This document shows, in pieces, positions 1 through 64,000 of a stretch of 64,000 bases of DNA. Both the position numbers and the translations under genes were made by a program. Each line of letters opens with the position of its first letter. Position 1 is the first letter of the stretch. Origin of the DNA: Candidatus Eremiobacterota bacterium (GTDB taxonomy: Bacteria; Vulcanimicrobiota; Vulcanimicrobiia; Vulcanimicrobiales; Vulcanimicrobiaceae). The DNA lies in assembly GCA_019240525.1 (NCBI GenBank), contig JAFAYE010000001.1, positions 1,089,300-1,153,299 on the forward strand, given 5' to 3'. Below the pieces are notes generated by a model. It was not told the DNA's origin. It worked only from the letters and a program-made list of their open reading frames with translations, and ran no database searches.

Positions 1-1415
1 AAGACAATCATGCCATTTGGGCTGCCGCTACGCAAAAGTCCGAACTGGCACTGGCGTTCGTTTTGGATCCCGTGCTTCTGCAGGGTCCACGCGTCGGCGC
101 GCCGCTCGTCCAGGCGTTTTTTAGCGGTTTGCAGTCCCTGCGAGAGGATCTGCGTCGGCGCAACAGCGATTTGGCGCTGCTGCAGGGCGATGCTGCGGAC
201 GAGTTGACCGGACTCGCGCGCCGCATCGATGCCGATACAATATATTACAATCTCGATTACGAACCCGAAGCCATCTTGCGCGATCAGAGGGTCGAGCGTG
301 AGCTGCACCGCGCCGGCTTGCGAACGCAAGCATTTTGCGACCACGTGTATTTCGCAGCCGACGAGGTCTTGCGAGACGACGGTTCGCCGTATCGCGTTTT
401 TACGCCGTACAAACGCCGATGGCTCGACCGCCGAGCAATCGACCGCCGCCAACCGTTCCCCTCAGCGGAACAGCTTGAGGGTCGTCTTGTCGATCCCCAG
501 ACGATCGGGGTGACGCGCGACGCGCCACAACCGGAGGACTGGAAGCATCGCTCGTCGGCAGCATATCCCAGCGCCGGCGAAGCACTTGCCCTGAGGTTGC
601 TCGACCGCTTTTTGAAGGAGCGAATCGGCCGATATCGCGAGCAGCGTGACATACCGTCGGTAAACGGCACCTCACAACTTTCACCGCAGCTCCGAGCCGG
701 AACCATCGGCATTCGCACCTGCGTGGAGCGCGCTTCGAGTTTGATCGCCCGTGGTGATTCAACCGCGGATTTGAGCGTTATGGCGTGGATTTCCGAATTA
801 ATTTGGCGAGATTTCTATCAGATGGTTTTGGCAACATGGCCGCATGTGACAACCGGCCCCTTTGTCGCCGCAGCCGAGGCGATTGCATGGCGCTCGTCTC
901 AGACCGATTTTGAGGCGTGGTGCGAGGGCCGCACGGGCATACCTATCGTCGACGCGGGAATGCGTCAGCTCAATGCTACAGGTTGGATGCACAATCGCTT
1001 GCGCATGATCGTGGCCTCTTTCTTGAGCAAACACTTATTAACCGACTGGCGTTGGGGCGAGCGCTATTTTGAGCGTCACTTAGCCGATGCCGACGTCGCG
1101 CAAAACAACGGCGGTTGGCAATGGTCGGCCTCGACCGGAACCGATGCCGCGCCCTTCTTTCGGATATTCAATCCCGTCGTGCAGAGCCGGCGGTTCGATC
1201 CGGATGGGGAGTTCATTCGCGCATGGATTCCGGAACTGGCGAAGGTCCCTTCGGAGTACGTCCACGCACCGTGGCAGATGCCGCCGTTGATCGCACAAGC
1301 AGCGAATTGCCGCATCGGAGTGGAGTATCCGGCTCCCGTCGTCAGTCCCGAAGCCGGGCGCGAACGCGCGCTCGCCGCATTTGCGCCGCTTATGAAGCGC
1401 CGCGACAAAGCTTGA
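1..1415 (+). CDS. phr: Deoxyribodipyrimidine photolyase (5' end outside window)
   Basis: Light-driven repair enzyme that uses FADH- to split cyclobutane pyrimidine dimers in DNA. The frame is open from base 3, and the first residues already fit the N-terminal Rossmann domain (LAFVLDPVLLQGPRV), so the real start lies upstream and the TTG at 63 is internal. About 470 residues are visible; class I photolyases are near 470-480, so few are missing. The C-terminal FAD-binding domain is complete: WISELIWRDFYQ, the GWMHNRLRMI block (near 981-1010), NNGGWQWSASTGTDAAPFF (near 1105-1160) and FNPVVQSRRFDPDGEFIRAW. Tryptophans are present where the electron-transfer triad is expected. The stop is followed 19 bp on by the 3' end of a convergent gene. 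A cryptochrome-type photoreceptor is the alternative, but the residues favour a CPD photolyase. Confidence 0.95.
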   Translation, partial: DNHAIWAAATQKSELALAFVLDPVLLQGPRVGAPLVQAFFSGLQSLREDLRRRNSDLALLQGDAADELTGLARRIDADTIYYNLDYEPEAILRDQRVERELHRAGLRTQAFCDHVYFAADEVLRDDGSPYRVFTPYKRRWLDRRAIDRRQPFPSAEQLEGRLVDPQTIGVTRDAPQPEDWKHRSSAAYPSAGEALALRLLDRFLKERIGRYREQRDIPSVNGTSQLSPQLRAGTIGIRTCVERASSLIARGDSTADLSVMAWISELIWRDFYQMVLATWPHVTTGPFVAAAEAIAWRSSQTDFEAWCEGRTGIPIVDAGMRQLNATGWMHNRLRMIVASFLSKHLLTDWRWGERYFERHLADADVAQNNGGWQWSASTGTDAAPFFRIFNPVVQSRRFDPDGEFIRAWIPELAKVPSEYVHAPWQMPPLIAQAANCRIGVEYPAPVVSPEAGRERALAAFAPLMKRRDKA

Positions 1416-1434
1416 GCCGTCGGCGAAAGAGTGT

Positions 1435-1902
1435 TTACCGCTTCGTGCACACGTCGTAGGACGTCATTCTCTTGCCCGCATACGTCCCACTGAAGTGCAG
1501 GGTGTATTTGGAATTCGAGACGCGATCGAAGCGCAGCATCATCAGCGCATTTGGCAAGATGCTGCGATAAAGGCGGTGAGCACTGTCACTGCCTTTCGCG
1601 CGAAAGAGCGTCGTGGAGCGATCGCTTCCCGCGACGATCTCGGTCCATGCATTGCTCTTCGGCTCGTACGTCGTCAAGCCGACGTCGCTGAATCCCGCTG
1701 ACGAAGCGTTGCGCTCGCGCAACCAATTGTTGCCCGCAACGTAATCGTAGGTCGCGGTGTAAGCGATATGCCGTCCGGCGGCGTTATACGTGCAGCTCCA
1801 CGTGCCGACAAGGTACGAGAGCGAAGCCAATGAGTCCGCGGCTCGCGCCGGTGCACCGCAAAGCACTACGATTAACGCGATGGCAGAAATGCTTTTCGTC
1901 AT
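1435..1902 (-). CDS. Secreted lipocalin-like/DUF1579-like small protein
   Basis: A 155-aa protein with a clear Sec signal peptide (MTKSISAIALIVVLCGAPARAA) and a mature part opening with LSYLVGTWSCTYNAAGR. That opening resembles the start of lipocalin-like or DUF1579-type beta-barrel domains (LxGxWxC). The rest is beta-rich (ATYDYVAGNNWLRERNAS, KYTLHFSGTYAGKRMTSYD). Two cysteines, one in the GTWSC block and one near the C-terminus, could form a disulfide. The ATG is preceded by GGAGA about 10 nt upstream. No catalytic residues are recognisable, so ligand and role are unknown. It is convergent with the photolyase gene and lies downstream of the S53 peptidase gene on the same strand, but a strong hairpin separates the two. 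Confidence 0.75.
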   Translation of the reverse strand: MTKSISAIALIVVLCGAPARAADSLASLSYLVGTWSCTYNAAGRHIAYTATYDYVAGNNWLRERNASSAGFSDVGLTTYEPKSNAWTEIVAGSDRSTTLFRAKGSDSAHRLYRSILPNALMMLRFDRVSNSKYTLHFSGTYAGKRMTSYDVCTKR

Positions 1903-1955
1903 GAGTCGGATTCTCCGAAAAAGCTGGAATGATTCCCTCCTGCGACGTGACGAGA

Positions 1956-1983
1956 TGAGGCCTCCCCCGAAGGAGAGGCCTCA
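1956..1983 (-). terminator. UUCG-loop hairpin after the S53 peptidase gene
   Basis: Read on the minus strand, this is a 12-bp stem (TGAGGCCTCTCC / GGGGAGGCCTCA, one G-U pair) closed by a TTCG tetraloop. It starts 27 nt after the stop of the S53 peptidase gene. The C(UUCG)G loop is unusually stable in RNA. The following bases (TCTCGTC) are only weakly U-rich, so it may work as a terminator or as a 3'-end protecting structure. Confidence 0.75.
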
Positions 1984-2009
1984 CGGATTAGCGCGCAGGA
2001 CGAGGAATT

Positions 2010-3893
2010 TTAGCTGCCGGAGAAGATCGAGTTCGAGATGTCCTGCTGCATCACGTAGTAGTCCACGGAACCAAGGCCCGTGGGCTCGTCCCATCCCGGT
2101 GCCGCCGAGCTGGGGATTCCGTTCGAACCGTAAAGGATATCGTGGAAACCACCGATCGGAGCAGTTGTATCGGGTGGAAGGGCCGTCGTGTCGTCGCCGG
2201 GTTCGCCGGCGGGGATGCACGCCTTCGATCCCAGCGGACACGGTTCGTAATATCCGTACACGCCATAGTAGACCGGAGCAGCGAATCCGAGCTTGTTCTT
2301 GAAGTTCGTCTCCAAGCGGGACCAAATTCCCATCGACATCGGCGACGAAAGACTCGTTCCTCCGACTCCTTCGGGCGTTCCGCTAACGAAGACATACATC
2401 GGACAACCGTTGTTGTCGGCACACATCGAGATATCGGCCGCGCCTCGAATGTCGTCTGCGGTGCAAGCGGCACAGATTCCATTCTCTTGCCAGTATCCGG
2501 CCGATTCGAAGGCGCTGTAGCCACCGCCAGTTCCGACCCAAACGTGCTCGCCGTAATATGGTCCCGGCTCTTGTCCACTCGCCGTGGTGTCGAGCGTCGT
2601 TCCGCCAACGGCGACGACGTACGGCGACGAAGCAGGATAACAAACTTGCGGCGTTCCTCCAACCGGACCTCCCGTGTTGAGGAGAACCGGACAACCCGAC
2701 CCGCTATCGCCGGTAGAAGCGAACATCGTCATGCCTTGAGCGGCGGCTTGATTGAACTCCTCATCGTCGAGGAGCATCGCCCCATCGGCAAACGCGAGAC
2801 CCTCGGCCTCGCCGAACGATGAGTTTCCGGCCTGGGTCTTGTGGTCCTTAACCCAATGACTGTATTCGAGCGCGATATCTGAATCGCTGAGCGACGTCGT
2901 GTCGTACACGTAGAGATGTTTCACCGTTTGCGCGATGCCGCTCGAGATCTGCGTATCGAGATCCCATTCGTCCAACCCGGACGTATCGACGCTTGATACA
3001 CCGACCTTGACCGTCGAATATGGAACGGCGGGAAGTCCCCAGAACGCTTCGGCGGTCCGCAAGTCCGAAACGACCTGTTTCACGTTGCCTTCGGCCATCA
3101 CCGCAATTGACGTTCCGGATCCGGTGCTGCACGAACCGCACGTGGCGTCGTACGCGACCTGATACTGCGGCGGACCGTATTCACCACCGATGCAAATTCC
3201 GTTAACTACCTCGAGACACGGCGGAGGCGTTCCGGCCGTCATCGGTCGAATTGGATGCGTCGTCTTCACGAAATGCACGTGCATTTGCCAGGCATTCGTC
3301 AGTCCGAGCACCGCAGCAACCAGTCCGTGGAACTTGGCGGGCACAAGCGCAGGCTTCACGTTGCCGTAGACGAGCTTTCCGTTCGATGTCGTTCCGGTGA
3401 TCGACGTGTGAAACGCCGCCTCGACGCGCGAAATCGGTGCCATACCGCTCACGATCAAACGATTCGGCTCGATCGTGACGTCGCTAAAGCCTTGCCCTCT
3501 TAGGTAATCGGCGACACCGGCGGCCTCGCTTTGCGACGGGCTGAAGCGTTCAGTGAACTGCTCCGGCGTCAACCACTTGTGAAAGGAAGCGTGGCCCGGC
3601 GTATATTGCTCGCGCACCAGCTGCGCAGCGCCTTGCCGATCATGCATGTAGAGGCCGACGACGATGTGAAGGGGCGCCGCATGCGTTACGGCCGCCGTCG
3701 GAAAATTCTTGATCGGAACGCTCTGAGTAGCCGTAGCGGCCCAACCGTTCGGAACCCGTTGCGATGAGTTAGCTGCAGTGGAAGCTCCATTTCCCAGGGG
3801 CGTCGACGCGCCGGGGACCAGGGACGAGTTCCCGCTGCATGACGCCGTCAGAACCCCCGTGGCGAGGGCGGCGTAAAGCAGAGATTTCTTCAT
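2010..3893 (-). CDS. S53 (sedolisin/kumamolisin) peptidase with pro-domain
   Basis: Exported serine-carboxyl peptidase of 627 aa; characterised S53 enzymes work at acid pH and cleave themselves free of an N-terminal pro-domain. The first 19 residues form a lipoprotein-type signal (LTASC, Cys19). Residues about 64-165 match the pro-kumamolisin activation domain (YTPGHASFHKWLTPEQF). The catalytic set is visible: Glu309 and Asp313 in DEWDLD, Asp396 in STGDSG, and Ser514 in GGTSLSSP. The C-terminal calcium site follows (DILYGSNG ... GWDEPTGLGS). Ten or more cysteines in the mature part suggest disulfides. The ATG is backed by AAGGAG. A UUCG hairpin follows the gene. The lipobox suggests the pro-enzyme is first held at a membrane and the mature enzyme is released. 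Family assignment is firm; substrate is unknown. Confidence 0.95.
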   Translation of the reverse strand: MKKSLLYAALATGVLTASCSGNSSLVPGASTPLGNGASTAANSSQRVPNGWAATATQSVPIKNFPTAAVTHAAPLHIVVGLYMHDRQGAAQLVREQYTPGHASFHKWLTPEQFTERFSPSQSEAAGVADYLRGQGFSDVTIEPNRLIVSGMAPISRVEAAFHTSITGTTSNGKLVYGNVKPALVPAKFHGLVAAVLGLTNAWQMHVHFVKTTHPIRPMTAGTPPPCLEVVNGICIGGEYGPPQYQVAYDATCGSCSTGSGTSIAVMAEGNVKQVVSDLRTAEAFWGLPAVPYSTVKVGVSSVDTSGLDEWDLDTQISSGIAQTVKHLYVYDTTSLSDSDIALEYSHWVKDHKTQAGNSSFGEAEGLAFADGAMLLDDEEFNQAAAQGMTMFASTGDSGSGCPVLLNTGGPVGGTPQVCYPASSPYVVAVGGTTLDTTASGQEPGPYYGEHVWVGTGGGYSAFESAGYWQENGICAACTADDIRGAADISMCADNNGCPMYVFVSGTPEGVGGTSLSSPMSMGIWSRLETNFKNKLGFAAPVYYGVYGYYEPCPLGSKACIPAGEPGDDTTALPPDTTAPIGGFHDILYGSNGIPSSAAPGWDEPTGLGSVDYYVMQQDISNSIFSGS

Positions 3894-3987
3894 TATGCCT
3901 TCACTCCTTAAGTAGACAGAAACACGGACTCCAGCACATCATATCAGCCTCCAGGGCGCTCGGCCGGCGGCGACTCCACAGCCGCTG

Positions 3988-4016
3988 TTACACTGCCTCC
4001 ACAGTGCCGCCTGTAA
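3988..4016. promoter_or_regulatory. Nested inverted repeat in a divergent intergenic region
   Basis: The 211-bp gap between the S53 gene (minus) and the small lipoprotein gene (plus) contains CACTG-CCTCCA-CAGTG (3991-4006), framed by TTACA (3988-3992) and TGTAA (4012-4016). This could be an operator or leader hairpin serving one or both promoters. The arms are short, so chance is a real alternative. Confidence 0.25.
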
Positions 4017-4104
4017 GGTTTCGCGGAAGCCGCCTACTGCTATGATTGCCCCCGTAAGCGGTAACGCGCATCTTTGTTTCCCAACTTCTAAAAGGAGAAA
4101 AACA

Positions 4105-4554
4105 GTGTCGACATTGCGCTTTCCCGGCCGTCCTTTCTTCGCCGTGGCTGCGGCGATGAGCGCGGCGGCCATGCTGGCAGGTTGCGCCGGCTCGCAGTCG
4201 GGCCTTACACCGCAGGCTTCGACGCAGTCTGCGCCCCAATCGCACGCCCTGTCCCTGCCTGATTCGAGCTGCACGCATCAAGGCAACGTCAGGGTGAAAC
4301 CCTGTTCGGTCACGCTCACGGTCTCGGCGCCCGAGGCGACCGTCACCGTGAAAGCTCCCAAGAAAGACACGGTCACCGAAGCCGATAACTGCGGCGGAGA
4401 GACCGGCATCGCCACTGTAGCGAACGAGCAAGGCGACACCTATATCGTAACCGCGGGTACCACGGCCGGATCCTGCACGGCGACGTTCACGGCCAAGAAC
4501 AAGAAAGGCAAGCAGAGCGGTTCGGCGACTCTCAGCATTACGAACTCCGTCTAA
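4105..4554 (+). CDS. Small secreted lipoprotein, beta-rich, unknown function
   Basis: A 149-aa lipoprotein. I chose the GTG at 4105 because AAAGGAG lies 7 nt upstream; the in-frame ATG at 4042 would put a non-signal peptide in front. The signal region (FFAVAAAMSAAAMLAGC) ends in a lipobox with Cys at about residue 28. The mature part has an N-terminal Ser/Gln-rich linker. A compact Thr/Val-rich domain follows, with alternating valines (VTLTVSAPEATVTVKAPKK) and four cysteines (SCTH, KPCSV, DNCGG, GSCTA), which looks like a small disulfide-bonded beta-sandwich. It ends in a Lys-rich strand. No named family is recognised. The stop codon lies inside a run of three 10-bp direct repeats. Confidence 0.8.
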   Translation: MSTLRFPGRPFFAVAAAMSAAAMLAGCAGSQSGLTPQASTQSAPQSHALSLPDSSCTHQGNVRVKPCSVTLTVSAPEATVTVKAPKKDTVTEADNCGGETGIATVANEQGDTYIVTAGTTAGSCTATFTAKNKKGKQSGSATLSITNSV

Positions 4555-4580
4555 AGACGGCTAAAGACGGCTCAAGACGG
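4551..4580 (+). repeat. Three tandem 10-bp repeats spanning a stop codon
   Basis: CTAAAGACGG occurs at 4551-4560 and 4561-4570, followed by the variant CTCAAGACGG at 4571-4580. The first copy contains the TAA stop of the small lipoprotein gene, so the array covers the end of the gene and its 3' untranslated region. It looks like a slippage-prone minisatellite. Confidence 0.85.
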
Positions 4581-4676
4581 CAGCCGCACGCCGGTGGCGC
4601 CCGCTTTGCACCAGCAGGGAATGCGAAGCGGGCGTCCGCATTAGTAGCGCGGGTGCTCTTTGAAGGACGTTGTGTT

Positions 4677-5633
4677 GTGTCATTTTCCTACCACGCTCGC
4701 CGGCGCGCGATTCCGCTTCTGGCCGTACTCGCCTGGTTAGCAGGCTGTGGCTCCCCGCCCATTGCACAGCAGGCGCCAATCGGCAGTTCGGTTACCGCCG
4801 TGCGACCGAACGCCCAACATTACGATGACGACATTTACTCATCGCAGCCGTATGCCAACGACGCAACCGTCTACAAGCGCTCGGGGACAACGATTACCCC
4901 GGTGGAAACGCTCTCCGCCGGAATATCGGCTCCGCAGGGAACCGTCGCAACGCCGAGCGGTTGGTGGTATCTGACCAATGCCGGCGACTCAAACGTTCTC
5001 GTCTACCAGACGACGAGGCGAGGGCCGAAGGGACCGCTTGCGAAGCTCGATGATAGCGGCGAGATCCCCATCAATGTCGCGGCCTCTGCAGATCAAATGC
5101 TCGTTGCCGTTTCAAACGAGACGAGTGCGAGCAGCGGCACGGGAAGCCTTAGCGTTTACCTCAATCGCCAGCTGCGGCCGTCGCGCATTTTGGTGTATGG
5201 CTCGGACGTGCTCCAGGGACAAGGCGTCGCGATCGATCCGAGCGGCAATTGCTTCTGGGGCTTTGACGATGAGAGTCATCCCAGCACGGCCGGCTCGATC
5301 GTGGAATTCGCCGGCTGCAGCGGACCCGGCACCCTCGTCGTCTCCGGTATTACCAGGGTGGGTGGAATGACGATCGATCGCGATGGCAACCTCTACTACA
5401 TCGATGAGGCGACCGGCATTTACAAATGCAAAGGCGTCGTGCAATGCAAACCTTTCGCTAGCGGCTTCGGCTTGCCGATTAACCTGAACTTCGACGCCGG
5501 CGAAAAGAACTTGTGGGTCGCCGACGCTACCGGTTACATCTACGCCGTGCAGCCCAGCTCCGGCCGAATCCAAAGCAAGACGGTCTCGATCGACGGCGAT
5601 CCCTACGGAATAGCACCCGCACCAGGCGGTTAA
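4677..5633 (+). CDS. NHL/SMP-30-like beta-propeller lipoprotein
   Basis: A 318-aa exported protein. I prefer the GTG at 4677 (GAAGGA 9 nt upstream) to the in-frame GTG at 4653; it gives a clean signal peptide (RRRAIPLLAVLAWLAGC) with a lipobox Cys. The mature part is a chain of propeller blades of the type YxxDxxxNLYYID: STVYKRSGT..., WYLTNAGDSNVLVYQ, GVAIDPSGNCFWGFDD, GGMTIDRDGNLYYIDEATG and NLWVADATGYIYAV. This is the SMP-30/NHL fold, but no metal-binding or lactonase residues are obvious. Two relatives with the same layout lie at 8752-9675 and 15837-16826. The stop codon directly abuts the GTG start of the large regulator downstream, so the two are probably co-transcribed. Binding partner unknown. 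Confidence 0.85.
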   Translation: MSFSYHARRRAIPLLAVLAWLAGCGSPPIAQQAPIGSSVTAVRPNAQHYDDDIYSSQPYANDATVYKRSGTTITPVETLSAGISAPQGTVATPSGWWYLTNAGDSNVLVYQTTRRGPKGPLAKLDDSGEIPINVAASADQMLVAVSNETSASSGTGSLSVYLNRQLRPSRILVYGSDVLQGQGVAIDPSGNCFWGFDDESHPSTAGSIVEFAGCSGPGTLVVSGITRVGGMTIDRDGNLYYIDEATGIYKCKGVVQCKPFASGFGLPINLNFDAGEKNLWVADATGYIYAVQPSSGRIQSKTVSIDGDPYGIAPAPGG

Positions 5634-8102
5634 GTGGACGCGGCGACAGGCGCCGATCTCGCCAGCCTGCTCAAGAAATTTCGAACGCAGGCGGGCCTTT
5701 CACAGCAAATGCTTGCGGACCGCGCGCAGATCAGCGCGCAGGCGGTCTCGGCATTGGAGCGCGGCAGCCGCAAGGTGCCGTATCAGTACACGCTCGATCG
5801 GATTTCAGAAGCACTTGGACTCCCGGTAGAGGCGCGCGCCGAGCTCGAACTTTCGGCCAGGCGCGCGCGCGGAGTGCGGCTCGAAGAATCGGTCGCACTG
5901 CCGGCACACAATCTGCCGCGACAGCTCACCTCGTTCTTCGGCCGCGAAGAGGTCGTTCGCCAAATCGTTGCGATGCTGGAGCAGGCTCCGCTCGTCAGCA
6001 TCGTTGGTACCGGCGGAGCGGGGAAGACACGCTTGGCGGTCGCGGTTGGAACGGCGCTTCTGAACAACTTTGCCGACGGAGTTTGGTTTGTCGAGCTCGC
6101 GCCGCTGAACGATTCGGCCTTCGTCGCTCAAGCGCTGGCGACCGCGCTTCGCGTGCAAGAATCGCCAAGCCGCCCCCTGCTGGACACGCTCATCTCCTAC
6201 CTCGCGCGAAAGCGAGCCTTGGTGGTTTTCGACAATTGCGAACACGTCATTTCGGGCGCGCGCACAGTGGCCGGATCCCTCTTGCGCGAGTGTTCGAACC
6301 TCACAATGGTTGCGACCAGCCGCGAGGCGTTGGGCGTTAGAGGCGAGCGCGTGTACCGCATTCCGCCGCTCGCGGTCCCGCCCCGCGGAGTTCCAAGTCC
6401 CGACGAAGCGCTGCAATATGGGGCGATCGAACTTTTCGTCGATCGCATGCGCGCGATCGATTCGCGAGCGGCGCTGACGCGCGACAATGTCGAGCCAATC
6501 GTGGAAATCTGTCGGCGTCTCGACGGCTTGCCCCTGGCTCTCGAACTTGCGGCAGCGCGAACCGCCGTACTGTCGCCGGGTCAGATTTCCCAGCGGCTCG
6601 ATCGCGCGTTCGACGTTCTCGCGGGAGACGAGGCGATGGCGCTTCCGCGCCATCAGACGATGCGCGCGGTGATCGACTGGAGCTACGAGTTGCTCTCGCC
6701 CACGGCACGCATCCTCTTCAGCCGTTTGGCAATTTTTGCCGGCGGATTCTCGCTAGAATCGGCGACCGCCGTCTGCGGCGACGAGAGCCTTCCTGCGGTG
6801 CAAGCACTCGAGTTGCTCTCCTCGCTCGTCGCGCAGTCGCTCGTTACGGTTGATTTCGAGCGCGGAGCGGCGCGCTACGATCTCCTCGAGGCAACGCGGC
6901 AATACGCTTTGGAGAAACTGGAAGGGGACGAACGCGAGCAGATCGCTCAACATCACGCTCTGGCATTCTTGCAACTGGCCGAGCGGCTTGATCGTGACTG
7001 GTATACGGCTGCCGAACGTCCCTGGTTTCGAGACGCCGAGATGGAGGTCGACAACTTTCGCACCGCGCTGCGATGGTCGCTTGCGGAGCGCAAGGATGTG
7101 CCGTTGGGTCGCGCGCTCGCTGCGGCACTGGCGCGTGTGTGGTATTCGATTGCGCCCGCCGAAGGCCGCCGATGGGTTCGGGCGGCGATCGATAGCTGTG
7201 ACGAATCGACGCCGGCGAGCATTCGCGCACGACTCTGCGTCGCCGACGCGCTGCTTTGTGGCTCGCTCGGCGAGTACAAAGCCTCACTCACGGCGGCTGA
7301 ACAAGGATTGCAACTCAACGATGAGCTAGACGAACTCCAACGCGCTCGCGCGAAACAGGCGGCGGGGAGGGCGCTCGGCGCGCTCGGCCGCGCCGACGAA
7401 GGCGTGAAGCTGCTCGAAGAGGCGCTCGCGATTTCGCAGGCGCTCGAGAACCGCCGGATGCAAGCGATGGTGTTGGGCGATCTCGGAACGGCGCGTTCGC
7501 GATGCGGCGACATTGCGCAAGCGAGGCACTTCTATGCCGACGCGCTGGCGTACTATGAGGCGCTGAACCTCGAGCGGCCGGCGGCATCGATTGCCGGAAA
7601 CCTTGCCGAGGTGGAGTTCGCCGCGGGTGACGCGGCTGCGGCGCTGCGTCTCGCGGAAGAAGCTCGTGCAGGACACGACGCGATGCAGAACCGCCGTTCC
7701 GTGGGAAACGACCTCTGCAACATAACCGCATACCTCATCGCGCTCAACTGTTTCGATGACGCGCGAGCCTACGCTGCGCAAGCGCTTTCAGTCCTGCGCG
7801 AAGTCAAGCAGACCGTTCTCACGGCCTACGTGCTGCAGCACTTGGCCGCGATCGCGGCTTTGCGAGCCCATTTGCCAAACCACAACGCCGATAGCGTTCG
7901 TAGACGAGCGGCGATGCTGCTCGGATTCGTTGATGCGTGGCTGGCGTCGCTCGGAGCGCACCGAGAGTACACCGAGCGTCAAGAGTACGACCGCGTCATC
8001 GCCGAGCTCCGAACCACTTTCGGCGAGCGCCTCGAGACGATTATGGCACTCGGCGCCGAATGGACCGAAGACGTCGCCATTGCGATTGCGCACGAGTTGT
8101 GA
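5634..8102 (+). CDS. XRE-type HTH, STAND-like ATPase and TPR regulator
   Basis: An 822-aa cytoplasmic regulator. Residues about 8-65 form a Cro/C1-type helix-turn-helix (AGLSQQMLADRAQISAQAV). LPRQLTSFFGREEVV at about 95-108 is the usual entry into an NB-ARC-like ATPase, with Walker A GTGGAGKT (125-132) and Walker B LVVFD (196-200). The GLPLALELAAAR block and a winged-helix region (QTMRAVIDWSYELLSP) follow. From about residue 440 to the end it is alpha-helical with TPR-like Ala/Leu/Glu repeats. This layout belongs to signal-transduction ATPases (MalT/SARP/AfsR-like), where a TPR-bound ligand or partner triggers nucleotide exchange and oligomerisation. The GTG start follows the upstream lipoprotein stop with no gap; AGGCGG lies just before it. 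The inducer and target genes cannot be read from the sequence. Confidence 0.9.
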   Translation: MDAATGADLASLLKKFRTQAGLSQQMLADRAQISAQAVSALERGSRKVPYQYTLDRISEALGLPVEARAELELSARRARGVRLEESVALPAHNLPRQLTSFFGREEVVRQIVAMLEQAPLVSIVGTGGAGKTRLAVAVGTALLNNFADGVWFVELAPLNDSAFVAQALATALRVQESPSRPLLDTLISYLARKRALVVFDNCEHVISGARTVAGSLLRECSNLTMVATSREALGVRGERVYRIPPLAVPPRGVPSPDEALQYGAIELFVDRMRAIDSRAALTRDNVEPIVEICRRLDGLPLALELAAARTAVLSPGQISQRLDRAFDVLAGDEAMALPRHQTMRAVIDWSYELLSPTARILFSRLAIFAGGFSLESATAVCGDESLPAVQALELLSSLVAQSLVTVDFERGAARYDLLEATRQYALEKLEGDEREQIAQHHALAFLQLAERLDRDWYTAAERPWFRDAEMEVDNFRTALRWSLAERKDVPLGRALAAALARVWYSIAPAEGRRWVRAAIDSCDESTPASIRARLCVADALLCGSLGEYKASLTAAEQGLQLNDELDELQRARAKQAAGRALGALGRADEGVKLLEEALAISQALENRRMQAMVLGDLGTARSRCGDIAQARHFYADALAYYEALNLERPAASIAGNLAEVEFAAGDAAAALRLAEEARAGHDAMQNRRSVGNDLCNITAYLIALNCFDDARAYAAQALSVLREVKQTVLTAYVLQHLAAIAALRAHLPNHNADSVRRRAAMLLGFVDAWLASLGAHREYTERQEYDRVIAELRTTFGERLETIMALGAEWTEDVAIAIAHEL

Positions 8103-8127
8103 GCAAGTGATGCCCTTGCGTACGCTG

Positions 8128-8721
8128 CTACTCGATGTTGATGAGTGGCTCGAAACGACGATCGGGTACTATCCACATAATCGCCACGACGAGTAAAATC
8201 GCATAGGCGACCACTGGAAGGACAAACGACGTCGCGATCGCGATCAAGTAGAGCACGATCGATGTCGTACCCTTCACGTCGGAAGCGACCGCTCTGGCAA
8301 AAGGCGCGTCCGCGCCGTTCACAGCCAGCAGAGATCGCTGAAGCAGCGTGTAGGCAATCGCATCTAGGAAAAAGATGATGCTGTAGAATGCCGTGGGCCC
8401 GATCGCCATAGGATTTCGACCGAGCCAGGCGGTGGAGAACGGTACTAACGACAGCCAGAAGAGCAAAATGAAATTCGCCCACATTGCGCGCCCGTCGATG
8501 CCTCGGCTCGCGCGTAACATGTGATGGTGGTTGTTCCAGTAGATGGCGATGAACACGAAGCTGAGCGCATACGTGGCGATCGAAGGCAACGTCTCGCGCA
8601 ATGCACTCAAGCTGGTTCCGAGTGGCGGGCGGAGCTCCAAGACCATGATTGTGATGATCACTGCGAAGACGCCGTCGCTGAACGATTCGACGCGGTTGGT
8701 TTGCGTTGAAAACCTGCGCAT
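8128..8721 (-). CDS. TMEM175-family (DUF1211) potassium channel-like protein
   Basis: A 197-aa integral membrane protein. Near the N-terminus it carries the family signature RVESFSDGVFAVIITIMVLEL, where the R..FSDG motif in helix 1 lines the K+ pore of characterised bacterial TMEM175 channels. About six hydrophobic segments follow, including YALSFVFIAIYWNNHHHML, FILLFWLSLVPFSTAWLG and two C-terminal helices. The size matches the single-repeat bacterial form, which assembles as a tetramer. It is convergent with the large regulator gene, 25 bp apart. The ribosome-binding site is weak. K+ selectivity is inferred from the family, not visible here. Confidence 0.88.
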   Translation of the reverse strand: MRRFSTQTNRVESFSDGVFAVIITIMVLELRPPLGTSLSALRETLPSIATYALSFVFIAIYWNNHHHMLRASRGIDGRAMWANFILLFWLSLVPFSTAWLGRNPMAIGPTAFYSIIFFLDAIAYTLLQRSLLAVNGADAPFARAVASDVKGTTSIVLYLIAIATSFVLPVVAYAILLVVAIMWIVPDRRFEPLINIE

Positions 8722-8751
8722 TGCGGGTACTACGCCGCCTGGCGGGAATCT

Positions 8752-9675
8752 TCATGGGCTGATGACGGCTCCCACCGGCCGCGAAAAGCCCGTGAGCCTG
8801 CCTGTTGCCATACCGCCGGCCGGGTAGTTGTAAAATTCGACGCTACTGTTCCCAGAATCTGGGCAAATCACGACGCCCCCGTCGATAAAATATCCGACGA
8901 CGTCGGACGACCCAGTCAGAGGCGTGCTTCCAACGATGTGCGCACCTTGCGTCTGATAAATGACGGCGTTGAATTGATCGCCGATTGTAATGTGCTCGCC
9001 GTCCCACTGCACATTACCTGGGAACGCGATGGAGCCGCCGCTGAGCGTGAGGGGTGCCATCTTTTTTTCCCCGCTGGGCAGCTCGGCGTACTCAAACCGA
9101 ACGTTCACGCCGGGTCGTCCGTCCGAGCCGTCGACGAAGAGATTCCCCGCGTTGTCGTAGCCGAGGAAGTAATACGAATACAGATTGCGCGCGCTGAACT
9201 TTCTCGGCTTGCCTCGCGCCCGCGTATATACCAACACCTCGCCCGGACCGAGGTCCTTGCCGATGCCCGTCGCGAGAACGGCGACGGCAAGGTCGCCGTT
9301 GGTCGGATTGACGGCGCACGATACCGGATAGTGATTTGAGGGCGCTTTGAGAATTGCAGTGGGCGTCGCGCCGCCGTGGTGGAACTCGAGGATCCTTGCC
9401 GCCTCTTCGACGATATAGACATTTCCGGCCGCGTCGGCGCACTCACCCTCGGGGTCACTGAGTTTCAGCGTTCCGACGAGCACGTTCTCCGGGTAGGTAT
9501 AAACGTAAACGGTAGATGTGCCAATGTCGGAAACGTACAGTAATGGTTTTTCCGAAGAGGCACGCGCGCGAGCGTCGTCGACGGCGGTCGTGGGTCCGAT
9601 GTGCGCGAACGACCCGCCACAGGCAGCCAGCACCGAAGCCGCCAGCGCCGCAACGAGAGGAGTGCAGGTGCGCAT
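8752..9675 (-). CDS. NHL/SMP-30-like beta-propeller lipoprotein
   Basis: A 307-aa lipoprotein with signal MRTCTPLVAALAASVLAACGG (lipobox AAC). The ATG is preceded by GGAGG. The mature protein opens with KPLLYVSDIGTSTVYVYTYP, followed by blades such as GECADAAGNVYIVEEAARIL, GYDNAGNLFVDGSDGRPG and VVICPDSGNSSVEFYNYP. It belongs to the same propeller group as 4677-5633 and 15837-16826. These proteins typically start with a YVSD or FVSN strand right after a Ser/Ala-rich linker. No enzymatic residues are evident; a surface-exposed binding or structural role is a guess. It is divergent from the 1,051-aa BNR protein, with 140 bp between them that include a GCCCC/GGGGC hairpin. Confidence 0.85.
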   Translation of the reverse strand: MRTCTPLVAALAASVLAACGGSFAHIGPTTAVDDARARASSEKPLLYVSDIGTSTVYVYTYPENVLVGTLKLSDPEGECADAAGNVYIVEEAARILEFHHGGATPTAILKAPSNHYPVSCAVNPTNGDLAVAVLATGIGKDLGPGEVLVYTRARGKPRKFSARNLYSYYFLGYDNAGNLFVDGSDGRPGVNVRFEYAELPSGEKKMAPLTLSGGSIAFPGNVQWDGEHITIGDQFNAVIYQTQGAHIVGSTPLTGSSDVVGYFIDGGVVICPDSGNSSVEFYNYPAGGMATGRLTGFSRPVGAVISP

Positions 9676-9765
9676 TATTTGGCCTCCTTGATGAGAACGA
9701 GATCCAGCACGCCTTATTGTTTCTGATTGTGATAAAGAAATTCTGAAGGCGCCCTGCCCTCGACC

Positions 9766-9780
9766 GCCCCGAAAAGGGGC
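9766..9780. promoter_or_regulatory. Short GC hairpin between divergent genes
   Basis: GCCCC-GAAAA-GGGGC forms a perfect 5-bp stem with an A-rich loop, 36 bp upstream of the BNR propeller gene. It lies in the leader or promoter region of one or both divergent genes, so a terminator role is less likely than a leader structure or protein-binding site. The stem is short. Confidence 0.3.
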
Positions 9781-9815
9781 CTGGGCACTCTACGTTTTAT
9801 GTCGAAGTTGTCTTT

Positions 9816-12800
9816 ATGGCACGATCTTCGAACTACCCGACGGCGTTTCGGCGAACGGGCGCTAAGAGCTTCGGCTTGGTCGCCGCATCCTTGGCGGTCG
9901 CCGCCCTACCGGCTGCCGCGCAAAGCGCGGCGCCGAGCGCTCAAACCGTCATCGCTGCGCTGCACTGGCGTAACGTCGGTCCCGGCATCGGGGGCCGGTC
10001 CGTGGCGGTCGATGCCGTGCCTGGAACTCCATTTACGTTCTATTTCGGCGGGGTCGACGGCGGGGTGTGGCGTTCGACGAACTATGGTCTGACGTGGACG
10101 AACATCACCGACGGCCAACTCAACGGTTCCAATAGCATCGGCGCGCTCGCTGTGGCGCCGTCGGATCCGAAGACGATCTATATCGGAACCGGCGAGGCCG
10201 ATATCCGCAACACCTTCATCACCGGCGACGGTGTCTACAAGACGACCGACGCGGGCAAGACGTGGCACTATGCGGGCCTCAGGGACACGCACACGGTCGC
10301 CAAGATCGTGATCGATCCGCACGACGCGAAGCTTATCTACGCCGCGTCTATGGGCCACGTTTACGCGAAGAACGCCGAGCGTGGGATCTTCAAATCGACC
10401 GACGGGGGTGCGCACTGGAGTAGGGTGCTCTATGTCGATGACGCGACGGGCGCGTGCGACCTCGTCATGGATTCGTCCCATCCGAAAACGCTTTATGCTG
10501 CGATGTGGCAGGCCTACCGCACGCCCTATTCGCTCAACTCCGGCGGTCCCGGAAGCGGTCTCTATAGGACGACCGACGGCGGCCGGCACTGGACGAAGAT
10601 CTCGAGCAATCCCGGTTTTGCGACCGGCACGCTCGGCCGCATCGGCGTCAGCGTTGCCGCAAGTAACCCGAACGTTGTCTATGCCATCGTGCAGGCAAAG
10701 AACGGCGGCATCTTCCGCTCGGAGGACCGCGGCGCGCATTGGAAGCTGGTCAACGACAGCATGGAGATGCGGCAGCGGGCGTTCTATTATATGGCGATCT
10801 ACGCCGATCCGACCGATCCGAACAGAATTTACGTGCCCAACGCACGCTTCTTCGTCTCCAAGGACGGTGGCAAGAACTTTAGCCTCTTGCGTCCGCCGCA
10901 TGGCGACAATCACGTCGTCTGGATCGATCCGCACAATCCCCGAATCATCCTCGAGGGCAACGACGGCGGCGCGACGGTCTCTTCGGATCGTGGAGAGACG
11001 TGGAGCAGCGAGCACAACCAGCTCACGGCGCAGTTCTATCACGTCGCGCTCGACGAAGCGTTTCCGTTCAACATCTACGGCGCGCAACAGGACGAAGGCT
11101 CGTTCGAAGGACCGAGCGCGTCATCGGGTGGCACGATTCTCACCACCGATTGGAGGCGGACCGCGCTGGGCGAGAGCACGTTCATCGCGCCGCAGCCGGG
11201 AAACACGAACGTCGACTACGGCAGCGGCTATTTCAGCATTATGATGAGGCACGATGCCGTCACCGACGAGTACAACAGCGTCAGTCCCTATCCGCTTTAT
11301 CGCGAAGGCGCGAGTTCCGGCGAGTTGGAGGATCGACTCGCCTGGACTCACCCGATTTTCTTTTCGCCGGTCAATCGCAGAGAGTTGCTCCTGGGAGCGC
11401 AGCATGTGCTCAGCAGCACGGATTACGGCCAGACCTGGAGAAAGATTAGCCCCGATTTAACGCGCAACGACAAGAACAGCGAAGCCGCGAGCGGCGGCCC
11501 TATCGACAACGACGCATCGAGCGCGGAAGTGTATCCCTATATCTCAGCGCTCGCCGTCTCACCGCTCGACGGCGACGAGTTATGGGCAGGTTCGGTCGAC
11601 GGCCTCGTCCATGTCAGTACCGATCACGGAGCGACCTGGAACGCGATTACGCCGCCGGAGCTCCCGCAATGGGCGGAGATCACCTCGATCGAGCCGTCAC
11701 ATACCGACAAGCGCACGGCGTATTTAACCGCCTCGCGCTATCAATATGACGACTTTCATCCGTTCATCTACAAAACGACGGACCTCGGAAAATCGTGGAC
11801 GTCGCTCAGTAGCAGCCTTCCCTCCAACCAGTACCTCTATACGATCCGGCAGGATCCCAACGCACCGAATCTTTTCTTCCTCACGACAAAGAGCACCATC
11901 TTTGTGAGCTTCGACGGCGCCGCCAACTGGCAGCCGCTGACCCTCAATCTGCCAAACGTCCAGGTACGCGACGTCGCTATCAATACGCGCGAGGGAAAAC
12001 TTGTCATTGCTACTCATGGCCGCTCGATGTGGGTTCTCGACAACCTTACGTTGCTCGAACAGCTCACCCGGCCGGCGCCGGCTGCTGCGAACGGCGCGGT
12101 GCTCTATGCGCCCGAGCGCGCGTGGCTCACGCACGCGTATGGCGCGCCGCTTTTTGGCGGTTCGCCCAACGCCTCGGGAAACGGGGAAAATCCGGCATTC
12201 GGGGCGACGGTCATCTTCTACGTGCCACGCTCGTACGATGGTAAAACACCGGTCTCGCTTACGTTCAAAGATAGTGCGGGCAACGTGGTGCGTTCTTTCG
12301 CGCTTCATGCAAAGAGTCACGCGAAGCCCGAAACGCCGAGCGAGCGCTATCATCCCACCGAAGACCAGGCACGCGCATACGCGCGGCTAACCGGAATCGC
12401 GCCTGGAATGAATCTCTTCCAGTGGGATCTGCGTTATCCCGACGCGGCCGAGGTGACGGGCTTCGAACCGTCGGGGTCCGGCGGCGGCCTCGATGATTCG
12501 CTCTTGGGCCCGCAGATCGTGCCTGGTAACTACACCGTTACGCTCGCGTACGGCGGCGCGCAAATCTCGCAACCGTTTGCGCTCGCACTCGATCCGCGCA
12601 GTGCCGCGACGGCGCAGGATCTCGCGGCGAGGCGCGATCTCGGCTTGAAGATCCATGCGCTGCAAGACGAGCTCGATCGCGCGGTTAATGCCGCCGTTGC
12701 GGCGCGCGCACGGGTTGGAGCAACCGGCGCAGCTGCCGCGCAGCTCGACGCCGCGATCGGCAGCGTCGTCGACATCGTCCATCCCCAGGCCGACGAGGGC

Positions 12801-12971
12801 GCCTTGCTCTACGAATCTCGATTGCGCAACTTCATTGCCTACCTCAACGCGGAGGTCGATACGGGCTACGTCCGTCCGACCGCGGCGGAGTACGCGGTCT
12901 TCGATCGGCTCAGCGCCGACGCTGCGAGCGCCGAGGCGAGGCTCAAAGCGGCGATTGTTGGCGCGCCCTAG
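9816..12971 (+). CDS. Exported ~1,050-aa BNR/sortilin-like beta-propeller protein
   Basis: A 1,051-aa protein with an export signal (FGLVAASLAVAALPAAAQSAAP). It starts with the WRNVGPGIGGRSVAVDAVPG motif typical of VPS10/BNR-repeat proteins often annotated as glycosyl hydrolases. Asp-box-like repeats recur throughout: STNYGLTW, TTDAGKTWHYAGL, STDGGAHWSRVLY, TTDGGRHWTKIS, SKDGGKNFSLL, SSDRGETW and STDHGATWNAI. They suggest two consecutive propellers over about residues 30-720. The C-terminal 300 residues have a beta-domain (NLFQWDLRYPDAAEVTG) and a helical end (residues about 940-1040). Two paralogues of similar length lie at 53431-56517 and 56514-59693. Sialidase-type catalytic residues were not found, so glycosidase activity should not be assumed. 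The start is the ATG before ARSSNYPT; its RBS is weak. Confidence 0.88.
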   Translation: MARSSNYPTAFRRTGAKSFGLVAASLAVAALPAAAQSAAPSAQTVIAALHWRNVGPGIGGRSVAVDAVPGTPFTFYFGGVDGGVWRSTNYGLTWTNITDGQLNGSNSIGALAVAPSDPKTIYIGTGEADIRNTFITGDGVYKTTDAGKTWHYAGLRDTHTVAKIVIDPHDAKLIYAASMGHVYAKNAERGIFKSTDGGAHWSRVLYVDDATGACDLVMDSSHPKTLYAAMWQAYRTPYSLNSGGPGSGLYRTTDGGRHWTKISSNPGFATGTLGRIGVSVAASNPNVVYAIVQAKNGGIFRSEDRGAHWKLVNDSMEMRQRAFYYMAIYADPTDPNRIYVPNARFFVSKDGGKNFSLLRPPHGDNHVVWIDPHNPRIILEGNDGGATVSSDRGETWSSEHNQLTAQFYHVALDEAFPFNIYGAQQDEGSFEGPSASSGGTILTTDWRRTALGESTFIAPQPGNTNVDYGSGYFSIMMRHDAVTDEYNSVSPYPLYREGASSGELEDRLAWTHPIFFSPVNRRELLLGAQHVLSSTDYGQTWRKISPDLTRNDKNSEAASGGPIDNDASSAEVYPYISALAVSPLDGDELWAGSVDGLVHVSTDHGATWNAITPPELPQWAEITSIEPSHTDKRTAYLTASRYQYDDFHPFIYKTTDLGKSWTSLSSSLPSNQYLYTIRQDPNAPNLFFLTTKSTIFVSFDGAANWQPLTLNLPNVQVRDVAINTREGKLVIATHGRSMWVLDNLTLLEQLTRPAPAAANGAVLYAPERAWLTHAYGAPLFGGSPNASGNGENPAFGATVIFYVPRSYDGKTPVSLTFKDSAGNVVRSFALHAKSHAKPETPSERYHPTEDQARAYARLTGIAPGMNLFQWDLRYPDAAEVTGFEPSGSGGGLDDSLLGPQIVPGNYTVTLAYGGAQISQPFALALDPRSAATAQDLAARRDLGLKIHALQDELDRAVNAAVAARARVGATGAAAAQLDAAIGSVVDIVHPQADEGALLYESRLRNFIAYLNAEVDTGYVRPTAAEYAVFDRLSADAASAEARLKAAIVGAP

Positions 12972-12981
12972 ATCCCGCGTT

Positions 12982-13332
12982 CTAGCTGAGCCGCCTCTGC
13001 CAGTCATGAGGCACACGGCCTGCAGGACCGGGCACCGGTTGCTCGTCGGGATGCCACCGTGGCGCGGGTAGCGCCGGACCGTCCACGAATTGCTCGGTCC
13101 GGTAATCGTAGAACCACTCTTCGCCCGGTTCGAAGCTTGCAATGATAGGGTGGCCGGTCGTGCGGAAATGCGCTGTCGCGTGCCTCCCTAGCGAGTTGTC
13201 GCAGCAGCCGATGTGTCCGCACTGCGCGCATCGGCGCAGATGGAACCACCAACCGTGTTCCGCCTGACACTCCAAGCATCCGGTGCCGGACGGTTTTGCG
13301 TGTGTGTCTATGCCATCGGTGTGCTGCGTCAT
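12982..13332 (-). CDS. UBP-type zinc finger protein
   Basis: A 116-aa protein built around a zf-UBP domain: GCLECQAEHGWWFHLRRCAQCGHIGCCDNS followed by GRHATAHFRTTGHPI (about residues 18-62). The Cys pairs and His residues have the spacing of the zinc finger that in eukaryotes binds the C-terminal Gly-Gly of ubiquitin. Bacteria also carry stand-alone versions of unknown function. The tail (EEWFYDYRTEQFVDGP ... WHPDEQPVPGPAGR) is typical of the bacterial form. AAAGGAG lies 6 nt before the ATG. It converges with the BNR propeller gene, 10 bp away. A role in binding a protein C-terminus is a family-based guess. Confidence 0.9.
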   Translation of the reverse strand: MTQHTDGIDTHAKPSGTGCLECQAEHGWWFHLRRCAQCGHIGCCDNSLGRHATAHFRTTGHPIIASFEPGEEWFYDYRTEQFVDGPALPAPRWHPDEQPVPGPAGRVPHDWQRRLS

Positions 13333-13415
13333 GCTACGCTCCTTTGTCAGTCGTCGGAGTTATCGCGCATGCCGCAGTAGCTCCTTCGTTGTGCTAAACT
13401 ATGGTCGGAGGCGCG

Positions 13416-15794
13416 ATGACGAAGCTCGTTGCCATTCTCGGGTTCCCGCTGCTAGCGCTGGTCGCGACCGCGGCGCCGGTGTGCGCGCAGGCTCCCTCCA
13501 ACGCGATCGCGTGGTCTCCGTATTTCGACAAGATCCGGGATCCGGCGCTCAAGCGAAAGCTGCTCGATTACAAGAATGAGGGGTGGACCCATGTGTTTAC
13601 GCTCGTCGGGAAGGGCGTCGGTACCGACGAGCTGGTGCGAGAAGCCAAGGCTCGAGCCGCAATGCTTCAAGCGCGCATCGCCCGTGACGGTGAGTTATTA
13701 CAAGGGGTGCCGGCGACAGGCGCCCCAGCGAACGCCGATGCCTGCGTCGATCCGTCAGGTCGCGCTCTCAAGCTTGCGTGCGATGCATTCGAACAGACGG
13801 ATCAGCTCAACGCTGTGAACGGCGTCCTCCAAATTCTAAGATCCATGCCGTCGTTGCCGGCGCCCGCCGAAGCCGACTTCGGTTTTGCGAAGGGAGCGCT
13901 GATCGGTACTACGACGGTTACCGTCAGGCCGAAGCGCACCGACTCAAATCTTCAGTTGCCGGCAATCGCTCGGAGTGCGCGCCCCGCAAGCGTTACTCCG
14001 CACACGAAGGCAATCACGCTTCTCGTAGGCCAAACGATATCCGTCGACTCTCAGCTGAGTGGCTACGACAATCTCGTTGGTTTCAGCGTGAAACCCACTG
14101 CGGTGCTCCAAGCGATTACAGGCAGAATTCACGTTTTGAATGGCCGATTTGTCTACCTGCGCGCGGTCGCGGCGGGAATCGCAACCATTTCCTACTACCA
14201 ACCACCCGTCGGTCGAACGGTGCGCCAGGCGGCGTGCGGCGGGGGAACCTCGTCCAGGTGGTCCGGCTATATTCTCGGGGGCGGACCCTTCACCGGCATC
14301 ACTGGAAGCTGGGTCGTACCGACGATTGCGGCAAACTCCAATGAAGGAATGTCGTCGTCCTGGATCGGCATCGACGGGTGCAATGAGTCCCAACTCATTC
14401 AAACCGGAACCGAACAAGAGACCGGTACCGGATTTCTCGATCTTGGCGGAACGTCGTACTCAGCCTGGTGGGAGATTCTTCCAGCCAGCGAAACATCGTT
14501 GAGTAATCCCATCTTCCCCGGCGACGTGATGGTCGCGACGATTGCGACTGCGGGTCAGCCGGCGTCGCCGAATGCCACGAGCAACTGGATTCTTACGCTC
14601 AACGACATAACGCAAAACTGGACTGCAACTTCACAAGCACAACCATACTTCGGCCTGCTCGACGAAGCCGAATGGATCGAAGAAGCGCCCACAATCTGCA
14701 CGCCGGGAGGATGCGGAGAAGCCGCGCTCGCCGACTACCAAACCGTCACCTTCGATAGCAACGGCGCGACGGCGAATAACACTGTGACCATTGCGAATGG
14801 AAGTGCGACAACCGCATCGCTTAATCCGGCCGGCATCATCCTCATGAACTCAGGCGGAAACGATTTTTCGACGCCGTCATCACCAGATTGTGACGGCGAC
14901 GGCTTCACGGCCATCCCAGGCTTTATCGCGCCCGCACCTCCAGGTCCAAATTTTGCAGCCACCTCTTTACCGGCGGGCGTAGTCGGTATGCCCTACAATC
15001 AAACGCTTCAAATTTTGGGTGCGGCCTCTGCGTCGTTCGCTCCAACAATGGGCACGGTCACGCCTGGCACCTCATTCAACAACGGAACCGTGAGCGGAAC
15101 CCCTACCTCGACGGGCTCCTTCACGTTTGGCCCCCTGGTGGCCACCGATACAACTCAGACGACGCGAACGTGCACGGCAACCCTCAGTATGTCGGTATCA
15201 CAGAGCCCGGCGCCGGCAACGCCGACGCCGGCAACATTCTCGGCAATCCGAATCACCATCCTCACTGGTAACGATGATCTGCGTAGTGATTCCGACTTAC
15301 AAATCAATTTTACCGGCATCGGGGGCTGGCCGGGAGCAACCTGTCTCGTCCAGGGGAACAGCGGTCGACCGGTCGGAGGATCGGCATGCACCAGCGGTTC
15401 GCCCGGCGATTGGGCCACCGGTCCGGTAAACAATTGGAACGGCTGGGCCGCCTGGAACACGCAAGTTGAGACCAAATCGTTTCCCACGGGATTGCAGTTT
15501 TCCGGCAGCGGGACTGTGACGTTGACGTTCACGACTCATAATACCGGCTGTGGCAATTTGTTTGGCGGCTGCGGCAGTGCAAACGACAACTGGGACATTC
15601 AAGCATTGCAGGTCGATTTAATCGGCTCACCGACACTCACATTGTTTAGCGTCGGCAACTTTAACTCACCGCACAGTTCCGGGACGTGCTTCTTCCGAGT
15701 CAAGCCTCCAGGCGGCACGGATCCCGCTTCCATCGCAGTTTCATTCTCATTTCCACCAGCCCCGAACGGCAATGGCTGCCCGAGCGACTCTTAG
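13416..15794 (+). CDS. Secreted G1 (glutamic) peptidase with Ig-like and C-terminal domains
   Basis: A 792-aa secreted protein. I chose the ATG at 13416 (GGAG 5 nt upstream) over the ATG at 13401; it opens a signal peptide ending in PVCAQA. Residues about 275-455 form an eqolisin-type G1 peptidase domain: SRWSGYILGGGPFTGITGSW, SSWIGIDGCNESQLIQTG with the candidate catalytic Gln329, YSAWWEILPA, and the AEWIEEAP block (residues 418-425) that holds the catalytic Glu in this family. The first 270 residues look like a helical pro-region plus a small beta domain. After the peptidase come a putative Ig-like domain (ATSLPAGVVGMPYNQTLQ) and a Cys-containing domain starting FSAIRITILTGNDDLRSDSD. Fungal G1 enzymes are active at low pH. 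The core is near 250 residues in fungi, so this is a much enlarged version. Confidence 0.88.
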   Translation: MTKLVAILGFPLLALVATAAPVCAQAPSNAIAWSPYFDKIRDPALKRKLLDYKNEGWTHVFTLVGKGVGTDELVREAKARAAMLQARIARDGELLQGVPATGAPANADACVDPSGRALKLACDAFEQTDQLNAVNGVLQILRSMPSLPAPAEADFGFAKGALIGTTTVTVRPKRTDSNLQLPAIARSARPASVTPHTKAITLLVGQTISVDSQLSGYDNLVGFSVKPTAVLQAITGRIHVLNGRFVYLRAVAAGIATISYYQPPVGRTVRQAACGGGTSSRWSGYILGGGPFTGITGSWVVPTIAANSNEGMSSSWIGIDGCNESQLIQTGTEQETGTGFLDLGGTSYSAWWEILPASETSLSNPIFPGDVMVATIATAGQPASPNATSNWILTLNDITQNWTATSQAQPYFGLLDEAEWIEEAPTICTPGGCGEAALADYQTVTFDSNGATANNTVTIANGSATTASLNPAGIILMNSGGNDFSTPSSPDCDGDGFTAIPGFIAPAPPGPNFAATSLPAGVVGMPYNQTLQILGAASASFAPTMGTVTPGTSFNNGTVSGTPTSTGSFTFGPLVATDTTQTTRTCTATLSMSVSQSPAPATPTPATFSAIRITILTGNDDLRSDSDLQINFTGIGGWPGATCLVQGNSGRPVGGSACTSGSPGDWATGPVNNWNGWAAWNTQVETKSFPTGLQFSGSGTVTLTFTTHNTGCGNLFGGCGSANDNWDIQALQVDLIGSPTLTLFSVGNFNSPHSSGTCFFRVKPPGGTDPASIAVSFSFPPAPNGNGCPSDS

Positions 15795-15806
15795 GCGCTT
15801 AGCAGT

Positions 15807-15831
15807 TCGTCGCGCAACTGGCGCCGGACGA
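15807..15831. terminator. Possible bidirectional hairpin between convergent genes
   Basis: TCGTC-GCGC-AACTG-GCGC-CG-GACGA folds into a 9-bp stem with a 2-nt bulge. It sits in the 42-bp gap between the G1 peptidase gene and the convergent propeller lipoprotein gene. There is no U-tract on either side. Confidence 0.4.
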
Positions 15832-15836
15832 CGCGA

Positions 15837-16826
15837 TTACTGTAAACCGATCGCCGCGTCGTATGTGAACGTCTCTCCAATCTCAGTGTCGATGACATTG
15901 GTCGGGCTGCTCGCGCCCGGCGCAAACTCGGCGACTTGATCGCTTCCGATGGCATACAACGTGCCGTTCGCAGTCGCCGTGAGACCGTAGGCGGTGTAGT
16001 ACGTAATGGTTCGCGACGGCGAGGTCGCTCCCGGAGGATAGACGGCAATAAAACCGTTTCCCCCGCCTACGTACAGGTTACCGGAACCGTCGTCGGCGAT
16101 CGCTGAACCACCGTATCCTTGGAGCCCGAGATCGGTCGCCTCCCACGAGCCCGGTACGATCTTGAAGACGTGGACAGCGGTGGCGTTTCCATTGTTCGCC
16201 GCGAGCACATTACCTTGTGGGTCGAGTGCCATGCCTCCGGCATTCAAGCCGTACTCCGCCGCTTCCGGCAAGGTGATCGTCCGTTCGGGCGTCGTCGAGC
16301 CGGGCGCATATATAACCACGATACCCGTGTTGCCCCCGCTGACAGAGTTGACGTACACCGTGCCGTCCTTGTCGACGGCGACGGCACCGGGCGAGCCAAG
16401 GCCATCGGTAATCGTTCTGAAGGGCGAGGAGGCGCCTCGCTTATATTCTTCGATGCTCGCTTGGGCCGGATAGTGTTCGCCGTTCTCGACGTACAGCGTA
16501 TCGTGCCGATCGACCCAGACGCCTTCCGGACGGGTCGTGCCCGTCGTAATCGTGGCGATCAGCGGCGGATTCTGCTCATTTATGTTCGCCGAATAGATAC
16601 GAACGTCGCCGTCGAGATTTGACACGAAGAGCACGCGTTTGGAACTCTTTGCGCCGCCAAGAGAGTTCAACGCCGTCAATCTGCTGGCACCTGTCGTTGG
16701 CGACCCGCTGGCGCCGGCAAACGGCGTGGCGATCCCATTGCTACCGCCAGAGCAGCCGACAAGTACCGCGGCGAATCCCAGGACGATCGCGCTTTGGAAA
16801 CCACGGCTGCGGCTCCGATACTTCAT
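15837..16826 (-). CDS. NHL/SMP-30-like beta-propeller lipoprotein
   Basis: A 329-aa lipoprotein. The start is the ATG at 16826 because GGAGG lies 6 nt upstream and the signal (FQSAIVLGFAAVLVGCSGG) follows at once; upstream in-frame codons would add a non-signal extension. After the lipobox comes a Ser/Ala-rich linker, then KRVLFVSNLDGDVRIYSANI and blades GVWVDRHDTLYVENGEHYP, AVAVDKDGTVYVNSVSGG, GMALDPQGNVLAANNGNA and AIADDGSGNLYVGGGNGF. This is the third member of the propeller lipoprotein group in the window. Role unknown; surface-attached propellers often bind proteins or glycans. It converges with the G1 peptidase gene. Confidence 0.87.
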   Translation of the reverse strand: MKYRSRSRGFQSAIVLGFAAVLVGCSGGSNGIATPFAGASGSPTTGASRLTALNSLGGAKSSKRVLFVSNLDGDVRIYSANINEQNPPLIATITTGTTRPEGVWVDRHDTLYVENGEHYPAQASIEEYKRGASSPFRTITDGLGSPGAVAVDKDGTVYVNSVSGGNTGIVVIYAPGSTTPERTITLPEAAEYGLNAGGMALDPQGNVLAANNGNATAVHVFKIVPGSWEATDLGLQGYGGSAIADDGSGNLYVGGGNGFIAVYPPGATSPSRTITYYTAYGLTATANGTLYAIGSDQVAEFAPGASSPTNVIDTEIGETFTYDAAIGLQ

Positions 16827-16934
16827 ACATTGCCTCCGATCCGTAGCAACGGAAGGGGAAACGATGCTCAGCGTATCGCGTAATTGTGAAAAACTTCTGA
16901 AGTAGCGAAGGTCGGCCGGCAATCAACGGGCTTT

Positions 16935-18713
16935 CTAGTGGTGGGGGACGATGGCCGCCAAGACGCTCTTGATCGAATCCTTGATAACGCTCCCTTCGTC
17001 GGGATCACCTTTCCATAACGCGGAGAAGAGATTGTGCGCTTGTTCGAGCGAGATGTGGGGCGGAAGCTGCGAGATGTTCGGGTCGACGACCGCGTCGAAG
17101 ACCACAGGGCGATCCGACGCTAAGGCCCGTTCCCATGCGGGACCGATCTCCTCTGGTCGCTCGACCCGAATTCCCATCAGCCCGATCGAATCGGCATACT
17201 GCGCGTAGCTGAAGGCTGGAAGGTTCTGCGAGGCATCGTATTTGGGATCGCCGGACTCAACGCGCATTTCCCACGTGACTTGATTCAGATCGGAATTGTT
17301 GAGGACCAAGAAAATTAGCCGCGGATCGCTCCACTCTTTCCAGTATTTCTTAACGGTAAGGAGTTCGGCCATGCCGTTCATCTGCATCGCGCCGTCACCC
17401 GCGCATGCAATCACGACGCGATCGGGATAGGCAAACTTTGCAGCAATCGCATAGGGCACGGCGGAGCCCATTGTCGCAAGGCCTCCGGAAAGCGACGACT
17501 TCATGCCGGCGCGCATTTGAATGTTACGCGCAAACCAATTCGTCGGCGTCCCCGCGTCGCCAGTCAAGATCGTCTTATCGGGAAGCCGTTCGTTGAGTTC
17601 CCAAAATACGAGCTGCGGATTGATCGGGTTTCCCTCGATATGCGCTCGCGCTTCCTCGCCTTCACGCCAACTCGTCCGGCTCTTCACGATGGAATCGCGC
17701 CATGACATATCCGTTTTTTGCTCGAGCAAGGGCAGCAACGCGGCGAGCGTCTCGCGGCTGTCGCCGACCAAATTGATTTCGGTCGGATAACGCAAGCCAA
17801 GGTTACGGGGGTCGATATCGATTTGGATGCCTCGCGCCTGTCCCGGCTTGGGCAAGAACTCCGAATACGGATAACACGTGCCGACCATCAAGAGCGTGTC
17901 GCATCCCGTCATCAGCTCGTAGCTCGGGCGCGTGCCGAGCAGGCCCAAGGTCCCCGTCACAAACGGAACGTCGTCCGGCACGACGTACTTGCCCAGCAAT
18001 GCTTTGGCGATTCCGGCTCCGAGCTTTTCGGCAACGGCGATCACCTCATCGGTTGCATTTGCGGCGCCCTGGCCAACCATTATCGCCACCCGTGACCCTG
18101 CATTGAGCGCGTCGGCCGCTCGCAAAAGATCGCGACGCGCTGGAACCACGACCGGCGCGCTGTACCCGACGCTGCTACTCATTGCGTTGTGCTGGTGCGG
18201 CGGATCCGGAACTGCCTTTTCTTCTTGCAAATCTTTCGGCACGATCACGCAGGCGACGGCTCGCATCCCTGTCGCGGTGCGCACTGCTCGGTCGATAACG
18301 TGGCGTAACGCAGCCGCGCTAGAAACCGTATAGACGTACTCGCTAACGTCCTGCAATAGTACTTGGAGATCAACTTCCTGCTGATACGAACCGCCGAGCG
18401 CCGTTGTCGCCGCTTGGCCGACGATAGCAACGACCGGAGCATGATCCATTTTGGCGTCGTAGAGACCGTTGAGCAAGTGAATCGCGCCTGGCCCGGAGGT
18501 CGCTAGGCAGATGCCGGTTTCTCCGGTAAACTTCGCGTGCGCGCACGCCATGAACGCTGCCATCTCTTCATGGCGAACCTGGATGAACCGCAGTTTATCG
18601 CCGATGCGATCGAATGCTCCGAGGATCCCGTTAATGCCGTCACCCGGGTACCCGTAGACGCGATAAAATCCCCACTCCACGAGTCGCTCGAGGAGGAAAT
18701 CACTGTTTGTCAA
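16935..18713 (-). CDS. TPP-dependent pyruvate oxidase/acetolactate synthase-family enzyme
   Basis: About 592 aa of the three-domain POX/AHAS fold. The N-terminal pyrimidine-binding domain has YGYPGDGINGILGAFD, the catalytic Glu region IQVRHEEMAAFMACAHAKFT and LATSGPGAIHLLNGLYDAK. The central domain has AIMVGQGAANATDEV. The C-terminal PP-binding domain has GDGAMQMNGMAELLTVKKY ending in LNNSDLNQVTWE, the GDG...NN metal/TPP motif. It resembles stand-alone thiamine-requiring enzymes close to PoxB (pyruvate to acetate plus CO2 with a quinone) more than IlvB; no IlvN-like small subunit is adjacent. The start is probably the TTG at 18713 (AAAGG 10 nt upstream, MTNSDFLLERL); another in-frame TTG lies at 18770. 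Electron acceptor and substrate are inferred. Confidence 0.85.
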   Translation of the reverse strand: MTNSDFLLERLVEWGFYRVYGYPGDGINGILGAFDRIGDKLRFIQVRHEEMAAFMACAHAKFTGETGICLATSGPGAIHLLNGLYDAKMDHAPVVAIVGQAATTALGGSYQQEVDLQVLLQDVSEYVYTVSSAAALRHVIDRAVRTATGMRAVACVIVPKDLQEEKAVPDPPHQHNAMSSSVGYSAPVVVPARRDLLRAADALNAGSRVAIMVGQGAANATDEVIAVAEKLGAGIAKALLGKYVVPDDVPFVTGTLGLLGTRPSYELMTGCDTLLMVGTCYPYSEFLPKPGQARGIQIDIDPRNLGLRYPTEINLVGDSRETLAALLPLLEQKTDMSWRDSIVKSRTSWREGEEARAHIEGNPINPQLVFWELNERLPDKTILTGDAGTPTNWFARNIQMRAGMKSSLSGGLATMGSAVPYAIAAKFAYPDRVVIACAGDGAMQMNGMAELLTVKKYWKEWSDPRLIFLVLNNSDLNQVTWEMRVESGDPKYDASQNLPAFSYAQYADSIGLMGIRVERPEEIGPAWERALASDRPVVFDAVVDPNISQLPPHISLEQAHNLFSALWKGDPDEGSVIKDSIKSVLAAIVPHH

Positions 18714-18795
18714 GTCTGATCTGCCTTTCGCCGCAGGCGCGCCGGCCGTTGAACCGCGACCGCAAGCCAACCGTCATGTTCTTACCCGAAGCGAC

Positions 18796-18817
18796 GCCTC
18801 CTTATCGCTCCGGAGGC
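18796..18817 (-). terminator. Hairpin after the TonB receptor gene
   Basis: GCCTCC and GGAGGC form a perfect 6-bp stem with a 10-nt loop, 25 nt downstream of the TonB receptor stop and upstream of the TPP enzyme. It lacks a U-tract. It may end the receptor transcript or act in the leader of the next gene. Confidence 0.35.
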
Positions 18818-18842
18818 TTTCCACGGCTCGCTGCCGACGAGT

Positions 18843-21146
18843 CTACATGTGGAGAACCCAAGTGACGCGGAGCGTTCGTTTTTCACCCGGGTGAAAAACG
18901 TAATCGTTCACTCCTGCGCCTCCAAGGGCCGGATTGACGGCCGCGTTTTTCGCGAACGCCGGATTGGCGGCATCTTGAGGGAGCCACGATTGGTAGTAAT
19001 ATTCGACGTCATTGGTTTGCGCGTTGAAGATGTTGAAAACGTCCGCCACGAGATCGTAGCCCCGATGCGTCTTCCAAGTTCCCTGCGCGTTATACGTTAC
19101 CGACGCTGCGGAAACCGCATCGCCCGCCTGATCGAGAACCCGCGGCCCAAAATACCGCAGGCGCAGGCTCGCCGCGAAGTCGGGTTTGTCGACGGTGATG
19201 CCGGCCGCCGTAACCACGTTGATTGACTCGGGAACGTAGGTGCCGAGTCCCTCGGGGTTATTGAGAAACCGCGCGTTTGACGTAGCGATGTCGGCGTCAA
19301 AGGTCAACCATGGACGAGGCTGATAGAAGTTCGCGAACTCGATGCCGCGCCGCATCGTCGGACCGCCGGCCGACGTGACGCCCGCATCGCCGTCGAAGAC
19401 GAGCTCCGAGTTAAGGTGCAACTGCCATAGCGAGATCGTGCTATTGAGGCCGCCACGCGAGTAGCGAAATCCGAACTCGAGCCCAACCGCGCGCACCAAG
19501 GGCGTGTTCTGGAGAACGGACTGCCCAAGCGCGTTGTACGGCGCTTGGGTCTGCGGGTCGAGCGTGTCAGTGACGCCGCGCGCGTCATTGCTGTGAAAAC
19601 TCTCGCCCCAATCGGCATAGAGCTCTTGATGCGGCGAAAGCGTATAGCCCGCGGTGAACTTTGGGCTGACGATTCCTGAATTCACTCGACCCGAGTCTGC
19701 CGAAACGCTGTCGCCGACATTGATCCCATATTGGTCCGCCCGAAGTCCGGGGGTCAGTTGCAATCGCGAACCGACGCGTATCAAACTCTGCACCCACGCG
19801 TAGGCGTCGCGCTCGACGACGTGCGCGAGGCTGAGGGTACCATCCGGGTATGGGATTTGGTCGTGAACGAGAAAGAGGCCGACCGTTGGTATGTTATCGT
19901 TGCGAACCCCAACTCCGGCCGTGGTTGTCACGTTGCCGGCGGAGGCGAAGGTACGCGAAGCGTTGATGCCCGAGACAAACCGGCGGTCGAGCTGTTCTCG
20001 CTGGTCGCCGCAAGCGAAAACAAACGATACGGGCGTCACTGAATGCGCCGGCGCGCGCGACGCGCCGGGCACGTCGTTCGCCGGGCAATACGAGATATAG
20101 GCCGGCACATGCGTGGGTCCTGGATTGCAAGTCGTATACCCCGCAACGCACGTGATCGGGTTGCGCGTTACGTTATAGTAATCGGTCGCGTCGTCGAGAT
20201 AGTAGGTGAAATCCGAGAACAGATTCAGGTACTGTTGAAATCCAAACGCATTCACTTGCGTAACTCCGTTCGGGTCCGTACGCTGCCACTGGCTCGCTAG
20301 AGAGTATCGAGATGTCGTACCGCCGTCCCATGGGTCAATCAGGCCGTAGGGACTCAGCGTTCCGTCGCTGACCAGACGCTGCGGTATCTGGTCGCTCGAT
20401 TGAAACGTGCCATGATACCCCATAGCGGTGACGCTGAAATCGGAGTTTTCGGTCGACTGGCTCCATTTGAGTACGGCGTTATACTTCGCATACTCGTCGG
20501 GACGTTGGAAGGAGCCGTTATCGTGGTAGAGTTGAAACGCATAAAGAATATTACCGGCGCCGGCGCGCGGCGATGCGGCGACAAGCATACTACTGTAGCC
20601 GTAGGTACCGAGTCCGAACTCCGTAATCGGTGCGTTCAGTGTATTCTTGTAATACAACGTATACGCTCCGGCAGTCGAAAAATCGCCGGTCGGCGCGTAA
20701 TAAGGCCCTTTTTGATAGTCGACGTAGCTTACGAGTTCGGGGATGAGCCAATTGATGTCAGAGTAGCCTTGGCCATGGGCGTGAGTGGGAAGGTTGATCG
20801 GCGTTCCTGCGATTGTGCTTTCCAGATCGGTGCCGTGATCAAGTTGGAAGCCGCGCAGGTAGTATTGATTGGCCTTTCCTTCGCCACTGTGCTGACTGAT
20901 CAAAAGGCTGGGGATCGCTTCGAGGATCTCGCCCGGACGTAAGAACGGTCGCGTCTTGATCTGCTCCTGATCGATCGTACCGACCGATGCCGCCGCTACC
21001 TTGCCGACGAGATTCTGGTTGCGCCCGCGTGAGGTGACGTGGCCGATCGTCTTGTATGCGCGTGCATATTTCCGGGCCGGCTTTGCCGAGGGCCCAGGGC
21101 TTGGCGTGGGCGCCAGGGCAACGCTAAAGACCAGGGCTGCCAGCAT
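18843..21146 (-). CDS. TonB-dependent outer-membrane receptor
   Basis: A 767-aa receptor for energised uptake across the outer membrane. After a short hydrophobic signal (MLAALVFSVALAPTPSPGPS) comes a plug domain with TRPFLRPGEILEAIPSLLI, QYYLRGFQLDHGTDLE, DINWLIPELVSYVDYQKGP and GDFSTAGAYTLYYKNTL. The rest is beta-barrel, with typical aromatic strand ends (ELYADWGESFHSNDARG, ITVDKPDFAASLRLRYFG) and a last strand GEKRTLRVTWVLHM. The signal peptide lacks a basic N-region, which is unusual, but an in-frame stop lies just upstream so there is no better start. The cargo is unknown; no carboxypeptidase-like N-domain is present. The thioredoxin-like gene 87 bp upstream on the same strand may be co-expressed. 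The receptor is strong evidence for an outer membrane. Confidence 0.92.
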   Translation of the reverse strand: MLAALVFSVALAPTPSPGPSAKPARKYARAYKTIGHVTSRGRNQNLVGKVAAASVGTIDQEQIKTRPFLRPGEILEAIPSLLISQHSGEGKANQYYLRGFQLDHGTDLESTIAGTPINLPTHAHGQGYSDINWLIPELVSYVDYQKGPYYAPTGDFSTAGAYTLYYKNTLNAPITEFGLGTYGYSSMLVAASPRAGAGNILYAFQLYHDNGSFQRPDEYAKYNAVLKWSQSTENSDFSVTAMGYHGTFQSSDQIPQRLVSDGTLSPYGLIDPWDGGTTSRYSLASQWQRTDPNGVTQVNAFGFQQYLNLFSDFTYYLDDATDYYNVTRNPITCVAGYTTCNPGPTHVPAYISYCPANDVPGASRAPAHSVTPVSFVFACGDQREQLDRRFVSGINASRTFASAGNVTTTAGVGVRNDNIPTVGLFLVHDQIPYPDGTLSLAHVVERDAYAWVQSLIRVGSRLQLTPGLRADQYGINVGDSVSADSGRVNSGIVSPKFTAGYTLSPHQELYADWGESFHSNDARGVTDTLDPQTQAPYNALGQSVLQNTPLVRAVGLEFGFRYSRGGLNSTISLWQLHLNSELVFDGDAGVTSAGGPTMRRGIEFANFYQPRPWLTFDADIATSNARFLNNPEGLGTYVPESINVVTAAGITVDKPDFAASLRLRYFGPRVLDQAGDAVSAASVTYNAQGTWKTHRGYDLVADVFNIFNAQTNDVEYYYQSWLPQDAANPAFAKNAAVNPALGGAGVNDYVFHPGEKRTLRVTWVLHM

Positions 21147-21233
21147 CGTCGTTGAGTCAAACGGTAGCGACCGTCAAATGGATTGACTTCGCGGGTCTTT
21201 TGCCGCTCGAGGCGTGCCTGCGCACGGCAAGAG

Positions 21234-21701
21234 TTAGCGTTCAGCCACCAGTTCGCGAACGCTAGTAGCGACGAGTTCGTCCTGACCTTCCCCGATGAAT
21301 GTTTTGCGCAGTTTCCCATGCCGGTCGAAAAGCAGCTGCGTGGGCCAGTACTGGATCCCATACGTGCGCCATAGGCCGAAAGAATTATCGAGAACAACGG
21401 GCCATGTGATGCCTTGCGCCGCCAGATTTTGGACGACGTTTGCACGCACCCGTTCGTAGGGAGTTTCGGGGCTGTGAATCCCGATGATGGTTAGCTCTGC
21501 GGGCGGAATTGCGGCGCGCAACCGCCGCAATTCTGGAACGACGTGCTTGCAATTGATGCAATCGAACGTAAAAACGTCGATCAGAACGACCTTTCCCGCG
21601 AGATCGCGGCCGTGCGGCGCCGGCCCTATCCAATCCGAAGCGCGCAAGAGCGGAACAAAGATGCTGTTTGCCGCGAGTGCCGCGGCCAGAATGAGGTGCA
21701 T
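21234..21701 (-). CDS. TlpA-like exported thioredoxin-fold protein
   Basis: A 155-aa protein with an N-terminal hydrophobic segment (LILAAALAANSIFVPLL) and a thioredoxin/AhpC-TSA-like fold: GKVVLIDVFTFDCINCKHV, ELTIIGIHSPETPYE, ITWPVVLDNSFGLWRTYGIQ and YWPTQLLFDRHGKL. The redox pair is C48-INC-51, and the cis-Pro is in YWPT. The layout matches the periplasmic domain of DipZ/TlpA-type proteins, which reduce disulfides in exported or cytochrome-related proteins. It precedes the TonB receptor gene on the same strand (87 bp). The partner reductase is not in the window. Fold and active site are clear; the physiological partner is not. Confidence 0.88.
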   Translation of the reverse strand: MHLILAAALAANSIFVPLLRASDWIGPAPHGRDLAGKVVLIDVFTFDCINCKHVVPELRRLRAAIPPAELTIIGIHSPETPYERVRANVVQNLAAQGITWPVVLDNSFGLWRTYGIQYWPTQLLFDRHGKLRKTFIGEGQDELVATSVRELVAER

Positions 21702-21761
21702 GCTCTTAATACGCCGGCGACGATGCGGCGGATGAAAAGGGGGAGGGCGTACGAAAGTTAC

Positions 21762-22751
21762 TTAGTTCGGTACGCCCACGAATCCGTGCTGCACGTTGCT
21801 CGCATCGACATAGTAACCGCTGATGTCGCCGTTGTCGTTGATACCGGTGACGACTGTTCCGTTCGCAGCGTTGGTTTCGTCAATGCTCTGCCAAACCTGT
21901 TGGCTCGGGCTCTCGGTCGGACCGGTCAAAATGAATCCGTGATTGACGCCGTGCGAGTCCTGATAGTATCCGGCGATTTGATCGCTGGAGTTGATCGCGA
22001 GCGCTTCGGTCAACACGGCGCCGGGATATGCGACCGTATAGTACGATCCAACGCGCTCGAAGAAACCGATGGTTTGGCTCGAAGTTTTTTCCCAGCCGGC
22101 CACATCGTTGACCGCGTTGATTCCGGTCGCCTCCCCGCTTTTCATTCCGGCCGGCTTGAGTCCGGTGAACTTCTTGTTGGGAATATCGATCACGATCGGG
22201 ATGTTACCTCCCGATCCGGTCGTATAGAAGCCGACGGCAAAATCCGAATTGTTGATACCAAGGATTTCGGTAGCGGCCCCGTTGCCGGTACCCTCTTTGC
22301 GATCCTTGAAGAGCGACATGAGGCCGTTGAAGATCACGAACCCCCACGTTCCACGCAGTTGCGGCGGTCCGACGACGTAGCCGGCGATGATCGGCGTGGT
22401 CGAACTGCTGGAGATGCTTGTTGCAACGGTCGCCACGGAGCCAAAGTCCGTTATCGACGCGAAGCTTCCGTAGGGAGGCGTCGCGCTATAGCCGACGGAG
22501 AGGCCGCTCACGCCGGTTCCGGCCGCTCCGACGATTTCACTCGAGTTATTGATTCCATTCACCGCATTGGTGGTGAGTCCGGTCTCGTCAACGGTTTGAT
22601 ACGTATACGTGACCGCCGCCGAACGAACCAACGACCGGACTGCGTGCCCCTGCGGCAACAGGTTCGACGATGAGAACGATGAGCCGGCGCCGCTGCATGA
22701 CGACAATGCGACGCCGCACAAGAGTAGGCTAGGGAGTCGCCACGAATCCAT
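21762..22751 (-). CDS. HAF-repeat extracellular lipoprotein (copy 1)
   Basis: A 329-aa lipoprotein. I use the ATG at 22751 (GGGAG 7 nt upstream) rather than the in-frame ATG at 22769. The signal ends in GVALSSC. The mature part repeats the HAF-family pattern of GIN..G.IVG.Y: AVNGINNSSEIVGAAG, EILGINNSDFAVGFYT, ATGINAVNDVAGWEK, ALAINSSDQIAGYYQDSHG and VTGINDNGDISGYYVD. Each unit probably forms a propeller blade. It ends with VQHGFVGVPN. Its coding sequence overlaps the end of the upstream paralogue by 23 bp, so the two are one transcript and may be translationally coupled. Function of HAF proteins is not established. Confidence 0.85.
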   Translation of the reverse strand: MDSWRLPSLLLCGVALSSCSGAGSSFSSSNLLPQGHAVRSLVRSAAVTYTYQTVDETGLTTNAVNGINNSSEIVGAAGTGVSGLSVGYSATPPYGSFASITDFGSVATVATSISSSSTTPIIAGYVVGPPQLRGTWGFVIFNGLMSLFKDRKEGTGNGAATEILGINNSDFAVGFYTTGSGGNIPIVIDIPNKKFTGLKPAGMKSGEATGINAVNDVAGWEKTSSQTIGFFERVGSYYTVAYPGAVLTEALAINSSDQIAGYYQDSHGVNHGFILTGPTESPSQQVWQSIDETNAANGTVVTGINDNGDISGYYVDASNVQHGFVGVPN

Positions 22752-23766
22752 GTTGGACTCCCTTTCCATCGACGTAATAGCCGCAGATGTCGTCGTGGTT
22801 GTTGATGCCCGTCACCCACGTGCCACCCTCAGCATTCGGATCGTCGATCTTCTGCCAAAACTGCGCGCCGCTGCCCTTAGTTGGACCGATCAGCATGAAT
22901 CCGTGCGTGTCGCCACTACGGTCGACATAATTGCCCACGACCTCATCCTGCCAGTTCAGGCTCAGAGCTTTCGTTTGCGTCGAGCCCGGATACGAGAGCG
23001 GATAATACGTGCCCGTCTGCAGGAAAAAGCTTGAGGCACTGACCGAGCCCGAAGTGGTTTCCCAGCCGACGATGTTGCCTTTCCCGTCAATGCCCGTCGC
23101 ATACGAGTTCTGCGCTTCCGGAGGGGTGAGATCGGTATAGGTTTCGGTCGGCACCGCAAGCTCGAAGGCGACGCTGACGCCGGTGCTGTTGGTATAGAAG
23201 CCAACGGCCTGCTCGGAGTCGTTGATGCCTAAAATCTCGGTAATCGCGTTATTGCCGGTACCTTCATTGGGATCTTCCAGAAGCGTCCAAAGCCCTTGGA
23301 TCCTGACGAAACCCCAGGTGCCGCCCAAATTGTTGGGGTCGATCACGTACCCTGCAACGATCTTATTGCTCGATAGGCTCGTCGCCACGGTGCCCTGAGC
23401 GCCCGGGTCGTTCTCGCTGCGAAACTTCGTGTACGGCGGTTGCGACGTGTACGTCTCGGGGATGCTGCTGCCTTCTCCGCCGCCGTAGATTCCGACGATC
23501 TTGGAGAGCTGGTTGATTCCCGTCACCGCATTGGTCTCGGAGTTGGGATCGTCAACCGTTGTGAACTTAAATGGAATCGGCGTCGACGATGCCACCGTGT
23601 GAGCGATACGTTGAGATGTCCGTAACGCACTTTGCGAGGTCGGCGGAAGTCCGCCGGTCGGCCCGACCGTTGAAGCCGGGCCGCTACAGGCGGCCGCGGC
23701 GAGAACGCATAGACCGATCAACAGTGCTGATGCGTGTGGGGATTTGAAGATAGATGTGCAGTTCAT
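22729..23766 (-). CDS. HAF-repeat extracellular lipoprotein (copy 2)
   Basis: A 345-aa lipoprotein with signal SALLIGLCVLAAAACSG and AGGAG 7 nt before the ATG. It is a close paralogue of its downstream neighbour and of 26276-27256: all three share a blade like GTWGFVRIQGLWTLLEDP, then GTGNNAITEILGINDSEQAV, a YPGSTQTKALSLN-like blade, and a C-terminal GVQHGFVA ending. Repeats of the type TGINQLSKIVGIYGG and TGIDGKGNIVGWET run through the sequence. Tandem position and a 23-bp overlap with copy 1 indicate local duplication. A possible operator palindrome (GTTAAC-GC-GTTAAC) lies 138 bp upstream. Surface or secreted location is inferred from the lipobox. Confidence 0.87.
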   Translation of the reverse strand: MNCTSIFKSPHASALLIGLCVLAAAACSGPASTVGPTGGLPPTSQSALRTSQRIAHTVASSTPIPFKFTTVDDPNSETNAVTGINQLSKIVGIYGGGEGSSIPETYTSQPPYTKFRSENDPGAQGTVATSLSSNKIVAGYVIDPNNLGGTWGFVRIQGLWTLLEDPNEGTGNNAITEILGINDSEQAVGFYTNSTGVSVAFELAVPTETYTDLTPPEAQNSYATGIDGKGNIVGWETTSGSVSASSFFLQTGTYYPLSYPGSTQTKALSLNWQDEVVGNYVDRSGDTHGFMLIGPTKGSGAQFWQKIDDPNAEGGTWVTGINNHDDICGYYVDGKGVQHGFVATP

Positions 23767-23903
23767 GGAATTCTCCTAAACTACGTAGAGAAGGCCCCAC
23801 TGAGGCTTTCTAGTAAATTGTTCATCCATAATGGCACCGCGCGGTAAGACTTACAAGGAAAAAGCGGCGCCGTGCCGCGACTCTAACTCAACGTCTCGAT
23901 CTC

Positions 23904-23917
23904 GTTAACGCGTTAAC
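23904..23917. promoter_or_regulatory. Perfect 14-bp palindrome in the longest gene-poor stretch
   Basis: GTTAACGCGTTAAC is a perfect palindrome. It lies between the HAF operon (minus, starting at 23766) and the small plus-strand ORF at 23980. The surrounding stretch 23767-24107 otherwise holds only that small ORF. The symmetry suggests a dimeric repressor site for the HAF promoter, but a 14-bp palindrome can also arise by chance. Confidence 0.4.
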
Positions 23918-23979
23918 AAGGGCCCTCGCCTCCGGGCCTGGGCTGAGGAATTGTTCGCGAGACTGGGTACCAGAGCGCT

Positions 23980-24111
23980 ATGGATGAAAACAACGAGCGC
24001 CGAGACGGAGTTGATGACGCCGACGACACCGGACTGATCGCCGGTGAGGAGCTGATCACCCGAGCAGAAACGTTGCTTCCGCTCGAGCGCCTTCGAGAAG
24101 ACGAGCCTTAG
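23980..24111 (+). CDS. Possible 43-aa acidic protein
   Basis: An ATG-to-TAG frame encoding 43 residues, very acidic (DENNERRDGVDDADDTG, then GEELITRAETLLPLERLRED). It has no signal peptide or membrane segment, and no good Shine-Dalgarno site is visible. Its stop overlaps the stop of the convergent uppS gene. The balanced composition and amphipathic C-terminal half (LITRAETLLPLERL) look protein-like. A chance ORF in GC-rich DNA remains quite possible. Confidence 0.4.
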   Translation: MDENNERRDGVDDADDTGLIAGEELITRAETLLPLERLREDEP

Positions 24112-24800
24112 GTGCCGTAACGGCGGCGGCGTGCTCTAAAATCCGTCAGCGCCGCATTGAGGTGGCGTTCGTCGAAGTCGGGCCAATAGATCGGCGTGGC
24201 CCAGAACTCGGCGTAAGCGGATTGAAACAAGAGGAAGTTCGATAACCGCAATTCGCCGCCGGTTCGCACGATGAGGTCGGGGTCCGGCAATCCCGCGGTA
24301 TAGAGGCGGCTCGCGAGCGCGCCTTCATCGATCGACGAAACATCGCGTGCGCCGCTGCGCACTTCTTCGGCGAGCGAGCGTACCGCGTCGCCGATTTCGC
24401 GACGTCCGCCGTAGTCGATCGCGAGATTGAGCACGATGCCGCCATTCTGCGACGTTTCGGCGGCCAGCCGTTCGAGCGCGATCCGCGTGCTCGCGGGCAG
24501 ACGCTCCCTGCGACCGCAAAGGCGCACGCGGACACCATCTCGCGCTAGCCGGCGCAGCTCGCCGCGCGCGGCACGCGTGCACAGGCGCATCAAGAGACCA
24601 ACTTCGCGCGCCGGGCGATCCCAATTCTCCTCCGAGAACGCATATGCCGTGACGACGCGCACGCCGGCGGCGCCGGCGGCGCGAACGATGCGGCGAAGTG
24701 CCGCAATCCCGCGACGATATCCGTACGCCAGCGGCAAGCCGCGCTGCGCCGCCCACCTCCGATTGCCGTCCATAATAATCGCGACGTGTTGCGGCGTCAC
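24108..24800 (-). CDS. uppS: Undecaprenyl diphosphate synthase
   Basis: A 230-aa cis-prenyltransferase that adds isopentenyl units to farnesyl diphosphate to make the C55 lipid carrier for peptidoglycan and other wall glycans. Signature blocks are complete: HVAIIMDGNRRWA with catalytic Asp11, GYRRGIAALRRIV, TAYAFSEENWDRP, LNLAIDYGGRREI and the IPP-binding region RTGGELRLSNFLLFQSAYAE. The length is typical. Its ATG overlaps the stop of the winged-helix regulator gene (ATGA), so it is the third gene of a coupled operon that starts at 25755. UppS usually sits with cdsA, dxr and frr; here it sits with a regulator and an unrelated membrane protein. A second cis-prenyltransferase elsewhere in the genome is possible, so this may be an additional copy. 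Confidence 0.95.
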   Translation of the reverse strand: MTPQHVAIIMDGNRRWAAQRGLPLAYGYRRGIAALRRIVRAAGAAGVRVVTAYAFSEENWDRPAREVGLLMRLCTRAARGELRRLARDGVRVRLCGRRERLPASTRIALERLAAETSQNGGIVLNLAIDYGGRREIGDAVRSLAEEVRSGARDVSSIDEGALASRLYTAGLPDPDLIVRTGGELRLSNFLLFQSAYAEFWATPIYWPDFDERHLNAALTDFRARRRRYGT

Positions 24801-25159
24801 GTCGTGGCCAATCGGCGCCGTGCGGCGGGCTCTTTCGCCCGGTCGTGAACGTCGCGGACGACGGCTTCGAGTTCGTCGACGTAGGCGAGAAAGCGCACGC
24901 GTCCGCGTTTGGTGATGCGATAGACCGTTTGCGGTCGGCCGGAACCCCGCTGCTTTTCAACCGCGACGATGCCGAGATCGGTCAGGGCGTGAACGTGCCG
25001 ATTGAGGTTGCCGTCGGAGAGATCGCAAGCAGCGGCGAGTTCGGTAAAGCTCAATCCGCTGGGATGGGCGATCAAACACGTGCAAATCGCCAACCGGCCG
25101 CGTTCGTGAAAAATTCGCTCCAAGCCGGGATAGGAGAACGGCGCTTGCATCTCGCTCAC
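24797..25159 (-). CDS. Small winged-helix regulator (PF13601/HTH_34-like)
   Basis: A 120-aa DNA-binding protein that is nearly all one winged helix: FSYPGLERIFHERGRLAICT, LSFTELAAACDLSDGNLNRH (the recognition-helix region), LTDLGIVAVEKQRG and TVYRITKRGRVRFLAYVDEL. This matches the short MarR/ArsR-like group whose members typically sense through a partner or a bound metabolite. The start is the GTG at 25159: GGGAG lies 8 nt upstream and the GTGA overlaps the stop of the upstream membrane-protein gene. The downstream overlap is with uppS. Two ACTTTGT-N3-ACAAAGT sites just upstream of the operon are the obvious candidates for its own binding sites, which would make the operon autoregulated. The ligand is unknown. 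Confidence 0.9.
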   Translation of the reverse strand: MSEMQAPFSYPGLERIFHERGRLAICTCLIAHPSGLSFTELAAACDLSDGNLNRHVHALTDLGIVAVEKQRGSGRPQTVYRITKRGRVRFLAYVDELEAVVRDVHDRAKEPAARRRLATT

Positions 25160-25755
25160 TGGGTGCGCTCCCGCCAAATGAGCATACCCAGGCCGATTTG
25201 ACCCAAGCCAAAGCCCAGGGGCATCACCCACCAGGCGAGGGCGACCGCTTGCAGCGGCGAGACCAGAAAGAGTGCGGCGAGAGCAGCGAAGCCGAGCGTG
25301 ATCGCAAAAGTCGAGTGTGGAATCGAATTGCGCGAAGCAAAGAGGCCGAGAGAATAGAATGCGAACCAGGTGCCGGGAAGCAGCTCGTACGCCGACCGAT
25401 CGATCAGGGCGACGGTGAGCAGGCCCCCGAGTACCACACTCGGCGCGATCGAACGTGCGGCCGTGCGAAATCGGCTGGTCGCGCCGGGACCGCGCTGCTT
25501 CCAAAGCCAGGCGACAACCGCGCCGTAGTTAAGCGCAAGGGCCACCGCGAGGCAACCCATCCAAATAACGACGTACCGATGCAGCGCTTCGGTTCCCGAC
25601 GGATGCGGCGCAGTTTCGAGCTGCAACCATCCGGCCGCAAAGGCGGCGACCCCGCTCGCGATCGCGGCTGCCGCCGAATACCCTTCGAATCGTTGAACCC
25701 CGACGAGCCGATCGCGCACCTCGGCAAGATCGGAAAGGGCCCGTTCGATTTCCAC
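25156..25755 (-). CDS. Integral membrane protein, first gene of the uppS operon
   Basis: A 199-aa protein that starts at GTG 25755 with AAGGA 9-10 nt upstream. A short charged N-terminal helix (EIERALSDLAEVRDRLVG) is followed by about six hydrophobic segments: AAIASGVAAFAAGWLQL, YVVIWMGCLAVALALNYGAV, VVLGGLLTVALIDRSAYELL, TWFAFYSLGLFASR, FAITLGFAALAALFLVSP and AVALAWWVMPLGFGLGQIGL. I recognise no transporter or enzyme motif. The overlap with the winged-helix regulator gene suggests the two proteins work together, for example as membrane sensor and regulator, or the membrane protein may be the main target of the regulator. Function unknown. Confidence 0.85.
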   Translation of the reverse strand: MEIERALSDLAEVRDRLVGVQRFEGYSAAAAIASGVAAFAAGWLQLETAPHPSGTEALHRYVVIWMGCLAVALALNYGAVVAWLWKQRGPGATSRFRTAARSIAPSVVLGGLLTVALIDRSAYELLPGTWFAFYSLGLFASRNSIPHSTFAITLGFAALAALFLVSPLQAVALAWWVMPLGFGLGQIGLGMLIWRERTQ

Positions 25756-25770
25756 GCTCTGCCGTCCTTA

Positions 25771-25809
25771 ACTTTGTAGCACAAAGTCATTAACTTTGTA
25801 CCACAAAGC
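25771..25809 (-). promoter_or_regulatory. Two tandem palindromic operators ahead of the uppS operon
   Basis: Site 1 is ACTTTGT-AGC-ACAAAGT (25771-25787, 7-bp perfect arms). Site 2 is ACTTTGT-ACC-ACAAAGC (25793-25809, 6-bp arms). Their centres are 22 bp apart, two helical turns, so two dimers could bind on the same face. They lie 16-54 bp upstream of the first codon of the operon that encodes a winged-helix regulator, so autoregulation is the natural reading. Confidence 0.8.
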
Positions 25810-25825
25810 CGGCGCTAGCGCAAGC

Positions 25826-26131
25826 TCAGTTCGATCGCGAGCGCTTGCGGACGGTCTTCCGTTTTCTCTTGGCGCGTGTCGCCATGGAATCGACCACCGC
25901 CGCCGTCTCTTTGAGAATTTGCCCAGCCGTGATCACCGTGTCACCAACTTCGTCGGCTCGCGCAGCGGTCGCGTGAACCTTCTCGGCGACGCGTCGGACC
26001 GTACGTTTGGGGTTTGCCGCGGCTTTCTTCACCTTGGTTGCCAGGCCGCCAGCGGCCTTCCGCGCCCGGGTTGCGGACTTCTTCGCAGCGCTCGGTTTAC
26101 GCGAGGTTGATTTTTTTGCTTTACGAGGCAT
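25826..26131 (-). CDS. Histone-H1-like Lys/Ala/Arg-rich protein
   Basis: A 101-aa very basic protein. I start it at the ATG at 26131, with GGAG 7 nt upstream; the longer frame to 26245 adds a non-matching extension. The N-terminal half is (K/R/A)-rich (MPRKAKKSTSRKPSAAKKSA, then ATKVKKAAANPKRTVRRVAE). A helical middle (DTVITAGQILKETAAVVDSM) is followed by a second basic tail (RAKRKRKTVRKRSR). This is the composition of bacterial H1-like nucleoid proteins (HctA/AlgP style). DNA or RNA binding is likely from charge alone. It lies just upstream of the operator sites on the same strand but has its own RBS. Confidence 0.8.
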   Translation of the reverse strand: MPRKAKKSTSRKPSAAKKSATRARKAAGGLATKVKKAAANPKRTVRRVAEKVHATAARADEVGDTVITAGQILKETAAVVDSMATRAKRKRKTVRKRSRSN

Positions 26132-26275
26132 CGTCACTCTCCATAGCAAATTTCTGCAACCTTTCCCCAGCTCGGCACCGACCAAACAACCATCGAGGTA
26201 GCGCAACGCAGGATTTTCGCGACGGCATGGTGTCTGTTGACTCATCGACGCAACGCTCTCTGGATTGATTGTGCG

Positions 26276-27256
26276 ATGAACGCTTCGAGGACTCTCACTC
26301 TCCTTTCCGCCGCCGCTCTGGCCGCGTGCGGCGGACCGGCCTCTTCGCCCGACCGCGTCTCGCCGATTGCGGGCTCTTCCGGATCGCAGTCGACCCTCGG
26401 CTCGACGCCCGTGAGGTTCAAGTTCACCACGCTCGACGATCCCGTCTATTCAGACGTGAACGTTTTACGGGCAATAAATAACCGGGGGCATATCGTCGGC
26501 TATTACGGTAGCGGCTCTGCGAGCGACCCCGCCGTCGGATATATCATCGATCCGCCCTATCTGCCGAACAACTTTCACAAGATCGTCTTTCCGAAGGCAC
26601 TCGATACTTTTCCGAGCGCGCTGAACAACGCCAAAATGATGATGGGGTACGAGTCTTCATCGGCGGGCAAGACAATCAGCTATGGTTATACCGGCCGAAT
26701 CTGGTCCACGTATCAAGAACCGAAGGCTCATGGCCCCGGCAGCTCCACTGAGATCTATGGCGTGAACGATTCGGGCATCGCCGTGGGCTGCTACCACGGC
26801 GCATCCGAAAAGGGCTGCTTCCAGCTCACCGTCGCCACCGATCGTTACAAAGGCCTCGACCTGCCCGGAACCAGCGCCGTTGCGACCGGAATCAATGGGG
26901 CCGGCGACCTTATCGGTTACTGCAGGCAGTCTCACCGCGTCGTCGGCTTCATTCGAAAAAACGGAGCCTATACCGAGCTATCCTATCCCGGCTCGGTCGG
27001 TACCGAGTTCCTCGGGATCACCGCTCACGACTACGTGACCGGCTTTTACGTCGATAAGTCCGGCGCAACCCATGCCTTCTTGCTCACCGATCCAACGCAT
27101 CCGCGGTTGACGGCGTGGCAGTCGCTCGACGATCCCCTCGGCCTCGGAACGACGGTCGGCACCGGTGTCAATATTCATAAAACGGTCGTCGGCTACTACG
27201 TCGACGTCGCGGGCGTCACGCATGGCTTCGTGGCCGCGGTGGAGTCGCCCAAGTAG
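26276..27256 (+). CDS. HAF-repeat extracellular lipoprotein (copy 3)
   Basis: A 326-aa lipoprotein that starts at ATG 26276; the signal MNASRTLTLLSAAALAACGG ends in a lipobox. Mature repeats follow the same scheme as the pair at 21762-23766: RAINNRGHIVGYYGSG, EIYGVNDSGIAVGCYH, ATGINGAGDLIGYCRQ, YPGSVGTEFLGITAHDYVTG, FYVDKSGATHAFLLTDPTHP and a final GVTHGFVA. The spacing of YPGS, HAFLLTDPT, WQSLDDP and HGFVA blocks is shared by all three, so they are paralogues. The copy here is on the opposite strand and about 2.5 kb away, so duplication involved a move. Function unknown. The RBS is weak. Confidence 0.86.
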   Translation: MNASRTLTLLSAAALAACGGPASSPDRVSPIAGSSGSQSTLGSTPVRFKFTTLDDPVYSDVNVLRAINNRGHIVGYYGSGSASDPAVGYIIDPPYLPNNFHKIVFPKALDTFPSALNNAKMMMGYESSSAGKTISYGYTGRIWSTYQEPKAHGPGSSTEIYGVNDSGIAVGCYHGASEKGCFQLTVATDRYKGLDLPGTSAVATGINGAGDLIGYCRQSHRVVGFIRKNGAYTELSYPGSVGTEFLGITAHDYVTGFYVDKSGATHAFLLTDPTHPRLTAWQSLDDPLGLGTTVGTGVNIHKTVVGYYVDVAGVTHGFVAAVESPK

Positions 27257-27330
27257 GTAATTCCGCAAGCCGCTGCTACAATGCCAGGCGTATGGCACTG
27301 GGCGTCGTCAGACTTGCCCAATGGTGACCG

Positions 27331-30300
27331 ATGCAGCTTCTTGATGCGCGGCCCGTCTATGCGGCCAGCGATCTCAACGATTACCTGGAGTGTAAACGGT
27401 TGAGCGAACTCAGCGCGCTCGTCGCTTTCGGCAAATGCGTTCGTCCCAACATCGACGATCCGACGGCCGACCTCTTGCGGCGTAAGGGCGAGGAGCACGA
27501 GAAGGCCTATCTCGAGCGGCTGCGCGACGCGCATCCCCGCACCGTCGAATTTGAGCGTCCTCACTGCAGCATCGGCGCCTACGAGGCGGCCGATCGCGCG
27601 ACGCTCGAAGCGATGCGAAACGGCGCGCCCGTCATCTATCAGGCTACCTTTTTCGACGGCGAGTTCTTAGGGCACGCCGATTTCCTCCGCCGAGTGCCGG
27701 TTCCCTCGGACCTCGGCGAGCACAGTTATGAGGTCGTTGACACGAAGCTCGGGCTCAATCCGAAACCGTACTATCTCGTGCAGCTTTGCAACTACAGCGA
27801 ACACGTGGAACGTCTCCAAGGCCGTTTGCCCGGCGAAGCCTACGTGCTGCTCGGAAACGGCGAGCAACGCCGCTTCAGGTTACGCGAGTACATGGCGTAC
27901 TATCGCCGGCTCAAACGCCGTTTCCTAGAGTTCGTCGCGAATCCGGCGCTGGCGCGTGGAGAGACTCCCAGCGAATATCCCATGCAGTGCAAGCATTGTT
28001 CGATCTGCGCGTGGAACGAGCAATGTGCGAACCAGCGCCGAAGCGATGACCACCTGAGCCTCGTTGCGTGGATGCGGCGCGATCAAATTGCGAAACTCGA
28101 GGCCGGCGGCATAGGAACGCTCGAGCAGCTCGCCGGTGCCGTCGACGAGCAGCGGCCTAGCGGAATGAGCCCGCAGACGTTCGCGAAGTTGTCCCGTCAG
28201 GCATCGCTCCAGTTGCGCGGACGCACTAGCGCACGCCCAATCTACGAACTCTTGTCGCACGATCCCGGACTCGGCTTCGAGTTGCTGCCGCCGCCCGCGC
28301 CGGGCGACGTTTTTTTCGATATGGAAGGCGATCCGCTCTTCGAACCCGGCCGCACGCTAGAGTACCTCTTCGGCTGCTGGATGCCCGACGACGAGCGGCA
28401 GTATCGCGCGTTCTGGGCGCGCAGCCGCGCCGAGGAGAAGCATGCCTTCGAGTCGTTTGTCGATTTCATCGCCGAACGCCGGCGACAGTTTCCGGACTTA
28501 CATGTGTATCACTACGCCAGTTACGAGAAAAATGCGCTGCGCCGCCTGGCCCAACAGCACGCGACGCGCGAGGAGCTGATCGACGATTTTCTGCGCGACG
28601 ACGTTCTCGTCGATCTTTTTGCCGTCGCTCGCGTGGCACTTGCGATTTCCCACGAGAGCTATGGCCTGAAGAGCTTCGAGCGCTTCTACGGCTTTGCTCG
28701 CGACACCGTCGTCAAGAAGGGCGACGAATCGATCGTCATGTTCGAGCGGTGGCTGCTCGAGCGCGACGAGGCGATCCTCGACGACATCGAGCGCTACAAT
28801 CGGGACGATTGTCGTTCGACCTGCGACCTTCGCGCGTGGTTGCTCGAACGTCGCGCTGAAGCCATCGAGAAGTTTGGCATCGACTTGCCACTGCGCGCTA
28901 CACAGCACGGTCAACTCTGCCACGTCGAGTTCGAAGCAACGTGTAGCAAATGCGTCAAGCGACGCAACGACGAATCCGACGAAGCGCGCCGGAGCGGCCT
29001 CGAGCGCCGGCTGCTGCACGACGTCGTCGCTCCCCAGACAGAAGAGCAATATCGTTTCCTCGAACCCGACCGCCGAACGCGTTACCTTCTCGCAAACCTT
29101 CTCGCCTATCACCGGCGTGAAGAGAAACCGGCGTGGTGGGCGTATTTCGATCGCTGCGAGAACGTCGATCGTTTGCTTGAGTTCGATCGAGATGCAATCG
29201 CGGGGTTGAGGCTCTGCGACGAGATCCCGGCTCGTCCGGAAAAGCGAAGCTTCATCTACACCTATGAGTTTCCCGAGCAACCCTATAAGCTCGGTTCCGG
29301 GGACGATGCCGAAAACCCACGCGCGAAGAAAGCGGCGGGCACCATCGTTCGGATCGATCCCGACGCCAACCGCCTCGAATTGAAGACCGGAGCAACACTC
29401 GACGATGCGCGCGCGATTAAGGAACTGATACCGGCACGTCCGCGCGGCACTAAAGAACAGCGCGGGGCGCTGGCGCGCATCGGAGCCGCGTTTTTAGGCG
29501 GCACGCTTTCAAGTTCGTATCCGGCTACCCATGATCTGCTCGCCAATCGCGAACCGCGCCTCGTGCGCGGGCGCGCGCGGCTTCAGCCCGAAGTCGTGAC
29601 CTCCGAATCGGTCTCCGCCGTCGTCTCCGAGCTGGATTGCAGTTATCTTTTTATCCAAGGACCGCCGGGGAGCGGAAAGAGCACGATCGGATCGCAGGTC
29701 ATCTGCGATCTGCTCTCGGCTGGAAAACGCGTCGCCGTCACGAGCACGAGCCACAAAGCAATTCATAATTTGCTCGAAAAGGTCGAGGCGTGCATGAGCG
29801 AGCGCGGCGGTACGTTCCGGGGCCGTTACAAACATTCCGCCGCGGGGTCGGAGTACGTGTCGCGTCTGCCTTCGCCGTTCATCGAATCGCTCGACGAAAA
29901 CCTAGCCTTCGCGGCGAACGATTATCAGCTCGCCGGCGGAACAGGCTGGCTCTACTCGCGCGAGGAGCTCGCGGGCAAGTTCGATTATCTCTTCATCGAC
30001 GAAGCCGGTCAGGTCTCGCTGGCCGACGCGCTGGCCAACTCGCTCTGCGCGAAAAACGTGGTCTTGCTGGGGGACCCGTCGCAACTCGCCCAGGTCAGTC
30101 AAGGGCGTCACCCGCTGCACGCCGATGATTCGGTCTTGCAGCACTTGTTGGGTGAATCGCCTACGGTGGCGGAAGACCGCGGCATCTTTCTCAATCTCTC
30201 ATATCGCATGCATCCAGCGATCTGCCGTTTTATTTCTGACGCGATGTACGACGGACGGCTCGATCCCGCTCAATCGACGATAGCACACCGCGTCATTACG

Positions 30301-30876
30301 CCGGAGCAGGAGTACGCCGGCCTCTACTTCCTCGGCGTCGATCATGCTAGCAACGGCGCGAGTTCGCATGAGGAAGCCTGTGAGATCGTGGGCCAGGTCG
30401 TGCGCCTTCTCAGTAAAGGGTGCGTGATCGATTCGGGACCTCGCGGTCACGCGGAAACCTCACGGAACATCTGCGGGCGCGACATCGTTATCGTTTCGCC
30501 TTACAATGCGCAGCGTCGGCTGATTCAAGAGAAGCTTCGCCAAGCCGGCGTGGACATCGAGCCAACGACCGGCGTTCGCGTCGGTACGGTCGACAAATTC
30601 CAAGGCCAGGAGGCGGCGATCGTCTTCTACTCGATGGCGACCTCGAGCGGCGAAGACGTTCCGCGCAACGTCGAGTTTCTCTTCGAACGCAATCGGTTCA
30701 ATGTCGCCATTTCGCGAGCGCGTGCCGCGAGCGTTCTCCTCTGCAGTCCGCGCCTACTCGACATTCGTTGCCGCACGCCCGAACAGATGGCGCTCGCGAA
30801 TCTGCTCTGTGCCTTTGAAGAGCGTGCCGACAAAAGCTTGATCGCGTGCAACTCGCGGCGAGCGTTAGCGCAGTAA
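27331..30876 (+). CDS. TM0106-type RecB-like nuclease, RNase H-like domain and SF1 helicase
   Basis: An 1,181-aa nucleic-acid enzyme with three parts. Residues 1 to about 260 are a RecB/Cas4-like nuclease region: ASDLNDYLECKRLSEL with Cys21, VVDTKLG, and a Cys cluster C220-C223-C226-C232 (QCKHCSICAWNEQC). Cys21 plus the cluster fits an Fe-S nuclease of the AddB/Dna2/Cas4 kind. Residues about 325-530 form an RNase H-like exonuclease domain (FFDMEGDP, HVYHYASYEKNALRRL, YNRDDCRSTCDL). From about 750 it is a DNA2/UPF1-like SF1 helicase: GPPGSGKST, LFIDEAGQ, LLGDPSQLAQV, LSYRMHPAICRF, TVDKFQGQEAAIVFYSM and RFNVAISRAR. Likely roles are DNA repair, R-loop processing or defence. Its 3' end overlaps the convergent glycosidase-like gene by 12 bp. 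Confidence 0.92.
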   Translation: MQLLDARPVYAASDLNDYLECKRLSELSALVAFGKCVRPNIDDPTADLLRRKGEEHEKAYLERLRDAHPRTVEFERPHCSIGAYEAADRATLEAMRNGAPVIYQATFFDGEFLGHADFLRRVPVPSDLGEHSYEVVDTKLGLNPKPYYLVQLCNYSEHVERLQGRLPGEAYVLLGNGEQRRFRLREYMAYYRRLKRRFLEFVANPALARGETPSEYPMQCKHCSICAWNEQCANQRRSDDHLSLVAWMRRDQIAKLEAGGIGTLEQLAGAVDEQRPSGMSPQTFAKLSRQASLQLRGRTSARPIYELLSHDPGLGFELLPPPAPGDVFFDMEGDPLFEPGRTLEYLFGCWMPDDERQYRAFWARSRAEEKHAFESFVDFIAERRRQFPDLHVYHYASYEKNALRRLAQQHATREELIDDFLRDDVLVDLFAVARVALAISHESYGLKSFERFYGFARDTVVKKGDESIVMFERWLLERDEAILDDIERYNRDDCRSTCDLRAWLLERRAEAIEKFGIDLPLRATQHGQLCHVEFEATCSKCVKRRNDESDEARRSGLERRLLHDVVAPQTEEQYRFLEPDRRTRYLLANLLAYHRREEKPAWWAYFDRCENVDRLLEFDRDAIAGLRLCDEIPARPEKRSFIYTYEFPEQPYKLGSGDDAENPRAKKAAGTIVRIDPDANRLELKTGATLDDARAIKELIPARPRGTKEQRGALARIGAAFLGGTLSSSYPATHDLLANREPRLVRGRARLQPEVVTSESVSAVVSELDCSYLFIQGPPGSGKSTIGSQVICDLLSAGKRVAVTSTSHKAIHNLLEKVEACMSERGGTFRGRYKHSAAGSEYVSRLPSPFIESLDENLAFAANDYQLAGGTGWLYSREELAGKFDYLFIDEAGQVSLADALANSLCAKNVVLLGDPSQLAQVSQGRHPLHADDSVLQHLLGESPTVAEDRGIFLNLSYRMHPAICRFISDAMYDGRLDPAQSTIAHRVITPEQEYAGLYFLGVDHASNGASSHEEACEIVGQVVRLLSKGCVIDSGPRGHAETSRNICGRDIVIVSPYNAQRRLIQEKLRQAGVDIEPTTGVRVGTVDKFQGQEAAIVFYSMATSSGEDVPRNVEFLFERNRFNVAISRARAASVLLCSPRLLDIRCRTPEQMALANLLCAFEERADKSLIACNSRRALAQ

Positions 30877-32097
30877 CGCGAAGGGATTCGAGCCGACAGC
30901 CGCCATAACGTACCAGGCTGTTGCGCCGACGTGGAGAGCGGCGAAATATTTGTCGCCGTCGCAATCGCTCAAACCGTTCTCGGATGCGGCGATGATGCCT
31001 AGTCCGTCGCTATTGGGGCCGTTCGTTTGCGCGTAATGGACGTCGCCGATATATTGCCGCGCGCGCGTCCGATCGCCGGCGCGACCACGCAGCTCGAGCG
31101 CATCGGCGAGGTGTGCCGTTCCTTCGAACCAGACGCCGGAGCGATCGCCGCTACAGAAGCTGACACCGTTAAAGCCGTCTTTGCTGACGCCGAGATGCGT
31201 CACGTCCCAGCTTGGTGCCGCGGACCATCGCGGGTTTGCAAAGGCGAGATAGCTCCACGAATTGACGTCCTCGGGTTTGAACGGTTTATTCGGCGTAACG
31301 CCGTCGTCGAGCGTACCAACGTAAAAGCGGCCGGCAGCGGGGTCCCACATTGACGACGTGAAGCGTCGTGCCCAGGCCGCGCCGGTGGCCCATCGGCGCT
31401 CTCTCGATTCCTTCGCGAGCATCGTGAAAAAAGCATAGATGTCGATATTGTGCTCGGTGGATTTCCACTCGATTTTCTTTCCGCGCGCGGTATAGCCGCC
31501 CGTATACCCGCCGCGTCCGCGCGTATCATAGGTATTGGCCTGAAGCCATTGGGCTATTGCAATCGCACCGTTGAGGTACTGCGCATCGGCGGTTTTTGCG
31601 TAGAGCTGCACAAGGGCCTGACCGACCCAAGCCATGTTTCCCACATCGCTCGTGTTATCGTCGACGATCACGTCGCTCGGCTTTTTTAACGGCTTGGGCG
31701 CGTAGGCAGCGCGCAGACGGCCGTCATGCGCCGTATCATAATTTTGCACGTACAGAAATGCGTCGCCGACGATCTTGGAACGAGAGATATCTTCGGTGGT
31801 CCCTCGGGTCAGCATCGCGTCTACAAGAAGAGCGTCGTCGTAGGTCACCGCGTCGGTAAAATTCTTCAATGGGCCGCCATCAAAGCTCTGCACGAGGCGC
31901 CGGGTAGAACCCTCGGCGTACCGGTCCATCATCAAGTTCAAGAATCTATAAGCCTTGCCGATACTATCGCTCGCGGAGGGGCGCCGCGCTTCTAGCGTGA
32001 TGGGCGGGGACGCAGCGCCGCCAAGGGAGCTGCTCGAACATGCCGCCAGCGCCGCCCACGCCGCGACGAGTGCGACGGCGGCCCCGACTCGATTCAA
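30865..32097 (-). CDS. Six-hairpin glycosidase-like lipoprotein
   Basis: A 410-aa exported protein. The TTG at 32097 overlaps the upstream stop (TTGA) and opens a lipoprotein signal (VGAAVALVAAWAALAAC). The mature part looks like an (alpha/alpha)6 barrel: FLNLMMDRYAEGSTRR, AVTYDDALLVDAMLTRG, VGNMAWVGQALVQLYAKT, AIAIAQWLQANTYDTRGRGG, EWKSTEHNIDIYAFFTMLA, GVWFEGTAHLADALELRG and a final AALHVGATAWYVMAA. The order of helix pairs and the conserved W/Y/D residues suit six-hairpin glycosidases or epimerases. Candidate acidic residues are in the TYDDALL and STEHNID blocks. The substrate is unknown. It is the last gene of a three-gene exported operon. Confidence 0.75.
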   Translation of the reverse strand: MNRVGAAVALVAAWAALAACSSSSLGGAASPPITLEARRPSASDSIGKAYRFLNLMMDRYAEGSTRRLVQSFDGGPLKNFTDAVTYDDALLVDAMLTRGTTEDISRSKIVGDAFLYVQNYDTAHDGRLRAAYAPKPLKKPSDVIVDDNTSDVGNMAWVGQALVQLYAKTADAQYLNGAIAIAQWLQANTYDTRGRGGYTGGYTARGKKIEWKSTEHNIDIYAFFTMLAKESRERRWATGAAWARRFTSSMWDPAAGRFYVGTLDDGVTPNKPFKPEDVNSWSYLAFANPRWSAAPSWDVTHLGVSKDGFNGVSFCSGDRSGVWFEGTAHLADALELRGRAGDRTRARQYIGDVHYAQTNGPNSDGLGIIAASENGLSDCDGDKYFAALHVGATAWYVMAAVGSNPFALLR

Positions 32098-32837
32098 CCG
32101 GCGATCGACGTCAGCGTAAGAGTCTGCGTATCGAGTTGATAGTAACCCGCCCCGACTAACTGATTCGGCGTCGCGCAGATGACGCTGTTCTGCGGACCGT
32201 ACACGACCACGAGTCCGGAGGGTCCGCACGGCACCTGCGTGAGCTGATAGCTCAAGAGAAACGTCCAGCCCGGCGTGTTCGATTGAACGTGATATGACGT
32301 ATAGGTCGTATTGTTGGCAACGATCGTACCGTAGACGGCCGCCGAGGCCGCGCCGATTGCAAATGCACCCCAGAAACCACCGCCCCAATAATAGGGGGCC
32401 GGGTACCAAGCAACGCCACGATTCCAGCCCCACGCGGTATTATTGACGTAGACAGGGTTGCGGATCACCGTATTGCCGCTCACGTTGACGTTCGTGCGGT
32501 TCCCATTGTTGATATTTGTGTTACGGTTGCCGTTGTTCACGTTGCCGTTGTTGCGGTTGCCGTTGTTCACGTTGCCGTTGTTGCCTCGGTTCCCGTTACT
32601 GACGTTTCCGGTCGGCGGACGCTGCGCAGGCTGGGCAGGGCGCTGCGCGGGTTGCGATGGGCGCGAGACCGGCGCGCGAGCCGTATCGCGTGAAAGGTTG
32701 AAGCCGCCGCCGGCCGGCCGCGCACCGCCCCCTCGCATCGCGCCACCGCCACCGCCACCTCCCCGGGGACCGGCCTGCGCGATGGCCGGCTGAAGGGCGA
32801 GAATGATCCCGATCGTCAGGCAAAGATACTTTATCAT
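32094..32837 (-). CDS. Secreted Gly/Asn-rich low-complexity protein
   Basis: A 247-aa secreted protein that starts at ATG 32837, overlapping the upstream stop (ATGA). The signal peptide is MIKYLCLTIGIILALQPAIA. A Gly-rich stretch (GPRGGGGGGGAMRGGGARP), a Pro/Gln-rich linker (SQPAQRPAQPAQRPP) and an Asn-rich repeat region (NNGNVNNGNRNN type, about residues 88-130) follow. Then comes a Trp/Tyr/Gly-rich segment (WGWNRGVAWYPAPYYWGG), a hydrophobic GAFAIGAASAAVYG stretch, and a C-terminal globular part ending in YYQLDTQTLTLTSIAG. The repeats are encoded by two exact 30-bp units. Extended, polar and flexible sections suggest a surface, adhesive or scaffold protein. No family recognised with confidence. 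Confidence 0.8.
   Translation of the reverse strand: MIKYLCLTIGIILALQPAIAQAGPRGGGGGGGAMRGGGARPAGGGFNLSRDTARAPVSRPSQPAQRPAQPAQRPPTGNVSNGNRGNNGNVNNGNRNNGNVNNGNRNTNINNGNRTNVNVSGNTVIRNPVYVNNTAWGWNRGVAWYPAPYYWGGGFWGAFAIGAASAAVYGTIVANNTTYTSYHVQSNTPGWTFLLSYQLTQVPCGPSGLVVVYGPQNSVICATPNQLVGAGYYQLDTQTLTLTSIAG
32525..32584. repeat. Two exact tandem 30-bp repeats within a coding region
   Basis: The 30-bp unit GGTTGCCGTTGTTCACGTTG... occurs at 32525-32554 and again without change at 32555-32584. On the coding (minus) strand it encodes ten-residue Asn/Gly-rich units of the secreted low-complexity protein. Partial copies flank the array. An exact repeat that keeps the frame indicates recent slippage or selection for length variation. 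Confidence 0.9.
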
Positions 32838-33295
32838 TTCACCATCTTGTCGATCCGGCCGCTCAGGCCGACGTATGTCCCGCGCTCCGTCGTCAGCGCA
32901 AGCATCACGCTGTGCGGCGCGACTTTCTCGGTCGAAAGCTTGAGGGGCTGCGGAACACTTGTCGAGTTTACGTAGAGCGTTCCGCTCCGAAAATCGAGCG
33001 GTTTGGTTTCGCCGGCTTGGACCAGCGCCGCACTCGTTACAAAGCAAACGAGCAAGTCGCCTTGATACGAGCATGCGGCGCGGTGTATCACGAGCGTACC
33101 TTTGCCGTCGGCTGACGTGAGAAAAAGCGCGTCGTGGATAATCTTGATCGCGACGTCGTTGTAGACGTCGCGCTGGCCATCCGCCTGCTGGATCGTCACC
33201 GTACCTCCGGCGACAGCGGGGGAAGCACCGAACGCACATGCGGCCGCAAAGGCCGCGAAAGCAGCACTTCTGATTCCGCAGAGTAATGAACGCAT
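32834..33295 (-). CDS. Small secreted protein, first gene of an exported operon
   Basis: A 153-aa protein with a Sec signal (SAAFAAFAAACAFGASPAVA) and a beta-rich mature part (GGTVTIQQADGQRDVYND, LDFRSGTLYVNST, SVMLALTTERGTYVGLSG). Two cysteines (RAACSYQGDLLVC) could form a disulfide. No known family is recognised. The stop overlaps the ATG of the Gly/Asn-rich gene, whose stop in turn overlaps the TTG of the glycosidase-like gene, so all three are probably made together. The 154 bp upstream, before the next minus-strand gene at 33450, should hold the operon promoter. Confidence 0.8.
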   Translation of the reverse strand: MRSLLCGIRSAAFAAFAAACAFGASPAVAGGTVTIQQADGQRDVYNDVAIKIIHDALFLTSADGKGTLVIHRAACSYQGDLLVCFVTSAALVQAGETKPLDFRSGTLYVNSTSVPQPLKLSTEKVAPHSVMLALTTERGTYVGLSGRIDKMVK

Positions 33296-33449
33296 ATCGA
33301 TATCCTTGGTTCGCCGGTCGGTTGCTCGGCTACTGCTTCATTCTTTTTTCATGCCGCGCCGATACGATGCGCAGACGGTCCGAGATGCCGCGCGTGGCGA
33401 GGTAGCAGTGTCTGGGGGAAACTGTTCGAGCGCCGCGGCACCTCGGCCG

Positions 33450-33923
33450 TCATTCGACTCGCAACGGCGCTTCTTCGGACTCGGCGATCCCAGGGGTATT
33501 TCGCGCGATGATATACAGCTCGTACCAATGCCGGCGCGATAGCGGCGGCAACTCGAGCACGTGCGTGTGGAAGCGGTAGATCCCGGGCGCAACGTGCGCG
33601 CTATTGATCGAGAAAGCCGCTGTTCGAACTTCAACCGACGCAACGTTGGTGCTCACGAGAATCGTTCCGTCGAACCAGCTTCCCGGTTCGATCCTCAAGG
33701 TCGAGAACCACACGCGCACGATTCGGGGGGGCGCGTTCGGAGCCGCGACCGGCGGTGATGGCCATGCGCGCGGTTGCTTTTCCGAAACGGTCACATTCAG
33801 CGGAACCGAAACCGGCTTGGTCGAACAAGCGCCGAGCAACGTCGCTAATGCCGCCGCCGGGCATATCAAATGCAAGCTACGAAAAGGGTTACGAGGCAAA
33901 TCGGAGGATGAGCGCCGGTACAT
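33450..33923 (-). CDS. Small lipoprotein, unknown function
   Basis: A 157-aa predicted lipoprotein. The start is the ATG at 33923, giving a basic N-region and hydrophobic core that end in a lipobox (AAALATLLGAC). The mature part is beta-rich: VPLNVTVSEKQP, RIVRVWFSTLRIEPGSWFDG, SVEVRTAAFSINSAH, IYRFHTHVLELPPLSRRHWY and LYIIARNTPG. It resembles an Ig-like or CopC-like sandwich. A longer frame exists upstream to 34181 but runs through the divergent membrane-protein gene and reads as non-protein. The start codon overlaps the start of that divergent gene (CATG). GAGG precedes it at short spacing. Confidence 0.7.
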   Translation of the reverse strand: MYRRSSSDLPRNPFRSLHLICPAAALATLLGACSTKPVSVPLNVTVSEKQPRAWPSPPVAAPNAPPRIVRVWFSTLRIEPGSWFDGTILVSTNVASVEVRTAAFSINSAHVAPGIYRFHTHVLELPPLSRRHWYELYIIARNTPGIAESEEAPLRVE

Positions 33924-35034
33924 GAACCTCGTGGATTTGCCGTCGTCTCGAACGCCGAGCGAACCGGCGCTTCCGCGATTCGACGTTGCCAGCGAGAGTT
34001 CTGGCGCGCCGACGCGGCTCGATTGGCTTGTGACCCTAGCGGGCCTTTGGATCATGACGGGGCTATTTATCGACGCCCACGAGCATCTCTTCTTGGCGGT
34101 CGAGTCGTTTCTGAATCCGTGGCACATGACGATGTACAGCGGCGCAGTCTTCGCCGCCGTCGTCATGGGCGCCACAATCATCCGAAACTACCAACGCTCC
34201 GGCTCATTTTGGAAGGCGATCCCTCCGGGTTACGTGCAAAGCGTCTTTGGGGTTGGCGGGCTGCTGCTCGGCGGCGCACTCGATTTCGTTTGGCACGCTA
34301 TCTTCGGTTTCGAGCATCAGCTCGATCTGCTGCTAAGTCCCCCGCACCTATTCTTGCTAACCGGACTCTTCTTCTTGATCACGGGTCCTCTGCGCAGCGC
34401 GCTGCAGCGTCCGGATGCGCCGAACCTTTTTCAACAGCTGCCGATGCTCGTTTCGCTCGGGCTGGCGTTCGAGATCGTTCAGTTCGTTACGCAATACGGC
34501 TTCTATCCCGAAGCCTTGATGCGCGATCATCCGCTTTCTCAGGTAACGTTTCAGCGCGAACAATTCGCTCTCTCGGTTTTTCTCTTCTATCGGCAGGCGT
34601 TGGAGATCTCTATCGTTATCTGGCAGAGCCTCTTGCTCGCGGCTGCAATCCTTTATCTCGCACTCCGCCGACGGCTCTGCTTCGGCGCGCTCGTCGTCTT
34701 GTGCGTCGTCGAAAAGCTTTGGATCGGGGGAGAGCTTTCCAGCGACGGCATGGAGCTCGTGCTGGTGGTGCTCGCGTCGGCGGCGGCGGGGCTAGTGGGC
34801 GATTGGCTCGTCGCCAAGCTGCGGCCCTCGGCGAGCCGGCCAAATAATTATCGTCTGCTCGGCTTCGCGGTCCCGGCGGCGTACTTCGCTGCATACTTTG
34901 CCTTCGCGGTTCCGATGTTCGGCGGTACGTGGTGGGACGCGAGTTTCGTCTTCGGCTCCATCGCCGAAGCGGGCATCATCGGGCTCTGCGTCAGTCAGCT
35001 CTTGCTCGCAGGATCGCAGCCGAATACGGCATGA
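33922..35034 (+). CDS. His-rich multi-pass membrane protein of unknown function
   Basis: A 370-aa protein with about nine membrane segments. I start it at ATG 33922, with GGAGG 14 nt upstream; a GTG at 33931 is an alternative. Most striking are conserved-looking His/Asp/Glu/Trp residues inside or beside the helices: GLFIDAHEHLFLAVESF, LNPWHMTMYSGAVF, LDFVWHAIFGFEHQLD and LLLSPPHLFLLTG. Such clusters usually bind a metal or haem. I believe proteins with PWH..LYSG and SP.HL motifs are also found, unannotated, in actinobacteria. The stop overlaps the ATG of the GT39 gene (ATGA), which implies joint function with a lipid-linked sugar pathway. No established family name is known to me. Confidence 0.8.
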   Translation: MNLVDLPSSRTPSEPALPRFDVASESSGAPTRLDWLVTLAGLWIMTGLFIDAHEHLFLAVESFLNPWHMTMYSGAVFAAVVMGATIIRNYQRSGSFWKAIPPGYVQSVFGVGGLLLGGALDFVWHAIFGFEHQLDLLLSPPHLFLLTGLFFLITGPLRSALQRPDAPNLFQQLPMLVSLGLAFEIVQFVTQYGFYPEALMRDHPLSQVTFQREQFALSVFLFYRQALEISIVIWQSLLLAAAILYLALRRRLCFGALVVLCVVEKLWIGGELSSDGMELVLVVLASAAAGLVGDWLVAKLRPSASRPNNYRLLGFAVPAAYFAAYFAFAVPMFGGTWWDASFVFGSIAEAGIIGLCVSQLLLAGSQPNTA

Positions 35035-36599
35035 AGCTCCACCCGAGCGCGTACGCGCTCGCGCTTGGCGCAATTGCCGTTCACCTCGCATTCAATCACC
35101 GCTTCGGATTTTATCGCGACGAGCTGTATTTTATCGACTGCGCGCGTCACCTCGCATGGGGTTACGTCGACCAGCCGCCTCTCGCGCCCTTCGTCACGTG
35201 GCTGACTTCGCCGCTGGGTTATCCCGTATGGGCACTGCGCTTCTTTCCGGGCATCTTTGCCGGCGTCACCGTCCTCTTCGGGTGCGCGATCGCGCGCGAA
35301 TTTGGAGGACGCGCGTTTGCGCAACTGTTGACCGGCCTAACCATTTTCCTGGCGCCCGGATTGATCGGCATCGCCTACGGTCTGTCGACTGAGTTCCTAT
35401 CGCCCGCATCGTGGACTGTCTTTCTCTACCTGGTTATACGCCTGGTAAAGTCCCAAGATCGCCGATTGTACGTTCCGATCGCCTTGGTCCTGACGATTGC
35501 GCTCTATGCGAAGTATTCGATCGCCGGTTGCGCGATTGCGGTGGCGCTTGGATTGCTGATCGCCGGCCACGCGCGTTTGTTGCGATCGCGCTGGCTAGTA
35601 TTGGGCGTCGCATTGACCTTCGTGCTACTACTGCCAAACGCTCTATGGCAAGCCCGTCACGGCCTACCGATGCTGGAAGTCCTTCACAACGATCAGCTCA
35701 ATCGGCACGCGCTCGCCAACGGCATGGCCGACGAGTCGCCGAATCGCTGGACGAACGCCCTCTACATGCTGGGACTGCAGTTCGCCTATCAAAATCCACT
35801 CTACGCAGCAGTGTGGATTTGGGGACTCATATGGTTGTGGTCGTTTGATTCCGCTAAGAACGATCGCAATCGCATTCCCCCATATCGCTTCTTGACAATC
35901 GCTTATTTCATTCTTCTCGGCGCCCTCATCCTGACGATCGGCCGGGGCTACTACATTCAAGGCTACTATCCAGCGCTCTTTGCAGCGGGCGCCGTCGCGG
36001 TCGAACGCGCCGTTTCGGATGGGCGTCGTACCGCACGGATTGCGCTGATCGGCGCCGTCGTCGTTGCCGGGATGCCCATGTTTCCTCTCTCGCTTCCGGT
36101 GCTTTCGCTTCCGGCCTATATGGCATACGAGCGCGCGATCGGCTTAAGCCGCCCAACGCCACCCGACGGAAAATATCATCTCATCAACCCCATGTTTGCA
36201 GACCAGCTCGGCTGGAAGACGATGACCCAAATGGTGGCTGGCGTGTACTGGTCGTTGCCGCCCTCGCAACGCGCAGTCACTGCGGTCTTCGCCGACCGCT
36301 ATGCCTACGCTGGCGCGCTCGACTACTACGGACCGCGGTACGGGCTGCCGGCGGTCATCAGTCCGAACAATTCATACTATCTTTGGGGAACGCGCGGGTA
36401 TAGCGGACGCTCGGTGCTCGCTGTGGGCGCGACCGATTATTGGCTGTTGATGCGCTGGTTTGGCAGCGTACGTCAAGTCGCCGTCTACCGCAACGATTAT
36501 CGCTGGATGCTCGAAGGACCACTGCCCATCTATCTCTGCACGCGTCCCCGAGCGTCGCTCGCCGCGATGTGGCCGGCTTTCAAGTATTACGGGCTCTGA
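35031..36599 (+). CDS. GT39-family (PMT/ArnT-like) membrane glycosyltransferase
   Basis: A 522-aa polytopic membrane enzyme that would move a sugar from a polyprenyl-phosphate donor to a protein or lipid at the outer face of the cytoplasmic membrane. The ATG at 35031 overlaps the stop of the His-rich membrane protein gene. The first loop carries the family signature FNHRFGFYRDELYFIDCARH followed by LAWGYVDQPPLAPFVTWL, including the Asp-Glu pair used in catalysis by PMT/ArnT enzymes. Some ten or more hydrophobic segments follow, with a soluble-looking C-terminal part (about residues 390-522). The acceptor is unknown. The RDEL(Y)F...WGYVD..P pattern makes the family call firm. Confidence 0.9.
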   Translation: MKLHPSAYALALGAIAVHLAFNHRFGFYRDELYFIDCARHLAWGYVDQPPLAPFVTWLTSPLGYPVWALRFFPGIFAGVTVLFGCAIAREFGGRAFAQLLTGLTIFLAPGLIGIAYGLSTEFLSPASWTVFLYLVIRLVKSQDRRLYVPIALVLTIALYAKYSIAGCAIAVALGLLIAGHARLLRSRWLVLGVALTFVLLLPNALWQARHGLPMLEVLHNDQLNRHALANGMADESPNRWTNALYMLGLQFAYQNPLYAAVWIWGLIWLWSFDSAKNDRNRIPPYRFLTIAYFILLGALILTIGRGYYIQGYYPALFAAGAVAVERAVSDGRRTARIALIGAVVVAGMPMFPLSLPVLSLPAYMAYERAIGLSRPTPPDGKYHLINPMFADQLGWKTMTQMVAGVYWSLPPSQRAVTAVFADRYAYAGALDYYGPRYGLPAVISPNNSYYLWGTRGYSGRSVLAVGATDYWLLMRWFGSVRQVAVYRNDYRWMLEGPLPIYLCTRPRASLAAMWPAFKYYGL

Positions 36600-36657
36600 G
36601 CGATAAGGGCTCGGAACAAAAAAAGGAAACGCTCCTTCATGGGAATGAATTATCGGC

Positions 36658-37359
36658 ATGGAAAACGTTTCCGCAGAGCGCTCCGCCGGATGGTCGGTCT
36701 TGTGTTACGTCGCGGTCCTTCTCCTGGCGACGTTTCTCAACAACGGGATGCCGTCAATCGGCGCACGACCGATCGACATTGCATTAGCTATTGATTCGCA
36801 CCGGTTCGATCTGCTTTTCGGGGCGTGGCTGACGTTTCCGGCGGCGGCATTCTTCCTGTGGTTCCTCGTCGGCCTGCGCAGCTATCTGGCAAACGCCCCG
36901 GGGCGACAAGAAGGCCTTCCGATGTTTGCGCTGGTTGCCGGCGTCGTGATGACGGCAACGTCGTTATGGGCGGCCTCGATATTAACCGCGGCGCTATACG
37001 CTCTGCCCGATGCTTTCAAAGCCACGGGCCTGGCCAGCCTGTACGATGCTTTTGTCTTCGCGCAAGGCGGCCTTGGCTACGCGCCCGTCTCCATCTTTCT
37101 GTTCGCGGCCGCACATAGTATGCGGCGCCACGACCGGGCTCCGCTCTGGCTGGCGTGGCTCGGGTACCTGGCGGCGGCGGGAACGGCGATGGCGACGCTA
37201 TCGATTTTCGCGATGGATTCCTTCATGGCGCCGGGCCAGCCCGGCCCGGGTCTGCTCGGCGCGATTCCCGCGGCAATCTGGCTGATCGCCGTAGGTATCG
37301 TCTTGATTCTTCAGATTAGGCGCGGATCGGCGGTCGAGAGTACGTCGGCGGCATCGTAG
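36658..37359 (+). CDS. Six-TM membrane protein (DUF4386-like)
   Basis: A 233-aa integral membrane protein with about six helices: WSVLCYVAVLLLATFL, LLFGAWLTFPAAAFFLWFLV, MFALVAGVVMTATSLWAASI, GYAPVSIFLFAAAHSM, WLAWLGYLAAAGTAMATLS and AIPAAIWLIAVGIVLILQI. The arrangement resembles DUF4386-type proteins, but the match is by overall pattern only. No catalytic or transport motif is seen. The RBS is weak. Its last 49 bp overlap the 3' end of the convergent SRAP gene, so the two mRNAs are complementary there. Confidence 0.75.
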   Translation: MENVSAERSAGWSVLCYVAVLLLATFLNNGMPSIGARPIDIALAIDSHRFDLLFGAWLTFPAAAFFLWFLVGLRSYLANAPGRQEGLPMFALVAGVVMTATSLWAASILTAALYALPDAFKATGLASLYDAFVFAQGGLGYAPVSIFLFAAAHSMRRHDRAPLWLAWLGYLAAAGTAMATLSIFAMDSFMAPGQPGPGLLGAIPAAIWLIAVGIVLILQIRRGSAVESTSAAS

Positions 37360-37922
37360 TTTGCATTGTTCACCCGCGTCGAGACTTCCCGAATGCTCAT
37401 GACGTTCGGGTCGAGTGGCCGGAGCAATGCGGCGGCGATACCGGGCGGGAGCGGATCGGGATCGAGCCACACATCGACGCTTGAACCCACGAGAATAACC
37501 GGCATGCGGTTGTGGACGCCGGCGACCAAAGCGTTCGGCTCGCACGTCGCAACGTCGCACGACGCGCTCCCATTGCTTTGCTCCCAAAGACCGGCAAAGG
37601 CAAACGGCTCTCCCGACTTCAAGGTGAAGTAAAACGGGCGGCCGTTCGACCATTCGTAGAAGCCGTCGGCGAACTCGACGCAGCGCCGGCGGATCGGGCC
37701 GCGCCGCGCTACGAGCGATTCGCTGCGAATGTTGATGCGGCCGCGAATTCCCCACTGTAGCAATTCCGCAACGCCGCGACCCTCGTCGCGCAAACCGACG
37801 ACGACTTGTGTCGGTGCGATATTATAGCGCGGCAGACGCGTTTCGCTGAACTCGGGAAAGCGGAAGCGCGGAAAGGCTGCTCCCAACGCGCCGGGCTTGG
37901 TCAGCGTAAATCGACCGCACAT
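37311..37922 (-). CDS. yedK: SRAP/YedK-family abasic-site DNA-protein crosslink protein
   Basis: A 203-aa SOS response-associated peptidase (SRAP/HMCES family) that shields abasic sites in single-stranded DNA by a covalent bond through Cys2. Key parts are present: MCGRFTLTK with Cys2 exposed after Met removal, RYNIAPTQVVVGLRDEGRG, NIRSES, CVEFADGFYEWSNG with the active Glu, and VHNRMPVILVG with the conserved His. The length is typical. It is divergent from the CsgG-like gene with 83 bp between, where a CATAAT box could serve as a -10 element. Its 3' end overlaps the convergent six-TM gene by 49 bp. Confidence 0.93.
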   Translation of the reverse strand: MCGRFTLTKPGALGAAFPRFRFPEFSETRLPRYNIAPTQVVVGLRDEGRGVAELLQWGIRGRINIRSESLVARRGPIRRRCVEFADGFYEWSNGRPFYFTLKSGEPFAFAGLWEQSNGSASCDVATCEPNALVAGVHNRMPVILVGSSVDVWLDPDPLPPGIAAALLRPLDPNVMSIREVSTRVNNANYDAADVLSTADPRLI

Positions 37923-38005
37923 ACGGCGGTCTTCGACACTCCCGTGGTCTACTGATTTATGGCATAATAGTACGGCTTTCCCGTTCTTGCGAGGAGGACT
38001 TTATC

Positions 38006-38950
38006 GTGTATCGCCGCTTTCTTCACACCGCTCTGGTCGCCGCATTGGCCTGCTCCCCACTCGTTGCCGTCGCGCAGCAGGCCGGCTCGCGACCTGCAGT
38101 CGCCGTCTTAGATTTCTCCGCCAATGGCCTTACCTCGAACTGGTGGGGATCGTTCGAGCCTGGTGTCGCCCTGAGCGATCTGCTGACGGATCGAATGGTC
38201 AACGACGGACGCTTCAACGTACTCGACCGAAGCCACCTGAGCGCGACACTCGGCGAGCATCAACTTGGGGCGAGCGGCGAAGTCGACCCGCAGAGCGCAA
38301 TCACTGCGGGCCGGATGGTCGGGGCGCGCTATCTCGTCACCGGCAACGTTTTGCAGCTCGACCAAACCGGACAGAGCGGCGCCAGTGCCGGAAGCTTACT
38401 GCCCGGAGTCTTCGGCGCGGCAGCCGGCGGCGTTTCGACGCATCGCGTGACGATCAAAGTGGCGGTGCGCATCATTGATGCACGCACCGGACAGATCGTG
38501 CAAAGCTTCTCCGATGAAGAGACGCGCTCGGGAACTTCCTGGAACGCCGGCGGCGTCGCCGGATATGCCGGCGGATCTTATAGCAACGAACAGTTCGTCA
38601 ATAGTGACATGGGCCACCTCATCGACGACGAGGCCGCAAAGATTGCCGCTTCGATCGATCCGAGCCGGTTGAGCGCGGGGCCGTCGGCGCCGGCGTTAAC
38701 CGGGCATATCGCCGCGATTGACGGTCGAAACGTCATTATCGATCTCGGTAGCAATAATGGAGTTGCCGTGGGGCAGACATTCGATATCGTACGGCTAAAG
38801 TCGATCGTCGATCCCACGACTCACGCGACGCTTCACGTTAGCGAAAATGTCGGACGCCTGCAGATCGATTCGGTCAACGAAAACGCGTCGGTCGGTCACG
38901 TGGTCTCCGGCAGCGCGGCGGTACGATTGACGGTAACGTTAGAGCCCTAG
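38006..38950 (+). CDS. CsgG-like exported protein with a FlgT-C-like domain
   Basis: A 314-aa exported protein. The GTG at 38006 is preceded by GAGGAGG, and the signal peptide is FLHTALVAALACSPLVAVAQQ. The CsgG-like domain (about residues 30-215) has PAVAVLDFSANGLTSNWW, LSDLLTDRMVNDGRFNVLDR, ARYLVTGNVLQLDQ and KVAVRIIDARTGQIVQSFS. The end (about 235-314) has GHIAAIDGRNVIIDLGSNNG, then VGQTFDIVR, like the C-terminal domain of FlgT. CsgG forms the curli export pore; CsgG-like proteins without curli genes often serve other outer-membrane or periplasmic assemblies. There is no lipobox Cys, so it is probably periplasmic rather than an anchored pore. A 14-bp hairpin follows the gene. Confidence 0.85.
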   Translation: MYRRFLHTALVAALACSPLVAVAQQAGSRPAVAVLDFSANGLTSNWWGSFEPGVALSDLLTDRMVNDGRFNVLDRSHLSATLGEHQLGASGEVDPQSAITAGRMVGARYLVTGNVLQLDQTGQSGASAGSLLPGVFGAAAGGVSTHRVTIKVAVRIIDARTGQIVQSFSDEETRSGTSWNAGGVAGYAGGSYSNEQFVNSDMGHLIDDEAAKIAASIDPSRLSAGPSAPALTGHIAAIDGRNVIIDLGSNNGVAVGQTFDIVRLKSIVDPTTHATLHVSENVGRLQIDSVNENASVGHVVSGSAAVRLTVTLEP

Positions 38951-38969
38951 GGAACCCAACGCGCTCAGG

Positions 38970-39006
38970 GTCGCTCGCATCACGCGGTACCGGTGATGCG
39001 AGCGAC
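38970..39006. terminator. 14-bp inverted repeat at the junction of convergent genes
   Basis: GTCGCTCGCATCAC (38970-38983) and GTGATGCGAGCGAC (38993-39006) are perfect complements with a 9-nt loop. The hairpin starts 19 nt after the CsgG-like stop and includes the last codons and stop of the convergent M48-RDD gene. It could end transcription from both sides. No U-tract is seen. Confidence 0.7.
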
Positions 39007-40452
39007 GACGCGCTCCACTTTGACGACGCGCGTTCGCGTCCAGCGATCGTGCAACAGAACCCGACGCCAGATGAAGCTGAGCGGAACGATCAGCCACCAG
39101 ACTAACCCGACAATGAGATACCGGCAAATCGTGCGCGCGATGCTGGGTTTGGCGAAATCGATCGTAACGACTCGAAGCCCGGCGATCATCATCCCGAAGG
39201 TTTGACCCGCGACGATGACGAGCGCGGCGAGGTAGACTGGGAACCAGAACGCAAAGCCGAGATGGCGGATCGCCGCCGACACGAACACGCCGATCGCATC
39301 GAAGCTCACTGGAACCTCGTTACCGCCGACGTCCACGTGAACGCCTTGATCGGAGACTGTCGTCGGTGGTCCCGACGACTCGAGTGGGTTCTCCCAGTGC
39401 CAGCTAACATGTGGCCCACGCGGCCCCTTTGCCGGCGATGCCGAGGGTGATGGTGCCGACGTCGCTACCGCCCGAGGCTCGGTCCTATAGGCGGCAACGG
39501 GCGCAACGTTCCCACCAAATGAGGTGATAATCGCGGTGACCACGACCGCGTCGATCGCCGACGCGGTACAGCGCCGCCACCAGCCGGCGCAATCCCGCGC
39601 GGCGACGTGGACCTTACCGGGCGCGGCGAGCGCCGGCGGCTCCTCGCTGCGTTCGCGCAAGAACCATTCTTCCGCGGTTGCGTAACGCTGCGACGCCATG
39701 AAGGAACGCAGCGAGGCAATGCGACGCGTCGCATAGGGCTCGCTGCTAAGCCATTCTCCCCAGCGAAGCACGGAATCGTCCTGTATCTCGTCGTGCTGCT
39801 GCGCGAAGATTTCGTAATCGACCCTGCGGCCGAATTCGTGAAACGCCGCAATTCCCATCGCACGAACGCCGGCGTCGAGCGAGCCGCAGCAGAGCAGTCC
39901 AACCTTGTCACAAGTCAGCGCACAGCGGCGCAGCCATGCGCCAAAGATCAGCGAAACGATTGCATTCTCATTGCCGTTAACGCTGAGCAGCGAGTGGAAC
40001 CGAGTATGGCCTGCGGCGATGTGACCGAGTTCGCGCCCAACCATGAAGGCCAGCTCGTCGTCGGAGAACAGCTCGATCCAATGACTCGAGAGCACGAGCG
40101 AATACGGTTCGCCAAAGCCGAGCGCGACGACCGGCACGAGGTTGTCTTCCCGCACGAAGATCAGTGGCATCGGAATTTCGAGCGCGGCGCAGCTTTGGCG
40201 AACGATCGTAAAAACGCGCGGATACTGACGCTGGTGCACGCGAACGCTCGTACCGAGCAGTCTGCCGCGCGCGAGCGTCACGTAAACCATTGCGATCACG
40301 ATGAAAAGTGCGACCTGCGACGCTCCGATTGATTCGTGCAGCAAATAGCCGATCGCCAACGCGGCGGGAAGCGCAAAAAGCGCCGTGAGCACGAACGCCA
40401 GACGTTCCGACGGCTCTCGGAGCGAGGCCGGTCCGTCGAAGAGCGATTGCAC
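38980..40452 (-). CDS. M48-like peptidase (degenerate) fused to an RDD membrane domain
   Basis: A 490-aa membrane protein. The N-terminal half has two membrane helices and an M48-type domain: FVREDNLVPVVALGFGEPYS, LVLSSHWIELFSDDELAFMV and GRELGHIAAGH. In active M48 peptidases this last motif is HExxH; here the first His is replaced (Arg140-ELGH). The downstream EYxADxxG-type motif reads ALTCDKVGLL, lacking the Glu zinc ligand, so activity is doubtful. The C-terminal half is an RDD domain: AGWWRRCTASAIDAVVV, GQTFGMMIAGLRVVTIDFA, PSIARTICRYLI and RRVLLHDRWTRTRVV. The two are linked by a Ser/Pro/Ala-rich segment. The start is a GTG with GAGG directly adjacent, so its position is uncertain. Confidence 0.82.
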   Translation of the reverse strand: MQSLFDGPASLREPSERLAFVLTALFALPAALAIGYLLHESIGASQVALFIVIAMVYVTLARGRLLGTSVRVHQRQYPRVFTIVRQSCAALEIPMPLIFVREDNLVPVVALGFGEPYSLVLSSHWIELFSDDELAFMVGRELGHIAAGHTRFHSLLSVNGNENAIVSLIFGAWLRRCALTCDKVGLLCCGSLDAGVRAMGIAAFHEFGRRVDYEIFAQQHDEIQDDSVLRWGEWLSSEPYATRRIASLRSFMASQRYATAEEWFLRERSEEPPALAAPGKVHVAARDCAGWWRRCTASAIDAVVVTAIITSFGGNVAPVAAYRTEPRAVATSAPSPSASPAKGPRGPHVSWHWENPLESSGPPTTVSDQGVHVDVGGNEVPVSFDAIGVFVSAAIRHLGFAFWFPVYLAALVIVAGQTFGMMIAGLRVVTIDFAKPSIARTICRYLIVGLVWWLIVPLSFIWRRVLLHDRWTRTRVVKVERVVARITGTA

Positions 40453-40489
40453 CTCAGAGCACTCTGACGGTGCGGCGCGAGGTTCCTAC

Positions 40490-41035
40490 CTAGCGCTTGC
40501 GGGAGGCGGTCTTCTTTCGAGCACCGGCTTTCGAGCGCCCGGACGAGGCTTTCTTGCGCGGTCCGCCGCGCCGGCCGTTCGTGGATGCGCGCGAATCCAG
40601 GCGCTGGCGCGCCCGGGCCCAGCTCTCGCCAATCTCCTCGAGCTCGTCTTCGTCCAAAAGTTCGCGCGCCATTGAGAAGATCGTTGATTCTTCTTCTTGC
40701 ACGTGATGCTTGACGGACTCACCCAGGACCAGCAATTCGGCTTTAAACTGCTCGTCGCGCTTTCTTCCCGAGTTCAAAAGGCTCAGCAGATGTTTGACGA
40801 CGTCGTGTTCGGTATAGGCTTCAAAAACGTCGACGCGCTCGTCGGCTTCTTCAGCGCGGTCGCGCAATTTGGGATAGAATAAACGCTCCTCAAGCGTGGC
40901 GTGAACCGTTAGGGCGTTCTCGATACTCTTCGCGAGTTCGTCGATACGGTCATCATCGGGTTCGCAGCCTTTCACCTCGTCGAGGAGCGTTGAAACCGTT
41001 CGATGCTCTTGCTTGAGAACCGACAAGATATCCAT
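40490..41035 (-). CDS. Hemerythrin/HHE protein with a histone-like basic tail
   Basis: A 181-aa protein. Residues 1-140 are a four-helix HHE/hemerythrin-like domain. Candidate di-iron ligands are His11 (KQEHRTVS), His45 and Glu49 (VHATLEE), His77/His82 (EHDVVKH) and His110-His111/Glu115 (KHHVQEEES). Such domains bind O2, NO or sense iron/redox state. From about residue 154 the sequence turns into a Lys/Arg/Ala/Ser tail (RRGGPRKKASSGRSKAGARK ...), like H1-type DNA-binding tails. That mix is unusual. The start is ATG 41035; 8 bp separate it from the stop of the Nramp-like gene upstream, so the two are likely co-transcribed. A nucleoid-associated iron/oxygen protein is a hypothesis only. Confidence 0.88.
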   Translation of the reverse strand: MDILSVLKQEHRTVSTLLDEVKGCEPDDDRIDELAKSIENALTVHATLEERLFYPKLRDRAEEADERVDVFEAYTEHDVVKHLLSLLNSGRKRDEQFKAELLVLGESVKHHVQEEESTIFSMARELLDEDELEEIGESWARARQRLDSRASTNGRRGGPRKKASSGRSKAGARKKTASRKR

Positions 41036-41043
41036 GGCTGCTA

Positions 41044-42309
41044 CTATCCCCGATGCACCATGAAGTAAAACATTCCAACGGTCGCGCCTCCCATAAGCGC
41101 AAACGTTCCCCAACCCCAGGCGCGCGCAAGCGCGGAGCTTCGCCACTCGCCCATCAGGGCGCGATTCGATGCGAGCCAGACGATGACGCCGATCAGAGGA
41201 ATTGCCGCAACTCCATTGAGCACCGCCGACCAAAAGAGTGCCTTGATTGCGTCGATTCGAAGCAAGTTCATGGCGATGCCGATCAGAACACCCGCCACAA
41301 TGGCCCCGTAGAAGCGCGGCGCGCGGTGGAGCGGCTCGCTCAATCCTTCGCGAAAGCGAAATGTCTGCGCCGCGACGTAGGCCGACGACGTCGCCAGCAC
41401 CGGTACGGCGAGAATGCCGGTACCGACCATTCCGAGGGCAAAAAGCAGTTCGGCAAACCGGCCCGCGAGCGGCCTTAGCGCCAGCGCCGCCTGTTGCGCG
41501 GTTGCGATATTCGCGACGCCGTGCGCGCCAAGCGTCGCAGCGGTCGTCACAATAATGAAGAACGCGACGAGGTTCGAATAGATCATGCCGGCGTTGACGT
41601 CGGTGTGCATATCGGCGATGGACTTCTGGTCGGTCCCGCGCCGCGCTGCCAACGTCGTGTTGCCCGCCTCCTTATCTTCTTCGACCATCAGCGAGGATTG
41701 CCAGTAGAAAAGATACGGCGTGATCGTCGTGCCGAGCACGCCAACCATGGTTGAAAGCCAGCCCGAATCGAAGTGCACGCGGGGAACGGCGAAATTCATC
41801 AGGACGTGCAACCACGGCGGATGGACGACGAAGGCGGTGATGATGTAGGCAAAAAGCGCGAGCGTCAGCCACTTGAAGAGGCGAGCGATCGCAGCATACG
41901 GCAACCAAATTTGCGCCGCGATCATTCCGACGCCGAAGAAAAAGACGAGTGCGTCAATAGGAATCGGTACGACGAGGTGAGCGGCGTCCGCCATGCCGCC
42001 GATATCGGCGCCGAGGTTGAAGGTGTTGGCAACGATCACGAGTGCCGCGAGCGCATAGGCGACGATGCGAGGAAGCCGCTTGCGCATGATCGCGGCGATG
42101 CCCTCGCCGGTGACCATAGAGATGCGCGCGCACATTCCCTGAATCACCGACATCATCGGCGTCGAGATCAGGGTGAGCCAGAGCATCGAATACCCTGTGG
42201 ACGCGCCGGCGACGGAGTATGTCGATATGCCGGACGGATCGTCGTCAGCCGCGCCGGTAATCAGGCCGGGACCCAGCTTTGCGAAAAAGTTGCCGATTTT
42301 AGTCGCCAC
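41044..42309 (-). CDS. Nramp-family-like divalent metal transporter, variant motif
   Basis: A 421-aa polytopic membrane protein of the SLC11/Nramp fold, about 11 helices, starting at GTG 42309. Helix 1 has LGPGLITGAADDDPSGISTY; the canonical DPGN metal motif is here DPSG (Asp24-Pro25-Ser26-Gly27). Helix 6 has GTTITPYLFYWQSSL where canonical members have an A/MPH-type motif with a metal-binding Met. The rest (NTFNLGADIGGMADAAHLV, VPVLATSSAYVAAQTFRF) fits the family. The changes place it in an Nramp-related branch. The cargo could be Mg2+ or another hard cation rather than Mn2+/Fe2+; the Met loss is the reason. It is followed 8 bp on by the hemerythrin gene, suggesting metal handling. Confidence 0.87.
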   Translation of the reverse strand: MATKIGNFFAKLGPGLITGAADDDPSGISTYSVAGASTGYSMLWLTLISTPMMSVIQGMCARISMVTGEGIAAIMRKRLPRIVAYALAALVIVANTFNLGADIGGMADAAHLVVPIPIDALVFFFGVGMIAAQIWLPYAAIARLFKWLTLALFAYIITAFVVHPPWLHVLMNFAVPRVHFDSGWLSTMVGVLGTTITPYLFYWQSSLMVEEDKEAGNTTLAARRGTDQKSIADMHTDVNAGMIYSNLVAFFIIVTTAATLGAHGVANIATAQQAALALRPLAGRFAELLFALGMVGTGILAVPVLATSSAYVAAQTFRFREGLSEPLHRAPRFYGAIVAGVLIGIAMNLLRIDAIKALFWSAVLNGVAAIPLIGVIVWLASNRALMGEWRSSALARAWGWGTFALMGGATVGMFYFMVHRG

Positions 42310-42358
42310 GCGACCCGCTTCTACCCCCGGCGGAGGATTTCCAACCCGGCCTAGTGCG

Positions 42359-43177
42359 TCAAACGATCGTTTCCGGCAAGAGTCGTGCGATCTCGCTTCC
42401 GCGCAAGGCCCCCGTCACTGCGGTGAGATCGCCGTCACGCAGTGCGTGCGCGGCTTTCATCAATGCCGTCATCGCCACCCGATAGAGCGCGCCACCGACG
42501 CTGATGCGTCGCACGCCGACGGCCGCGAGTCGCGCAAGTGGAAGCGCGCCGTCGGCAGGCCCGATCAAGACATTCACCGGCTTCGGCGAAACCGCGGCAA
42601 CGACCGCGACGATTGCCGCCATATCCGGCAACTCCGGCGCGTAGAGTACGTCGGCGCCGACCTCGGCAAAGGCCGTTAGACGACGGATCGTGTCGTCAAG
42701 GTCGGGACGGCCGTTGAGGAAGTTATCGGTGCGCCCCGTCAGCACGATGCGTCCTCGGGCGACTTTCGCTGCGGCCGCAACGCGCGCAACCGCTTCGTCA
42801 AAATCGTGAATCGGTCGCGATCGATCGGCCGTCGTGTCCTCGATGCCCGCGCCGGCGAGACCGGCATCGATGGCCGCGCGGACGGTTTGCGCGCAAGCCT
42901 CGGGCGCCGGGCCAAAGCCGTCCTCCAAATCGCCGTTCACCGGCAACTCGCTCACGCGTGCCAAAAGTGCCGCATGCGCGATCGCGTCGGCGCGTGACAC
43001 CGCGTGCTGTCCGTCTTGTCGTCCGAGCGAAAATGCGAGGCCGAGCGACGTGCTGCCAAGTGCCTCAAAGCCCGCGTCTCGGAGCAGAACCGCCGAAGCC
43101 CCGTCCCACGCGTTTGGCATGATGAATGCGTTCGAATCTTCGTGCAGCGCCCGAAAACGCTCGTAGGCAGTCGTCAT
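42359..43177 (-). CDS. PEP mutase/isocitrate lyase-family enzyme
   Basis: A 272-aa TIM-barrel enzyme of the ICL/PEPM superfamily: FIMPNAWDGASAVLLRDAGF, LGSTSLGLAFSLGRQDG, PVNGDLEDGFGPAPEA, GAGIEDTTADRSRPI and IVLTGRTDNFLNGRPDLD. The Asp/Glu residues in GDLEDGFG and IEDT are metal ligands in the family. The short LTGRTD block replaces the KKCGH catalytic Cys loop of isocitrate lyase, so cleavage of isocitrate is unlikely. These stand-alone proteins (often called isocitrate lyase/phosphoenolpyruvate mutase family) act on oxaloacetate- or 2-methylisocitrate-like substrates or are uncharacterised. The nearby divergent gene shares a 47-bp promoter gap. Exact reaction unknown. Confidence 0.88.
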   Translation of the reverse strand: MTTAYERFRALHEDSNAFIMPNAWDGASAVLLRDAGFEALGSTSLGLAFSLGRQDGQHAVSRADAIAHAALLARVSELPVNGDLEDGFGPAPEACAQTVRAAIDAGLAGAGIEDTTADRSRPIHDFDEAVARVAAAAKVARGRIVLTGRTDNFLNGRPDLDDTIRRLTAFAEVGADVLYAPELPDMAAIVAVVAAVSPKPVNVLIGPADGALPLARLAAVGVRRISVGGALYRVAMTALMKAAHALRDGDLTAVTGALRGSEIARLLPETIV

Positions 43178-43224
43178 GTAGCACCAGAGCAGGGTCGCGG
43201 GAAAGAAGGTTGCACTCCTACCCG

Positions 43225-44994
43225 ATGGTCGAGCGCCCGCGAGAGCTGCATCCCGCAGAGCGTTTTGCAGCGCTTGTCGCGGCGGCGATCGCGCTGTCGC
43301 TCAACGTTGCGGCGGCGATTGCGCTCTTTGCACCGCAAACCACCTTCGGCTATCGGCTGATCTACAGCAAAGACTTTCAAGTGGTTGCGGTGGACGCCGG
43401 AACGGCGGCGGATCGGGCGCGGATCGTGGCCGGCGACCATCTCGATTTCAAGCAATCGCGGTTGCACGATCGTATCGTCGGACTCGGATACCAACTCGCC
43501 CTCGTGGGCGAGCCGGCGCGTTTTGTCGTCGTTCACGGCGGGCGCGAACGCTCGTTAACGCTCAAGGCCGCGTCGGTCACGCCATCGGAATCGCAGGAGG
43601 CACTCTTTTCGCCGCTCGCCTCGTTCTTGCGACTGGCGGGCTTCGGCTACATCGTCGTTGCTCTCTACGTTCTGCTACGTCGGCCCAACCGCATGACGTG
43701 GGGATTGCTTCTCTATCTCGTTTCAGCAACCGACGTCACACTCTATCGGTTTCCGGAGTCCGTCGCGCCGATGGCGGCCTTTGCTTCCGATCTGCTCGGC
43801 GTGGCTGGAACGGTCGGCTTGGTGATATTCGCCGCTCGTTTTCCCGACGACCGCGCCGTTGGATGGCGTGCATCGCTCGATCGGCTCGCGATTCCGCTCG
43901 GCGTACTGCTGGCGATTCCAAACATCGCGTGGGATGCGCGATCGCTCTTTGCCGGAGAGAGCCCGACTTTTTGGATGTCGTACGGCTCGACGTTGGGAGC
44001 CCTCGCGCTGATCTTCATCGCGGCGATCATGCTGGTTGCGACCTACAGCTTCTCGCCGCGGCTCCAGCGCCAGCGCCTCTACTGGGCGACCGCCGGAGTC
44101 TTCTTTTCGCTGCTGAGCTACGCATCGGGTTGGGCACGCTATTGGCCAACCGCGTATTCACTCGCGACATCCGATGTTTTGCAATGGGCCGCGACGCTAC
44201 TCTATGCGTGTGCGCCGTTCGCGATCGCCTATGGCGTAGTACGACAGCGGGTCTTCGACATCTCGTTCGTCGTCAGCCGCACGCTCGTCTACACGATCGT
44301 AACGGCAACGGTCTTCGGCGTTTTCGCGCTGGTGGAATGGCTTGCAGGCCGCCAAATGGAGCATGCCGGTCTGGCGGTGGCCCTGGTCGCGGTGATCGCG
44401 GTCGGAACGGCTTTTTCGCTGCGTGCGCTTCACGCGCGCGTCGAGGCAGTCGTCGAAGGCACGCTCTTTCGACGGCGACGGGAAGCGGAACGTCACCTGG
44501 CCGTCGTCGCGGCCGGACTCCCTTGCGCACCAAACGCTGCCTCCGTCAAGGCTGCGCTCGTCTACGAACCGCTGCATGCGTATGCGCTCGGCTCGGCCGA
44601 TCTTTTCGAGCGCGACGATCGCGGCGATTACGTGCGTGGGGCGCAGACGCTCGATCCCTGTATTGCGCTGCAACTGCAGGGCGTGCACCGCTCGCTGCGC
44701 TTACATGACGGTACCGGCGTTTTGGCGGTTCCGGTTTTCGTTCGCTCGACACTCACGGCAATCGCGGTCTACGGCGCGCACGAGAACGGCGAGGACATCG
44801 ACCCTGACGAAGCCGCGTCGCTCGAAGCGATGGCGGCCGCGGCGGGGCAGGCGTACGACCACTTGGAGACGGTCCGCATGGAGCGGGAAATCGCGCGCTG
44901 GCGCAAGGTGGCCGCGCGCCAAGCGCGTGAGCTCGCCGCTCTGCGCGACCGGATCGCGCTCCTGCACGAGAAGCCTCCCCGCGATCCGGCATAG
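43225..44994 (+). CDS. Multi-TM sensor-like protein with PDZ-like and GAF-like parts, no output domain
   Basis: A 589-aa membrane protein, start at ATG 43225. After one helix (FAALVAAAIALSLNVAAAIA) comes an external PDZ-like segment (about residues 45-125; FQVVAVDAGTAADRARIVAGD ...). Seven or eight helices follow (FGYIVVALYVLLRR, LLGVAGTVGLVIFAARF, TLGALALIFIAAIMLVATYS ...). The last third is cytoplasmic: a linker with RRRREAERHLAVVAAGL, a GAF-like region and a coiled C-terminal helix (EREIARWRKVAARQARELAA). This is the front half of histidine kinases or PP2C-type phosphatases in which the output domain follows, but no kinase, GGDEF or phosphatase domain is present. It may signal by partner binding. 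The 83 bp downstream hold nothing I can name beyond the next RBS. Confidence 0.75.
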   Translation: MVERPRELHPAERFAALVAAAIALSLNVAAAIALFAPQTTFGYRLIYSKDFQVVAVDAGTAADRARIVAGDHLDFKQSRLHDRIVGLGYQLALVGEPARFVVVHGGRERSLTLKAASVTPSESQEALFSPLASFLRLAGFGYIVVALYVLLRRPNRMTWGLLLYLVSATDVTLYRFPESVAPMAAFASDLLGVAGTVGLVIFAARFPDDRAVGWRASLDRLAIPLGVLLAIPNIAWDARSLFAGESPTFWMSYGSTLGALALIFIAAIMLVATYSFSPRLQRQRLYWATAGVFFSLLSYASGWARYWPTAYSLATSDVLQWAATLLYACAPFAIAYGVVRQRVFDISFVVSRTLVYTIVTATVFGVFALVEWLAGRQMEHAGLAVALVAVIAVGTAFSLRALHARVEAVVEGTLFRRRREAERHLAVVAAGLPCAPNAASVKAALVYEPLHAYALGSADLFERDDRGDYVRGAQTLDPCIALQLQGVHRSLRLHDGTGVLAVPVFVRSTLTAIAVYGAHENGEDIDPDEAASLEAMAAAAGQAYDHLETVRMEREIARWRKVAARQARELAALRDRIALLHEKPPRDPA

Positions 44995-45077
44995 GCCGCC
45001 GTCCCAGGAATCTTTCGCTTGCCGGCTTAACCGGGTATCGGAGCGGCAGCAAGCTCTGTTGGAGGAGGAAGCTTACG

Positions 45078-45488
45078 ATGCGTACCAGGGGCCTGGTCTT
45101 TTTCTTTTTTGCGCAGATTCCGATTGCGTGCGTTGCCGCGAACTGCGACGGCGCAAGTCTGGCCGTTTCCGGCGTATCGCTCCAAAGCGTCACGCGAACG
45201 CCCTATCTCAATCTCTATCACGTGAGGGCGACGGTGACGAATTTGGGGAACCAAGGGCAAGCCGGCAATGCAATGCAATTCGTCGACATCGTTCAGTACG
45301 GCGCGCGTCTCGACAATCGCGGGATTCCGCCGCTGGCCTCTGGAGCGTCGTATACGGTAACCTACACGTGGCCGCGATCGTCGGATGCCGGCGCGCTGAC
45401 CTCGCCCCTGGATTTCCGGATCCGTATGCTCGCGTCGGGTGAGCTGCAAAACTGCGCCTCCAAAGCGAGCGCGGGGATTACGGTTTAA
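45078..45488 (+). CDS. Small secreted protein, tandem paralogue 1
   Basis: A 136-aa secreted protein; GGAGGAGG lies about 9 nt before the ATG. The signal is MRTRGLVFFFFAQIPIACVA. The mature part has a Cys near each end (AANCDGASL, ELQNCAS), probably a disulfide, and a beta-sandwich pattern: LNLYHVRATVTNLGNQGQA, MQFVDIVQYGARLDNRGIPP and LASGASYTVTYTWPRSSDAG. The central DNRG(I/V)PPLA motif is shared with the next gene. CARDB-like adhesion modules have similar VTNLG and GxxYTVxY strands. The function is unknown. Confidence 0.82.
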   Translation: MRTRGLVFFFFAQIPIACVAANCDGASLAVSGVSLQSVTRTPYLNLYHVRATVTNLGNQGQAGNAMQFVDIVQYGARLDNRGIPPLASGASYTVTYTWPRSSDAGALTSPLDFRIRMLASGELQNCASKASAGITV

Positions 45489-45576
45489 TGAGGGCCTCGA
45501 GGTGGACGCACCTTCGCGGATATTCAGGCTCGCTCGCAGGGTAAGGAAAGAGGGTCATCTGACTCGGAGGAACTCT

Positions 45577-45984
45577 ATGATTCGCGTCCTTACCGCCGCA
45601 GCCGTCATCCTTACGTTCACCCCCGCCACGGCCCACGCCGCGACGTGCAGCGGGGCTAACCCGGCAATCACGTCGGTCGTGGTGAAGAACGTCACCACTG
45701 CCGGAGAACTGAATACGTACCATCTGGTCGGTACCGTAACGAATTTAGGCAGCCAGGCACAGCCGTCGAGCACTCTACAGTTCGTTGATATTTACGCCGA
45801 GACGGAAAAGCACGACAACCGCGGGGTACCGCCGCTTGCGCCCGGGCAGTCGTATACGTTCGGATACAACTGGCAGCGAGCCACCGACGCCGGAAACGGC
45901 AGCACCACCGTCCACTTTCGTATTCAAATGAAACAGGGTACAAACTGTAATCCCGGCAACGGTTCTTATAGCGTTACCTTCTAG
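45577..45984 (+). CDS. Small secreted protein, tandem paralogue 2
   Basis: A 135-aa secreted protein; start ATG 45577 with CGGAGG 6 nt upstream (the longer frame to 45439 overlaps the previous gene and lacks an RBS). The signal is MIRVLTAAAVILTFTPATAH. It is a clear paralogue of the gene 88 bp upstream: both have Cys near the N- and C-termini, VTNLGxQxQ, FVDI, DNRGxPPLAxGxSYTxxYxW and TDAG/SDAG blocks in the same order. The likely fold is a CARDB/Ig-like sandwich. Co-transcription with copy 1 is likely; each has its own strong RBS. Binding target unknown. Confidence 0.83.
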   Translation: MIRVLTAAAVILTFTPATAHAATCSGANPAITSVVVKNVTTAGELNTYHLVGTVTNLGSQAQPSSTLQFVDIYAETEKHDNRGVPPLAPGQSYTFGYNWQRATDAGNGSTTVHFRIQMKQGTNCNPGNGSYSVTF

Positions 45985-46005
45985 CGTTGTATTGACGGCG
46001 CGCGC

Positions 46006-48102
46006 GTGAACGGCGGGCGCGCGCTGCGTGTAGGCATCGACGTCGGCGGCACCTTCACCGATCTCGTGGCGCTAGAATGCTGGAGCGGGGCGGTCGTTGT
46101 CGTCAAGCTCGCCAGCACCCCACAGGAACCGCACCGCGCGGTCATCGCAGCTGTTTGCGCGCTGCTCGCGCGCTACGAATTGCCGCCGTCAGTGGAGTTC
46201 GTCGGGCACGCGACCACCCTCGCGACGAATGCGTTGCTCGGCCAAGTCGGCCTCGAGCTCGGACGCGTGGCACTCGTGACCACTGAAGGTTTTCGCGACG
46301 TTATCGAAATCGGCCGGCAGAATCGCAGCGAGGTTTATAATCTCTTCGTCGAGCGGCAAAAGCCGCTGGTCGCACGTCACGACCGGCTAACCGTCAACGA
46401 ACGAATCGACTTCCAGGGCAAGATCGTGGTGGCGCTGCGCGATGACGCGATCGAGCGACTCTGCGAGCAGCTTCGCGAACGTGACGCCGCGTCGGTCGCG
46501 GTCTGTTTGCTCCATTCGTACGCGAACGACATTCACGAGCGCCGCATCGTCGAAGCAATAGCGGCGAGGCTCCCGCACCTGCGCGTGACCCGCTCTTCGG
46601 CGATCGATCCGCAGTATCGTGAGTACGAGCGCTGCTCGACGACGGTGGTCAATGCTGCGCTCGCACCGATCGTCGAGCGGTATCTCGAACAGCTCGTGCG
46701 CGACCTACGCATCTACGGTGTCGAATCGCCGCTCTACGTCATGCGCAGCGACGGGGGGATAGCGGCAGCGGCGCAGGTACTCGCCTGGCCTGCTGCAATG
46801 ATCGAAAGTGGCCCCGCAAGCGGCGCCGTCGCAACGGCGGCGCTTGGACGACGCATCCGCGCACCCCGTCTGCTCTCATTCGATATGGGCGGCACCACCG
46901 CCAAAGCCGGCGCGACCGTCGACGGCGTCGCTCAAATCGTCGGCGAATTCGAGGCCGCGGGCCGTACGCACAGCGGGCGTGCAGTAAAAGGCAGCGGTTA
47001 TCCGGTGCGCTTTCCCTTCGTCGATCTTGCCGAGATCAGCGCCGGCGGCGGCACGATCGCTTGGCTCGACGAGTCCGGATCGCTACGCGTGGGGCCGCTT
47101 TCGGCCGGTGCCAATCCTGGGCCGGCCTGTTACGGAACATCGGATCGCCCCACCGTCACCGACGCCAACGTCGTGCTGGGACGTCTCAATCCGCGTTACT
47201 TGCTCGGCGGAAGTTTTGTCATCGATGCGTCGCGGGCCCAGACCGCGATCGAAGCGCTTGCGCGCCGCCTTGGCATGACCGCGCACGCCGCTGCCGCCGG
47301 AGTCGTGCGTCTCATTGACGACGCGATGGCACGAGTGCTGCGCATCGTGACGATCGAGCGAGGTCTCGATCCGCGTGATTTCACGCTTGTCGCCTTCGGT
47401 GGGGGTGGTCCGTTGCACGCATGTGCGCTCGCAGCGGAGGTGGGCATCGATCGGATCGTCATTCCCGCGCGGCCGGGGTTATTTTCCGCAGAAGGGCTGC
47501 TAGCGGCCGACCTTCGTTACACCGAATTGCAAGCGGTCTTCTATACCGTCCAAACGATCGACCGCGCCGCGGTCAACGCCGGATTTGCGCAGGGCGAAGC
47601 GCGCGCGAGGATCGCGCTGGTAGAACAAGGCGCACGGCCGTCCAGCATCGTTTTTCTCCGCGAATACGATGCCCGCTACCGCGGGCAGAGCTTCGAGCTG
47701 ACGATTGAGTACGACGACGAACCCGATGTCGTCGAGCAACGCTTTCACGCCCTGCACCGCGCCCGGTACGGCTATGACGTGCCCGGCGAAGCCGTTGAGA
47801 TCGTGAACGCGCGACTGACCGCAACCGGCAGCGCGCGCACGAGCCGTGAGCCCGAGGCCACGACTTCTCGTCCGAAGCGCCCCACCGCCCATCCGGAGCG
47901 TTCGGCGACGCGAGCAATCTGGCTCGACGGCGCCTTCGCCGACGTACCGGTCTTTCGACGCGACGAATTGCGCGACGGAAGCGAAATCGACGGGCCGGCG
48001 ATCGTCGAAGGCTACGACAGCACGACCTTTCTCGCGCCAAGCTGGAGACTTGAGGTCGATCGAGATCTCTTGCAGTTAACTCGAATCGCGAACCAGCCGT
48101 GA
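46006..48102 (+). CDS. hyuA: Hydantoinase/oxoprolinase subunit A
   Basis: A 698-aa ATP-dependent amidohydrolase subunit of the HyuA/5-oxoprolinase/acetone-carboxylase group. Domains: N-terminal Hydant_A_N with GIDVGGTFTDLVALE and FVGHATTLATNALLGQVGLE, the middle hydantoinase A domain with LYVMRSDGGI, ESGPASGAVATA, LSFDMGGTTAKAG and GGGTIAWLDESGSLRVGPLS, then GANPGPACYG and VTDANVVLGRLNPRYLLGG. It ends in a C-terminal beta domain. The start is GTG 46006 with a weak RBS. It pairs with hyuB by a GTGA overlap. The natural substrate (5-oxoproline, N-methylhydantoin or another cyclic amide) cannot be read from the sequence. Confidence 0.92.
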   Translation: MNGGRALRVGIDVGGTFTDLVALECWSGAVVVVKLASTPQEPHRAVIAAVCALLARYELPPSVEFVGHATTLATNALLGQVGLELGRVALVTTEGFRDVIEIGRQNRSEVYNLFVERQKPLVARHDRLTVNERIDFQGKIVVALRDDAIERLCEQLRERDAASVAVCLLHSYANDIHERRIVEAIAARLPHLRVTRSSAIDPQYREYERCSTTVVNAALAPIVERYLEQLVRDLRIYGVESPLYVMRSDGGIAAAAQVLAWPAAMIESGPASGAVATAALGRRIRAPRLLSFDMGGTTAKAGATVDGVAQIVGEFEAAGRTHSGRAVKGSGYPVRFPFVDLAEISAGGGTIAWLDESGSLRVGPLSAGANPGPACYGTSDRPTVTDANVVLGRLNPRYLLGGSFVIDASRAQTAIEALARRLGMTAHAAAAGVVRLIDDAMARVLRIVTIERGLDPRDFTLVAFGGGGPLHACALAAEVGIDRIVIPARPGLFSAEGLLAADLRYTELQAVFYTVQTIDRAAVNAGFAQGEARARIALVEQGARPSSIVFLREYDARYRGQSFELTIEYDDEPDVVEQRFHALHRARYGYDVPGEAVEIVNARLTATGSARTSREPEATTSRPKRPTAHPERSATRAIWLDGAFADVPVFRRDELRDGSEIDGPAIVEGYDSTTFLAPSWRLEVDRDLLQLTRIANQP

Positions 48103-49685
48103 GCGATCGAATCACCGCACAAGTCATCAAAAGCGCGCTCGTCTATGCCACCGAAGAGATGGGCATTTCGGTGCGCAACGCCGCCTATTCACCCAACATC
48201 AAAGAACGGCTCGACCATTCGTGCGCGCTTTTCGATCGGTTCGGCCGGCTGATCGCGCAGGCCGAGCACATTCCGGTCCATCTCGGTTCGCTGCCGTGGG
48301 GATTGAAACGAATCCTCGCTGCGATCGAGCGTGACTACGACGGCGTGCGCGACGGCGAGATGTGGGTCGCAAACGATCCCTACATCGCGGGGACGCATTT
48401 GAACGACGTCACCTTAGTGCGCCCGATCTTCCACGCAGGCAGGCTCGCCGGCTACGCCGCAAATAAAGCGCACCACGCCGACGTTGGCGGGAGCGTGCCG
48501 GGCTCGATGCCGACCGATGCCTCCGATCTCTTCGCCGAGGGCCTAGTCGTCGCGCCGATACGTCTCGTGCGCGACGATGCCGTAGCGCGCGAAGTCGTGG
48601 AGATCTTCCGCGCGAACTCGCGGACGCCCGATGCGCGCAGCGGCGACCTGCGGGCGCAAGTAGCCGGCAACTATACCGGCGAGCGCCGATTGCTCGAACT
48701 CTGTAACCGGTATGGCCTCGAAACGCTCGATGCGGCGAACGAGAGCGCGCTCGACGATAGCGATGCGCGAATGCGCGCCGCATTGCGCGAACTGGGCGAA
48801 GGTACCTTCGATGCGGAGGATTACCTCGAAGACCGCAACGGTGAGCCGTGCATTCGCATAGTGCTGCGACTGCAACTGCGCGACGGTCGCGCCTACCTTG
48901 ATTATTCAGGGACATCGGAGCAAGTCGGCTTTCCGCTCAACGCCGTCCTCGGGGTCACGCTATCGGGCGTGCACTACGCCGTGCGCGCCGTCACCGATCC
49001 GACGATTCCGATGAACGACGGCTGCTTTCGTTCGGTTGAAGTTCACGCGCCCGAAGGATGCCTTCTCAATCCACGCCGGCCCGCGCCGGTCTCCGGCGGC
49101 AACGTCGAGACGAGCATGCGCAACGCCGACGTCGTGCTTGCGGCGCTCGCGAAGGCCGCGCCGCATCGGGTGCCGGCTTCCAGCGGCGGAACGATGAGTA
49201 ACGTGATGCTCGGCGGCACCAGTCGAAACGGCACCGTGTGGGCGTTTTACGAAACGAACGGTTGCGGGATGGGCGCACGGCCGACGACGGACGGCATCGA
49301 TGCGATCCACGTCCACATGACCAACACCTTGAACACGCCGATCGAAGCGGTCGAGCGCGAGTATCCGCTGCGAATCGCGCGCTACGAGATCGCGCAGGGC
49401 ACGGGCGGCGCGGGGCGCCACCGTGGAGGCGACGGACTCATTCGCTCGATCGAGCTGGTCGAAGGCCCGGCCCACGCGACATTACTCGCAGATCGCCACA
49501 CGCGCAAACCGCGCGGCGCCCACGGTGGATGCGACGGCGAATGCGGCCGTCACACGCTGACGAGGCACTGCATAACGACTGCGCTACCATCGAAAACGAG
49601 TCTCGAACTCAAACCAGGCGACGTGCTGACCGTTCAAACGCCGGGCGGCGGCGGATATGGATGTCGGATAGAGGACCCTTCCTAA
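48099..49685 (+). CDS. hyuB: Hydantoinase/oxoprolinase subunit B
   Basis: A 528-aa partner of HyuA. Conserved blocks: TEEMGISVRNAAYSPNIKER, IAQAEHIPVHLGSLPW, VANDPYIAGTHLNDVTLVRP, NKAHHADVGGSVPGSMPTDA, YLDYSGTSEQVGFPLNAVLG, ETSMRNADVVLAALAKAAPH and TPGGGGYG at the end. The His/Asp residues in the HLND and HHADVGG blocks are likely metal ligands. The GTG start overlaps the hyuA stop by 4 nt, the usual arrangement for this heteromer. Its 3' end overlaps the convergent glycosyltransferase gene by 4 bp. Catalysis needs both subunits and, for HyuA, ATP. Confidence 0.93.
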   Translation: MSDRITAQVIKSALVYATEEMGISVRNAAYSPNIKERLDHSCALFDRFGRLIAQAEHIPVHLGSLPWGLKRILAAIERDYDGVRDGEMWVANDPYIAGTHLNDVTLVRPIFHAGRLAGYAANKAHHADVGGSVPGSMPTDASDLFAEGLVVAPIRLVRDDAVAREVVEIFRANSRTPDARSGDLRAQVAGNYTGERRLLELCNRYGLETLDAANESALDDSDARMRAALRELGEGTFDAEDYLEDRNGEPCIRIVLRLQLRDGRAYLDYSGTSEQVGFPLNAVLGVTLSGVHYAVRAVTDPTIPMNDGCFRSVEVHAPEGCLLNPRRPAPVSGGNVETSMRNADVVLAALAKAAPHRVPASSGGTMSNVMLGGTSRNGTVWAFYETNGCGMGARPTTDGIDAIHVHMTNTLNTPIEAVEREYPLRIARYEIAQGTGGAGRHRGGDGLIRSIELVEGPAHATLLADRHTRKPRGAHGGCDGECGRHTLTRHCITTALPSKTSLELKPGDVLTVQTPGGGGYGCRIEDPS

Positions 49686-51232
49686 AGCGGCGTGTTCGTG
49701 CGCGCGGTTGCGGAACGCTCCAATCCGAAGCGCGCAGCGCAGAGCAGATCGACAACGCGAATGGCGCTGCGCCTCGGCGAGAAGCGGCGCCGCGCGTCGC
49801 CCGCCACGAGTTCGCCGTAACGCGCGCGAAGAGCTGGATCGGACGCAAATCGCGCGACAACATCCGCCACGGTCTCGCGATGACAGAGCACGGCGACATC
49901 GGGCGCGAAAAGCGCGCAGAGTTCGGCGCGTTCGAGCACGACGGCGGGTACCGCGCCCTGTGCAAGCAACACGTTACCAAACGCGCTCTCGTCGGTCAGG
50001 CCGCAATGCACGACGCAGCTAACTTCGGCCGGGCGACGGCGACCGAGGAGTATCTCCGCATCGATGTGCAGCGGAGAGAACCCTCGCCGCGCAAGCTCGG
50101 CAGTGCATTGGCCGTCGTCGCCGGCGACACCGACGACGTTGCACGACGCCTCGTGCGAGCGGCGTAGCGCCAAGCGTTCGACGCGCGCAACCGAAGCGCA
50201 CGGAAGCCATGGTACCTCGAGTGCGCTCGCGCCATGCGTCCGAATTGTCGCGCCGTTGCCGATGGCACCGTCGATCGTCACTCCGCTCCGCGTTTCTCCG
50301 TTCCCAAACCACCGCAGCTTGGCCGAGCGCCGGAAGCGACGGTCGAGTTGACGCCAGGGAGCAATCGCGCCACGAACGATCGGATGGCCAAATCCGCGCA
50401 GCGCACCGGCAAGATCGTCGAGCGCCGCGTCGAGCAATGGCCGCGCGGCGCCGTCTTCGAGCACGATTGCGCCGACCTCGCCGCGCGCCGTGCGCGGCAT
50501 CGCCGCCATCTGCGCCGCCCAGCGCCCGTAGAAAAGCCGCTCGTTCTCCGCTTCATGCGCGAAGCGGCCGGCCGATGCGGCCTCGTAGTGAGCGAATCGC
50601 GCCTCGGCGACGTAGGCGATGGTGCGAGACTCTTCGCGCGCACGCAGGCAGAGGTCGATGTCTTCGAAACCGTTGACGAACGCGTCGTCAAATCCGCCGT
50701 TGGCCAAAAACCATCGCGTCCGTACCGCCATCGCCGCCCCGGAGACGCCCAGCGCATTGCGTGACCGCCGTACGTCGGCGAGCGTGGGCGGCAGATTTCG
50801 GCAATAGTAGTGCCAGTGGGCGTTGGGCAGCGCAACGAGTCCGGCGGCCTGGGTCACGCCGTCTTCGAAGAAGAGCGCACCGCCGGCAACCGCAACCTCA
50901 GGGTTGCCGAATGCTTCAACGAGCGGCGTTAGTGGGTCGCCCAGCGGATAGGCGTCGTTGTTGAGCAAGAGCGTGAGCGGGGCTCGCGCGGCGCGCGCAC
51001 CGGCGTTACACGCACCGGCAAAGTTACGATTGCTATCGTGGCGCAGGTAACGCACGTGCGGAAACGTACCGATCGCTTCCGGCGTTTCGTCGGTCGAGGC
51101 ATTGTCGACGACGATCGTCTCGAACGGCGGAGGTCCGTACCGCCGCAGCGCATCGAGCTCGCGCAGACATCGCGCGGTCAGCCACCAATTATTATAGACG
51201 GGAATGACGACACTGAGCTGCGGCTCCGCCAC
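49682..51232 (-). CDS. GT2-family glycosyltransferase with a C-terminal extra domain
   Basis: A 516-aa cytoplasmic or membrane-associated transferase. The first 240 residues are a classic GT-A domain: LSVVIPVYNNWWLTARCLRE, TIVVDNASTDETPEAI, NFAGACNAGARAA, LLLNNDAYPLGDPL (DxD-like metal site) and NGFEDIDLCLRAREE (catalytic base region). After about residue 250 a second region begins, with a beta part (VTIDGAIGNGATIRTHG) and an ending typical of GT-B glycosyltransferases (FAPDVAVLCHRETVADVVAR, FASDPALRARYGELVAGDA). It starts at GTG 51232, 3 nt after the sugar-porter stop, so both are one operon. Substrates unknown. The fusion is discussed below. Confidence 0.88.
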   Translation of the reverse strand: MAEPQLSVVIPVYNNWWLTARCLRELDALRRYGPPPFETIVVDNASTDETPEAIGTFPHVRYLRHDSNRNFAGACNAGARAARAPLTLLLNNDAYPLGDPLTPLVEAFGNPEVAVAGGALFFEDGVTQAAGLVALPNAHWHYYCRNLPPTLADVRRSRNALGVSGAAMAVRTRWFLANGGFDDAFVNGFEDIDLCLRAREESRTIAYVAEARFAHYEAASAGRFAHEAENERLFYGRWAAQMAAMPRTARGEVGAIVLEDGAARPLLDAALDDLAGALRGFGHPIVRGAIAPWRQLDRRFRRSAKLRWFGNGETRSGVTIDGAIGNGATIRTHGASALEVPWLPCASVARVERLALRRSHEASCNVVGVAGDDGQCTAELARRGFSPLHIDAEILLGRRRPAEVSCVVHCGLTDESAFGNVLLAQGAVPAVVLERAELCALFAPDVAVLCHRETVADVVARFASDPALRARYGELVAGDARRRFSPRRSAIRVVDLLCAARFGLERSATARTNTPL

Positions 51233-51235
51233 CGG

Positions 51236-52561
51236 TTACGCCGGGGTCACCCGGATTTGTTCGAGCAGCTCTTGCTTTGTCTCCGGCACCATGGCTCGTA
51301 CGAAGAGGATCGTCACGATGCAGAGCAGCCCGTAGATCCAAAACGTCACGGGCCGTCCGAGGCGACCGACCATCGTAAGAAAGAACTGCGAAACGAGGAA
51401 GTTTCCGATCCAATTCGCCAGGGTTGAGAGCGACATCCCCAGACCGCGCACCGGCAGCGCAAAGATCTCTGAGATCAAGATCCAGACGATCGGGCCTAAG
51501 CTGAAGGCAAAGCAGCCGACATAAACCATCATGCTCGCCAGCGCGATCGTACCGAGCGAGCCGGAGAGGTGCGGTCGCGCGAAGGCGAACCCGATTGTCG
51601 CGAGTGCGAGAAACATTCCGCCCAGGCCAACGTAGAGTAGCGGCTTGCGGCCCAGACGATCGACGAAAAAGATCGCGATGACCGTCATGCCGCAATTAAC
51701 CGCTCCAACGAGCGTCTGCGCGAAGATCGAGGCCGATGCCGAGCCGATGCCGGCCATTTGAAAGATCTGCGGGCCATAGTAGATGACCGCATTGATGCCG
51801 GTAATCTGCTGCAACACCGCGAGCGAAACGCCGATGAAGAGGGCGAGGCGCATCGCCGGCACTCTGAAACCCGCAAAGCCGGCGTTTTTCGTGCGTAAGC
51901 TTTCGAGAATCGACGCTTCCTCGCGCTCGCTCGCCGCCTGATCGTTGTAAATGCGCTGCAAGGCATCGCGAGCCCGATCCGTCGCGCCGATTTTGAAAAG
52001 ATAACGCGGGCTTTCCAGCATCACGAGCATACCGCCGATGAGCACCAACGATGGAACGACCGCAAGACCGAGCATCCAGCGCCAGTCGCCTTTGGGGGCC
52101 AGCGCGTAATCGATTAGATAGGCGGCTAAAATCCCGACCGTAATCGCAAACTGATAGAGCGAGACCAATGCGCCGCGGTTGGAGGCGGGCGCAACCTCAG
52201 AAATGTAGAGCGGGGCGACGACCGAGCTGAAACCAATGCCGATGCCAACGACGAAACGGCCCGCAAGCAGAATGGCTTCGGTCGGAGCCAGCGCTGAAAT
52301 GAGGGCGCCGGCAAAAAAAACTACGCCGGCGCCGAGCAGCGTCCATCGGCGACCAATGCGGTCGGCGACGCTTCCCGCAAGCACTGCGCCAAGCATGCAG
52401 CCGAGCAAAACTACGCTAATGGTGAAGGCCTGCAGGCGCGCGTCGAGGCCGAAGTCTTTTGTAACGAATAGAATCGCGCCCGAAATAACTCCCGTGTCGT
52501 AACCGAAGAGCAATCCGCCGAGCGCCGCCACCGCGGCAACCAGCAGCACGTGCGCCCGCAT
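51236..52561 (-). CDS. Sugar-porter family MFS transporter
   Basis: A 441-aa, 12-helix MFS protein of the sugar porter family (proton:sugar symport or facilitated uptake). Family motifs are present: LGGLLFGYDTGVISGAILFV, ADRIGRRWTLLGAG, the GRFVVGIGIG stretch, NRGALVSLYQFAITVGI, LESPRYLF, QQITGINAVIYYGP, VDRLGRKPLL and PETKQELLEQI at the end. The start is ATG 52561; upstream in-frame codons would read into the divergent hydrolase gene. It is followed 3 bp on by the GT2 gene. A hexose or myo-inositol-like substrate is plausible from the family but not determined. Confidence 0.93.
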   Translation of the reverse strand: MRAHVLLVAAVAALGGLLFGYDTGVISGAILFVTKDFGLDARLQAFTISVVLLGCMLGAVLAGSVADRIGRRWTLLGAGVVFFAGALISALAPTEAILLAGRFVVGIGIGFSSVVAPLYISEVAPASNRGALVSLYQFAITVGILAAYLIDYALAPKGDWRWMLGLAVVPSLVLIGGMLVMLESPRYLFKIGATDRARDALQRIYNDQAASEREEASILESLRTKNAGFAGFRVPAMRLALFIGVSLAVLQQITGINAVIYYGPQIFQMAGIGSASASIFAQTLVGAVNCGMTVIAIFFVDRLGRKPLLYVGLGGMFLALATIGFAFARPHLSGSLGTIALASMMVYVGCFAFSLGPIVWILISEIFALPVRGLGMSLSTLANWIGNFLVSQFFLTMVGRLGRPVTFWIYGLLCIVTILFVRAMVPETKQELLEQIRVTPA

Positions 52562-53441
52562 GCAGGCGCATTTGCGAGCACCGCCGCAACGCCCTCCAAT
52601 GCAGCTTTCGCGCGATCTTTCGCCCGCGCTGGAGTACGCCGTCGCCCATGAGTTGCACGCGCTTGTGGTGGCGCGCGGCGGCGAGATCGTGATGGAGCAG
52701 TACGGCGGTGATTTCACCGCCGCGACGCCCCACCCGCTCTACAGTGGAACCAAGAGTTTTTGGGGCGTTGCCGCACTGCGTGCCCAAACCGACGGGTTGC
52801 TCGCGCTCGACGAATCCGTCGCGGCGACGATCGCGACCTGGCAGGACGACCCATGGAAGCGCCGCGTGACCATTCGCATGTTACTCTCCCTGACGGCGGG
52901 ATTCGGTTTCGGCGGTTTGGGCGCAAGCGTTCCGACCTACGAACGCGCCCTTGGACTGCCGCTTCGCAACGAACCCGGTACGCGATTTACCTATGGCGGA
53001 ATCGCACTACAAGTCTTTGGCGCAGTGCTTGCGCGCAAACTCGCGTATCGCTCGATGACGCCGCACGATTACTTGCGCGAACGAGTCTTGGCTCAGGCCG
53101 GCATTCGCGTCGCGAAATGGCGCACCTTGAGCGACGGAACGCACCCGTTACCGACCGGCGCGTCTCTCTGCGCGCGCGAGTGGCTCGACTACGGTCGCTT
53201 TATTCTGGCCGAGCACCGCGCCTTCGCTCCATGCTTTGAAGGCTCGCCGGCCAATGCCCGCTACGGTCTGGGATGGTGGATCGGCGCGCGCGGTTCGCCG
53301 TCAGATCTTGTCTATGCAAGCGGCTCGGCGGGCCAAGCCCTCTACGTCGTCCCATCGCTCGGGGCGGTCATCGTTCACTTTGGAAGGAGCGCGTCATACC
53401 GGCACGATGCCTTCCTCAAGCGAGTATTCGCTAGGGAGTGA
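52560..53441 (+). CDS. Serine hydrolase, class C beta-lactamase-like
   Basis: A 293-aa penicillin-binding-protein-fold hydrolase. The nucleophile motif is SGTK in LYSGTKSFWGV (Ser-x-x-Lys), followed by the Tyr motif FTYGGIALQVFG (YxN-like; the Asn is Gly here) and an ASGSAGQALYVVP block in place of the usual H-x-G near the end. Such proteins act as esterases, D-aminopeptidases or beta-lactam-inactivating enzymes; the missing Asn and His suggest reduced or altered activity. No signal peptide is present, so it is cytoplasmic. The ATG at 52560 gives an 'APPQRPP' extension and overlaps the divergent MFS start; ATG 52599 is the more natural start. Neither has a good RBS. Confidence 0.8.
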   Translation: MQAHLRAPPQRPPMQLSRDLSPALEYAVAHELHALVVARGGEIVMEQYGGDFTAATPHPLYSGTKSFWGVAALRAQTDGLLALDESVAATIATWQDDPWKRRVTIRMLLSLTAGFGFGGLGASVPTYERALGLPLRNEPGTRFTYGGIALQVFGAVLARKLAYRSMTPHDYLRERVLAQAGIRVAKWRTLSDGTHPLPTGASLCAREWLDYGRFILAEHRAFAPCFEGSPANARYGLGWWIGARGSPSDLVYASGSAGQALYVVPSLGAVIVHFGRSASYRHDAFLKRVFARE

Positions 53442-56400
53442 GCGGAGTGAGTCCTTGCAGTGGGCGCATTCCCGCATGCGCGAGTGCCGATTGCAGCGGT
53501 GCCAACGAACCGACGTACCGGTTGTAGCCGTCCATCGCCGCGGCGTACGCCGCATCGAAGCGTTTGGCGTAATCGAGTTGCGCCGCAGTCGGCGGCAGTT
53601 GAGGGCCTCCGAAGCCGCTCGTTCGTGGAATCGATTCCCGCAGCGAGCCCGCACGCTGAATTGAATCTTCGTCGTTCTTGTAATCGGCAGTAAATGCGGC
53701 AAAGACGGGCTGCCATTGGGTCCGCGCCGCTACGATTTGTTGTTCGAGCGGGGAAGCCTTCGCCGCAGCCGTGGCGTTGTTCAGCGATTTCTGGATCGCG
53801 TCGAGATTGTTAAGCGCTTCGTCGATCTTGCCGTAAATCGTGAAATACTTGCGCGCGTACGCGTAGCCGGCCCGATACTGCGCGTCGGTCAAAGCATCGC
53901 GCGGATCCCCCTTCACGACGAGACTCTGCTGCAAGGTGGAAGTGCCGAGCGTTAGCCGCACGACGTACGTACCCGGCACGACGACCGGTCCGCTCTTGGG
54001 TCCTTGGTAATCTTCCTTGGCTGCGCCGTACCATTTCGTTGGGGCGTCTTCGCTAAAGTCCCAAACGTAACGGTTGATTCCGGCTTTATTCGGCACGTAC
54101 GGTTCTTCTTTGCCCTTGACTTTGTGCGTGCCCTTGACGGTGCGAATCACCCGGCCGCTGCCGTCGAGCACTTCGAGCGTTGGAGCAACTCTCTGCGGCG
54201 CACTCTGGTAGAAATCCAAAATCGCGCCTTTGGGGGGATTCTCGCCGGCAAAACGCGTGTAGATGCCGAGATCGTTGGAGTGGTAATGGTAATCATAGGC
54301 GGCGCGCGGCGCGAACAGCATAACCCCGGCGCGCTGAGCATTACCGAGCTGTTGGATCGAACCGGCGTCGTCGAGTATCCAAGCGTCTCTCCCGTGCGTT
54401 GCGAGCACGATATCGTCGAACTCTGGCTGAATGCGGATATCGCGTACCGAGACTGCAGGAAGATTGATGCGGAAGTTTTGCCAATGCGCGCCGGCGTCGA
54501 AGGAGATCCAAAGCCCCGTTTCGGTTCCCGCATAGAGCAGATACGGGTTGCGAATATCCGGTCGGATGGTACGCACGTATTCATTGCCCGGCAAGCCCTC
54601 GACGATCTTCGTCCAACTCGCGCCGTAGTCGCGCGTGACAAAGATGTAGGGGGCGTAATCGCCTACTCGGTGATCGTCGGCGATGGCGTAGGCCGTCCCG
54701 GCAACGAGCGGCGACGGCGCCGTTGTTTCGATACGCGCGTTCTCCGGCGTACCCGAAGGCGTTACGTTCGTCCAATGAGCGCCGCCGTCGCGCGTGACTT
54801 GCACGTAGCCGTCATCGGTGCCGACCCAAATCTCACCCCGATCGATCGCCGAACCTTCCATGTAAAGAATTGTGTCGGAGTACTCGGCGCCGGAAACGTC
54901 CTTCGCCAAAGGGCCGCCCGAAGGCAGCTGATGCGATTTGATATTGCGCGTCAGATCGGGACTGATCGGCGTCCACGTCTCGCCGCGATCGCACGACTGG
55001 AAGACGACGTTGCCTCCAAACCAAGCACAACCCCGACCGTTCTGTTGCCACGGAGCAAACGCGATCGGCGAATCCCAATTGAACCGATAAGGTACGGCGC
55101 TTAAATCGAATGGCCCGAGAAAGCTGCCGGGAAAGGCGTCGTACGGGCGGATGAAACGGCTCACTTCCGTCGTTCGGTCGAAGAGGGTGAGCGCGCCATC
55201 CTCCAAGTCGGCCAAGACGTATCGCGGATCCGTTGGATCGGGCACCGTCCACACGCCATCACCACCGACGACGTCGATCCAATGCCGATCGAGAATGCCT
55301 TCGCTGTCGAGCGAATTCTCCGGACCGCAGAAGCCACCGTTGTCTTGGAAGGCAACGCAGACGCGATACGGGTTCTCGTTGGAAAGCCCGACGTGATAGA
55401 TCTGGCCGATGGTGAGGTTGCGCGAGAACGACCAATGCGAGAGATCTGTTGTCAGCGCGTACCCGCCGTCCTCACCGACAATGATTCGTTTCGAATTCGA
55501 AGGATCGATCCAGATGGCGTGATAGTCGACGTGGACTCCTTTGGCGATCTCCACGAACTTTCGTCCGCCATCTTTGCTCTCGGCTAGCATTTCGGAGACG
55601 GCGTAGACGTGATTGAAATCATGCGGGTCCACGGCGATGTGCGTAAAGTAGAAGGGCCGCTGATCGACGAGCGTGTCGTTACTGATCATCGTCCAATGAC
55701 CGCCGGAATCGTCCGAGCGCCAAAGAATCCCGCCTTTTGCTTCGATGAGCGCAAAGACGCGATTTGTCCGGCTTGGGGCAACCGCGAGCCCAATTCTCCC
55801 TGTATAGCCGCCGGGAAGCCCGTTGCCCTCAAGCCGGCGCCACGTTCGTCCGCCGTCGCTCGACTTGTAAAGTCCGCCGTCGGGGCCTCCGCTGGTGAAC
55901 GTCCAAGGCACGCGCCGAAAATGCCACATTCCCGCGTAAACGACGTTGGGATCGCGAGGATCGATCGCCACGTCGCTCGCGCCACTCGCCGGCGAAAGAT
56001 AGAGCGTCTTGCTCCACGTACGGCCGCCGTCAAAAGTGACGTAGACGCCGCGGTCGGTTGAATCCTTGAACGGATCCCCGAAGGCACCCACGATGACGTG
56101 GCGCGGGTTGTGCGGATCCACCGCGATGCGCGAAATGCTCCACACGCCGGCAAGGCCGACTCGGGTCCACGTTTTAGCCCCGTCGGTCGATTTATACAGA
56201 CCGTCGCCGAAGCTCACGTCATTGCGCGGATTCGCTTCGCCGGTGCCGGCCCAAACAACGCGCTCGTCCGTAGGATCGATCGCCACCGCGCCGACGGCGG
56301 CAACGGGCTCCTTCTCAAAAACGGCTTCCCAGGTCGCGCCGCCATTGGTCGATCGCCAGACGCCGCCGCCCGCAGTGCCGAGGTAGTAGAGTTGGTCGTC

Positions 56401-56517
56401 TTGCGGCGTGCCGGCCACGGCTGCAACCCGACCACCCGAGACAGTCGGTCCGATCGAACGCCACGACAGGTTCGCGTAGGCGGCCGCGGCGAGGAGCACG
56501 CCCGAAGCGATAATCAT
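53431..56517 (-). CDS. Exported ~1,030-aa BNR propeller protein (tandem copy A)
   Basis: A 1,028-aa protein with a short signal/anchor (MIIASGVLLAAAAYANLSW) going straight into WRSIGPTVSGGRVAAVAGTP. Asp-box-like repeats include STNGGATWEAVFE, STDGAKTWTRVGL, TFDGGRTWSKTLY, SSDGGRTWRRLEG and SFDAGAHWQNFRI. The VWAGTGEANPRNDVSFGDGL block near residue 95 is a hallmark of this BNR/VPS10-like group. Its C-terminus (about 790-1028) has an Ig-like part (NRYVWDFSEDAPTKW, PGTYVVRLTLGTSTLQQ) and a helical end (DALTDAQYRAGYAYARK onward). It is co-oriented with copy B, whose stop overlaps its ATG (ATGA). Partner or glycan target unknown; sialidase-type catalytic residues were not seen. Confidence 0.88.
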   Translation of the reverse strand: MIIASGVLLAAAAYANLSWRSIGPTVSGGRVAAVAGTPQDDQLYYLGTAGGGVWRSTNGGATWEAVFEKEPVAAVGAVAIDPTDERVVWAGTGEANPRNDVSFGDGLYKSTDGAKTWTRVGLAGVWSISRIAVDPHNPRHVIVGAFGDPFKDSTDRGVYVTFDGGRTWSKTLYLSPASGASDVAIDPRDPNVVYAGMWHFRRVPWTFTSGGPDGGLYKSSDGGRTWRRLEGNGLPGGYTGRIGLAVAPSRTNRVFALIEAKGGILWRSDDSGGHWTMISNDTLVDQRPFYFTHIAVDPHDFNHVYAVSEMLAESKDGGRKFVEIAKGVHVDYHAIWIDPSNSKRIIVGEDGGYALTTDLSHWSFSRNLTIGQIYHVGLSNENPYRVCVAFQDNGGFCGPENSLDSEGILDRHWIDVVGGDGVWTVPDPTDPRYVLADLEDGALTLFDRTTEVSRFIRPYDAFPGSFLGPFDLSAVPYRFNWDSPIAFAPWQQNGRGCAWFGGNVVFQSCDRGETWTPISPDLTRNIKSHQLPSGGPLAKDVSGAEYSDTILYMEGSAIDRGEIWVGTDDGYVQVTRDGGAHWTNVTPSGTPENARIETTAPSPLVAGTAYAIADDHRVGDYAPYIFVTRDYGASWTKIVEGLPGNEYVRTIRPDIRNPYLLYAGTETGLWISFDAGAHWQNFRINLPAVSVRDIRIQPEFDDIVLATHGRDAWILDDAGSIQQLGNAQRAGVMLFAPRAAYDYHYHSNDLGIYTRFAGENPPKGAILDFYQSAPQRVAPTLEVLDGSGRVIRTVKGTHKVKGKEEPYVPNKAGINRYVWDFSEDAPTKWYGAAKEDYQGPKSGPVVVPGTYVVRLTLGTSTLQQSLVVKGDPRDALTDAQYRAGYAYARKYFTIYGKIDEALNNLDAIQKSLNNATAAAKASPLEQQIVAARTQWQPVFAAFTADYKNDEDSIQRAGSLRESIPRTSGFGGPQLPPTAAQLDYAKRFDAAYAAAMDGYNRYVGSLAPLQSALAHAGMRPLQGLTPLTP

Positions 56518-59500
56518 GGCGCGACGGTTTTGACCGAGGAGAGCGCCTTCATACCCGACTGCTTCAACGCGTCGTTGAGGCCCGGAAGCACGCCCGCAAC
56601 GAAGGCGTTGTAGCGCGCGATCCCCGCGGCATATTGCGTATCAATACGCCGGAGATACTCAACGACCGCCGGAGTGATCAGTCCTTGCGCTACTTGGGAC
56701 GCGTTCAGCAGGTCTTCGTGCAGCTTGGTCTCGTCCTCGGTCCCTTCACCGCGAACGTTGGTCGCTAAGGTGTCGAACAACGTCTGACGTGCTGCCGACG
56801 CGGCGTTGAGCTTGCCGGCCAATGCCGTGTTGTTCGCTTTGTTCGCTGAGGCGAGTGCGGCGTCGATCGATTTCTTGACGTTGTCCAGGTTGTTGAGAAC
56901 AGTGTCGATTTGCGACAGATGGCTCATTTGTCGCATTGCCTCATCGAACGTGCGCTGATACTCGGCTTGCGTGAAGCGCGAACGCGGGTCGGGACCGACG
57001 CGGAAACGCTGCACGTAGGTGTGGCCAGAGATCGTCATTCGTACGGAGTACGTTCCGGGAACCACGCCGGGACCGGTATCGGGACCGTTGAGAAAGTCGA
57101 GCGCGGCGCCGGTCCACTTGACCGGTCCGTTGACGTTGAAATCCCAGATGTACCGGTTGAGCCCGGCTTTGTTGGAGATGCGCGGCTGATCTTTGCCGCC
57201 GACCTTATGCGTTCCCGAAATGCTACGAACGACACGGCCGCGATCGTCGAGAATGTCGAGTGCGGGGGCGTTCTTCTGCGGTTCCTTCTGATAGAAGGTA
57301 ATCGCTATGCCGTACGGGGGGTTCGACGCGGCATAGCCGGTGTAGGTTCCCTCGTCGTTTTGATGCAGCGACCACTCGTACCCGATGCGGGGCGCGAAGA
57401 GCCAGCTGCCACGCGCGATGGCTGCGGAGAGTTGCTGGAGCGGGGCGACGTCGTCCATGATATAGGCCGAGCGGCCGTGCGTGGCGATGACGAGATCGTC
57501 GTACTGCGGCTGCATCCGAATGTCGCGAACGGAGACCGGCGGCAAATCGTTTTGAAATGACTGCCAGTTCGCGCCGCCGTCAAACGATATCCAGATGCCT
57601 TGCTCGGTGCCGAGATAGAGTAGCCCTTGCGTGCGAATATCCGGCCGAATCGACCGCACCCATTGATCCTGCGGCAGACCGTTGACGATCTTCGTCCAAT
57701 GGCTCCCGAAGTCGTGCGTAACGAAGGCATAGGGCGCGTTGTCGCCGAGGTAATGCGCGTCGTTGATCGCGTAGGCCGTTCCGTCGACGAGCTCCGACGG
57801 CGCGACCGTTTCGAAGCGTCCTAATTCGGGCGCCCCCGGCGGCGTCACGTTGGTCCAGTGTTTGCCGCCGTCGCGCGTGAGTTGAACGAGACCGTCGTCG
57901 GTACCGACCCAGATCTCACCTCGCGCTCGCGTGGATGCCTCGATATCGAGGATCGTATCGTTGTATTCGGCCCCTGAGACGTCGTTGGTGATCGGGCCTC
58001 CCGCCGGTTGCTGATGCGACTTGATATTACGGGTGAGATCGGGGCTGATGATGCTCCACGATCGCGCGCGATCGGTCGTCTGGAAGACGACGTTGGCGCC
58101 GACCCAGCCAATCACATTACCGCCGGCGCTCCGCCACGGAGCAAACGCAATCGGCGACTCCCAATTGAAACGATAGCGACTCGTGGCGAGCACCCACGAT
58201 TCACGACCCGTCGGCAAGTACGGCTGGCCCGTATACTGATCTTGGGTGACGCGATTGTAAATTGATAGCGCTCCCCCTTGCGAATTCGACCAAATCCAGT
58301 TCGGATCGTCGGGCTCGGGGATTCCCCACTGACCGTCGCCGCCGACCGTCACGATCCAGTACTTGTTCTGAATGCCTTCCGGATCGAGCGAGTTCGACGG
58401 TCCGCACCAGCCGTTATTGTCCTGCAATCCGACGCAGACCGTGTAGGGATTGTCCGTGCCAAGGCCGACACGATAGATTTGGGCGATCGGGAGATTCGCC
58501 GAAAAGAACCAGTTCGCGCCTCCATCGAGCGTCAGCACGTAACCGCCGTCTTCGCCAAGCATGATGCGCGCGGGATCGTTGGGTGCGATCCAGATCGCAT
58601 GAAAATCGGAGTGCAGGCTGTCGGTGACCGATTTGAACGTCTTGCCGGCGTTGGTGCTCAGCATGACCTCGAAGGAAATCGCGTAGACGCGGTTGGGGTT
58701 CTTGGGATCGACCTCAACGTGTGAAAAATAGAATGGACGCGCGTCGACGAGCGAATCCTTGCTGACCATCTCCCAGTTGTTGCCGCCGTCGTCGGAGCGC
58801 CAGAGAACGCCTTCCTTCGATTCGATGACCGCGTAGACTCGGTTGCCGTCGCTCGGTGCGACGGCGAGGCCGATTCGGCCCATCGGCGCCGCCGGCAGCC
58901 CGTGTCCTTGCAGCTGCGTCCAGGTTGCTCCGCCATCCGTGGATTTATAGAGGCCATCTTCGGTGCCGCCGCTGACGAACGTCCAAGGGCGGCGCTGAAA
59001 CTTCCAAATGCCGGCGTAGATGACACTCGGGTTTTGCGGGTCCATTGCAAGATCGCAAGCACCGCTCTCCGGGCCTACGTACAGCGTCTGCTTCCAGCTG
59101 CGACCGCCGTCGTCGCTTACGTAGACGCCGCGCTGCGAGCTATCGGCGAATGCATCGCCGAGCGCGCCGACGATCACATGGTTGTGGTCGCGCGGATCCA
59201 CGAGGATGCGTGAAATGTAGCGGGAGCCTTTTAGCCCGACGTTCGACCAGGTATCGCCGCCGTCGGTACTTTTGTAGACACCGTCGCCGTAGCTCACGTC
59301 GTTGCGCGGGTTCGATTCGCCCGTTCCGACCCAAACCGTCTTATTGTCGGTAGGATCGATCGTCACGGCCCCAATCGCCGCAACGTCTTGTTTTTCAAAA
59401 ACCGGATCCCACGTTTGCGCGCCGTTCGCCGATTTCCACACACCGCCACCGGCACTCCCGACATAATAGAGCTTGGGATCGCTACTCGAACCGGCGACCG

Positions 59501-59693
59501 ATGTGATACGCCCACCCCCGGCCGCGGGACCGATCGCGCGCCATGACATGCTGGCAAAGGGTGGCCCGGGACTAGGCGTGGGCGACGGCGAGGGCGTCGC
59601 GACCGCCTTGAGCGGCAGCTGTGACGGCGGCATGGGCGAGGCCGTCGCATTCGCTGCGACGACGGCCGTGAAGAGCAACGCGTGTAGAATCAA
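56514..59693 (-). CDS. Exported ~1,060-aa BNR propeller protein (tandem copy B)
   Basis: A 1,059-aa paralogue of copy A. The TTG at 59693 has AGGAGG at 9-nt spacing; the TTG at 59699 would sit too close to that site. The signal MILHALLFTAVVAANATA is followed by a Pro/Ser linker (TPSPSPTPSPGPPFASMSW), then WRAIGPAAGGGRITSVAGSS. Repeats match copy A in order: SANGAQTWDPVFE, VWVGTGESNPRNDVSYGDGV, STDGGDTWSNVGL, SDDGGRSWKQTLY, STDGGATWTQLQG. The C-terminal region (about 820-1059) again carries the NRYIWDF-type Ig-like block (FNVNGPVKWTGAALDF) and a helical end rich in Asn/Ala (SHLSQIDTVLNNLDNVKKS). It is first in the operon. The pair arose by duplication. Confidence 0.88.
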   Translation of the reverse strand: MILHALLFTAVVAANATASPMPPSQLPLKAVATPSPSPTPSPGPPFASMSWRAIGPAAGGGRITSVAGSSSDPKLYYVGSAGGGVWKSANGAQTWDPVFEKQDVAAIGAVTIDPTDNKTVWVGTGESNPRNDVSYGDGVYKSTDGGDTWSNVGLKGSRYISRILVDPRDHNHVIVGALGDAFADSSQRGVYVSDDGGRSWKQTLYVGPESGACDLAMDPQNPSVIYAGIWKFQRRPWTFVSGGTEDGLYKSTDGGATWTQLQGHGLPAAPMGRIGLAVAPSDGNRVYAVIESKEGVLWRSDDGGNNWEMVSKDSLVDARPFYFSHVEVDPKNPNRVYAISFEVMLSTNAGKTFKSVTDSLHSDFHAIWIAPNDPARIMLGEDGGYVLTLDGGANWFFSANLPIAQIYRVGLGTDNPYTVCVGLQDNNGWCGPSNSLDPEGIQNKYWIVTVGGDGQWGIPEPDDPNWIWSNSQGGALSIYNRVTQDQYTGQPYLPTGRESWVLATSRYRFNWESPIAFAPWRSAGGNVIGWVGANVVFQTTDRARSWSIISPDLTRNIKSHQQPAGGPITNDVSGAEYNDTILDIEASTRARGEIWVGTDDGLVQLTRDGGKHWTNVTPPGAPELGRFETVAPSELVDGTAYAINDAHYLGDNAPYAFVTHDFGSHWTKIVNGLPQDQWVRSIRPDIRTQGLLYLGTEQGIWISFDGGANWQSFQNDLPPVSVRDIRMQPQYDDLVIATHGRSAYIMDDVAPLQQLSAAIARGSWLFAPRIGYEWSLHQNDEGTYTGYAASNPPYGIAITFYQKEPQKNAPALDILDDRGRVVRSISGTHKVGGKDQPRISNKAGLNRYIWDFNVNGPVKWTGAALDFLNGPDTGPGVVPGTYSVRMTISGHTYVQRFRVGPDPRSRFTQAEYQRTFDEAMRQMSHLSQIDTVLNNLDNVKKSIDAALASANKANNTALAGKLNAASAARQTLFDTLATNVRGEGTEDETKLHEDLLNASQVAQGLITPAVVEYLRRIDTQYAAGIARYNAFVAGVLPGLNDALKQSGMKALSSVKTVAP

Positions 59694-59779
59694 CTCCAAG
59701 AACCTCCTGTCGACGCTCTAAGAGCGAGCGCCGTTCAACTCCTGCGCGACCGCATTCAAAGAAGTATCAAAGCGCAACG

Positions 59780-59986
59780 TCAGCGAGAATGCGCGCGGGC
59801 GTCGCGGGCTTGATAGAGCGGAACGTTGACGTGAATCGCATACCATTGCGACCACGCGATCGCCGCGCAGAGTGCGACCAAAATGACGATCACGATCGCG
59901 AGCGCCCGCTTGCGATACCCGGCGGGTTTGGGTGGCCCTTCACCGGAAGGCGCCCCGGAGGTAAGGCTCGAACCCACCGGCCCCAT
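59780..59986 (-). CDS. Small single-TM protein
   Basis: A 68-aa frame beginning at ATG 59986, back-to-back with the transglycosylase start (CATATG). It has a Gly/Pro/Ser-rich N-terminal stretch (SSLTSGAPSGEGPPKPAGYR), one strong membrane helix (RALAIVIVILVALCAAIAW) and a short exposed tail (QWYAIHVNVPLYQARDARAH). The Lys/Arg flanks suggest an N-in orientation. No RBS is evident. The clear helix favours a real gene, but the size keeps doubt. Confidence 0.55.
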   Translation of the reverse strand: MGPVGSSLTSGAPSGEGPPKPAGYRKRALAIVIVILVALCAAIAWSQWYAIHVNVPLYQARDARAHSR

Positions 59987-60634
59987 ATGCGGAGGTCCAT
60001 CGCCAGGCTCCTGGCGACAACCGCCTTGCTTTGTGCGTATCTGCTCGGGACGTTTGCGCCCGCGCTTGCTTACCATAACGCGGTTCCGGTCACGCCGGTG
60101 GCCATATCGGTCTACGCGACGGTGCTCCGCCATATCAATCCGCAACTTCCCGGATGGCAGAGCCGCGATCTGGCGCGCCGCGTTCTCGTGAATGCCGTGC
60201 GCTGGCGCATTGACGCCAATATGCTTGTGGCCATCGTCACGGTGGAATCGCGGTGGCATACACATGCCGTCTCGTCAGCCGGCGCGATTGGGCTGGGGCA
60301 ACTGATGCCGGGGACGGCCGCCTTGCTGGGCGTCAACCCTCGGGATCCCAAACAGAATCTATCGGGCGCCGCGAGATACTTGCGGGGCCTCGTGCAACGT
60401 TTCGGCGCCAATCACTACAATCTGGTCTTCGCAGCGTATAACGCGGGCCCGAAGGCGGTCAGCGAGTACGGCGGGATTCCCCCGTATGACGAAACGCAAG
60501 ATTACGTGATTCGCGTGCTCGATACGTGGGCGCATTTGACCCGCAGCGTCCATCTTCCGCGAAGTGCGTATGCCGTGTTACCGGCCCACGGCGCGGACAT
60601 CGACTACTGGCTCGACGCGAATCTGCCCCAGTAA
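59987..60634 (+). CDS. Lytic transglycosylase (SLT domain)
   Basis: A 215-aa exported peptidoglycan-cleaving enzyme. It starts at ATG 59987 with signal RRSIARLLATTALLCAYLLG ... APALA. The catalytic SLT domain is complete: VAIVTVESRWHTHAVSSAGA with catalytic Glu in TVESRW, IGLGQLMPGTAALLGVNPRD, NLSGAARYLRGLVQRFG and FAAYNAGPKAVSEYGGIPPY. This Goose-lysozyme-like enzyme makes 1,6-anhydro-muropeptides. It has no lipobox, so it is periplasmic and soluble. It is divergent from the small single-TM gene and converges with the GmhB-like gene (8 bp). Function in cell-wall turnover or secretion-system insertion follows from the family. Confidence 0.93.
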   Translation: MRRSIARLLATTALLCAYLLGTFAPALAYHNAVPVTPVAISVYATVLRHINPQLPGWQSRDLARRVLVNAVRWRIDANMLVAIVTVESRWHTHAVSSAGAIGLGQLMPGTAALLGVNPRDPKQNLSGAARYLRGLVQRFGANHYNLVFAAYNAGPKAVSEYGGIPPYDETQDYVIRVLDTWAHLTRSVHLPRSAYAVLPAHGADIDYWLDANLPQ

Positions 60635-60642
60635 GGCGCTGC

Positions 60643-61122
60643 TTAGCCGACGAGCCCGAGGATAGCGTCGACGGCTGTTCCCAACTCGTGAGGTCCGGCG
60701 ATTTTGAGTGGAATCGCGCCGGCGTTGCGCGCCGCCTGAACGTCACTCTCGCGATCGCCGACCACAACGCAGCAGGCGACGTCGACCCCAAGCGCATGCG
60801 CGGCATCCAGAATCAACTTCGGTTTCGGCTTGCGGCATTCGCACCCATCGTCAATCGCATGCGGACAGACGAAGAACCCGGCGAAGGGTCCGAGTAGCTC
60901 GTCAACCCGGCGATTGACCGCGTCGACGGCTTCGGGAGTGATGAAGCCGCGGCCGATTCCGCTCTGATTGCTCACGACGGCGAGCGGCAATCCGGCTGCG
61001 CGTAAACGGTCGAGCAGCGCCCGGCCGTTCGGCGCCGGATCGACGCGCGCGGGATCGCCGTTGTACGGCACGTCGACGACGATCGTTTCGTCGCGATCGA
61101 AGAAGACCGCACAAGGCCTCAC
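60643..61122 (-). CDS. gmhB: HAD-family histidinol/heptose-bisphosphate phosphatase (GmhB-like)
   Basis: A 159-aa HAD-IIIA phosphatase. The nucleophile loop is AVFFDRDETIVVDVPY (Asp9 nucleophile, Asp11 acid/base). Motif II is LAVVSNQSGIGRG. A zinc-binding insert with CPHAIDDGCECRKPKP and a motif IV Asp in VVVGDRESDVQAARN follow. This is the layout of D-glycero-D-manno-heptose-1,7-bisphosphate phosphatase, which feeds LPS core heptose; the Cys-rich insert also occurs in histidinol phosphatases of the same group. It starts at GTG 61122, 10 bp from the thiC stop, so the two may be co-transcribed. In a diderm an LPS role is plausible; the substrate is not proven by sequence alone. Confidence 0.85.
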   Translation of the reverse strand: MRPCAVFFDRDETIVVDVPYNGDPARVDPAPNGRALLDRLRAAGLPLAVVSNQSGIGRGFITPEAVDAVNRRVDELLGPFAGFFVCPHAIDDGCECRKPKPKLILDAAHALGVDVACCVVVGDRESDVQAARNAGAIPLKIAGPHELGTAVDAILGLVG

Positions 61123-61132
61123 GTGCGTCCGC

Positions 61133-62893
<1,761 letters not shown>

Positions 62894-63020
62894 CCTGAAT
62901 TACACGCCGCGGTGCCGAGTTCCCATTGAGCGGCGCCCGGCAATGGAACCAACCATCCGTCGGATTGGATGGGGCCATTTGGAAGAAACGTACCCCGCCG
63001 ACTCAAATGATGCGCGATAC

Positions 63021-64000
63021 ATGACGGTTTTTGCTCCCGATCCCGATCCGCAAGAAACGCGCGAGTGGGTTGACGCGATGCGCAGCGTGCTCGAGGTGGA
63101 AGGGCACGAACGCGCGCGTCAAATTATTGCGCACCTCGTCGACGAAGCCCAAACGCGCGGCGCACTAATTTCGCTCGGACTCACGACGCCCTACGTCAAC
63201 ACGATTTCTGCCGATCGTCAGCCGCAGATGCCGGGCGATCGCGAGTTGGAAGCCCGGTTGCGGCATTACGTTCGCTGGAACGCGCTCGCGATGGTCGTGC
63301 GCGCCAACAGAATCAGTTCGGAGCTCGGCGGCCACGTCGCAAGCTTCGCGTCGGCCGCCACGCTGTACGACGTGGGGTTCAACCATTTTTTCCGCGCAGC
63401 GAGCGAAACGTTCGGTGGCGACCTGGTTTTTTTTCAGGGACACTCCTCACCGGGCGTGTATGCCCGCGCCTTTCTCGAAGGGCGAATCAGCGAGGACCAA
63501 CTCGAACGTTTTCGTCAGGAGGTTGACGGCAAAGGGCTCTCATCGTATCCGCATCCCTGGCTCATGCCGGGCTTGTGGCAGTTTCCCACCGTCTCGATGG
63601 GGCTCGGACCGATTACGTCGATCTATCAAGCGCGCTTCATGCGCTATCTGCACGATCGCGGCCTCGCCGACACGAGCGGGCGCAAAGTGTGGGCCTTCGT
63701 CGGTGACGGCGAAATGGACGAGCCCGAGTCGCTCGGCGCAATCTCTCTTGCAGGACGGGAAAAGCTCGACGATCTCATCTGGGTCATCAACTGCAATCTC
63801 CAGCGTCTCGATGGGCCGGTGAGAGGCAACGGTAAGATCGTCCAAGAGCTCGAGGGCGTCTTCAAAGGCGCCGGCTGGAACGTCATCAAGGTGATCTGGG
63901 GGAGCCGCTGGGATCCTTTGCTTGCCGCCGACACGAGCGGCCGCCTCGCGCAGCTGATGAACGAATGCGTCGACGGCGACTACCAAACGTTCAAGTCGCG
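63021..64000 (+). CDS. aceE: Pyruvate dehydrogenase E1, homodimeric type (3' end outside window)
   Basis: The first 326 codons of a homodimeric E1 that decarboxylates pyruvate with TPP and passes the acetyl group to E2 lipoate. Visible blocks: TREWVDAMRSVLEVEGHERA, VNTISADRQPQMPGD, RHYVRWNALAMVVRANR, GHVASFASAATLYDVGFNHF and FRAASETFGGDLVFFQGHSS. Next come SSYPHPWLMPGLWQFPTVSM, VWAFVGDGEMDEPESLGAIS and WVINCNLQRLDGPVRGNGKI. The GDGEMDEPES...N motif is the TPP/Mg2+ site. The start ATG 63021 gives the normal N-terminus, but no good Shine-Dalgarno is visible. Full E1 enzymes of this type are near 890 aa. E2 and E3 genes may follow outside the window. Confidence 0.95.
   Translation, partial: MTVFAPDPDPQETREWVDAMRSVLEVEGHERARQIIAHLVDEAQTRGALISLGLTTPYVNTISADRQPQMPGDRELEARLRHYVRWNALAMVVRANRISSELGGHVASFASAATLYDVGFNHFFRAASETFGGDLVFFQGHSSPGVYARAFLEGRISEDQLERFRQEVDGKGLSSYPHPWLMPGLWQFPTVSMGLGPITSIYQARFMRYLHDRGLADTSGRKVWAFVGDGEMDEPESLGAISLAGREKLDDLIWVINCNLQRLDGPVRGNGKIVQELEGVFKGAGWNVIKVIWGSRWDPLLAADTSGRLAQLMNECVDGDYQTFKS

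Follow-up and report, generated by a model that had tools for sequence, protein, structure and literature searches.

What is a uppS gene doing in an operon with a small winged-helix protein and a membrane protein, behind a pair of palindromes? The locus lies within the window, the whole stretch of 64,000 nucleotides of Candidatus Eremiobacterota (WPS-2) DNA that we analyzed, and its features are collected in Table 1. Peptidoglycan and surface glycans are built on undecaprenyl phosphate (Und-P), an essential carrier in short supply, and the means by which its pool is set are largely an open matter. Few intrinsic controls are named in a recent review, which asks that others be sought (PMC12826051). 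A first-pass annotation of this DNA had read the locus as a dedicated regulatory unit for lipid-carrier supply, and we evaluated this reading by comparing the three genes, their operator and the other genes that carry it across bacterial genomes.

Table 1. Coordinates of the operon, its operators and its predicted promoter in the window.
Feature	Position	Strand	Remarks
Six-helix membrane protein	25156..25755	-	199 aa, GTG start; first operon gene; ORF
PF13601 winged-helix regulator	24797..25159	-	117-120 aa; start GTG 25159 or ATG 25150
uppS paralogue, cis-prenyltransferase	24108..24800	-	230 aa, GTG start
Distal operator GCTTTGTGGTACAAAGT	25793..25809	-	Contains extended -10 box; conserved in class and beyond
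Proximal operator ACTTTGTGCTACAAAGT	25771..25787	-	Centre 22 bp from distal operator
Predicted -35 box TTGCGC	25818..25823	-	17 bp from -10 box; read from sequence
Predicted -10 box TACAAA, extended TGGTACAAA	25795..25800	-	Inside distal operator; read from sequence

The exact gene junctions depend on the start of the winged-helix gene. With ATG 25150 a 5-nt gap follows the membrane-protein gene, while GTG 25159 makes both operon junctions 4-nt overlaps, the GTG start of uppS overlapping the winged-helix stop by 4 nt. Since this first junction reads ATGA or GTGA in relatives, GTG 25159 is the likely start, and with it two 4-nt overlaps. The overlaps had been described as one GTGA and one ATGA; with the GTG 25159 start both overlaps stand, but both read GTGA here and the ATGA form belongs to relatives. 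The two palindromes do precede the first start with their centres two helical turns apart, as had been noted. Allowing one mismatch, the palindrome pattern has 4 matches on both strands of the window, against 0.04 expected from shuffles, and the whole 2.8-Mb genome contains three sites: the operon pair and one other, which immediately precedes the start codon of a gene for a 93-aa membrane protein whose role is unknown. The arrangement of the trio and the palindromes is far beyond chance.

By profile (PF01255, 253.6 bits; TIGR00055, 249.5 bits, cut-off 109.55) and by motifs (MDGNRRWA with the catalytic Asp, and the C-terminal RTGGELRLSNFLL with the RxGGE-R-SNF motif), the third gene is assigned to the UppS family of cis-prenyltransferases, with a putative C55 (undecaprenyl diphosphate) product. 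The conserved UppS His (GHKAG/GHRRG) is Tyr in this copy; the same exchange, GHRRG to GYRRG, is found in many regulated Eremiobacterota UppS and in none of the canonical copies examined. The protein falls outside the NF011412/PRK14839 subfamily of second UppS proteins (218.7 bits against a cut-off of 334), whose cut-off is exceeded by the regulated UppS of an Acidobacteriota module (L282). The gene also lacks the housekeeping neighbourhood frr-uppS-cdsA-dxr. This neighbourhood is found elsewhere in the genome, around a canonical uppS, the second copy for which the first-pass annotation had suggested looking (G000:C1:2761712-2762374, in the order rpsB-tsf-pyrH-frr-uppS-cdsA-dxr-rseP-ispG).

The trio, for which a search of relatives had been recommended and whose absence from all relatives would have refuted the first-pass reading, recurs throughout the class and in other phyla, and the operator is conserved together with it. 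A winged-helix orthologue with an adjoining membrane protein is present in about 90 of 117 class genomes, the orthologues being 54–87% identical within the class. uppS follows the pair directly in all 60 loci first inspected (overlapping sets from about 40 distinct genomes). All distinct class loci that were aligned have the palindrome, intact or with a few changes, ahead of the membrane-protein start, in many cases at -21 to -27. Across the 117 genomes we counted 162 copies of the exact core CTTTGTNNNACAAAG, against 6 of the reversed control pattern. As judged by co-occurrence, site and regulator belong together: 75 of 89 genomes with the regulator carry an exact site, against 7 of 28 without it (Fisher p = 1e-8, a value that ignores shared ancestry). 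Several of the 14 regulator-bearing genomes without the exact core carry degenerate variants, and the seven genomes with a site and no detected regulator are mostly incomplete MAGs. The membrane protein, a close regulator orthologue and the operator are all missing from the 10 genomes of genus g11, which keep a single uppS; the whole system is thus dispensable there.

Two features of the earlier description apply more narrowly than it implied. First, uppS is adjacent to the pair in the loci first inspected but is not locked into the operon, since in several genera it is detached and keeps the operator. In G019, G041, G042, G057, G060, G063, G065, G072, G073 and others, the palindrome stands just before the start codon of such a detached uppS, with the ATG about 6 nt past the operator core, a natural experiment that argues for a link between uppS and the regulator through the operator and against one through adjacency alone. 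Second, the twin operators are a variant. Most relatives have a single site, but the 22-bp phasing does recur: among 21 distinct doublets in relatives, the spacing is 21–23 bp in 12 and 29–32 bp in 9, with none between, and the doublet spacing is that of same-face phasing. In family f2, in most of family f3 and in three further genomes (G062, G064 and G079), all drafts, no PF01255 gene was found besides the trio copy, and in two other drafts (G067 and G068) the only one found is a separate, operator-preceded copy. Where it is the sole copy, the regulated UppS must serve the whole cell, with the reservation that absence from a draft genome is not proof.

In all, the pair of membrane protein and winged helix was found in at least five bacterial phyla. 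The survey beyond the class includes a scan of named genomes in which 80 of 572 relatives among the candidates were listed, and MAG taxonomy is as titled by the depositors, so that single MAG contigs are possibly misassigned. The winged helix is 43–51% identical to that of another Eremiobacterota class (G132–G140) and 43–55% identical to those of other phyla among the matches listed. In the other Eremiobacterota class the pair is followed by ispH, and near-identical palindromes precede ispH or the membrane-protein gene in several genomes. uppS follows the pair in Alphaproteobacteria (Bradyrhizobium, Methylobacterium/Methylorubrum, Rhizomicrobium, Fulvimarina and Methyloligella), in one Chloroflexota MAG and in one Acidobacteriota genome; ispH follows it in Planctomycetota (L265, L278), and creD, or creD and then uppS, in Acidobacteriota (L274, L282). 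In the other phyla, ACTTTG-N5-CAAAGT is found before the membrane-protein gene and often also between the winged helix and uppS, and the pattern occurs 0–3 times in these genomes of 3–8.5 Mb, mostly at the pair locus only. Rhizomicrobium electricum has two further sites, one before creD and one before a DAGK_prokar gene (DgkA-family kinase). DAGK_prokar includes undecaprenol kinases of Gram-positives.

To place the regulated enzymes, we built a maximum-likelihood tree of canonical and regulated UppS from Eremiobacterota and other phyla, in which deep branches are weakly supported. All Eremiobacterota UppS, regulated and canonical, form one clade (100/99), and the regulated UppS from other phyla form a separate clade (100/100) that includes the NF011412-type protein and the alphaproteobacterial proteins. 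This separation indicates at least two recruitments of uppS to the regulator, with ispH recruited in other lineages. Arrival of the window uppS together with the module from Alphaproteobacteria was considered and rejected, since the tree groups the gene with Eremiobacterota UppS.

Further genes in the class carry the operator on their own. Calling targets by the longest ORF gives out-of-frame artefacts, and we claim only families that recur in several genomes or have a profile match. The commonest separate target is the CreD family of inner-membrane proteins, directly downstream of a site at about 18 loci (PF06123 over the cut-off in two tested); a search of the window genome found no CreD. 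The other targets are a DUF4352-like anchored protein (13 loci; sub-threshold match), a membrane protein of 93–100 aa (9 loci and the third site of the window genome), a 281-aa secreted protein (6 loci in genus g37) and dxs, which encodes the first MEP-pathway enzyme (G012 and G013). We favor, with moderate confidence, the interpretation that the module is a dedicated, autoregulated repressor with a membrane partner that would control Und-P/isoprenoid supply. The window genome itself speaks less for this interpretation, having three sites, no CreD and the 93-aa protein as its third target. The unit for lipid-carrier supply that the first-pass annotation had envisaged gains support from the sharing of operator or pair by ispH, dxs, creD and the DgkA-family kinase. 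Studies of other bacteria lend outside support: in Burkholderia cenocepacia, Und-P sequestration raises CreD more than 30-fold and UppS overexpression brings relief (PMC12152626), and colicin M, whose action destroys lipid II, strongly induces creD (PMC3599342).

The prominence of CreD also suits a different interpretation, in which the pair is a general envelope-stress repressor that would sense wall or membrane damage and induce CreD, small envelope proteins and extra UppS. CreD marks wall stress in other bacteria (PMC4689548, PMC2654508), and the remaining targets are envelope proteins of unknown role; the DUF4352-like and 281-aa secreted proteins are not obviously products of lipid-carrier genes, which suggests that the regulon may be one of broader envelope stress. 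However, the gene that accompanies the pair most constantly encodes an enzyme of carrier or isoprenoid synthesis (uppS in two separate recruitments, ispH elsewhere), and dxs and the DgkA-family kinase fit supply better than damage repair, so that we regard a general stress role as unlikely.

We next consider the two proteins of the pair. In an AlphaFold2 model (pLDDT 89, pTM 0.82) the membrane protein has an amphipathic helix spanning residues 2–20, followed by six membrane helices, and A6, R14, F23, G25, A38, Q45, W65, P105, P127, W130 and G137 are invariant in 35 homologues from several phyla. Profile searches returned no Pfam or NCBIfam family, DedA, DUF368, PAP2 and BacA are absent from the Pfam matches with E up to 0.1 of 35 family members, and a PDB fold search gave no match with E < 1. 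The HExxH metalloprotease motif is absent from the 199-aa protein, and no catalytic-looking conserved cluster was found in its homologues. The searches having yielded neither a known relative nor a similar fold, the case for sensing draws on topology, gene neighbourhood and conservation, which point to a putative sensor or anti-repressor partner of the winged helix. A bolder version, which we put forward tentatively and hold to be doubtful as it stands, is that the membrane protein directly senses Und-P or a related polyprenyl lipid and would thereby control the repressor of its synthesis, in at least five phyla and, in some genomes, over the sole uppS.

The winged helix is a PF13601 (HTH_34) protein (E = 4.5e-16, 59.2 bits against a gathering cut-off of 27), its residues 19–98 matching positions 2–80 of the 80-position profile. 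At about 117 aa and with a short C-terminal helix, it has little space for a ligand pocket. The sole relative of solved structure detected by profile search is PH1061 of Pyrococcus horikoshii (PDB 1UB9; E = 5.4e-12), which, unlike the regulator described here, is archaeal, was deposited as hypothetical, and has neither a membrane partner nor a target given. The other PF13601 module of the window genome (L011) encodes a 204-aa membrane protein, a winged helix and an ABC ATPase; homology of its membrane protein to that of the operon is unsupported (profile comparison, E = 0.41).

These properties bear on a further alternative, that the membrane protein is itself the effector, transporting or recycling the carrier lipid for instance, and that the winged helix senses an isoprenoid metabolite. 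Such a division of labor would be in keeping with an operon shared with a biosynthetic enzyme and with the conserved Q, W, R and S positions of the membrane protein. It is made improbable by the lack of any accepted transporter or phosphatase Pfam family, of a fold match and of a catalytic-looking conserved cluster in that protein, and by the limited room for a ligand in so small a regulator.

The position of the operator on its promoters hints at how a repressor with a membrane partner would act. Directional sites have the form ACTTTGTG-N-TACAAAGT, in which TG-N-TACAAA is an extended -10 box, and in the sites collected TG-N-T(A/G)CAAA points towards the target gene. In 85 of 104 non-redundant directional sites from relatives, the TTG of a -35 box is found at a fixed offset or one base beside it, giving a spacer of 17 or 18 bp between the -35 and -10 boxes. 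In the window, transcription is inferred to start near 25788. An ATG often follows the site within a few bases, and many operator-controlled transcripts are probably leaderless. The geometry is that of a repressor, since a dimer seated on the dyad would mask the -10 box.

The conservation of genes and operator, the position of the operator on promoters and the target set were computed; we infer from them the binding to DNA, the repression, the signal and the contact of membrane protein and winged helix. In the mechanism that we propose, (i) a winged-helix dimer would bind the palindrome ACTTTGTGNTACAAAGT and occlude the -10 box, repressing its own operon and a small regulon; (ii) this regulon would usually comprise a step that makes or supplies the carrier (uppS, or ispH or dxs elsewhere), with CreD or another envelope protein as a frequent addition; (iii) the membrane protein would relay the state of the membrane or of the carrier lipid to the repressor, most likely by capture and release of the repressor via the conserved amphipathic N-terminal helix; and (iv) under carrier shortage or blocked wall synthesis repression would be lifted, extra UppS (or IspH/Dxs) and CreD would be made, and the pool would rise.

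Activation by the winged helix, or action in both directions, could be imagined at these promoters, whose weak -35 boxes (TTGCG) and TACAAA -10 box might call for help, but in the sites collected the dyad spans the -10 box and extends in the direction of the predicted start, a position typical of occlusion, and we consider an activator very unlikely. That the neighbourhood is a vertically inherited operon devoid of regulatory meaning is scarcely credible: operons are inherited and a neighbourhood within one genus proves little, but the pair spans at least five phyla with independent recruitment of uppS and exchange for ispH, and the operator is retained after uppS has moved and is far more frequent than its control (162 sites against 6).

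BlaI/MecI and BlaR1/MecR1 combine a small winged-helix repressor with a cognate membrane protein, dyad operators and a wall-related signal. The module described here resembles BlaI/BlaR1 in this layout of repressor and membrane partner, and differs from it in having no HExxH motif, a winged helix of a different family and no lactamase target. In Bacillus subtilis, SigM likewise adjusts transcription in favor of wall synthesis when the carrier is short or sequestered (PMC11081497; reviewed in PMC12826051). SigM is, however, an ECF sigma factor whose anti-sigma factors are membrane proteins, whereas the present module pairs a winged helix with a membrane protein of another kind, has its operator over the -10 box and includes the carrier synthase gene in its operon. 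Isoprenoid-pathway genes and uppS are also raised on envelope attack by CroRS of Enterococcus faecalis (PMC10952268), but this two-component system has a large regulon, belongs to a Firmicute that uses the mevalonate pathway, and is built from other protein families. In the Gram-negative CreBC-CreD system (PMC4689548, PMC2654508), CreD responds to wall or Und-P stress, in line with the prominence of CreD-family targets here, and CreBC is a histidine kinase/response regulator pair, unlike the PF13601 regulator; here creD shares the operator of that regulator with uppS, or, in Acidobacteriota, shares an operon with uppS. RmaH, a MarR regulator whose overexpression raises uppS, is a functional analogue only.

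Within the open-access literature searched, we found no prior description of a uppS/CreD/winged-helix regulator or of this operator. HigX, an alphaproteobacterial membrane transcription factor, was considered as a possible earlier description and set aside, as its paper lacks uppS, undecaprenyl and creD. Repressors with a membrane partner are already known in kind; what is apparently new is the membrane-protein family and the dedicated set of lipid-carrier and isoprenoid targets. If correct, our proposal would provide dedicated transcriptional control of Und-P supply with a defined operator and defined targets, would place two protein families of unknown role, the membrane protein and the 93–100-aa protein, in a pathway, and would connect CreD, with its long association with wall stress, to carrier supply through a shared operator as well as by phenotype. 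The module is present in the culturable and harmless Rhizomicrobium, Methylorubrum and Bradyrhizobium, so that the proposal can be tested at once.

Apart from the two operators of the window operon, the window genome (G000) carries a single further operator, at locus L003, immediately 5' of a gene for a 93-aa membrane protein. No Pfam family was found for this protein, which is kept together with its operator in about nine further loci. The same genome also contains another PF13601 module (L011), which is alike in layout idea to the window operon, combining a membrane protein and a PF13601 winged helix with a further gene, although relatedness between its membrane protein and that of the window operon was not detectable.

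Features of the window genome outside the operon
Feature	Position	Remarks
Operator, L003	G000:C1:581103-581119	
PF13601 module, L011	G000:C1:988414 region, 649-2389	204-aa membrane protein, 92-aa winged helix, ABC-transporter ATPase
Histone-H1-like protein	window 25826-26131	lysine/alanine-rich; strand as operon
Three related secreted repeat proteins	window 21762-23766 and 26237-27256	~340 aa; flank operon

In relatives, a tricorn-like gene of ~980 aa diverges from the opposite side of the detached-uppS operator (L166, L167, L169, L172, L173, L153 and L154), and may be co-controlled with uppS. At L147 and L152, one operator is common to dxs and a divergent gene, starting 65 bp away, for a ~219-aa membrane protein that may represent a further lipid-pathway gene. 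In G094 / L029 and in L059, the operator lies within the trio, with the winged helix on one side and uppS on the other, a placement that is common in Alphaproteobacteria.

The PF01255 protein behind the operator in G020:C139 (L154) is highly divergent, sitting on a tree branch of length 2.5, and is possibly the product of a chimeric contig or a different kind of prenyltransferase. In G039:C267 (L022), tblastn recovered the regulated uppS in two pieces, with residues 43-77 missing; the gene appears to be frameshifted or to have lost an internal segment, which may reflect misassembly of this incomplete MAG.

Within the window, the histone-H1-like gene ends closely 5' of the operon promoter.
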